Assembly: GCA_905620465.1 (NCBI GenBank)
Contig: CAJQTO010000049.1
Location: 1-38,819 of the forward strand
Source: an uncultured Candidatus Pelagibacter sp.
GTDB taxonomy: Bacteria; Pseudomonadota; Alphaproteobacteria; Pelagibacterales; Pelagibacteraceae
Direction of reading: 5' to 3'
DNA length: 38,819 bases
Both the position numbers and the translations under genes were made by a program. The notes under the pieces are model-generated. The model saw only the letters and a program-made list of their open reading frames with translations, was not told where the DNA came from and did not search any database. Every line of letters starts with the position of its first letter. Within the stretch, counting starts at the first letter, position 1. Shown one piece after another: positions 1 to 38,819 of the stretch.

Positions 1-29
1 AAAAAATAAATTTAAAAAATTAAAAAATA

Positions 30-212
30 TTGGAGTTTGGTGTTAATAAGGGTTGTTCGACATCTTTATTCTTAAGATTCTGCCAACAAACAAAGAGTAA
101 ACTAATTTCAGTAGATACCATTGATTGTTCAAAATTATTTAATGATAAAAATTGGAAATTTATAAAATGTAGAGATGATGAATTTATTAAAATTAATAAG
201 ATTGTAAAATGA
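30..212 (+). pseudogene. Fragment resembling the SAM-binding N-terminal part of a class I methyltransferase
   Basis: Translation KILEFGVNKGCSTSLFL...KLISVDTIDCS...NWKFIKCRDDEF resembles motif I/II of a Rossmann methyltransferase; in-frame TAA at 21-23 just upstream and TGA overlapping the moaA start; only about 60 aa. Confidence 0.45.
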
Positions 213-1201
213 ATAAACTTAAAGACACTTTTGGAAGAAAATTTCCCTACATAAGATTGTCTATTACTGATATTTGTAATTATAAGTGTACTTACTGTTT
301 GCCCCAAGGTTATAAAAAAACACCAGGAGATATGAGGAGTTTTATGACCGCTGAAGAAATATCAAGATTAACTAAAGCTTTAGCGGAACTAGGTGTTTGT
401 AAAATAAGGTTAACTGGTGGAGAGCCCACAGTTAGGAAGGATTTTTTTGATATCCTTAAAGATATGAAACAAAATTCAAATATTCCAAAAATAACAATGA
501 CTACTAATGGTTATCGTCTAGATAAGATTGCTAAACAATTACATGAAGTTGGTTTAGATGGAATTAATATTAGTATCGATAGCTTAAATAGAGAAACTTT
601 TAAAAAACTGACTGGGCATGATAGGCTTCCTGAAATTTTAGAAGGAATTAAAATTTTACAAAAACTAAATTTCAAAAATATAAAAGTTAACGCTGTTTTA
701 CTTAGAGGTATTAATGATTCTCACAAAGAATTTGAAAAATTTGGAAATTTTATAAAAGATAATAAAATTGATTTTAGATTTATAGAATTAATGCAAACAG
801 GAGATAATTTAGATTATTTTAAGAAAAACCATGTTTCTTCAAAGATATTTAAAGATTATTTAGAAAAAAATAATTGGGTATATCAAACATACGGCAAGGA
901 TGCGGGACCAGCATTAAATTTTATTCACCCTGAGTACAAAGGTAAATTTGGATTAATTGCTCCCTACTCTAAAGATTTTTGTAAAACATGTAATAGTTTA
1001 AGAGTTACTTCTAGAGGTGATTTAAGGTTATGCTTATTTGGTAACACTGGAATTAGTATCCGACATTTATTACAAAATAATGATCAAAAAGAAGAACTTA
1101 TAGATCTTATAACTAAACAACTACACCTTAAAAAAGAGTCACATTATTTAGAACTTGGAGACACGGGCATTACTAAAAATTTATCAACAACTGGTGGTTA
1201 A
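209..1201 (+). CDS. moaA: GTP 3',8-cyclase MoaA (radical SAM)
   Basis: CNYKCTYCLP radical SAM CxxxCxxC motif, LTGGEPTVRKD, C-terminal second Fe-S cysteines (FCKTCNSLRVTSRGDLRLCLF), C-terminal GG. Confidence 0.95.
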   Translation: MNKLKDTFGRKFPYIRLSITDICNYKCTYCLPQGYKKTPGDMRSFMTAEEISRLTKALAELGVCKIRLTGGEPTVRKDFFDILKDMKQNSNIPKITMTTNGYRLDKIAKQLHEVGLDGINISIDSLNRETFKKLTGHDRLPEILEGIKILQKLNFKNIKVNAVLLRGINDSHKEFEKFGNFIKDNKIDFRFIELMQTGDNLDYFKKNHVSSKIFKDYLEKNNWVYQTYGKDAGPALNFIHPEYKGKFGLIAPYSKDFCKTCNSLRVTSRGDLRLCLFGNTGISIRHLLQNNDQKEELIDLITKQLHLKKESHYLELGDTGITKNLSTTGG

Positions 1202-1747
1202 ATGAGTAATCTAAGATTTATTAATCAAAAAGAATTGAAAGATTGGGCTAAAGAAATTTTTAAAAAAAATTCTTTTAATATGGTGGATGTTTCTTCAAAA
1301 AAAGAAACATTTAGAAGAGCATTGGCATCAGGCAAAATTTATGTTGGTAAAGAAGTTTTTGATTTAATTAAAAATAAAGAAATGCCTAAAGGAGATCCAA
1401 TTACTTTAGCTGAAGTATCTGCAGTATTAGGTGTTAAAAAAACAAGTGAATTGATTCCTTTATGTCATCCTCTTCCAATAGATCACACAGCAACTAAAAT
1501 TATTATGCAAGAAGAAGATAATTCCTTAGAGGTGTTTTGTGTTGTATCTGCTGTTGCAAAAACTGGTGTGGAGATGGAAGCAATTATGGGAGTTAACACA
1601 GCATTAATTACAATTTATGATCTAAGCAAAATTGTAAATCCACATCTTAGAATTGATAATGTCAGATTATTAATTAAAGAAGGTGGAAAAAGTGGATTAT
1701 GGACTAATCCAGATGGACTTCCTAATTTCTTAGAAAATATTTTTTAA
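1202..1747 (+). CDS. moaC: Cyclic pyranopterin monophosphate synthase MoaC
   Basis: MVDVSSKKETFRRALASG, LIPLCHPLPI, KTGVEMEAIMGVNTALITIYD motifs. Confidence 0.93.
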   Translation: MSNLRFINQKELKDWAKEIFKKNSFNMVDVSSKKETFRRALASGKIYVGKEVFDLIKNKEMPKGDPITLAEVSAVLGVKKTSELIPLCHPLPIDHTATKIIMQEEDNSLEVFCVVSAVAKTGVEMEAIMGVNTALITIYDLSKIVNPHLRIDNVRLLIKEGGKSGLWTNPDGLPNFLENIF

Positions 1748-1750
1748 ATT

Positions 1751-2020
1751 ATGAAAATAAAACTTGAACTCTTCGGTACAAGTAGAGAATTTAGCAATAA
1801 AGATCATCTTGAATTTAATCTTAAAGAAAAAATCTCAATTAAAGATTTTAGAAAAGAAATAATTAATTATGTGGATCAAAATTTTAAAGGTAATGAGAAC
1901 TTTAAAAAAATTATAGAAACATCAGCATTTTGTTCTGAAAACAATAATATTGTTAATGATAATTATAAAATTATTAAAGATCAAAAAATTAGTATTATTC
2001 CACCTATTGGAGGTGGTTAA
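1751..2020 (+). CDS. moaD: Molybdopterin synthase sulfur carrier subunit MoaD
   Basis: Small ubiquitin-like protein ending IPPIGGG; between moaC and moaE. Confidence 0.88.
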   Translation: MKIKLELFGTSREFSNKDHLEFNLKEKISIKDFRKEIINYVDQNFKGNENFKKIIETSAFCSENNNIVNDNYKIIKDQKISIIPPIGGG

Positions 2021-2466
2021 TGCTCCATACTAAAATTATTGACATTAAAAAAGAAAAAATAAAAATCTCAAAAGCAGAAGCTTTTATTACTTCATCAAAA
2101 TTTGGTGCTTCAATTTTTTTTACAGGTACTGTCAGAAATATTAATGATGACAAAAAAGTTACAGGTATGACTTATGATAGCCATGATGAGTTGGTTATAA
2201 AAAGTTTTGAAGAAATATATAAAGAGACAGATAAGAAACTAAAAATAGAAGATAAAGCTGTATTTATTGAACACGTTAAGGGATATGTTGGTTTAGCTGA
2301 AATAAGCATTATTATCGCTGTTGCTTGCAAACATAGAGATCAAGCCTATTTTTTATCCAGATATATAATAGAAGAAATTAAAAAGAGATCTCCTATTTGG
2401 AAAAAAGAACATTATGAAAATAATGAAAGTAAGTGGCTAAAAGGAAACCCTATTCAAACAAATTAA
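2020..2466 (+). CDS. moaE: Molybdopterin synthase catalytic subunit MoaE
   Basis: FFTGTVRN, EHVKGYVGLAEISIIIAVACKHRDQAYFLSRYIIEEIKKRSPIWKKEHY motifs; 1-nt overlap with moaD. Confidence 0.9.
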   Translation: MLHTKIIDIKKEKIKISKAEAFITSSKFGASIFFTGTVRNINDDKKVTGMTYDSHDELVIKSFEEIYKETDKKLKIEDKAVFIEHVKGYVGLAEISIIIAVACKHRDQAYFLSRYIIEEIKKRSPIWKKEHYENNESKWLKGNPIQTN

Positions 2467-3031
2467 AATCTTTTTTTAAATCAAAATCTTTAAAAATTTT
2501 ATTTGTTGAAACTTTTATAAAATTTGTATTTTTTGATAGTCTTTTAACCATATATTTTGCTCCAATATCGCCTTTTATTTTTTTAAATTTACTCAAAACT
2601 TTAATGTTAAAACCAATTGGATTCCCTATTTTATCTTTATATTTTAAAGCATGAACTAAATTATCTTTTTTTAATATAGAATTATAGATTTTATTGATAT
2701 GTATTGAACGAACAAAAGGCATGTCTGACAGGACAACCATAAATCCTTTATCTTTTTTATTTATTTTTTTTAAGCCTGTTTTTATTGATGAGGATATTCC
2801 TTTTCTATAATTTTTATTAATTATCAATTTAATTTTTTTACTTTTTAAAATAATCTTTTTAATATGGCTGTGTTCAAAACCTAGAACGACTATTATTTTT
2901 TTAACTTTGCTTTTTACTAAAAACTTTAAAATATAGTTAATCAAAGGTTTATTTTTAAAATTCTTAATTAGTTTATTTTCAAATGGAATTCTTTTGGACT
3001 CCCCTGCTGCGAGTAAAATTGCAGATATCAT
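2450..3031 (-). CDS. Molybdenum cofactor nucleotidyltransferase, MocA/MobA-like
   Basis: N-terminal ILLAAGESKRI nucleotidyltransferase signature, VVLSDMPFV; MoCo/xdh context; 3' end overlaps moaE by 17 nt. Confidence 0.8.
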   Translation of the reverse strand: MISAILLAAGESKRIPFENKLIKNFKNKPLINYILKFLVKSKVKKIIVVLGFEHSHIKKIILKSKKIKLIINKNYRKGISSSIKTGLKKINKKDKGFMVVLSDMPFVRSIHINKIYNSILKKDNLVHALKYKDKIGNPIGFNIKVLSKFKKIKGDIGAKYMVKRLSKNTNFIKVSTNKIFKDFDLKKDFNLFE

Positions 3032-3066
3032 CTATTTTTAAATAATTGAATATGCACAAAGCTTTT

Positions 3067-3576
3067 TCATTTTTTGCACTCACCAATTGATCCTAAGCTG
3101 CACTTTTTACCATCAATCCAAGTTGCATTATTTAGATTTGCTCCTTCGAAACTTGCGTTTGTAATATTAGATCCAGTTAAATCAGATTCAAAAAGATTAC
3201 TATCTTTAAAATTAGCCTCTATTAAAGAAGCTCCTTTAAAATTAGCACGAGTTAAATTTGCACTAGTAAAATTTGTTTTTTCAAAATTACCTCCCTCTAA
3301 ATTTGTTTCATACAAATTTGCTCTAAAAAAAGAAGACTCAGCAAAATTACCATTACTTAAGTTTGAGTTCATCATTACACTTTTATCAAAATTTACTTTG
3401 ATAAAGCTAATAAAAGATAGATTAGAATTTGGTATATAGGCGCGACTTAAATCTTGTTCTTCAGAAAATTGACAATTTGAATAATCCACTCCATCAACTG
3501 GTGCATCATCACACCCTGCATTAACACCTACGCTAAATAACAAACTAAGAATTAATATACTTAAAATTTTTTTCAT
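3067..3576 (-). CDS. Secreted pentapeptide-repeat protein
   Basis: Signal peptide MKKILSILILSLLFSVGVNAG followed by A(N/D)LxxANFxxA pentapeptide repeats. Confidence 0.85.
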   Translation of the reverse strand: MKKILSILILSLLFSVGVNAGCDDAPVDGVDYSNCQFSEEQDLSRAYIPNSNLSFISFIKVNFDKSVMMNSNLSNGNFAESSFFRANLYETNLEGGNFEKTNFTSANLTRANFKGASLIEANFKDSNLFESDLTGSNITNASFEGANLNNATWIDGKKCSLGSIGECKK

Positions 3577-4253
3577 TTTTTATATGTTTCAGCTACCAAT
3601 TGTGCAATTATTGAGAGTGCTATTTCTGGTGCTGATTTTCCGCCTAATTTTATGCCAATTGGCCCATTAATCAAATTAATTTCATCGTTACTAAATCCAG
3701 CTTCTGTTAACCTTTGACATCTATTTGCGTGAGTTTTTTTGCTTCCTAATGCACCAATATAATAAAATTTTTTCTTTAGCGCATGTTGTAATGCTGGGTC
3801 ATCAATTTTAGGGTCATGAGTTAATGCAATTAAAGCTGTATTTGAATTTGTTTTAATTTCTTTAAAAGCTTCATCTGGCCACTTATTCAATATTTTCATA
3901 CCAGGAAATCTTTGTTCTGTTGCAAAATATCCTCTTGGATCAATAACGGCTATTTCAAAATTTAAACTTTTAGCATAATTGATAAGATATTGAGCAATAT
4001 GCACAGCTCCTACAATTATAACTTTAATTGGTCTAATATAAGTTTCTACAAATATATTTGTATCTTCAATAACACCATTTTTTTTATTTTTGTAAAAATA
4101 ATTTATTTGATCTTTATATTTTTCAAAATTTTTACTAATAGGTTTGTTTAATTCAAAAATTTCACTACTACTTGTTTCTAAATTTGTAACTATTGCAAAC
4201 TCAGATTTATTTTTTTTTTTGTTAATTATTTCTTGTAAAACTTTCAATTGCAT
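3573..4253 (-). CDS. XdhC/CoxF-type protein, C-terminal (NAD-binding-like) domain
   Basis: IIVGAVHIAQYLINYAKSLNFEIAVIDPRGYFATEQRFP, ALITHDPKIDDPAL, YIGALGSKKTHANR; typical XdhC C-terminal domain. Confidence 0.85.
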   Translation of the reverse strand: MQLKVLQEIINKKKNKSEFAIVTNLETSSSEIFELNKPISKNFEKYKDQINYFYKNKKNGVIEDTNIFVETYIRPIKVIIVGAVHIAQYLINYAKSLNFEIAVIDPRGYFATEQRFPGMKILNKWPDEAFKEIKTNSNTALIALTHDPKIDDPALQHALKKKFYYIGALGSKKTHANRCQRLTEAGFSNDEINLINGPIGIKLGGKSAPEIALSIIAQLVAETYKK

Positions 4254-4582
4254 TAATTTACCTGCTCTAAGTAAACTGCAATTTCACCGCCACAAGCAAG
4301 ACCAACTTCCCAAGCACTTTCGTTAGACACTTTAAATTCTATTTTTTTAAAAGGTTTATTGTCTTTAATAATTCCAATACATTCCCTGACAACAGCAGAC
4401 TCTACACATCCACCAGAAACTGATCCTGAAAAATCTCCATTTTCATTTACAATCATTCTGCTACCAGTAGGTCTAGGAGAAGATCCCCAGGTTTGAATTA
4501 CAGTTGCAAGTACTACTTTTTGATTTGCTTTTACCCAGTCATAAGCTTCTTCTAAAATTTTTTCATCAAATGAATTTTTCAT
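4253..4582 (-). CDS. XdhC/CoxI N-terminal domain protein
   Basis: VLATVIQTWGSSPRPTGSRMIVNENGDFSGSVSGGCVE motif; TAATG stop/start overlap with the downstream gene. Confidence 0.85.
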   Translation of the reverse strand: MKNSFDEKILEEAYDWVKANQKVVLATVIQTWGSSPRPTGSRMIVNENGDFSGSVSGGCVESAVVRECIGIIKDNKPFKKIEFKVSNESAWEVGLACGGEIAVYLEQVN

Positions 4583-4603
4583 TTGGAAAAATATAGATCT
4601 TAA

Positions 4604-5389
4604 CTAGCAAGCTTCAACTGCTTTCTTAGCATATGTCACTACCAAACTAGCTCTAAAATCTCCAGAAGCATGAATATCTGAGTTCATTTCTGAACTATCC
4701 AGTTTTATTCCATCTATGGCAGAGACTGAAAAACTATTTGATAAAGCTTTTGATAAATCTTTATCGACATAAACCACTGGTTTCGCTCCAGTAATTGCTA
4801 CATTAACTTCTTTTTTGTATTTTGCTAAATAAACTCCTACTATTGCATACCTAGATGCTGGATTTGGATGTTTTTGGTAGTTTGATTTATCTGGTATATT
4901 AAATACTACTGCCTCTATTATTTCACCTTTTTTTAGTGCGGTCTCAAACATCCCTTTAAAAAATTTTGCTGCTTCTATTTTTCTATTGTTCGTATGGATA
5001 ATTGCATTAAGTGCCATGCATGCAGATGGATAACATGCTGAAGGATCATTATTTGCTATAGATCCACCTACTGTTCCTCTATTTCTAACTTGAGCATCAC
5101 CTATTCCACCAGCTAACTTTGCTAAAGATGGTATTGCTTTTTTAACATCTTTGGAATTTGCTACCTCAGCATGTTTGGTTGTTGCTCCAATTGTAACTGT
5201 TTTTCCACTTACCTTAATTCCAGATAATTTTTTAATATGTTTTATATCAATTATATCTTTGTAAGTTGCTAATCCTAGTTTCATTGATGGTATACTTGTC
5301 ATTCCACCTGCTAAAAAGGCTGAACTAGTTGAGGCTAACTTTGAAGCTTCCTTAATATCTTTTGGTGTATGATAATTAAATGTTTTCAT
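4604..5389 (-). CDS. coxM: CO-dehydrogenase/xanthine-dehydrogenase-like FAD-binding medium subunit
   Basis: AFLAGGMTSIPSMKLGLATYKDIIDI, GGSIANNDPSACYPSACMAL FAD-binding motifs. Confidence 0.88.
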   Translation of the reverse strand: MKTFNYHTPKDIKEASKLASTSSAFLAGGMTSIPSMKLGLATYKDIIDIKHIKKLSGIKVSGKTVTIGATTKHAEVANSKDVKKAIPSLAKLAGGIGDAQVRNRGTVGGSIANNDPSACYPSACMALNAIIHTNNRKIEAAKFFKGMFETALKKGEIIEAVVFNIPDKSNYQKHPNPASRYAIVGVYLAKYKKEVNVAITGAKPVVYVDKDLSKALSNSFSVSAIDGIKLDSSEMNSDIHASGDFRASLVVTYAKKAVEAC

Positions 5390-5399
5390 ATATATCTCC

Positions 5400-7781
5400 T
5401 TAAGCTGCTTTAGAGTTGGGTTTTTTTAATGCTTTACAAGCTTTCCAAACTTTTTCTGCTGTTGCAGGCATTGTTATTTCCTGTCCACCTAATGCATCTA
5501 TAACAGCATTCATTATTGTTGGAGGTGAAGCAATTGCTCCTGCTTCTCCACAACCTTTAACTCCCAGTGGGTTTGATGTTGCATGAGTACAAGTAAAGCC
5601 CAAATTAAACTCAGGAAAATTATCTGCTCTTGGCATTGTATAATCCATGTAAGAGGCTGTAATTAACTGTCCTGTTTCATCATATTCGGTGTTTTCATGT
5701 AACGCTTGACCAATACCTTGAGCGATACCACCATGAACTTGTCCTTCAACAACTAAGGGGTTTACAATTCTACCAAAATCATCAACTGCTGTATATTTTT
5801 CAACTTTAACTTCTCCTGTTTCAGGATTAATTTCTACCTCTGCAATATGAGATCCGGCTGGAAAAGAAAAATTTGATGGGTCAAAAAAAGATGTTTCAAT
5901 TAAACCTGGCTCTTCACCTTCAGGTAATGGAGATTTAAATTCTGAATCTCTACTACCAGGTAAATAGCAAGCAAAAGCAATCTCACCTATTGTTTTCTTT
6001 TTATTTGATTTCGTTACAACAAATTCACCATCTTTAAAGTTTATTTCATCTTCGCTTACTTCGAGCATTTTTGCAGCAACTCTTTTTCCTTTAGCCACAA
6101 TTTTTCTACATGCATTTACAATAGCTATTCCTCCAACTGCTAGTGATCTAGAGCCATAAGTTCCCATTCCAAATGTTCCTTTATCTGTATCTCCATGAAT
6201 TACATCAACAACATCAAGTCCTACACCAAGTTCATCTGCTGCAATTTGAGCAAATGTGGTGTCATGACCTTGTCCATGACTGTGAGCTCCTGTATAAACT
6301 GAAACTTGTCCAGTTGGATTAAATCTAACTTCTGAAGATTCCCATAATCCCACTCCACACCCCAAAGACATAACAACGGCCGATGGTGCAATTCCACAAG
6401 CTTCAAAATAAGATGAAACTCCAATTCCTCTTAATTTTCCATTAGCTTCTGATTTTTTTCTTCTTACCTCAAACCCTTTATAATCAGACATTTGTTTAGC
6501 TTTTTCTAAACTAGCAACATAATCACCAGAATCTACTGTGTGAACTAATGTTTGTTTAAATGGAAATTCAGTTGGAAAATTTCTCATTCTTATCTCTGTT
6601 CTATCAATACCAAGTTCCATCGCAGCTTTTTCAACTAACCTTTCAATTGTGTAAGTCGCTTCGGGTCTGCCAGCTCCTCTATAAGCATCTACTGGTGCTG
6701 TATTTGTATAAACTGCTTTAACATTTGTATATGCAGCTGGGATTGTATAAACACCGGTTGCACAAGGGCCAAATAAATAAGTTGGTGTAACAGTTCCAAA
6801 CACTCTTGCATAAGCTCCAAGATTTGCAATCGTTTCATTTTTAAACGCTAAAAATTTACCATCGTTTGTTACAGCAAGTTCTGCATGGGTAACGTGGTCT
6901 CTACCATGGGTGTCTGTTAAAAAGGACTCTGTTCTTTCAGCAACCCACTTTATTGGTCTTTCAATTTTTTTTGAAGCCCAACTACAAACTATTTCCTCAT
7001 TATAAACATTAATTTTTGATCCAAAACCACCTCCAACATCTGGTGCTACTACTCTCAATTTATTTTCAGGTGCTACTCCACCAAATGCTGACATTATCAA
7101 TCTTGAAAGGTGTGGGTTTTGACTTGTGGTATATAAAGTTATTTCTTCAGATGCTGTATTATAATCCACAACACAAGCTCTTGGCTCCATTGCATTTGGT
7201 ACACACCTATTGTTAATTAAATCTACTTTTATAATTTTATCAGCTTTTGCAAAAGCTTCTTCAACTGCTTTTCTGTCACCTAATAACCAGTCGTAACAAA
7301 GATTTTTATCTATTCCATCATGAATAGTTTCTCCTTTCATTGCTTCTGCTGTATTGATCACACCTTTTAAAACTTTATAATCAACTTTAACTAAATCTAC
7401 AGCAGCTTTAGCTTCGTCCAGAGACTCTGCAAAAACAACAGCTATAGGCTCTCCTACAAAGTTTGCACTATCTTTAGCTAGAGGGGGGTTTGCTGGCACT
7501 TTCATCTCAGAGCCATCTTCACTTCTAATTGCCCATCCAGCAATTAAACCACCAATTTTATCAGCAGCAATCTCTTCTCCAGTTAAAATTTCCACAACAC
7601 CTGAAGCCTTTAAGGCTTTAGATATATCTATTTTTTTAATTTTTGCTCTTGCATGAGGGGATCTTACAAATGCAGCGTAGGTTTGGTTGGCAATATTAAT
7701 ATCGGCAGTGTACCTTCCTTTGCCTGTTAATAGTCTTTTGTCTTCTTTTCTTTCTACTCTTGAACCTACTAAACTAGCCAT
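5400..7781 (-). CDS. coxL: Xanthine-oxidase-family molybdopterin large subunit, form II CoxL-like
   Basis: DVGGGFGSK, AYRGAGRPEATY (form II signature), TGAHSHGQGHDT, GVKGCGEAGAIASPPTIMNA; substrate unknown. Confidence 0.92.
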   Translation of the reverse strand: MASLVGSRVERKEDKRLLTGKGRYTADINIANQTYAAFVRSPHARAKIKKIDISKALKASGVVEILTGEEIAADKIGGLIAGWAIRSEDGSEMKVPANPPLAKDSANFVGEPIAVVFAESLDEAKAAVDLVKVDYKVLKGVINTAEAMKGETIHDGIDKNLCYDWLLGDRKAVEEAFAKADKIIKVDLINNRCVPNAMEPRACVVDYNTASEEITLYTTSQNPHLSRLIMSAFGGVAPENKLRVVAPDVGGGFGSKINVYNEEIVCSWASKKIERPIKWVAERTESFLTDTHGRDHVTHAELAVTNDGKFLAFKNETIANLGAYARVFGTVTPTYLFGPCATGVYTIPAAYTNVKAVYTNTAPVDAYRGAGRPEATYTIERLVEKAAMELGIDRTEIRMRNFPTEFPFKQTLVHTVDSGDYVASLEKAKQMSDYKGFEVRRKKSEANGKLRGIGVSSYFEACGIAPSAVVMSLGCGVGLWESSEVRFNPTGQVSVYTGAHSHGQGHDTTFAQIAADELGVGLDVVDVIHGDTDKGTFGMGTYGSRSLAVGGIAIVNACRKIVAKGKRVAAKMLEVSEDEINFKDGEFVVTKSNKKKTIGEIAFACYLPGSRDSEFKSPLPEGEEPGLIETSFFDPSNFSFPAGSHIAEVEINPETGEVKVEKYTAVDDFGRIVNPLVVEGQVHGGIAQGIGQALHENTEYDETGQLITASYMDYTMPRADNFPEFNLGFTCTHATSNPLGVKGCGEAGAIASPPTIMNAVIDALGGQEITMPATAEKVWKACKALKKPNSKAA

Positions 7782-7797
7782 ATTAATCCTCCTTTAA

Positions 7798-8262
7798 TTA
7801 CATTTTTGATGCTGCTTCTTTAACAGCAGCTACAATATTTTGATAACCAGTACATCTGCAAATATTTCCCTCTAGCCACTCCCTAATCTCTGTATCATTT
7901 GGATTTTTTTTATTTTGTAAAAGGTCAATTGCACTCATAACCATTCCAGGTGTGCAAAAACCACATTGTAGTCCATGCATTTTTTTAAATGCTTCTTGCA
8001 TCGGATGCATTTTTCCATCCTTAACTAATCCCTCTATCGTTGTTACTTTTGAACCATTAATATCTGCTGCTAAGGTTGAACAACTTTTTATTGATTTACC
8101 ATCAACATGAACTACGCAAGCTCCACATTGACTAGTATCACACCCAACATGAGTGCCTGTTAAATTTAAATTATCTCTTAAAAAAACTGATAAGATTGTA
8201 TGATCGGGTACGTCTTTACTGACTTTTTTACCGTTAACTTCTATAGTTACTTTTGTCATCAA
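7798..8262 (-). CDS. coxS: [2Fe-2S] small subunit of the same molybdenum hydroxylase
   Basis: [20 protein letters not shown] and [12 protein letters not shown]...[13 protein letters not shown], two 2Fe-2S motifs. Confidence 0.95.
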
Positions 8263-8348
8263 GCTTTCTCCTTCTCGATTAATTAGTAATTATAAATTAC
8301 ACCACAACGATAAGAGTTACTCAAGTTGAAAAAAAATAAACTTTCTAC

Positions 8349-8927
8349 TTATGCTAGAAAATAATATCCAGAAATTACCAAACAAATTGCAACTATTGAA
8401 TAAATTAATGTTTTATTTAAAGGTTTAAAAATATTTTTTTTTATTGAAGTAAGTTTTTCAATATTTTCATGTGATTTAGTTGTTGTTAGTTTAGGTGTAA
8501 TTAATTCTGAAAATTTTCCAAAAAATATATCTGCCATTTTTTTCGCAGTCATATCAATTAATCGTGAACCCACTTGGGCAATTTTACCACCTACATTTGC
8601 CTCAACAGTATAAGCAAGTTTTGTTCCACCCTCATGATCTTCAAGGCTTACCGTAGCTTCTCCTGACGCAAATCCAACTGGAGAATTTCCTGATCCCGTT
8701 ATTTTATAACTATTTGGTGGATTGAGATCTTTTAATTCTATGTCACCTGTAAAGGTTACATTAAATGGACCAATCTTATTTGTTGCTGTCGCAGTGAACT
8801 CTGTATCAGAATTTTTTTTTAATTCTTCGCATCCAGGTATAGCTTGTTTCAATACTTCTGGATCATTTAAAGCATCCCAAACTTTTTGTTTTTTTAAATT
8901 AATTTGATATAATCCAGTAAGTTTCAT
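8349..8927 (-). CDS. coxG: CoxG-family SRPBCC protein with C-terminal membrane anchor
   Basis: VWDALNDPEVLKQAIPGCEELKK; C-terminal LIYSIVAICLVISGYYFL hydrophobic helix. Confidence 0.85.
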   Translation of the reverse strand: MKLTGLYQINLKKQKVWDALNDPEVLKQAIPGCEELKKNSDTEFTATATNKIGPFNVTFTGDIELKDLNPPNSYKITGSGNSPVGFASGEATVSLEDHEGGTKLAYTVEANVGGKIAQVGSRLIDMTAKKMADIFFGKFSELITPKLTTTKSHENIEKLTSIKKNIFKPLNKTLIYSIVAICLVISGYYFLA

Positions 8928-8951
8928 TAATAATTTATATACTAATTAAAT

Positions 8952-9198
8952 ATGGATGATAATACAAAAAAAAAATTACAATCCGCAACCTTTGAAAGAT
9001 TGCTTCGTCATTTGGATGAGAGAAAAGATGTTCAAAATATAGACATAATGAATCTTGTAGGTTTTTGCAGAAATTGCTTATCTAGATGGTACAGGGAAGA
9101 GGCAGAAAAAAAAAGGTATCACAATTACCGATCCAGAGGCGAGAGAACTTATTTATAGGATGCCTTATTCTGAATGGAAAAAAAAATATCAAAAATAA
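8952..9198 (+). pseudogene. DUF1244-like protein, frameshifted at an A9 homopolymer
   Basis: ORF 8952-9158 reads FERLLRHLDERKDVQNIDIMNLVGFCRNCLSRWYREEAEKK; removing one A from the run 9106-9114 continues as GITITDPEARELIYRMPYSEWKKKYQK to a TAA at 9196-9198. Confidence 0.75.
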
Positions 9199-9699
9199 TT
9201 ATTTTTCTTTTAGTCTAGGAAATAATTCAACAAAATTACAAGGTTTGTGATTTATATCAAGCTGATGCTTTAAAATTCCATCCCATGCATCAGTCACTCC
9301 ACCAGAAGATCCTGGTAAGGCAAAGACATATTTGCCATTAGCTAATACGGCGCATGCTCTAGATTGAATTGCAGATGTACCAACTGTTTTAAGACTAATT
9401 GTTCTAAATATTTCACCAAAGCCTGGGATGTGTTTGTCAGCAATTTCATTTACTGCTTCAGGAGTGATGTCTCTTCCAGTTAATCCTGTGCCACCTGTTG
9501 TAATAATAACATCTATATTTTTTTGATTTAACCAATTTTTTAAAATTATAATAATATCTTCTTTATTATCTTTGCAAATTTTTCTTTCTACTAGCTTATG
9601 TTTGGCTTCTTCAATTTTATTTACTAAAATAGATCCTGATTTATCATTTTCTAAAGTTCTAGTGTCTGTAACGGTTAAAAGTGCTATATTTACAATCAT
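9199..9699 (-). CDS. moaB: MoaB/MogA-type molybdenum cofactor protein
   Basis: IITTGGTGLTGRDITPEA, FALPGSSGGVTDAWDGIL motifs. Confidence 0.9.
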   Translation of the reverse strand: MIVNIALLTVTDTRTLENDKSGSILVNKIEEAKHKLVERKICKDNKEDIIIILKNWLNQKNIDVIITTGGTGLTGRDITPEAVNEIADKHIPGFGEIFRTISLKTVGTSAIQSRACAVLANGKYVFALPGSSGGVTDAWDGILKHQLDINHKPCNFVELFPRLKEK

Positions 9700-9717
9700 A
9701 AATTTAAATTATTTTTA

Positions 9718-10464
9718 ATGATTATATTATCAATTTTATTTTTTATAACAGCAATATTATATTCAAGTGTAGGGTTTGGTGGTGGATCAACATATTTAGC
9801 TCTTTTACTAATTTGGGAAATTCCATATTATATCTTTCCTGTTATTGCTCTTTGTTGCAACATAATTGTCGTTTCTGGAAATTGCTTTAATTATATTAGA
9901 GCTGGCAATATTAATATTAAATTAATAACACCTTATTTAGTTTCCTCTATTCCAATGGCTTTTATTGGTGGATCTCTAGCAATAGATGAAAGTTTTTTTG
10001 AGCTATTACTTTTTATAATTTTGTCTTCAGCTGGATTTTTATTATTTTACAAATTTAAATCTTTTGATGACACAAAAGAAGTTTACAGAAATATTCCTAA
10101 AATAATTTCATTTTTAATTGGTGGTTCTATTGGATTTTTGTCTGGAATGGTTGGAATTGGTGGTGGTATTTTTTTGAGCCCAATACTTTTTTTGATAAAC
10201 GCAGGTAAAGCCAAACATATAGCAACTGCCGCATCACTCTTTATTTTCATTAATTCTACTGCTGGTTTGTTCGGTCAACTTACAAAAAATTTTGTTTTTA
10301 ATGAAATATATAATTATTGGCCTCTTTTTTTATTAGTTTTAATGGGTGGCCAATTAGGAAATTTTTTAAATATAAAAATTTTTCCAGCTCGTATATTAGC
10401 ACTTATTACTGCTGGGCTTGTTATATTTGTTGCTATAAGAATGGGTTTTAAATTGTTTGTGTAA
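9718..10464 (+). CDS. TSUP (TauE/SafE) family membrane permease
   Basis: Multi-TM; YSSVGFGGGSTYLALL and FLSGMVGIGGGIFLSPILFL repeated TSUP motifs. Confidence 0.87.
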   Translation: MIILSILFFITAILYSSVGFGGGSTYLALLLIWEIPYYIFPVIALCCNIIVVSGNCFNYIRAGNINIKLITPYLVSSIPMAFIGGSLAIDESFFELLLFIILSSAGFLLFYKFKSFDDTKEVYRNIPKIISFLIGGSIGFLSGMVGIGGGIFLSPILFLINAGKAKHIATAASLFIFINSTAGLFGQLTKNFVFNEIYNYWPLFLLVLMGGQLGNFLNIKIFPARILALITAGLVIFVAIRMGFKLFV

Positions 10465-10493
10465 TATGTTTATAAAATCAATATAAAAAGAAT

Positions 10494-11084
10494 ATGAAAA
10501 TTTTTAGAGCATTCGGCCCAACAATGGGAAAAAGTAAATTATCGAAAAAATTTATTAAAGTAATTAATAATCAGATTGATAGGATCTCTCTAACAAAAAA
10601 AAATGATTATAGCTCAAAACTTGCAAGTCAAATTAAGAATGAAATTAAATTCACGGGTGTCTTTATTAAAAAAAAATTATCTAAAGAATTAAATAAAAAT
10701 ATTAAAGAATATTTAAAAAAATCAGGTCTAGATAATTTCAAAGAAATTAAAATAACTAACCTTTGGGTAGTTAGACAATTTAAAAATGAATATAACCCTA
10801 TTCATTATCACGAAGATCAAATATCTGGTGTTGGTTATCTGAAAATACCCCAAAATATGAACCAAAATAAAATGGTTATAAATAAAAAAATTAAAACAAA
10901 TGGAACAATTGATTTTATAAATGGTCAGAAAAACTTTTTAAGTAAAAGTATCTATAACTTAAATCCTAAACTTGGTGATCTTTTAATTTTTCCAAACTAT
11001 TTAATGCATACAGCTTATCCATTTAATATAAATGGTGAGAGACGATCTTTTTCTTTTAACGCAAAAATTATATTTAAAAAATAA
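10494..11084 (+). CDS. Putative 2OG-Fe(II) oxygenase-like protein
   Basis: IHYHEDQISGVGYLKIP and LLIFPNYLMHTAYPF...RRSFSFN fit the HxD...H...R double-stranded beta-helix pattern. Confidence 0.65.
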   Translation: MKIFRAFGPTMGKSKLSKKFIKVINNQIDRISLTKKNDYSSKLASQIKNEIKFTGVFIKKKLSKELNKNIKEYLKKSGLDNFKEIKITNLWVVRQFKNEYNPIHYHEDQISGVGYLKIPQNMNQNKMVINKKIKTNGTIDFINGQKNFLSKSIYNLNPKLGDLLIFPNYLMHTAYPFNINGERRSFSFNAKIIFKK

Positions 11085-11246
11085 TTTACAGTACAATTAA
11101 ACTAATATATAAAGTAATTGCTGACTTAATTTTTATTGTATACTTTAGTTGATAAAATAAAAATTATTAAAATAATTGGTAAAAGTAGTTAAACTATATT
11201 ATGTACCTCATAGAAACTTAAAATACTAAAAAGATTATAGTAAGAA

Positions 11247-12152
11247 ATGAATAAAAAATTTTTTAAGGAAATAAGAATTTTAGACGGTGGAATGGGCCAA
11301 GAGTTATTAGCAAGAGGCATGAAAGCTAATGGAACACTTTGGAGCGCAAATGCCTTATTACAAGAAAAATATCATAAGCTATTATTAGATACTCACTTAG
11401 ATTTTATTAAATCAGGGGCTGAAGTTATCATTACTAACACTTTTACTTTAAGAAGAAAAAGATTATGTGAAAATAATGTTGATGATAAATTTGAATATTT
11501 AAATAAAAAAGCTGGTGAGATAGCTATGAAAGCTAAAAATTTAAACCCTCATGTCTTAATTGCAGGAGGTTTGCCACCACAAGACAAAACATACCAAGCT
11601 GACAAAAGAGATGATGATATAATTAGAAATGCCTTCTATGAACAGGCTAAAATTTTAAATCCTTTTATTGATTTTTTTTATTTTGATGTTTTGAGTAGTG
11701 TAAGAGAATTTAGACTCGGAATTGAAGCTATCAAAGATTTTAATAAACCATACCTAATTGGTGCTCATATTTCTGAAGGGACGGTGCTGCCCAGCAAAGA
11801 AAAATTATCAGATATTGTTAACAAAATTGATCATAAAAACTTACTTGGAATAATGCTTTCTTGTGTTTCGCCAGAAAATTATGAAAAAAACTTGGATGAG
11901 ATTAAAAATTTAGGCATTCCTTTTGGGTTTAAGCTTAATGCATTTATAACAACTTCTCCAAAAGGTGGATATTTTGCTAATTATACAAAAAATGGTGGCA
12001 ACCCAAATGAATTTTTAGGCCAAAGAAAAGATCTTGATCCAAAAAAAATGTCTGTATTTGTTAAAAAATTTAAAGATGCTGGTGCTACAATTCTAGGAGG
12101 GTGTTGTGAAACAAGACCTAGTCATATTAAAGAAATGTCTATGCTAAAATAA
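11247..12152 (+). CDS. Homocysteine S-methyltransferase family protein
   Basis: ILDGGMGQELLARG, EVIITNTFTL, C-terminal ILGGCCETRPSHI zinc motif. Confidence 0.87.
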   Translation: MNKKFFKEIRILDGGMGQELLARGMKANGTLWSANALLQEKYHKLLLDTHLDFIKSGAEVIITNTFTLRRKRLCENNVDDKFEYLNKKAGEIAMKAKNLNPHVLIAGGLPPQDKTYQADKRDDDIIRNAFYEQAKILNPFIDFFYFDVLSSVREFRLGIEAIKDFNKPYLIGAHISEGTVLPSKEKLSDIVNKIDHKNLLGIMLSCVSPENYEKNLDEIKNLGIPFGFKLNAFITTSPKGGYFANYTKNGGNPNEFLGQRKDLDPKKMSVFVKKFKDAGATILGGCCETRPSHIKEMSMLK

Positions 12153-12764
12153 TTAATCATTATCTGTTAATTCTGCTCCAGCCCCACCTACTTTTGAACT
12201 TTCACTTTCTTCAACAAAGGTATTTTCAGATAGTTTGTAAAGCTCTTTCCACTCACTTTCCTCAAAAGAGTCTTCGTTTTCCTTAAATTTAATTGAAACA
12301 TTATTTCCTATCTCTATTATATCTTCATTTGAAGAGTTAGCATATATGCTGTTATTGTAGTTTAACAAAAAAGCTCTGTTATCTATCTTTAATTCTAATT
12401 TCTTTCCAATAACTTCAGAAGCTCTACTTGCAAATGGTAAAAAAAGTAACGGATAAGCTATTTTTTCAAATTTAATTTCATTCAAAATTTCTAATGATCT
12501 AACTTGATCTAAAAAATTTAATCCGGCAATTATTGGGCAAAATTCAATTTTAGATATTTTATTTTCATTACTAATAAGGTTTATTTTTTCAAAATTTTTC
12601 TTATTTCTAGCTCTAAAATAATAATTTAAATTTTTTATTCCATTCAACCCAAACAGCTCTAACATTCTAATATTTTTTCCAACCTCTTCTGCAATACCCC
12701 ATGAAAAACCAGCAGCTCTACTAGATCTTTTTGATACTGTTTCTATTTCACTTAAAGATTTCAT
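12153..12764 (-). CDS. DUF3726-like protein
   Basis: SLSEIETVSKRSSRAAGFSWGIAEEVGKNIRMLE N-terminus resembles DUF3726 proteins. Confidence 0.6.
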   Translation of the reverse strand: MKSLSEIETVSKRSSRAAGFSWGIAEEVGKNIRMLELFGLNGIKNLNYYFRARNKKNFEKINLISNENKISKIEFCPIIAGLNFLDQVRSLEILNEIKFEKIAYPLLFLPFASRASEVIGKKLELKIDNRAFLLNYNNSIYANSSNEDIIEIGNNVSIKFKENEDSFEESEWKELYKLSENTFVEESESSKVGGAGAELTDND

Positions 12765-14426
12765 TTAGTTTAATGAATTATAGACCCAATGATCATCATA
12801 ATTTTTTAATTGTTCTGGTAGTGGTGCACCTTGAAACATACATATACGCAACCATTTATCAGACCTTGGATCAAATTTTAATGCACCGAAAAAAGATAAT
12901 TTTAACCTTAACATGTCAATAGGTACTATGGATTGTCCTATTAAATTATCTTGTATTTCTGAATATGGGAATTTTTCGATTATAAATGCTCTTCTAACAA
13001 CATGTCTCAAATCTGAATTGTTAACTAAAAATCTATCAATTGTTAAGCTATTCTTAAATTTGGATAATAAATCATAAAGTTTTTTTATGTCTCTTGCTAT
13101 AGCCAATGGTTGTTCTAACTCTGATCCATTTTCTATAAATCTATCTGCAAGTCTCGGTTCTTCTTTATTTTTAGAAATAAACCAAAAATTTTGATTATTT
13201 TCTTTTTTTAAAAAATCTATATTTAATATCTTAGAGTACTTATCTTCTAATATATTCTTTAATTCTAAAATCGTTCTATTTGTTGGTATATTAAAATATT
13301 TTTCTTCTTCTGAGCTCATTGTATTAATTAATGGATTTATTATATTATCATAAGGTTCCATCATCATTGACACAACATACTCAATACATTCTTCTCCAGA
13401 GTTTTTCTCTAACCACAGATAAATTTCATTGAATGCAAATTCTTTTGAAAAATCGAATTTTTTTTCAATAATATTAATAAAAATATTTAAATCATTTAAT
13501 AATGCTTTTATTTTATTTTGTTGGTATTCACTTTCTGTATTCCAAGATGTTATATTTTTAATAGATTTTTTTAAACAAATTTTAAATAAGTCACTATCTT
13601 CAGTTTTTATATTTTTTATTTCTCTTATTTTTTTTAATGCTGTTTCTCTTGCGTATATCCAATTGTTCAAAAGTGTGGGATGATTAACAATAAAAGGTGC
13701 CATCCCTAATCCAGTGGAATTACCTATTCCAAGGTTTTTACATATTTCTGGATCTAAATTTACTGCTTTCTTGGGGTTTTTATTTTTTGCTACATGATTA
13801 ACCTGATCAAAAGTAAATTGCCTAACCAAATAAACCAACATCATTTCAAGTCTAAAAGGTCCATAAATTTCTTCTCTATTCTTTATTCTAAATCTATCTG
13901 CTAAACCAAATTTGCCAGAACCATATACGGCTGTTGTTCGATAAAGATAACCTACTTTAGATAGTAAGTTTATATCTGGTTGAATTCCATTGCTCAAACT
14001 TTCCACTACGTGGTTAAATATGCGCACAGACTTGTTTGCTCTAGATAAAGTTAATTCTTTATATGATAGTCTTCCAACTTCTTGTTTAGGCACTTCATTT
14101 TTTAATCTTTCAATATCTTTTTTTGTAGGAACGCCATCATGAAGTGTAAATGCTGCATCCCATTTTGTTGCAATTACTCTGTCCGATCTTTCATCTTTTT
14201 CAAGTTTATTAGCAAAACAAATTAAAGAATAAACTCTATCATTTTTTGTAAATGAATAAACGACAGTACCATAACCAAATTCATCTAAATTAAATAAATC
14301 TCTTTTATATTCCCAGTCTTTAAATTCTTTTAAAAAACTTCTTAAAAAAGATAATTTTGATTGATGAAATGATCCCAATCTAGATAATTTCATTATAACA
14401 TTTGGATCTCTTAATTCTACTTGCAC
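12765..14426 (-). CDS. Uncharacterised 553-aa protein
   Basis: Long intact ORF abutting both neighbours (1-nt overlap with the 14426-15394 gene); no family recognised. Confidence 0.8.
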   Translation of the reverse strand: MQVELRDPNVIMKLSRLGSFHQSKLSFLRSFLKEFKDWEYKRDLFNLDEFGYGTVVYSFTKNDRVYSLICFANKLEKDERSDRVIATKWDAAFTLHDGVPTKKDIERLKNEVPKQEVGRLSYKELTLSRANKSVRIFNHVVESLSNGIQPDINLLSKVGYLYRTTAVYGSGKFGLADRFRIKNREEIYGPFRLEMMLVYLVRQFTFDQVNHVAKNKNPKKAVNLDPEICKNLGIGNSTGLGMAPFIVNHPTLLNNWIYARETALKKIREIKNIKTEDSDLFKICLKKSIKNITSWNTESEYQQNKIKALLNDLNIFINIIEKKFDFSKEFAFNEIYLWLEKNSGEECIEYVVSMMMEPYDNIINPLINTMSSEEEKYFNIPTNRTILELKNILEDKYSKILNIDFLKKENNQNFWFISKNKEEPRLADRFIENGSELEQPLAIARDIKKLYDLLSKFKNSLTIDRFLVNNSDLRHVVRRAFIIEKFPYSEIQDNLIGQSIVPIDMLRLKLSFFGALKFDPRSDKWLRICMFQGAPLPEQLKNYDDHWVYNSLN

Positions 14427-15394
14427 TAGCTAATTCCTTTATAAAAATTATACCAATTATTACCCAAAATACCATTTATCTCATCATCATTAAAACCAAC
14501 TTTTTTTAAACCTGTTTCTAAATTTTTAAATCCTCTTGCATCAATAAACCAATTTGGCTGTTCAGGAAAGCCTGGTTTATTTTTTGATCCTTCACCAAAA
14601 TTTTTAGCTTTAGTCCATGTTCCATTTCTCATCCACTCAACTATACTATCTGGTTGGTTAAGACATAAATCAGATCCAATACCAATATTTTCTGCTCCCA
14701 TGATTTCTGCAGTTTTTGCAGTCATTTCACAAAAGCTTTCAAGTGTACAATTGGTACTATTTTTTAAATGATGTGCATATAACGAAAGGCCCAGCATTCC
14801 ACCACTTTCTGCCAAAGCTTTTAATAAATCATTTGATTTATTTCTTTTGGCTGCGTGCCAAAATGTTGGATTTGCATGTGTAATTGCAATTGGTTTTTCA
14901 CTAATATCAATTGCATCTAAGCTGCTTTTTTCTGCTGAATGAGACATATCAATTGCTATGCCAACTCTATTCATTTCTTTAATTGCTTCTCTTCCAAAAT
15001 TGGTAACTCCACTATCATTTGTTTCATAACATCCCGTAGCAAGTAATGATTGGTTGTTGTATGTAAGTTGCATAAACCTACATCCTTGTTCATGAACTTT
15101 CTCTATTAAGGCAATATTATCTTCAATTGGTGAGCAGTTCTGAAAGCCAAAAAAAATTGCTGTTTTGTTCTCTTCTTTTGCTTTTTCAATATCTTTAAAA
15201 TCTTTACCTAAAAAAATTAAATCTGAATTTTCTTTAAAATGCTTATTCCAGGAATTAATAACATTTTGAAGCTCATCGAAGTCCTCGTGGTAAGCAATAG
15301 TCACGTGAACAGCGTCCAGTCCAGCATCCCTATTAATTTCAAAGATTTTTCTAGACCAATTGCAATACTGTAAATTATCAATCTTAAAATTCAT
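14426..15394 (-). CDS. Membrane dipeptidase (peptidase M19) homologue with divergent metal site
   Basis: QGCRFMQLTYNNQ, VGIAIDMSHSAEKSSLDAI, KPIAITHANPTFWH, NIGIGSDLCLNQPD are M19 features; N-terminal HxD and bridging Glu not seen. Confidence 0.8.
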   Translation of the reverse strand: MNFKIDNLQYCNWSRKIFEINRDAGLDAVHVTIAYHEDFDELQNVINSWNKHFKENSDLIFLGKDFKDIEKAKEENKTAIFFGFQNCSPIEDNIALIEKVHEQGCRFMQLTYNNQSLLATGCYETNDSGVTNFGREAIKEMNRVGIAIDMSHSAEKSSLDAIDISEKPIAITHANPTFWHAAKRNKSNDLLKALAESGGMLGLSLYAHHLKNSTNCTLESFCEMTAKTAEIMGAENIGIGSDLCLNQPDSIVEWMRNGTWTKAKNFGEGSKNKPGFPEQPNWFIDARGFKNLETGLKKVGFNDDEINGILGNNWYNFYKGIS

Positions 15395-15482
15395 TTATTT
15401 TTATTAATTTTTAAGAATACCCATAAGAAACATAAATTCTATTAATTTTATTGAAATATAGACTTTAATTTGAAATAACTGT

Positions 15483-15509
15483 TTAGGTGATAAAAAAATT
15501 AACACCTAA
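15483..15509 (+). promoter_or_regulatory. Inverted repeat (TTAGGTG-N13-CACCTAA) reaching the purE start codon
   Basis: 7-bp perfect stem 15483-15489 / 15503-15509; the last base is the A of the purE ATG. Confidence 0.45.
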
Positions 15510-16000
15510 TGTCTAAAATTAAATCTAATAAAGTTTCTATTGTAATGGGAAGTCAGTCTGACTTCAAAACCATGAAGTTATGTCAAAAAGTTCTTAAATT
15601 ACTAAAAATTAAATTTGAAACTAAAATTATTTCAGCACACAGAACTCCGAAAAGGATGTACGAGTATGCAAAAAATGCTGAAAAAAATAATATTGCAGTT
15701 ATTATAGCTGGAGCTGGTGGTTCTGCACATTTGCCTGGAATGATTTCAGCATTAACATCGCTACCAGTTTTGGGTGTACCGATTGAAAGTAAAAAACTTA
15801 AGGGTTTAGACAGTCTTTTATCAATTGTCCAAATGCCAAAAGGTATACCTGTCGGAACCTTAGCTATTGGAGAAGATGGTGCAATTAATTCAGCATTATT
15901 GGCTGCATCTATAATTGCAATCAGCGACAATAAAATCCAAAAAAATTTAAAACAATGGCGGATTAGTCAAAGCAGATCTGTTAATAGAAAACCTAAATAA
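15509..16000 (+). CDS. purE: N5-carboxyaminoimidazole ribonucleotide mutase PurE
   Basis: VSIVMGSQSDFKTM, SAHRTPKRMYEYA, IIAGAGGSAHLPGMISALTSLPVLGVP. Confidence 0.95.
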   Translation: MSKIKSNKVSIVMGSQSDFKTMKLCQKVLKLLKIKFETKIISAHRTPKRMYEYAKNAEKNNIAVIIAGAGGSAHLPGMISALTSLPVLGVPIESKKLKGLDSLLSIVQMPKGIPVGTLAIGEDGAINSALLAASIIAISDNKIQKNLKQWRISQSRSVNRKPK

Positions 16001-16008
16001 TTTTAAAT

Positions 16009-17052
16009 ATGTCAAAACCAACATTAGGGATCATAGGTGGAGGTCAATTAGGTAGTATGTTAGCTACAGCGGCTAAAAGGTTAGAGATTAAAACTGTAGT
16101 TTTTTCTGATGATATGGACGCACCTGCACAAAAATTTTCAGATGAATTTATTTTTGGAAAATATGATGATCAAAATAAGATTGATAAATTAGTAAGTAAA
16201 ACTGATGTAATAACTTTTGAATTCGAAAACATTCCATATGAAACTTTAAACCAAATCAATAAAATAAAACCTGTTCTTCCTAAGCCATCAATAAATAGAA
16301 TTATACAACATCGGTTGGCTGAAAAAGATTTTATCAACAAATTAAATATTAGAACAACACGGTACGCTTCAGTTAAGAATAAATCTGAAATGGATACTGT
16401 GCAAGATTTATTACCTGGCTTACTTAAAACAGTTACTCTTGGTTATGATGGGAAAGGACAACATCTTATAAATTCAATTGAGGATATTAATGAACTAGAT
16501 ATTGATTTTTCTAGGGGTTATATTTTAGAAAAGTTGGTTAAACTAAAAAAAGAGATTTCTATAATTATAACAAGGTTTAGTGATAAAAAATATGAAATTT
16601 ATGAACCAATTGAAAATGTCCATGAAGATCAGATTCTAAAAAATTCTAGAATACCAGCAGATATTAATGATAAAATTTTAAAACAATCTAGGTTGTGGGC
16701 TATGAAACTTACTGAAGAGTTAAAATATGTGGGTACCCTATGTGTGGAGTTTTTTATCGACAGAAATGAAAACCTTTACGTAAATGAAATAGCACCACGA
16801 GTTCATAATTCAGGTCACTTAACAATAAATGCTTATAATATTAGTCAATTTGAAAACCATGTGAGAGCAGTATGTGGTTTAGAACAAATTAAACTAAACA
16901 AAATTTCTAATGCAAAAATGATAAATCTGATTGGGAGTCAAATAAATGTTTATCGAAACAAACAGTTTAACTCTAATGAATTTTTCTTTGATTATTTAAA
17001 AAAAGAAATTAAACACAAGCGTAAAATGGGCCATCTAACAACTCTGTTTTAA
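16009..17052 (+). CDS. purK: N5-carboxyaminoimidazole ribonucleotide synthase PurK
   Basis: LGIIGGGQLGSMLATAAKRL, TFEFENIP, GYDGKGQ, VNEIAPRVHNSGH. Confidence 0.95.
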   Translation: MSKPTLGIIGGGQLGSMLATAAKRLEIKTVVFSDDMDAPAQKFSDEFIFGKYDDQNKIDKLVSKTDVITFEFENIPYETLNQINKIKPVLPKPSINRIIQHRLAEKDFINKLNIRTTRYASVKNKSEMDTVQDLLPGLLKTVTLGYDGKGQHLINSIEDINELDIDFSRGYILEKLVKLKKEISIIITRFSDKKYEIYEPIENVHEDQILKNSRIPADINDKILKQSRLWAMKLTEELKYVGTLCVEFFIDRNENLYVNEIAPRVHNSGHLTINAYNISQFENHVRAVCGLEQIKLNKISNAKMINLIGSQINVYRNKQFNSNEFFFDYLKKEIKHKRKMGHLTTLF

Positions 17053-17073
17053 TAAAACTAATTGATCAAATAA

Positions 17074-18123
17074 ATGTTAAAATTTATAAGTTTTTTAATT
17101 ATAATTATTGCGTATAACACTTTATCTTTTTCTATGGAAAAAAAACCTTATCATCACCTACCTGATGGAACATTCAGAAACCCTGAAGGGTCACCAGTGA
17201 GAACTAGTAAAGCAAAATTTTCATACAGACAGTTTAGTAAAGAGAAAAAAAAAATAGATATGACTGTTCCAAAAGAGCACGTTATTGATAAAAAATTGGT
17301 TTTATTTAATTTAAAAAAGCATGAGAACGAAGATTATATAGCTTTGATCGGTCATGCTACTTATCTAATTAAATTAGGTGATACAACAATTATAACTGAC
17401 CCCGTGTTTTCAAAAAATGCTGGCCCTCTAATTTTTGGTCCTGATCGATTTACTGAGCCAGCTTTGGAGTTAAATGAAATACCAAAGACAGATTTATTTT
17501 TGTTAACTCATAATCATTATGATCATCAAGATATGAGCACCATTAGAAGATATCCATTTAAAGATGCAAAAGTCTTAGTACCTCTAAACCTTGGAAAATA
17601 TTTTACTCCTTATAGATTTAAAGATATCAATGAAATGGATTGGTATGATGAAATTAAAGTGAATGATGATTTAAAAGTAACTTTTTTACCTGCAGTACAT
17701 TGGTCCAAAAGAAGTTTAACAGATACAAATAAAACTCTCTGGGGAAATTTTTTAATTGAATATAAAAGAAAAAAAATACTTTTTGCATGTGATACTGGTT
17801 ACGGCAATATCTATAAAGAGTTAGGAAAAAAATATGGACCAATAGATATAACAATGATCAATATAGGTGCATATAATTTTAAACCGATGTTTGATAAATC
17901 AATTTATCACACTACACCTGAAGAAGCTTTAAATGTGGCTCAGGATTTAAAAAGCAAAAAAGTTATTGGAATGCACTGGGGTACTTTTGTGTTATCCTTA
18001 GAACCAATAATGGAACCGCCTGTGAGATTTAAAGATAATGCTGAAAAATATGGTTATAAAAAAGATGATGCAATTATATTTAAAGTTGGTGAATTTAAAA
18101 AAATAAAAGATTTATTAAAATAA
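17074..18123 (+). CDS. Exported MBL-fold metallohydrolase (NAPE-PLD/UlaG-like)
   Basis: N-terminal hydrophobic signal; LIGHATYLIKLGDTTIITDP, LTHNHYDHQDMSTI, CDTGYG. Confidence 0.82.
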   Translation: MLKFISFLIIIIAYNTLSFSMEKKPYHHLPDGTFRNPEGSPVRTSKAKFSYRQFSKEKKKIDMTVPKEHVIDKKLVLFNLKKHENEDYIALIGHATYLIKLGDTTIITDPVFSKNAGPLIFGPDRFTEPALELNEIPKTDLFLLTHNHYDHQDMSTIRRYPFKDAKVLVPLNLGKYFTPYRFKDINEMDWYDEIKVNDDLKVTFLPAVHWSKRSLTDTNKTLWGNFLIEYKRKKILFACDTGYGNIYKELGKKYGPIDITMINIGAYNFKPMFDKSIYHTTPEEALNVAQDLKSKKVIGMHWGTFVLSLEPIMEPPVRFKDNAEKYGYKKDDAIIFKVGEFKKIKDLLK

Positions 18124-18588
18124 ATGTTAAAATCTATAGAAGGAAATTTTGATAATCCTGAAGTTCATGAATTGTTAGTCAAACATTTTATTGAATTAAG
18201 ATCAGTATCTCCTGAGGGGAGCACTCATGTTCTTGACATAAATGGCCTTAAGGATCCTGCTATTAAATTCTGGAGTTTGTGGGAAGATGATAAGCTAATC
18301 GGTAGTGGTGCTTTAAAATTTTTGGATAAAAGTCATGGCGAATTCAAATCTATAAGAGTTAATAATAAATCTAAGAATAAAGGAAATGGAATTAAAGTTG
18401 TTAATTATTTAATTAATGAAGCTAAAAAATTAAATATAAAAAAATTAAGTCTAGAAACCGGAGCTGGAGATTTTTTTTTACCAGCGAGAAAGTTATTTCT
18501 TAGATGTAACTTTAAAATTTGTGAGCCTTTTTCACATTATAAAAATGATATCAATTCAGTATATATGAGCTTGTTTATTGGCAACTAA
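18124..18588 (+). CDS. GNAT family acetyltransferase
   Basis: FKSIRVNNKSKNKGNGIKVVNYLINEAKKLNIKKLSLETG acetyl-CoA binding region; starts right after the previous stop. Confidence 0.78.
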   Translation: MLKSIEGNFDNPEVHELLVKHFIELRSVSPEGSTHVLDINGLKDPAIKFWSLWEDDKLIGSGALKFLDKSHGEFKSIRVNNKSKNKGNGIKVVNYLINEAKKLNIKKLSLETGAGDFFLPARKLFLRCNFKICEPFSHYKNDINSVYMSLFIGN

Positions 18589-18622
18589 ACAAGATTTAAT
18601 TTCAATTATTGCTTTAATTTAG

Positions 18623-18677
18623 TTGACAAAACCTCAATAAATCTAAACAAGATCGGAATTACTTAATTATAAGTAAT
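18623..18677 (+). promoter_or_regulatory. Candidate cold-shock gene promoter/leader: TTGACA -35-like element and an 8-bp hairpin
   Basis: TTGACA at 18623-18628; ATTACTTA-ATTA-TAAGTAAT at 18658-18677 upstream of the csp ATG at 18710. Confidence 0.4.
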
Positions 18678-18709
18678 AAAAAGTAACATAACAAAAAGTA
18701 AGAAAAAAT

Positions 18710-18916
18710 ATGAGTCTACAAGGAAAAGTAAAATGGTTCAATCCAACTAAAGGTTTTGGTTTTATTGAAAGAGAAGATAAAGAAAAAGATGTATTCGTTC
18801 ACGTTTCAGCTGTAAGAGATGCTGGTATGAATGGTTTAGATGAAGGTCAAGCTTTGACTTTCGAGGTTGAAGATGGTCCTAAAGGTCCTTCTGCAGTAAA
18901 CTTAAAAACTGCATAA
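18710..18916 (+). CDS. Cold-shock protein, CspA family
   Basis: [31 protein letters not shown] (RNP1/RNP2). Confidence 0.96.
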
Positions 18917-18929
18917 TTTTCACACTTTC

Positions 18930-18993
18930 TATTGGCTGCGATTTTTTAATTAAATTAATTTTTTAATTATTTAGCTAAAAGTTTCAGCCAATA
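18930..18993. repeat. 9-bp perfect inverted repeat (TATTGGCTG / CAGCCAATA) flanking an AT-rich spacer between convergent genes
   Basis: 18930-18938 and 18985-18993, read directly. Confidence 0.6.
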
Positions 18994-19005
18994 CCACACT
19001 AAATA

Positions 19006-19758
19006 TTATTTTAAAAAACCTCTCACACAATTATTAAACTCATCTGGTTTTTCCAAATGCACATTATGGGAAGAGTTTTTTATAATCTTTAAATCACTAT
19101 CTGGAATATTATTTCTTAAATTCTTAACCTGGCTTAAATTATAAGCTCTATCTTTATCGCCCCAAATAATTAATGTTTTATTTTTAATATTTTTTAAATT
19201 ATCTATACCATTCCAATTTTTCATAGCATCGAGAGCTTTCTCAGCAGCTATTAAGGATGTTTCTTTGGCTGCATTAGAGCATAAATAAAAATATTTAGCT
19301 TTATCTCCATCTACAAACCATGTTTTGGCAATTCTATTTGAAGTAATTGCTAAACCATCATTTTTTAATTTTTTTTTTGACTCATTTATTGTTTCAAACC
19401 TGCCTGGAATATTTCCTACAGGACCTGTCCCATAACAAATTAACCTGGATATTTGTTCTCCTGCTAAATTAGCCATCTCTTGAGCAATCATTCCACCCAT
19501 AGAATGACCAAGTAAATTAAATTTTTTTATTTTTTTTTTCTTCAATGCATCAAGAACTGCTTTAGCCATACACTCAATGCTATTACAAGGTAGGATATTA
19601 TTACTTTTACCAAAACCTGGTAAAGCTGGTGTTAAAATATTATAATTTTTTTTAAAATACTCGATTTGTGGTTTCCACATGTCTGTAGATCCCAAAAAGC
19701 CATGAACAAATACTAAAGGGTACCCCTTGCCTGTATCTCCTATATATATATCTTGCAT
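19006..19758 (-). CDS. Alpha/beta hydrolase
   Basis: VHGFLGSTDMW, NLLGHSMGGMIAQ nucleophile elbow, LIIWGDKDRAY, SSHNVHLEKPDEF. Confidence 0.9.
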   Translation of the reverse strand: MQDIYIGDTGKGYPLVFVHGFLGSTDMWKPQIEYFKKNYNILTPALPGFGKSNNILPCNSIECMAKAVLDALKKKKIKKFNLLGHSMGGMIAQEMANLAGEQISRLICYGTGPVGNIPGRFETINESKKKLKNDGLAITSNRIAKTWFVDGDKAKYFYLCSNAAKETSLIAAEKALDAMKNWNGIDNLKNIKNKTLIIWGDKDRAYNLSQVKNLRNNIPDSDLKIIKNSSHNVHLEKPDEFNNCVRGFLK

Positions 19759-19791
19759 AATTGTTATTTATTTATAATTAATATTTTATAT

Positions 19792-20136
19792 ATGAGTAAA
19801 AGAAAAATAACAGATCCATTTAATGTTAGCTTTAAACCTTTTGATCGTTATGGAAAACCAATAACGGGAATGAGCTGGCATAAAGTAAGTTATAATTCTG
19901 AAAGTGGTTATGGAAGTTATATTTTAAAGATGGAGCCTGGAGCAAAAAGTTTAGAACATAAGCATACTAACTATGAAGAATTTTTAATGCTTGAGGGTGA
20001 GCTAATTGATCCTGACAATAAAGTTTTTAAAAAAGGAGACTTTGTAACTTTTAATCCTGGTACTATACACTCATCTTATACTAAAAGTGGTTGCTTGATT
20101 TTAGTTTTCATGAGAGGTATCAACGAACCTATTTAG
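19792..20136 (+). CDS. Cupin-domain protein
   Basis: ILKMEPGAKSLEHKHTNYEEFLMLEGEL...GDFVTFNPGTIHSSYT; start assigned to internal ATG at 19792 (MSKRKITDP). Confidence 0.8.
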   Translation: MSKRKITDPFNVSFKPFDRYGKPITGMSWHKVSYNSESGYGSYILKMEPGAKSLEHKHTNYEEFLMLEGELIDPDNKVFKKGDFVTFNPGTIHSSYTKSGCLILVFMRGINEPI

Positions 20137-20174
20137 AAAGTAGTTTTAAAAAAAATTAAAGAAATTAAAATATT

Positions 20175-20924
20175 ATGATTGGCGTTTTAGGTGGTATGGG
20201 AACCCAAGCAGGACTAGATTTCTGTAACAAATTAGCAATGATTAATAGAGGTAAAATTGATCAAGAATACCCTCTTTTTATTTTATATAACAAATCAAAT
20301 ATACCAGGAAGACCTGAGTCAATTGGTGTTCATACTAAATCATTATCGAATAGCTCGGGAAAACCAAGAGATTTAGCCAGGTATAATAAAGTTTTGAAGA
20401 GTTTAATTGAAGGATGTCTTTCACTTCAAAGAAGTGGGTGTAAGTTTATTGTTATACCCTGCAATACAGCTCACTATTGGTACGATGATTTACAAAAAAA
20501 AATTAAAATTCCAATTATAAATATGCCCAATGAAGTTTTCCAATATACAAAAAAAAATTCTAAAAAAAAATCTAAAATTGGACTTCTTGCGACCGAAGGT
20601 ACTTTAAAAACTGGTATATATAGCAAACTATTTAATAAAAATTTTATACTAGTTAACCCGACTAAAAATCTACAAATAAAATATGTCAACAAAGCAATTA
20701 AGTATGTAAAGATGGGAAATATAAAACTAGCAGAAAAAACTATAAATCCAGTTGTTAATTATTTAATAAGAATGAAATGTAAAAGAATAATACTTGGATG
20801 CACTGAGTTGCCGATAGCGATTTTTGCTTTTAAGTCTTTTAAAAAGATTAAATCATCTAAAATATTTTTAGATCCTAATTTGATATTAGCTAACTCTGCT
20901 ATGGCAAAATATAAGAAAAAATAA
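20175..20924 (+). CDS. Aspartate/glutamate racemase family protein
   Basis: GVLGGMGTQAGLDFCNKL, IPCNTAHYWYDDL, ILGCTELPIAI. Confidence 0.88.
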   Translation: MIGVLGGMGTQAGLDFCNKLAMINRGKIDQEYPLFILYNKSNIPGRPESIGVHTKSLSNSSGKPRDLARYNKVLKSLIEGCLSLQRSGCKFIVIPCNTAHYWYDDLQKKIKIPIINMPNEVFQYTKKNSKKKSKIGLLATEGTLKTGIYSKLFNKNFILVNPTKNLQIKYVNKAIKYVKMGNIKLAEKTINPVVNYLIRMKCKRIILGCTELPIAIFAFKSFKKIKSSKIFLDPNLILANSAMAKYKKK

Positions 20925-21367
20925 TGAATTCTCTAAAAAAAAGGCCTTATGTAATTTATATGGCTGAAATCATCTATTCATATATTTTAATTATTAAAAA
21001 AAAATATCCAACTATTAAAACTAAAGATGCAATTTATAAATTTATTGAAACAGAAGATTTTAATAAATTAAGCAGTGGAGAGTTACACAATGATTTTTTT
21101 GATAAGCTTAAAAAAGATAATTATATTGACCAAGAAACAGGAAATAAAATACCACAGGAAACAATCAAACTTTTAGAAATTCAAAAAGATGTAACAATAA
21201 AACAGTTAATCAAGATACCTGAATTGTATGAAACAAAAAATAACACTTTAATTAAAGTGTCTAATAGAGCTTATCAATTTTTATGGCGTATGTGTGAAAG
21301 TTATGAACTTTGGTGTAAGGAAACAAAACAGCCTGATGTTTTGTCTTTAAATATTACTAATCAGTAA
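20924..21367 (+). CDS. Hypothetical protein
   Basis: Intact ORF whose start overlaps the racemase stop by 1 nt; no family recognised. Confidence 0.6.
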   Translation: MNSLKKRPYVIYMAEIIYSYILIIKKKYPTIKTKDAIYKFIETEDFNKLSSGELHNDFFDKLKKDNYIDQETGNKIPQETIKLLEIQKDVTIKQLIKIPELYETKNNTLIKVSNRAYQFLWRMCESYELWCKETKQPDVLSLNITNQ

Positions 21368-21647
21368 GGTTTAGTTTTTTTCTTGTTTCTTTTACTCGTC
21401 TTTTAACCAACCTTTGAAATTCAGTATCTTTTTTTTGGGGCTTTAGTAGTATTTGTTTAATATTTTCCCCTGTTGATTTTCCGGTAAGTTTAGAAATAGC
21501 GTGTTCAGATCCATAACTTAGACCAGCTTGATATACATTTCCTGTACTAGCTAATGTGTAAACTGGCCCTATGAGAGCAACATTTTGTGCACAACTATTC
21601 AAAAAGCTTAAAAGAAATATTCCAATAATTATTTTTTTTATAAACAT
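21357..21647 (-). CDS. Putative small lipoprotein
   Basis: Signal peptide with lipobox-like LNSC; 96 aa. Confidence 0.65.
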   Translation of the reverse strand: MFIKKIIIGIFLLSFLNSCAQNVALIGPVYTLASTGNVYQAGLSYGSEHAISKLTGKSTGENIKQILLKPQKKDTEFQRLVKRRVKETRKKLNLTD

Positions 21648-21757
21648 TAATTCCCTTTAAATATATTAATAGTTTTTATTTGCAACTCAAGATGGAATAT
21701 AGTCATTTTAGGTATTAAAATGCTAAAATTATTGGAAATTTAACTTATAAGTCAAAA

Positions 21758-22606
21758 ATGATTAAAATTTTTCCATTTATCTTTATTGTTTTATGGTCTT
21801 CAGCCTTTGTAACAACAAAGCCCATAATAGATAATAGTGATCCTTTTGCAGCTCTAGCTTTCAGATTTTTTTTTGTAGCCCTAGGTTTTTTAATTTTTGC
21901 AATTTACACTAAAAAAAAAATTTTAACTAATAATAAGAATTTAATCCAATCAATTTGTAGTGGTGTACTTTTCCATGGTTTTTATTTAGGTGGTGTTTTT
22001 TACTCAGTTTCAATTGGAATGCCCACTGGCATTGCAGCATTAATTGTAACCTTACAACCCATTTTAACTAATGCTCTAGCAGGTAAATTTTTAAATGAAG
22101 ATGTTTCCTTTAAACAATGGATTGGTGTAATGCTTGGTTTTATGGGTGCCGCTTTAGTTTTGGGTTTTGATATTGGATCGAGTCTTCCTGTTATTGGTGT
22201 TATATCTTCTTTCATAGCATTGTTGGCAATTACAACTTCTACTTTGTGGCAAAAGAAAATAAGTAACAATTTACCTTTATCTGTAAGCAACATGTATCAA
22301 GCTTTAGGTGGATGCCTTTTTCACATTATAATTATTATTATTTTTACTGATCCTTATATTAATTTTACACCCACTTTCTTCATAGCTATGGGTCACCAGA
22401 TATTTCTAGTCTCTTTTGGAGCATTCACAATATTAATGTTTCTAATTAAGAATAATTCAGCAAGTAAAACAACTTCTATATTTTTTTTAATACCCCCGAC
22501 TACAGCTGTGATGGCTTGGTTATTTTTAAATGAAGTATTAAATAATTTAGATCTAATTGGTTTTGCTATAGCCACTCTTGGTGTTTATATTGCTACAAGA
22601 AAGTAA
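21758..22606 (+). CDS. EamA/DMT family transporter
   Basis: Multi-TM; FIVLWSSAFVTTKPII, PTGIAALIVTLQPILTNALAG, ATLGVYIATRK. Confidence 0.88.
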   Translation: MIKIFPFIFIVLWSSAFVTTKPIIDNSDPFAALAFRFFFVALGFLIFAIYTKKKILTNNKNLIQSICSGVLFHGFYLGGVFYSVSIGMPTGIAALIVTLQPILTNALAGKFLNEDVSFKQWIGVMLGFMGAALVLGFDIGSSLPVIGVISSFIALLAITTSTLWQKKISNNLPLSVSNMYQALGGCLFHIIIIIIFTDPYINFTPTFFIAMGHQIFLVSFGAFTILMFLIKNNSASKTTSIFFLIPPTTAVMAWLFLNEVLNNLDLIGFAIATLGVYIATRK

Positions 22607-22612
22607 TAATTT

Positions 22613-23200
22613 TTATATACTCTTATAACCAAATTCTAAGCAAGCATCCGTAATAGAATGATATAAAGACTCACCAAAACTCCTTAAGGTAAAAATTCTT
22701 ATTTTGTTAGGGTTTTCATCCAAAAAATCTATTGTAATTGACATTCCATTAAATGTTGAATTTAGACAATTATTTTTTTTTAACTCATTAAAATTGTAAG
22801 GACATCCTTTTTTTAAAACTTCTTTTGCGTTCTCGCCTTCCAGTTCAATTATGGCTCTTGAATGTGATAAATTGGTAACAGCAAAATTAGTTTCATCAAG
22901 TTTTTCTACTAATTCGTTTAAAAGTTCTTTCTTGGTTGATACTAAAAGCCAATTATTAGGTCCGTTCCATAGAATTCGAGTATCATTGTTGCTACTGACA
23001 TTAAGTGTTTCATTTTTTAAATTTAGATTGTCTATTTTTAATTTCTCAATTGAAGTTGTAGAGCTTTTGTATTGGGCTATTTGAATAATTAATAAATTTT
23101 TATTTTCAGATAGTTTTAATAAATTTTTTTCATTTTTTTCCTGGTGATCTCCGAAAAGACCTTTGGAATGAATATTGTTTAATGCTGAAATCGAAGTCAT
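22613..23200 (-). CDS. soxG: Sarcosine oxidase gamma subunit family protein
   Basis: WNGPNNWLLVSTK, LSHSRAIIELEG, RSFGESLYHSITDACLEFGYK; follows soxA-like gene. Confidence 0.82.
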   Translation of the reverse strand: MTSISALNNIHSKGLFGDHQEKNEKNLLKLSENKNLLIIQIAQYKSSTTSIEKLKIDNLNLKNETLNVSSNNDTRILWNGPNNWLLVSTKKELLNELVEKLDETNFAVTNLSHSRAIIELEGENAKEVLKKGCPYNFNELKKNNCLNSTFNGMSITIDFLDENPNKIRIFTLRSFGESLYHSITDACLEFGYKSI

Positions 23201-26193
23201 GATCTTACCCTTTCACCTTTTGGATCAACATAATGAGAGGAAACTATTTCAACTGGTATTGTTTTATTTTTTAATGGTGACATTGCAAATAATTTTTGAC
23301 CTATCATATTTTTCCCATCTTTAAGAATGGCTAGAGAGAACGGATTATCAAACTCGACACTCCAACAAGAAGCTGAAATATAACCCAATTTTGGGTTTGG
23401 AAGTTGTGCATTTGCATCTTTAACTAAATGAGACCCTTCCGGAATACTTGTTTTTTTATCCAATGGAACAACACCTACAACTTTTTGTCTGTCTGTTGCT
23501 ACGAAAGCTTGTCTATTTAAAGACCTCTTGCCAATAAAATCTTTCTTTTTACTCACCATTCCTTCTAAAGAATTGTCATAAGGAATAGTTCTTCCATCTA
23601 GTTCTGACCCTGCTACATGCCCCATTTCAATTCTTAAAGTTGATAATGCCTCTGTACCATACGGTTGAATTTCAAATTCTTTACCTATTTCCATTATTTT
23701 TTGCCACATATAATTTCCATTATCAGATTCAACATTAATTTCATATGCAAGCTCCCCTGAAAATGAAATTCTAAAAATTCTTGCATGTACACCAAATAAT
23801 TCTCCTTCTACATAACCCATAAATGGCAACCCTTCATTTGATGTATCAATTTTTGGAAATAATTTTTGTAATAATTCTCTAGACTTTGGTCCTGCAATAG
23901 CTGCTCCTGCCCATTGTTCTGTTGTGGATACTACATTTACATTTAATTCTGGCCACACAATTTGCAGATAATATTCAAGATGAGATAAAATGTTTGCAGC
24001 TTGAGCAGTTGTTGTTGTCATATGATAATGAGTTTCTGAAATTCTAGTTGTTGTACCGTCATCCATCACAATTCCATCTTCTCTTAACATCACTCCATAC
24101 CTTGCTTTTCCTATTGGTAGTTTTAACCATGCATTGGTATAAACTCTATTTAACAATTCAGCTGCATCTGGTCCTTTAATATCTATTTTTCCTAAGGTGG
24201 TTACGTCACATACACCTACGTTTGTTCTAACATTTTTCGCTTCTCTCTTTGAGCCTTCAAACAATGTTTCATTTCCTTGTTTGTAGTATCTTGGTCTCAA
24301 CCAAACGCCCGCATCAACAAATACTGCATTATTTTTTTCATGCCATGAATGCATCGGCGATTTTCTTGTAGGTCTTGAATGTTTACCAACTTCTCTTCCT
24401 ACGATTGTACCAATAGTAACTGGTGTGTATGGAGGCCTAAAAGTTGTGTGACCAACTTCAGGAACTATTTTATTTTCTATATTGGATACCAATTGCAAAC
24501 CATTGAGATTGCTTGTTTTACCTTGGTCTGTTGCCATTCCTAAAGTTGTATATCGCTTTACATGCTCAATAGATCGATACCCCTCTTTTAATGCAATTTC
24601 TACATCGGAAACAGCTACGTCATTTTGAAAATCTAAAAATCTTTTATAAGTTTTTCCTTTTGGTAGTGGTACACACCAAAATTTATCATGTTGTGTTGAT
24701 TTTTTTTCAATAATCACTGGAAGTGAAATTTTATTATCATTGTTAGTTATTTTTTTTGACAATTCATAACCACTATCAAATGAATCTTTTAAAGTTTCTT
24801 CTAAAGTTAATGTTCCGTTTGCTGCTCCTAGAGTTGTTTCATTTTGTTTTGATACACCGGGAACGAATGCATCTATGTCTTTATTAAATTTAATTTTATT
24901 TCCAGATTGTGAAGCTAAATGTATTGTAGGTGTCCAAAAACCTGAAACACAAATACAATCACAATTAATACTTTCTAATAATCCTAATTCATTTTTATCA
25001 TCTGAGATTTTAGCAATTTCTGCAGATTTTACTTTTTTATAGCCTTTTGCAGCTACAACTACGTAGGAGAATTTAATTTCTATTCCTAAGTTTTTTGCTT
25101 CATCTATTATTTCTGATTTAGGATCTTTTCTTGTATCTAAAATAACCGGTATAATTCCATTTTTTTTAAATTCTATAGCAGTCTCGTACCCACTATCATT
25201 ATTTGTAAATATTAATGGTTTTTTCCCGATGAGAACTCCATACACTTTTAAATATTCTTTTGCTGCAGAAGACAACATCACACCTGGAGTATCATTATTT
25301 CCAAAAACTAGTGGTCTTTCTATTGATCCCGATGAGATCAAAACTTCTTTTGCTCTAATGTACCAAAGCCTTTGTTTTGGGTGGTATTTTTTTGTTTTAG
25401 GTAAGTGATCACTTAACTTTTCTGACATCACTAACATATTGTGATCATAATAACCAAAAATTTGGGATCTATTTTTCACAGTAACATTCGGCATTTCCTT
25501 AAGTTCTGTAATAATATTATCTGCCCATTCTTTTCCTGTTTGATTTCCAATATTAACTTCACTGGTTAATAAAGTTCCTCCAAATCTAGGTTTGTCTTCT
25601 GCTAATATTACCCTAGCTCCATTTTTGGCTGCAGCATATGCGCTTGCTAAGCCTGATGGACCTGATCCAGCAATTAATAAATCACAATATTCATATTTAT
25701 GTTCGTATCTTTCTTTGTCGTGTTTAATTGATGCAACACCTAGTCCTGCTGCTTTTCTAATAAATGGTTCATAAACTTTATACCAAAAACTTTTTGGCCA
25801 CATAAATGTTTTGTAATAAAATCCCGCTGGAAGAAATATTTTTAAAAAATTATTAATTGCTCCAATATCAAAATTTACACTTGGCCAACAATTGACGCTT
25901 GTTGCTTCTAATCCTTCAAAAAGTTCCTGTTCTGTGGATTTTACGTTGGGTTCTGTCTCATTGTTTCGATACAGTTGAACAATCGCGTAAGGTTCATCAA
26001 CTCCAGCTCCAAAAAAGCCTCTTGGTCTATGATATTTGAAGCTTCTTCCAATTAAATGAATTCCATTAGCCAGTAAAGCAGATGCTAATGTGTCTCCCTC
26101 ATAACCAAAATAACTTTTTCCATTAAATTTGAAAGATATTTTTTTATCTCTATTAATTAGCCCAATATTATCTAGTCTAAAATTTTGTGACAT
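23197..26193 (-). CDS. soxA: Sarcosine oxidase alpha subunit family protein (FAD/NAD + GcvT-like)
   Basis: GDTLASALLANGIHLIGRSFKYHRPRG, LLIAGSGPSGLASAYAAA, C-terminal GcvT-like domain (GELAYEINVES, KKDFIGKRSL). Confidence 0.9.
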   Translation of the reverse strand: MSQNFRLDNIGLINRDKKISFKFNGKSYFGYEGDTLASALLANGIHLIGRSFKYHRPRGFFGAGVDEPYAIVQLYRNNETEPNVKSTEQELFEGLEATSVNCWPSVNFDIGAINNFLKIFLPAGFYYKTFMWPKSFWYKVYEPFIRKAAGLGVASIKHDKERYEHKYEYCDLLIAGSGPSGLASAYAAAKNGARVILAEDKPRFGGTLLTSEVNIGNQTGKEWADNIITELKEMPNVTVKNRSQIFGYYDHNMLVMSEKLSDHLPKTKKYHPKQRLWYIRAKEVLISSGSIERPLVFGNNDTPGVMLSSAAKEYLKVYGVLIGKKPLIFTNNDSGYETAIEFKKNGIIPVILDTRKDPKSEIIDEAKNLGIEIKFSYVVVAAKGYKKVKSAEIAKISDDKNELGLLESINCDCICVSGFWTPTIHLASQSGNKIKFNKDIDAFVPGVSKQNETTLGAANGTLTLEETLKDSFDSGYELSKKITNNDNKISLPVIIEKKSTQHDKFWCVPLPKGKTYKRFLDFQNDVAVSDVEIALKEGYRSIEHVKRYTTLGMATDQGKTSNLNGLQLVSNIENKIVPEVGHTTFRPPYTPVTIGTIVGREVGKHSRPTRKSPMHSWHEKNNAVFVDAGVWLRPRYYKQGNETLFEGSKREAKNVRTNVGVCDVTTLGKIDIKGPDAAELLNRVYTNAWLKLPIGKARYGVMLREDGIVMDDGTTTRISETHYHMTTTTAQAANILSHLEYYLQIVWPELNVNVVSTTEQWAGAAIAGPKSRELLQKLFPKIDTSNEGLPFMGYVEGELFGVHARIFRISFSGELAYEINVESDNGNYMWQKIMEIGKEFEIQPYGTEALSTLRIEMGHVAGSELDGRTIPYDNSLEGMVSKKKDFIGKRSLNRQAFVATDRQKVVGVVPLDKKTSIPEGSHLVKDANAQLPNPKLGYISASCWSVEFDNPFSLAILKDGKNMIGQKLFAMSPLKNKTIPVEIVSSHYVDPKGERVRS

Positions 26194-26195
26194 AA

Positions 26196-26462
26196 TTAGA
26201 TATCTTCGTTAGCCTTTACTGTTTTAAATATTTCATGGGTTGAAGTATCTCTTTGAACTTTAAACCATTGTCTACATCCTGAAATATGGTGCCATAACTC
26301 CAAATGTTTTCCTCTTAAGCTTTTTCTAAGGTATACAAAATTGTCCCACTCTAAATCTGAAATTTCTTTATTTAATTCTGGTCGTTTAACGCTTGCATCA
26401 CCTCCATATGCAAATTCATTTTGTGATCTCATACCACAATGTGGGCATTTAATATGTAGCAT
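26196..26462 (-). CDS. soxD: Sarcosine oxidase delta subunit family protein
   Basis: IKCPHCGMRSQNEFAYGGDA ... LWHHISGCRQWFKVQRDTSTHEI. Confidence 0.9.
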   Translation of the reverse strand: MLHIKCPHCGMRSQNEFAYGGDASVKRPELNKEISDLEWDNFVYLRKSLRGKHLELWHHISGCRQWFKVQRDTSTHEIFKTVKANEDI

Positions 26463-27719
26463 TTAGGCAATCCAAGTTTTTGTTCCAAGTCCTTTTTCAT
26501 CCAATAAGTGACCTGTGTTAAATCTATTTAAACTATATCCTGCGTTTAATTTATGAACTCTGTCTTGTGCAATTGTGTGTGCAAATGTCCATCCTGATGC
26601 AGGAGTGGCTTTAAATCCTCCATAACACCATCCACAATTTAAATACAATCCTTCAATATGTGTTTTGTCTATTATTGGTGAACCATCCATAGACATATCC
26701 ATTATTCCACCCCAAGTTCTAAGTATTTTTAATTTACTAAGAAAAGGCATCATTGCAATTCCTTCTGTTAAAACATGTTGAAGTGTTGGTAGGTTTCCTC
26801 TTTGAGCATAACTATTATATCCGTCTAGATCACCTCCCATTACCATTTCACCTTTATCTGATTGACTAATGTAAAAATGTCCAGCACCAAAAGTAACTAC
26901 TTTATCTAAAACAGGTTTTACTGGTTCAGAAACACATGCTTGTAAAAGGTGAGTTTCTACGGGTATCGTCATATTTAATTTTTCTGCTAAAATATTAGTA
27001 CTACCCGCAACACACAGTCCAATTTTTTTAACTTTAATATCTCCACGAGAAGTTCTTACACCATTAATTTTTCCACCTGAAACATCGAACCCTGTTACTT
27101 CACAATTTTGAATTATGTCCACACCCATTGAGTCTGCTTGACGCGCATAACCCCATGCTACTGCATCGTGCCTAGCTGTCCCAGCACTTGGCTGCATTAA
27201 TCCACCGAAAATAGGAAACCTTACATTGTCAGAAAAATCTGCCATTGGAATAATTTCTTTTACTTCTTCTCTATTTAAGAGAACTGCATCAATGTCGTTT
27301 AGGCGCATAGAGTTTCCTCTTCTTGTAAAAATATTCATTTGGGCATCTGAGTGAGCAAGATTAATAATTCCTCTTGGAGAAAACATTACGTTATAATTTA
27401 AATCTTGGCTCATCTTTCTCCATAAATCCATTCCAAATTCACTGAACAAAGCATTGTCATCGTACATATAGTTGGATCTAATAATAGTTGTGTTTCTCCC
27501 CATGTTTCCACCGCCAAGCCATCCTTTCTCAATGATAGCTACATTCGTAATATTGTGCTCTTTTGCTAGATAATATGCGGTAGCTAGACCATGACCACCC
27601 CCACCAATAATAACAATATCATATTCTTTTTTTGGAGTAGCATCTTTCCAGGCTAGATCCCAATTTTGATGACCAGAGAACGCATTTTTTATTAGATTGA
27701 ATATGGAATATTTTTGCAT
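26463..27719 (-). CDS. soxB: Sarcosine oxidase beta subunit family FAD oxidoreductase
   Basis: YDIVIIGGGGHGLATAYYLAKEHNITNVAIIEKGWLGGGNMGRNTTIIRSNY. Confidence 0.92.
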   Translation of the reverse strand: MQKYSIFNLIKNAFSGHQNWDLAWKDATPKKEYDIVIIGGGGHGLATAYYLAKEHNITNVAIIEKGWLGGGNMGRNTTIIRSNYMYDDNALFSEFGMDLWRKMSQDLNYNVMFSPRGIINLAHSDAQMNIFTRRGNSMRLNDIDAVLLNREEVKEIIPMADFSDNVRFPIFGGLMQPSAGTARHDAVAWGYARQADSMGVDIIQNCEVTGFDVSGGKINGVRTSRGDIKVKKIGLCVAGSTNILAEKLNMTIPVETHLLQACVSEPVKPVLDKVVTFGAGHFYISQSDKGEMVMGGDLDGYNSYAQRGNLPTLQHVLTEGIAMMPFLSKLKILRTWGGIMDMSMDGSPIIDKTHIEGLYLNCGWCYGGFKATPASGWTFAHTIAQDRVHKLNAGYSLNRFNTGHLLDEKGLGTKTWIA

Positions 27720-27849
27720 TTTTTTAATTTTATATAAAACAATATAAATAGATCTTATTTTTTTTATATATATTTTTTAGAAGTTTCAAAAATTACAAAA
27801 AGAAGATACTAATCCTGCTTAAAGAAATATAAATTTATAGGAGTTTTAT

Positions 27850-29535
27850 ATGGGTGAAGTTAAATCAGATATTCAAATAGCTAGAGAAGCTAAAATGCAA
27901 CCTATAAATGATATCTTGGCAAAGATAAATGTACCAGATGAAAGTACAGCCTATAGTCCACAAGGCAGACATATTGCAAAAATTAACTTAGAATATTTAG
28001 ACACTTTAAAAGGCAAGCCTGATGGAAAACTTATTTTAGTAACTGCCATCACGCCTACTCCTGCTGGCGAAGGTAAAACTACAACTTCAGTTGGTTTGAA
28101 CGATGGATTAAATAAAATTGGAAAAAAATCTATTGTTTGTTTAAGAGAACCAAGTCTTGGTCCTTCTTTTGGAATGAAAGGTGGTGCTGCTGGTGGCGGA
28201 TATGCTCAAGTAGTCCCAATGGAACAAATTAATTTACATTTTACTGGAGACTTTCATGCAATAACTTCAGCTCACAATTTATTGTCAGCTTTAATTGATA
28301 ATCATATCTATTGGGGGAATAAATTAGATATAGATGTTAGAAGAATTGTTTGGAAAAGAGTTATGGATATGAATGATCGTTCTCTTAGATCGATCAATAT
28401 AAATTTAGGAGGTGTTGCTAATGGTTTTCCTAGAGAAGATGGTTTTGATATAACTGTTGCCTCTGAAATAATGGCAATCTTTTGTTTATCAAATGATTTA
28501 GAAGATTTAGAAAAAAGAATTGGAAATATTACTTTTGCTTATACGAGAGATAGAAAGCCTGTTTATGCTAAAGATTTAAAAGCACAAGGTCCAATGACTG
28601 TGTTGTTAAAAGATGCTATTAGACCAAACATAACTCAAACTTTAGAAAACAATCCTGCTATAATTCATGGGGGGCCATTTGCTAATATTGCTCACGGCTG
28701 TAATTCTGTAATCGCTACAAAAACTGGGTTAAAACTTGCTGACTATGTTATTACTGAAGCAGGATTTGGCGCCGATTTGGGTGCTGAAAAATTTCTTAAT
28801 ATAAAATGTAGAAAATCAGATTTAAAACCAAGCTGTGTTGTTATTGTTGCAACTATAAGAGCATTAAAAATGCATGGTGGTGTAGCTAAAGATGATCTTA
28901 AAACAGAAAATGTGGAAGCTTTAAAAAAAGGTTTAGTAAACCTTCAAAGACATATTGAAAATGTTAAAAAATTTAACTTACCTGTTGCTGTAGCTGTTAA
29001 TCATTTTATTAAAGATACAGATAATGAGGTAAAAGCTTTAATAGAATTTTGTGATGGGATTGGAGTTAAAGCAAGTCTTTGTACTCACTGGGCAAATGGT
29101 GGTGAAGGAACAAAAGAACTGGCGAGTCATGTAGCTGAGCTATGTGAAAAAAATGATGCTAAATTCAAGTTTTTGTATGAAAACAAAAATCCTCTATTTA
29201 AAAAAATAGAAATAATTGCAAAAGAAATTTATAGAGCAGATGAGGTTATTGCTGATACAAAAATCAGAGACCAGCTAAAAACCTTTGAAAAAGATGGCTA
29301 TGGAGATTTTCCAATTTGTATTGCAAAAACTCAATACAGTTTCTCAACAGATCCAAGCTTAAAAGGTGCTCCTAAAGGACATGCCTTACCAATAAGAGAA
29401 GTTAGACTTTCTTCGGGTGCTGAATTTATAGTAGTTGTTTGTGGAGCAGTTATGACTATGCCAGGATTACCAAGAGTTCCAGCAGCAGATTCTATTAAGT
29501 TAAATAAAAATGGTGAAATAGAAGGTTTATTTTAA
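27850..29535 (+). CDS. fhs: Formate-tetrahydrofolate ligase
   Basis: [20 protein letters not shown]-loop, [43 protein letters not shown] upstream. Confidence 0.96.
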
Positions 29536-29538
29536 AAA

Positions 29539-30330
29539 TTAATTAATTAAATTTAACCAATTTCTTAATTCTAGCATTCTAGAATCTTTTTCTGAGATTT
29601 TAATCTCTTCTTCAATAAAATTGATGTGATTATTAATTTCTTTTTCATTTTTAAATCTATTTTTTTTTTCAATTAAAGCATCTTTTCTAAATTTAATAAT
29701 ATCAATCATTTTTTGATAAGTTATTTCTGGGTGATATTGCAAACCCCAAATTTCACTAACACCAGTTTTAAAATTAAGAGCTTGTATCTTGTTAGTTTTA
29801 TTTGATGCCAAATGAATAGTGCTAGCAGGAACTGTAACAACTTCATCAAAATTAAATGCTGGAGTATTAAACTTGTTTTTTTTATCAATATAGAGTGAAT
29901 TATTTAAACCATCGTTAGTTAACTCAATATCATTTGCAATTCCTATGTGTGAGCCCTTAATACCTTTTTTAACCTCACCACCTCCTGCTGTTACAGCAAC
30001 TTGCATACCCCAACAAATTGCTAATATTTTTTCAACATTTTTAAAGCATTCTTTCATAAACGAAATTTGCCTTCTTACTTCAGGTGTGTCATTGTAAATA
30101 TTCAAACTACTTCCACCCCAAATTAATCCATCATATTTTTTTAATTTAGGAACAATTTCATTTAGATCTAATTCCAAACAAGGGTTTAATACATCTATTT
30201 TCAAATTTTTATTATAATAGGCAAGGCTTTCTTTTAAACTTTCTGTGTGTGTGGGTATACCCACATCTTGAAAAATTTTTCCTTCTTCTGGTGTATTTCC
30301 TTCACAAATTAAAATATTTAAATCCTTCAT
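29539..30330 (-). CDS. Class I glutamine amidotransferase
   Basis: ILAICWGMQVAV nucleophile Cys, QYHPE catalytic His/Glu. Confidence 0.88.
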   Translation of the reverse strand: MKDLNILICEGNTPEEGKIFQDVGIPTHTESLKESLAYYNKNLKIDVLNPCLELDLNEIVPKLKKYDGLIWGGSSLNIYNDTPEVRRQISFMKECFKNVEKILAICWGMQVAVTAGGGEVKKGIKGSHIGIANDIELTNDGLNNSLYIDKKNKFNTPAFNFDEVVTVPASTIHLASNKTNKIQALNFKTGVSEIWGLQYHPEITYQKMIDIIKFRKDALIEKKNRFKNEKEINNHINFIEEEIKISEKDSRMLELRNWLNLIN

Positions 30331-31359
30331 TTACCAATCAATTTCTAATTTTTTATTTTCACATATGGTACTTAACATACTAAACATTAGTGGAAAGTGT
30401 TTTGGATTAAGATCTTGTAAAATTTTTGGACCAATTTCTAAAGCAAGCTGTGCCCCTTCAACTGTAATATTTTTCATAAATTTTTCTTTGGCATCTTTAT
30501 AAAGGTACCCTTCTCCCAGATATTTACCCATCAAACTATTTCTTCCACCTATAGCACTCACATATAAATCACCTAAACCTGCTAGTCCATACACTGTGTT
30601 TGCTTTACCTCCGTAGTGAGAAACAAATTCAACCATTTCAGAAATCGATCTATGGATTAATGAGGCTGATGTATTTAAATGGTATTTAGATTGAATTTCT
30701 TTGGGTGCTTTAGAATTACTCAATCCTTCAGATGCCCCAATTAACATTGAATAAATATTTTTAATTGCACCCGATAACTCAACACCTGTTAAATCATCTG
30801 ATATTTCTGTAGAATAATAATCAGTCGATATTATTTTTTTCAATAATTCAGTTTCTTTAATATCTGGATTTGCAATAACTGTCCCCGTTCTCATTTTATT
30901 TGCAAGACCAGCTGCTAAACAAGGTCCTTTGATTGCTGAAACATTTACCTCTGTATGACTTTTTTCTTTTAGAAGTTTTTTAATTTTATCTGAAAGTGTT
31001 ATTAATTTATTTTCTTCTATTGCTAAACCTTTGGTTAATAAAATAATTGGTGTATTTTTTTTATAATCTTTTGCTATTTGTTCAACAAACCAATTAATTC
31101 CTATAGAGCTTACTCCTGCAACAATTATATCTACCCCATTTTTAAGTATTGAGCTTAGTTTCTCAAATTTCTCTACCTTCAATTTTGATGGTAATTCTAA
31201 ATTTAAAGCTGGATGAAAATTATTTTTTGATTTAATAACTTTTATTAATTCATTTTCCAGATGCGTGCCAACGAGTGTCACCTCATTTTCATTTTCAATA
31301 CATGGTACAGCAAATGCAGAACCCATTGCTCCAGCACCTATAATGATTATTTTTTTCAT
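30331..31359 (-). CDS. NAD(P)-dependent glycerol-3-phosphate dehydrogenase, divergent GpsA-like
   Basis: IIGAGAMGSAFAVP, GVELSGAIKNIYSM, YGLAGLGDLYVSAIGGRN, NITVEGAQLA. Confidence 0.85.
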   Translation of the reverse strand: MKKIIIIGAGAMGSAFAVPCIENENEVTLVGTHLENELIKVIKSKNNFHPALNLELPSKLKVEKFEKLSSILKNGVDIIVAGVSSIGINWFVEQIAKDYKKNTPIILLTKGLAIEENKLITLSDKIKKLLKEKSHTEVNVSAIKGPCLAAGLANKMRTGTVIANPDIKETELLKKIISTDYYSTEISDDLTGVELSGAIKNIYSMLIGASEGLSNSKAPKEIQSKYHLNTSASLIHRSISEMVEFVSHYGGKANTVYGLAGLGDLYVSAIGGRNSLMGKYLGEGYLYKDAKEKFMKNITVEGAQLALEIGPKILQDLNPKHFPLMFSMLSTICENKKLEIDW

Positions 31360-31368
31360 AATTTTACT

Positions 31369-32847
31369 TTAGACTAAAGTTCTCTTAATTGCTTGTTGCC
31401 AACCTTTCAACAGATCAATTCTTTGTTTTTTTTTCATTTTAGGAGTGAATTTTCTATTAATTCTCCATTTTTTTGAAATTGAATGAAGTGAATTGTATAA
31501 TCCAATTTGATAACCAGCGATTAATGCAGCACCCAAAGCTGTTGTCTCAGGAATTGTTGGTCTTAATACTTTTATATCCAATATGTCAGAAAGAAATTGT
31601 GCAAACCAATTATTTGAAACCATACCTCCATCTATCTTTACTATTTTAGGTTTTAATCCATCGTTATTCATGGCTCTAAACAAATCATAACTTTGATATG
31701 CTACAGATTCTATAACAGCCCTTACAATATTTTTCCAATCGGTATTTCTTGTTATGCCACTGATTGTACCTCTTGCATTAGCATTCCAGTAGGGAGCGCC
31801 CAAGCCCGTGAATGCAGGAACAATATAAATTCCATCATTGCTTGTTTTAGATTTTACAATTTTTTCTGTCTCATAAGCATTATTAATTAATTTAATTTTA
31901 TCCCTTAACCATTGGACTCCTGCACCTGCAATAAAGATTGAACCTTCTAAAGCATAGGTATTTTTATTTTTTATTCTATAACAGATTGTGGTTAATAATT
32001 TATTTTTTGATAAAATCTTTTTATTTCCAGTGTTCATCATTATAAAAGCACCCGTACCATATGTGCATTTAACAGATCCTTTATCAAAACAAGCTTGTCC
32101 CACAGCTGCAGCTTGTTGATCACCTAGTACTGCATTAATTGGAATTTCCTCTCCAACAATTTTTTTAGATGTTTTTCCAAAATAGTCAGCCGAATTTTTT
32201 ACTTCTGGTAAAATTGATTTTGGAATATTTAGTTTTCTTAAGATTTCATTATCCCATTTATTTGTGTTTATATTAAACATTAAAGTTCTACTTGCATTTG
32301 TTGCGTCTGTTAAATGATTTTTTTTATTTGTTAATCTCCAAATCAAAAAAGTATCAATAGTTCCAAACATCAAACGTTTGTCTTTATGAAGTTTTTTTGT
32401 TGCAGAAACATTATCAAATATCCATTTTACTTTTGTTGCTGAGAAGTAAGGATCAATAAAAAGTCCTGTTTTTTTTCTAAATGAATTTTCTAGTTTTCTT
32501 TTTTTTAAATTTTTACAAATATCTTGAGTTCTTCTGTCTTGCCAAACTATTGCATTATAAACTGGCTTACCTGTTTTTTTATCCCAAAGAATAGTAGTTT
32601 CTCTTTGATTTGTAATTCCTATTGAAATAATCTTTGCTTTTAAAGATTTACTTTTTTTAATTGAATCTCTAATTGTTTTTAAAGTTACTCTCCAAATTTC
32701 CTCCGGATTATGCTCAACCCATCCAGAATTCGGAAAAATTTGTTTAAACTCGGACTGAGAAGAAAAAATTTTTTTTCCTCTTAAGTTAAATAAAATTGAT
32801 CTAGATGATGTGGTTCCCTGATCAATAGAAAGAATTAGTTTTTGCAC
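31369..32847 (-). CDS. glpK: Glycerol kinase
   Basis: LSIDQGTTSSRSILF, GITNQRETTILWDKKTGKPVYNAIVWQDRRT, GLGAPYWNANARG, IDGGMVSNNWFAQFL. Confidence 0.95.
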   Translation of the reverse strand: MQKLILSIDQGTTSSRSILFNLRGKKIFSSQSEFKQIFPNSGWVEHNPEEIWRVTLKTIRDSIKKSKSLKAKIISIGITNQRETTILWDKKTGKPVYNAIVWQDRRTQDICKNLKKRKLENSFRKKTGLFIDPYFSATKVKWIFDNVSATKKLHKDKRLMFGTIDTFLIWRLTNKKNHLTDATNASRTLMFNINTNKWDNEILRKLNIPKSILPEVKNSADYFGKTSKKIVGEEIPINAVLGDQQAAAVGQACFDKGSVKCTYGTGAFIMMNTGNKKILSKNKLLTTICYRIKNKNTYALEGSIFIAGAGVQWLRDKIKLINNAYETEKIVKSKTSNDGIYIVPAFTGLGAPYWNANARGTISGITRNTDWKNIVRAVIESVAYQSYDLFRAMNNDGLKPKIVKIDGGMVSNNWFAQFLSDILDIKVLRPTIPETTALGAALIAGYQIGLYNSLHSISKKWRINRKFTPKMKKKQRIDLLKGWQQAIKRTLV

Positions 32848-32965
32848 AAATTTAAGCTAAATAATGTTTAACAGTATACATTCTAAATTAAGAATTATTT
32901 TATTTTAATTTTTAGTATTTTGTGAGTAAAGTACAGTTATAAATTTATTTAGGAGAGATTATTTT

Positions 32966-34306
32966 ATGACTAAAGTTGCAATTATTGGAGCTGGACCTTG
33001 TGGCCTGTCTGCTTTGAGATCTTTTGAGCAAGCTGAAAAAAAAGGAGAAAAAATACCTGAAATAGTTTGTTTTGATAAACAAGAAGATTGGGGTGGATTA
33101 TGGAATTACAGCTGGAGAACAGGATCTGATCAATATGGTGACCCTGTACCTAACAGCATGTACAGATACCTTTGGTCAAACGGTCCCAAAGAATGTCTAG
33201 AATTTGCCGATTATTCATTTGATGAACATTTTGGAAAACCAATTCCATCTTTTCCACCTAGAGAAGTTTTATATGATTATATTTTAGGTAGAGTTAAAAA
33301 GGGAAATTTAAAGGATAAAATTAAATTTAATACCTCTATAACTAACGTTTCTTATAATGGTAAAATTTTTGAAGTTACTTATCGTGATAAAAAAAATGAT
33401 AAAATTTCAAAAGATGTATTCGATTATGTGATTGTATCAACAGGTCATTTCTCAGTTCCATTCATTCCTGAATATGCTGGAATGAAAGCTTTTCCAGGAA
33501 GAATAATGCACTCTCATGATTTTAGAGATGCCGAAGAATTCAGAGATAAAAATGTTGTTGTTTTAGGAAGTAGTTATTCTGCTGAAGATGTAGCTCTTCA
33601 GTGTCATAAATATGGAGCGAAAAGTGTAACAATTGGTTACAGACATAATCCAATGGGATTTAAATGGCCAGATGGAATGAAAGAAGTTTTTCACTTAGAT
33701 AGACTTGAAGGTAGCAAGGCAATATTTAAAGACGGTCATGTACAAGAAACGGATGCTGTAATTTTATGCACAGGTTATCTTCATCATTTTCCTTTTTTAT
33801 CTGAAGAACTTAAATTAAAAACAGGAAACAGATTATATCCTCCAATGTTATATAAAGGTGTGGTTTGGCAAAATAATCACAAATTGATGTACTTAGGTAT
33901 GCAAGATCAATTTCATACTTTTAATATGTTTGATTGTCAGGCTTGGTTTGCAAGAGATGTTATAATGGGGAAAATTAAGGTTCCAGACAATTCAGAAATA
34001 GAAAAAGATATAAATAAATGGGTATCCTTGGAAGAAAAATTAGAAAATGCAGATCAAATGATTGATTTTCAAACTGAATACACAAAAGAACTTCATACTT
34101 TATCAGATTACCCAAAAATTGATTTTGAATTAATTAGAAAAACTTTTAAAGAATGGGAACACCATAAAGTAGAAAATATTATGACATATAGAAATAAGTC
34201 CTTTGCCTCACCTGTAACTGGATCGGTTGGTCCAAAACATCATACAGAATGGGAAATTGCAATGGACGATTCTTTAAAAACTTTTTTAGATCAACCTAAA
34301 AATTAG
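32966..34306 (+). CDS. tmm: Flavin-containing monooxygenase, trimethylamine monooxygenase type
   Basis: VAIIGAGPCGLSALRSFEQAEKKGEKIPEIVCFDKQEDWGGLWNYSWRTGSDQYGDPVPNSMYRYLW; FSVPFIPEYAGMKAFPGRIMHSHDFRD; GGAGAG SD upstream; resembles marine Tmm. Confidence 0.9.
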   Translation: MTKVAIIGAGPCGLSALRSFEQAEKKGEKIPEIVCFDKQEDWGGLWNYSWRTGSDQYGDPVPNSMYRYLWSNGPKECLEFADYSFDEHFGKPIPSFPPREVLYDYILGRVKKGNLKDKIKFNTSITNVSYNGKIFEVTYRDKKNDKISKDVFDYVIVSTGHFSVPFIPEYAGMKAFPGRIMHSHDFRDAEEFRDKNVVVLGSSYSAEDVALQCHKYGAKSVTIGYRHNPMGFKWPDGMKEVFHLDRLEGSKAIFKDGHVQETDAVILCTGYLHHFPFLSEELKLKTGNRLYPPMLYKGVVWQNNHKLMYLGMQDQFHTFNMFDCQAWFARDVIMGKIKVPDNSEIEKDINKWVSLEEKLENADQMIDFQTEYTKELHTLSDYPKIDFELIRKTFKEWEHHKVENIMTYRNKSFASPVTGSVGPKHHTEWEIAMDDSLKTFLDQPKN

Positions 34307-34326
34307 TATTTTTTCTTTAATTTTGC

Positions 34327-34701
34327 ATGATATTTATAAAAAATCTTAAATCTGTCTCTGATCAAGAATGGTCAACAACTGAGAAATACCCAGGGGTCAG
34401 GTGGAAGTTCTTAATTGACGCAGATTTTACTGGAAGTTCAGGTCTTTCACTTGGTTTTGCTGAAATTGCCCCAGGAGGTGACTTAATACTTCATTATCAT
34501 TCGCCAGCAGAAATATATGTAGTTACTGGTGGTGTAGGAACATTAAATAAATCTGGTAAGCTTGAAGAAGTTAAAAAAGGTGATGTAGTTTATATAGCTG
34601 GAAATGCAAAGCATGCTTTAAAAAACACTGGAAAAGAAACTTTAGAATTTTATTGGATTTTTCCAACAGATCGTTTTTCTGAAGTAAAATATCTTTACTA
34701 A
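34327..34701 (+). CDS. dddK: DddK-like cupin DMSP lyase
   Basis: EWSTTEKYPGVRWKFLIDADFTGSSGLSLGFAEIAPGGDLILHYHSPAEIYVVTGG...KKGDVVYIAGNAKHALKNTGKETLEFYWIFPTDRFSEV closely resembles SAR11 DddK as I remember it; H56, H58, E62, Y64, H96, Y122 present. Confidence 0.85.
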   Translation: MIFIKNLKSVSDQEWSTTEKYPGVRWKFLIDADFTGSSGLSLGFAEIAPGGDLILHYHSPAEIYVVTGGVGTLNKSGKLEEVKKGDVVYIAGNAKHALKNTGKETLEFYWIFPTDRFSEVKYLY

Positions 34702-36851
34702 CTTATTCCAAGATGTTTTTTTCTTTTTTCCACCCAAGTTCGAATTAAATTATCAAATATCAAACCTATGAAAGCAACGCAAATACCTAGTGTTAATCCT
34801 ATACCCGCACCTTTTTTGTCAGATAAAGCTTTTAGAATGTACTGTCCTAAATCTTCTGTTCCAATAAATGCTCCAATAATTACCATAAACAGTGCAAATA
34901 CTATTGTTTGATTTAAGCCAAGCATCATATGAGGAAATGCTATTGGAAATTCGATATTTAATAATCTTTGTACTTTTGTTACACCTGACATTGATCCTGC
35001 ATCATGCAAAGCAGCTGGAACACTTCTTAGTCCCTCAATAGTGTACCTTGTAGCAGGAATGGTTGCATAAACAATTACTGCAATTAAAACAGATGTATCT
35101 GTTACACCAAAAAGCATCATTACTGGAATTAAATATACAAACGAGGGAAATGTTTGAAAGATATCACATACTGCCAACATAAAATTTTTAGTATATTCAT
35201 TTTGTGAGCATAAAGTTCCAACAGTTACTCCAATTGTACAGGAAATAATAACTCCAAATGTTGCCATATATGTTGTGACTAATGCCCTGTCCCACCAAGG
35301 ACTTAGCGCAATAAACATTGTTAATCCTCCCACTACAAAAGCTGTACGTATTCCACCAATTATATAACCAGCTCCCATGACCAAAACAAATGTCGCGACA
35401 ACAGGCATACGCAAGAAGGCAGCTCGCATCGGCTGTAATACATCTACTATCAGCCAAGTATTAAAAATTTTTAAAGTATGAAAGAAAGTATCCCAAATCC
35501 AATCAACACCTTTATTCCAAAAATCTGCTGTTGATATTCCTTTATTATGTGGAATTTCATATAAGTAATTAAAACCTTCTTTAAAATAAAAAGATCCAAT
35601 GTAAGCAAGTATTAATGCCACTAATACTGCTCCAGCAAAAAATAATCCACTTTTATGAAGTTCAAAAAAAGTCAAACTGCCAAAATAATCTGTTTGTTTA
35701 TTTGCCCAAGCTAAAGACATTTTATCTAGTAGTATTGCAATCAAACTAATACATAAACCAGCTTCTAACGCCAATCCAATATTCAATTGATTTAAAGCTA
35801 ACAGTAAATTAAATCCTAATCCCTTGGCGCCTATAAAAGCTGAAATAACTGCCATAGAAAAACACACCATAATAACCTGATTCACTCCAATTAAAATGTC
35901 TCTTCTTGCAGTTGGAATTAATACGTTAAACATAAGTTGCCAATTATTACATCCACTCATTCTACCAGCTTCAATAACTTCAGGAGATACTCCTCTAAGA
36001 CCTAACAAGGTTAAAAGAATCATTGGTGGCACAGCAACAACCATCGTTATAATAACCGCAGCATGATCACCAACACCAAAAAGAACAATTGCAGGAACTA
36101 ATACTGCATATTGAGGCATAGTCTGCATAACTAAGAGTATCGGATGCAGGGCTTTCTCAACACGCTTACTTTTGAATGCCATGATACCTAAGCTTAAGCC
36201 AAAAATAAAAGAAAGTGGTGCTGCTACCAATATAAAAGAGAGAGTTTGCATTGAAGGTTTCCATTGACCAAATACAGAAATATAGATCATAACTATACCA
36301 GCAAATACAGCAAGACCCTTACCACTCAGTTTGTAACCTAATATTGCTGCACCTGCCGCAACGATTGTCCAAGGTAAACCTGGAAGTTTTGCCCATGGAT
36401 TTTCACTTATCCAATCCCAACTGGTAAATGTAACAACTGTCTCAACACCACCTAATAAAATTTCTCTAATTAACTCAATAAAAAATGTCATTATTGCAGT
36501 TATATTTCTTGTTATTTGTAAAACTAAAGGTCGAGTTTTGTATGTTTGAGTATCTGCATTCCAAAATTCCATTGGCATCCAGTCATTCAATAAGAAAAAT
36601 AAGGAATCATTTATCCAAATAGGTAACCATCCAAGTAAAGGAGGTAGTCTCCAAAGGGTATCAAACGCGTAATACCTTACCTCAATACCAAATAGTGTAT
36701 AAGTGCTTTGATTTGGGTCTTTAATGAATTCTGCTTGACCTCTTATAAATTTGTAGGTTTCTGGAACATCAATCGCAAAGCATAAAGTAAAAAATACGAC
36801 CAACAAAAACAACCATTGAAATAATTTTGGATATCTTTTTAATAATTCCAT
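34698..36851 (-). CDS. Glycine betaine/proline/TMAO-type ABC transporter permease with two permease domains
   Basis: 717 aa with two ProW-like modules, each with an EAA-type loop (SPEVIEAGRMSGCNNWQLMFNVLIP and PAALHDAGSMSGVTKVQRLLNIEFP). Confidence 0.9.
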   Translation of the reverse strand: MELLKRYPKLFQWLFLLVVFFTLCFAIDVPETYKFIRGQAEFIKDPNQSTYTLFGIEVRYYAFDTLWRLPPLLGWLPIWINDSLFFLLNDWMPMEFWNADTQTYKTRPLVLQITRNITAIMTFFIELIREILLGGVETVVTFTSWDWISENPWAKLPGLPWTIVAAGAAILGYKLSGKGLAVFAGIVMIYISVFGQWKPSMQTLSFILVAAPLSFIFGLSLGIMAFKSKRVEKALHPILLVMQTMPQYAVLVPAIVLFGVGDHAAVIITMVVAVPPMILLTLLGLRGVSPEVIEAGRMSGCNNWQLMFNVLIPTARRDILIGVNQVIMVCFSMAVISAFIGAKGLGFNLLLALNQLNIGLALEAGLCISLIAILLDKMSLAWANKQTDYFGSLTFFELHKSGLFFAGAVLVALILAYIGSFYFKEGFNYLYEIPHNKGISTADFWNKGVDWIWDTFFHTLKIFNTWLIVDVLQPMRAAFLRMPVVATFVLVMGAGYIIGGIRTAFVVGGLTMFIALSPWWDRALVTTYMATFGVIISCTIGVTVGTLCSQNEYTKNFMLAVCDIFQTFPSFVYLIPVMMLFGVTDTSVLIAVIVYATIPATRYTIEGLRSVPAALHDAGSMSGVTKVQRLLNIEFPIAFPHMMLGLNQTIVFALFMVIIGAFIGTEDLGQYILKALSDKKGAGIGLTLGICVAFIGLIFDNLIRTWVEKRKKHLGIS

Positions 36852-36854
36852 AAT

Positions 36855-37886
36855 TTAACCGTTGTTTTTTCTTCCTCCAAAAACGGTATGAATTATTTTT
36901 GATGGATGAAGAGTGCCAACAATTTTATTATTTTCATCAATTACAGCTACTGATTTTTCTTGGGTTAAAATCTTTTCAGCTACATTTTCAATTATTTCAT
37001 TTTTCGAAACTTTTAAATCACTTAAATTTTCATTATTTGGTTTTTCCATTACATCTTCTATTTTTAAAACTTTTTCCCTAGGAACTTCTTCTGTAAATTT
37101 TCTTACATATTCTGTTGCTGGATTTAATACAATTTTGGCTGGAGTATCTAGTTGTTCAATTATTCCATCTTTCATAATAGCTATACGATCTGCAAGCTTT
37201 AACGCTTCATCAAAATCATGTGTAATAAACATAATTGTTTTTTGTAATTTTGCTTGAAGTCTCAAAAATTCGTCTTGCATTTCTTTTCTAATTAATGGAT
37301 CTAGCGCAGAAAAAGGTTCATCTAAAAACCAAATATCAGGTTCAACAGCTAATGATCGAGCAATACCTACTCTTTGTTGCTGTCCACCAGAAAGTTCTCT
37401 TGGAAAATAATTTTCTCTTCCATCAAGGCCAACAAGTTTAACCATATCCATAGCCTTATTAATACATTCTTGATCTTCAACTCCTTTAATTTGAAGTGGG
37501 AAAGCAATATTTTCCAAAACTGTTTTGTGTGGAAGTAAAGCAAAACTTTGAAATACCATTCCCATTTTATTTCTTCTAAGTTCAATTAGCTCTTTATTAT
37601 TTAATGAGAGTAAATCTTGGCCATCTATGTAAATTTTTCCAGCAGTTGCATCTGTTAATCTAGAGATACATCTTAATAATGTTGATTTGCCTGAACCTGA
37701 TAATCCCATCACAACTAGCATTTCTCCTTTTGAAACTTCAAAAGAAGCATTATTCACACCTACTATGCATCCATTTTCTTGGAATGTTTTTGCATCCACA
37801 TTTCCATTTGCTTCTTGAAGCATCTTTTTGGCATTCGTACCAAAAATTTTATATACAGAATCGCATTTAATTACGGCATCAGTCAT
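36855..37886 (-). CDS. Glycine betaine/proline/TMAO-type ABC transporter ATP-binding protein
   Basis: GLSGSGKSTLLRCI Walker A, LSGGQQQRVGIARSLA, DIWFLDEPFSALDPLIR, C-terminal CBS-like tail. Confidence 0.93.
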   Translation of the reverse strand: MTDAVIKCDSVYKIFGTNAKKMLQEANGNVDAKTFQENGCIVGVNNASFEVSKGEMLVVMGLSGSGKSTLLRCISRLTDATAGKIYIDGQDLLSLNNKELIELRRNKMGMVFQSFALLPHKTVLENIAFPLQIKGVEDQECINKAMDMVKLVGLDGRENYFPRELSGGQQQRVGIARSLAVEPDIWFLDEPFSALDPLIRKEMQDEFLRLQAKLQKTIMFITHDFDEALKLADRIAIMKDGIIEQLDTPAKIVLNPATEYVRKFTEEVPREKVLKIEDVMEKPNNENLSDLKVSKNEIIENVAEKILTQEKSVAVIDENNKIVGTLHPSKIIHTVFGGRKNNG

Positions 37887-37960
37887 AATCTTTTAACAAG
37901 TTATACGAAATAAAATAAAAATACACTTTATATATTATTTAGATTTATTGTTTTTCCTCC

Positions 37961-38518
37961 TTAAAAATTTTTAATAAAATAAACTCTTGTGTCAATTCCG
38001 GTACTTAAAAAATTTAAAACTACTCCACTAACAGTAATTTTTTCTTTTTCTCCACTATCAAGGCTTCCACTCAAAACAAAACCAGCAATACATTTATTAT
38101 TCTCTTTGTCCCATTTAACAAATGTTTCATCAATTAGATTACCGTTATTAGTATATATTTGCTTAGCTTTAAAATTTATTAAATTAGCACCCATAACAGC
38201 ACGTTGAGGAATAAGTTTTGTTACATTGCAAATTGTTTCATACATTTCTTCAGACAATTTATAATGATCAGTTCCTTCGTAGAATACTAGAAGACCTGAT
38301 GGAAGGCTTGAAATCAATTTACTTAGTTTGTTTGCTTCTGCAATTCTTGCCTCTTCTTTTTTCATTTTTGCAACTAATTCTTCACCTTGACCAAAAAAAA
38401 TATTTAAAATAGCAAAAGATAAAATTACGATAACTGTTACAGTAACGAGACCACTAAATTGTCTAACTGGTTCGGATAACATCTTTAATTTATTTAAATA
38501 TTTATTTTGTGACATCAT
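37961..38518 (-). CDS. Hypothetical single-TM protein
   Basis: N-terminal TM helix (VTVTVIVILSFAILNIFF); start taken at the internal MMSQNK methionine to limit overlap with the next gene; no family recognised. Confidence 0.55.
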   Translation of the reverse strand: MMSQNKYLNKLKMLSEPVRQFSGLVTVTVIVILSFAILNIFFGQGEELVAKMKKEEARIAEANKLSKLISSLPSGLLVFYEGTDHYKLSEEMYETICNVTKLIPQRAVMGANLINFKAKQIYTNNGNLIDETFVKWDKENNKCIAGFVLSGSLDSGEKEKITVSGVVLNFLSTGIDTRVYFIKNF

Positions 38519-38523
38519 TTTAA

Positions 38524-38819
38524 TTATTCTTGTAATTTGCCGTTTTTCCAAGTTCCCTTTTTTTCTTTTCCATCAGACCAAATAAACTTTCCTTCTCCAT
38601 TCATGAAACCATTAGCCCATTCACCTTCATAATTTGAGCCATCTGGAAAAGTTAAAATTCCTTTTCCACTCCACTCACTATTTTTAAATTCACCTTTGTA
38701 AATATATCCATTGGGCCATGTTTCAACTCCTTGTCCATGTTTTTGTGTACTAACCCAATCCCCTTCATAAACTGTGTTGTCTGTATAAGTCCATTTACCA
38801 AAACCATTTTCACAATTTC
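38524..38819 (-). CDS. MORN-repeat protein, C-terminal part (runs off the window edge)
   Basis: Reverse strand reads ...GKWTYTDNTVYEGDWVSTQKHGQGVETWPNGYIYKGEFKNSEWSGKGILTFPDGSNYEGEWANGFMNGEGKFIWSDGKEKKGTWKNGKLQE*; repeated YEGxW/GxGxxxxxDG units. Confidence 0.82.
   Translation of the reverse strand, partial: NCENGFGKWTYTDNTVYEGDWVSTQKHGQGVETWPNGYIYKGEFKNSEWSGKGILTFPDGSNYEGEWANGFMNGEGKFIWSDGKEKKGTWKNGKLQE

Follow-up and report, generated by a model that had tools for sequence, protein, structure and literature searches.

Two enzymes of SAR11 bacteria, together with one transporter cluster, are the closest described systems to the locus analysed here. According to PMC8498191, the monooxygenase Tmm7211 of Pelagibacter sp. 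HTCC7211 (PDB 7d4k, 7d4m and 7d4n) was itself shown to oxidise TMA, DMA and DMS, of which TMA is the best substrate; it converts DMS to DMSO in vitro with a kcat of 4.5 per min and a KM of 250 uM, and its kcat/KM is nine-fold lower for DMS (18) than for TMA (161). DddK of HTCC1062 (PDB 6a53, 5tfz and 6a55) is a single-cupin lyase that cleaves DMSP to DMS and acrylate (PMC10686828, PMC12582016) with an activity of 12.2 U/mg (PMC12582016). It is among the lyases that are 2-83 fold more efficient with DMSOP, the cleavage of which yields DMSO directly (PMC10686828). Both DMSP and DMSOP induce dddK in HTCC1062, DMSOP more strongly; the strain also grows better on DMSOP than on DMSP and can take DMSO as a sulfur source (PMC10686828). 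HTCC1062 carries both genes; it reportedly produces both DMS and MeSH from DMSP and also oxidises DMS (PMC8520302).

In the SAR11 TMAO gene cluster tmoXWV, tmoW and tmoV are oriented convergently to tmm (PMC8918994). Moreover, the co-occurrence of tmm and dddK in genomes is already published: PMC8498191 and PMC8520302 place the same two functions in one cell and propose channelling of DMS to DMSO, and in their accessible parts they give genome-level counts and do not report adjacency or operon structure. Within the open-access PMC literature that we searched, we found no description of the tmm-dddK arrangement and none of a dddK linkage for Tmm7211.

Results

A lyase gene between tmm and the TMAO-importer genes

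The window, by which we mean the whole stretch of 38,819 nucleotides analysed, is one contig of an uncultured Candidatus Pelagibacter genome (678,791 bases, 49 contigs, 50% complete) whose nearest relatives with a name are single-cell and metagenome assemblies assigned to Candidatus Pelagibacter. Its tmoW and tmoV, orthologs of those in the tmoXWV cluster, are likewise convergent to tmm, but tmm and tmoW are here separated by an inserted gene for a DMSP lyase. The original prediction had placed tmm and dddK 20 nt apart on the plus strand, and this layout holds:

31369..32847, minus strand, glpK, glycerol kinase, divergent upstream neighbour (TIGR01311 above cut-off)
32848..32965, plus strand, tmm leader, intergenic, divergent from glpK
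32966..34306, plus strand, tmm, trimethylamine monooxygenase (FMO), 446 aa
34307..34326, plus strand, tmm-dddK spacer, 20 nt
34327..34701, plus strand, dddK, cupin DMSP (and DMSOP) lyase predicted from homology, 124 aa
34698..36851, minus strand, tmoW, fused TMAO ABC-transporter permease (BPD_transp_1), 717 aa
36855..37886, minus strand, tmoV, ABC-transporter ATPase of the proV/choline type (TIGR01186 above cut-off)

The convergent tmoW shares the last 4 nt of dddK and is 87% identical to the gene adjoining tmm in genome G046 (1,308,759 bp), which we take to be Candidatus Pelagibacter ubique HTCC1062. Because tmoW is convergent and the upstream gene divergent, the tmm leader is the sole intergenic promoter room open to tmm-dddK apart from the 20-nt gap. 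A Shine-Dalgarno-like AGGAGAG at 32951-32957 lies 8 nt 5' of the tmm ATG. A promoter scan of the tmm-dddK region gave promoter-like sites at a frequency not above chance and none between the two genes; the sigma-70-like match in the leader (32868-32895) is weak, at or below the chance rate. The spacer has no recognisable Shine-Dalgarno, promoter or terminator, and with no visible ribosome-binding site in this gap dddK must be translated either by coupling or from some other kind of start. As a candidate operon, the pair is characterised by a common strand, the 20-nt spacing, the lack of a terminator-like site between the genes, and conservation in relatives. Searches of the window at Rfam gathering thresholds returned no RNA elements. 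Elsewhere in the window (209-8927), inspection of the ORFs by eye indicates molybdenum-cofactor-synthesis-like genes beside a CO-dehydrogenase-like hydroxylase cluster. In the window genome, which is about 50% complete, a search for DmdA (GCV_T domain, about 370 aa) returned only long fused dehydrogenase-type frames.

Identity of the two enzymes

Both enzyme assignments of the original prediction are borne out. The FMO scores 743.4 bits against the NCBIfam equivalog NF058570 'trimethylamine monooxygenase' (cut-off 675), and its best solved-structure match is Tmm7211 (7d4k, E 3e-266). Of the 20 FAD/NADP-binding positions of Tmm7211 listed in PMC8498191, which include D314, W70, N72 and R409, 18 are identical in the window Tmm and the other two are changed conservatively (E37D, V125I). 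By score the window Tmm, with these residues kept, is an ortholog of Tmm7211 and would be expected to oxidise DMS to DMSO too. In an alignment of Tmm from dddK-linked and unlinked loci no residue position separates the two sets, so that no residue marking a DMS-specialised Tmm in linked loci was found. A second, divergent SAR11 Tmm type, 59% identical to the window Tmm, is encoded at L063:7594-7977 and in loci L143 and L144.

The cupin matches HTCC1062 DddK (6a53) at E 6.9e-71 over residues 1-123, and all three HTCC1062 structures match it at E about 1e-70; this solved-structure match rules out another small cupin. The metal ligands H56, H58, E62 and H96 and the catalytic Y64 and Y122, which had been picked out from the sequence beforehand and are numbered accordingly, are all present and are common to the HTCC1062 enzyme. 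Over 57 dddK loci they are invariant except in L099, where a natural E62K occupies the metal-ligand position. Among linked dddK the median pairwise dN/dS is 0.11 (pairs with pS below 0.5), and both dddK and tmm are under purifying selection.

The window DddK is 87% identical to the G046 copy. In G046, however, dddK follows fabI at a map distance of about 843 kb from tmm, whereas the window pair is 20 nt apart. In clade II (L087, L098), DddK is 69-71% identical to that of the window, and dddK lies not behind tmm but 11 nt behind TRAP-transporter genes (dctP, dctM and a small permease), an arrangement that is possibly a substrate-import unit; in L098 an aldehyde dehydrogenase precedes the transporter genes. 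DddK-like cupins with 36-44% identity are found in other Alphaproteobacteria (L148-L152), and within the short loci examined there is no tmm near them.

Distribution and conservation of the linkage

Among 397 genomes sampled from the order, 12 have dddK and 184 have tmm; in the genus, dddK was found in 27 of 399 genomes, and a genome-contig scan contributed 53 further loci with organism names. Removal of identical genes left 57 distinct full dddK, on which all linkage counts are based. In 27 of them dddK lies directly behind tmm on the same strand, and the adjacency, for which a survey of SAR11 genomes had been proposed as a check, is therefore not unique to this genome. The gap is 18-20 nt in 26 of the 27 loci and 13 nt in one, with varying spacer sequence. 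A 28th case is L070, where the dddK contig starts with the last tmm codons and the tmm of the genome runs into the end of another contig. The linked loci span many species, and among them is that of the cultured isolate Candidatus Pelagibacter ubique HTCC9565 (L106), with tmm at 6640-7980 and dddK from 8001; a single-genome or assembly artefact is ruled out by the 27 loci and by the presence of an isolate in the set. With about 1,350 genes, we estimate that a given gene falls by chance directly behind a named gene on the same strand roughly once in 2,700 independent placements, and the weight of the adjacency lies in its persistence, not in many independent origins.

Upstream of linked tmm, where the contig shows it, there is a divergent gpsA of two kinds (22 loci) or glpK (the window and L079), so that the position held by glpK in the window belongs to gpsA in most other tmm-dddK loci. 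These differences indicate that neighbours turn over while dddK stays. Downstream, the unit is bounded by a convergent tmoW in 24 linked loci; of the other three, L056 ends about 860 nt past dddK, and L057 and L058 carry other sequence. Together with the lack of other promoter room, this makes a shared two-gene transcript likely. In 19 tmm loci from dddK-free genomes, there is either nothing in the slot behind tmm or genes on the opposite strand, and no co-directional gene directly follows tmm.

Two further features of the slot were observed. A small hydrophobic ORF (about 47-57 aa) on the tmoW strand is conserved in the tmm-tmoW slot of L110, L116, L120 and L122, and the same kind of ORF lies between dddK and tmoW in L059 and L064. 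In RIS_SAG_65, a 3-hydroxyisobutyrate-dehydrogenase-family gene and an aldehyde dehydrogenase (L058:8431-10824) follow tmm-dddK co-directionally; it is possible that these dehydrogenases act on 3-hydroxypropionate from acrylate and that the locus is an extended DMSP operon.

Gain, loss and scars of the linkage

The dddK tree has two well-supported sides, one of 20 loci, none of them linked, and one of 37 (27 linked, 9 not, 1 undecided). Because only three changes of linkage are needed on this tree, the adjacency may trace to one or very few insertions. In the Tmm tree, linked loci occur in each of the two deep groups, and its supported branches require at least four changes; dddK has thus undergone gain, loss or relocation several times. 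Among linked loci, dddK and tmm distances are correlated (r 0.77, 0 of 2000 permutations). Where a full tmoW is present (19 linked loci), the distances of dddK and tmoW (r 0.64) and of tmm and tmoW (r 0.76) are correlated too; thus the whole neighbourhood tends to travel together.

Scars are present at both addresses of dddK, the one behind tmm and the one behind fabI that is used in HTCC1062 and relatives. The tmm-tmoW gap of L109, L138 and L139 contains a frameshifted remnant of the dddK 3' end, which for L109 and L138, the two loci computed, aligns to dddK with a score of about 50 versus a shuffle maximum of 29 (0 of 200). No dddK was found in the L109 genome, and the genomes of L138 and L139 have theirs at fabI. 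RIS_SAG_65 has an intact tmm-linked dddK (L058:8001-8381) and, behind fabI, a second dddK that carries an internal deletion (L107:7950-8150). The tmm slot of G046 contains no dddK scar. It seems that a single functional dddK is maintained, whichever of the two addresses it occupies; linkage to tmm has been lost repeatedly and is dispensable.

In L063 (AG-319-F05), a C-terminal Tmm part lies about 25 nt upstream of dddK; this fragment is about 50% like the window Tmm and 89% like a Tmm in AG-319-F18. Immediately upstream of this Tmm fragment the contig is probably an amplification chimera, with a purK fragment fused head-on. L063 is therefore a single suggestive case, and it was entered as 'not linked' in the linkage tallies.

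Discussion

We favour a model, to which we assign a probability of roughly 0.6, whereby tmm and dddK form a SAR11-specific two-gene operon in which dddK is on the tmm promoter, Tmm oxidises a minor share of the DMS, and shared expression is the likely benefit. In this model, dddK would have become established, in one part of the genus Pelagibacter, downstream of tmm and ahead of the TMAO-importer genes that converge on it. The tmm promoter would drive dddK, and the DMSP/DMSOP lyase would be made whenever the methylamine oxidase is made. Tmm would mainly convert TMA to TMAO and, being promiscuous, would convert a minor share of the DddK-made DMS to DMSO while most DMS would escape. The benefit would probably lie in joint expression of the enzymes for phytoplankton osmolytes that occur together (TMA/TMAO and DMSP/DMSOP); partial conversion of DMS to DMSO would be a by-product. 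Co-expression as an operon is likely and partial DMS capture plausible.

One or very few origins may leave neutral retention of gene order as an alternative to an operon benefit. dddK would then have landed once in a shuffling slot behind tmm and been inherited or recombined along, the arrangement bringing no benefit. The three changes that suffice on the dddK tree are consistent with this, as is the variability of the slot next to tmm, which may be empty or contain gpsA, glpK, transporter genes or a small ORF; the reciprocal decay also shows that either address works. However, the spacing and co-orientation outlast a median pS near 0.48 and the turnover of other neighbours, and in RIS_SAG_65 it is the fabI-side dddK that is truncated while the tmm-side copy is intact. 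We consider neutral hitch-hiking unlikely.

A second alternative is that DddK is mainly a DMSOP lyase making DMSO directly, and that it sits behind tmm as part of a common programme for oxidised osmolytes rather than for DMS oxidation. The catalytic preference for DMSOP among the lyases that include DddK, and the advantage of DMSOP over DMSP as dddK inducer and growth support in HTCC1062, argue for this idea (PMC10686828). Yet this role was demonstrated for the unlinked HTCC1062 enzyme only, and knowledge of the marine DMSOP supply is scant; we hold this alternative to be similarly improbable.

The original prediction had joined the two genes into a possible DMSP to DMS to DMSO unit. Its identities, operon-like layout, conservation and two reactions stand, each reaction having been shown in close relatives (PMC8498191, PMC10686828, PMC12582016); what is weakened is tight coupling. 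From 12.2 U/mg and 13.8 kDa, DddK turns over about 170 times per min (PMC12582016), about 37 times the rate of 4.5 per min given for Tmm7211 on DMS in PMC8498191, a ratio to be taken as indicative because the values come from different laboratories and conditions. Given this gap, most DMS should escape unless Tmm greatly outnumbers DddK. In addition, HTCC1062 is reported to carry out both reactions with its genes apart (PMC8520302), so linkage is not needed for them, and as DddK acting on DMSOP gives DMSO directly (PMC10686828), DMSO does not require Tmm.

A stronger form, in which selection favoured the operon for the capture by Tmm of DddK-derived DMS, whereby sulfur stays in the cell as DMSO, is possible but disfavoured, and we rate it as more doubtful than the preceding alternatives. 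It accords with the reactions of the relatives, with the usability of DMSO as a sulfur source by HTCC1062 (PMC10686828), and with the presence of tmm elsewhere in most of the unlinked clade-I dddK genomes checked. In L063, dddK lies behind a different, divergent Tmm, and the pairing seems to outlive the replacement of tmm, but this contig is the probably chimeric one. Besides the rate gap, taken from separate studies, it is opposed by the volatility of DMS, which diffuses away, by the reported release of DMS from HTCC1062 despite its having both genes (PMC8520302), by the lack of linkage-specific Tmm residues, and by the repeated loss of linkage. Least probable of all is that tmm-dddK lineages are DMS-retaining strains, in which one transcript for both the DMS-forming and the DMS-oxidising enzyme would lower the DMS and raise the DMSO emitted per DMSP relative to fabI-address strains, such that the address of dddK would predict DMS yield.

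The two-gene operon model bears on the biology of SAR11 in several ways. SAR11 bacteria are among the most abundant cell groups of the surface ocean, and the DMS that arises from DMSP has a part in both the sulfur cycle and climate. Surveys of gene abundance in which tmm and dddK are tallied one by one miss their linkage. The probable operon is present in the cultured strain HTCC9565 but not in HTCC1062, the model strain, making these a natural strain pair with which to ask whether linkage alters DMS release. Should coupling be weak, which is what the published rates point to, expression of the DMSP lyase would still be tied to the methylamine programme by this arrangement.
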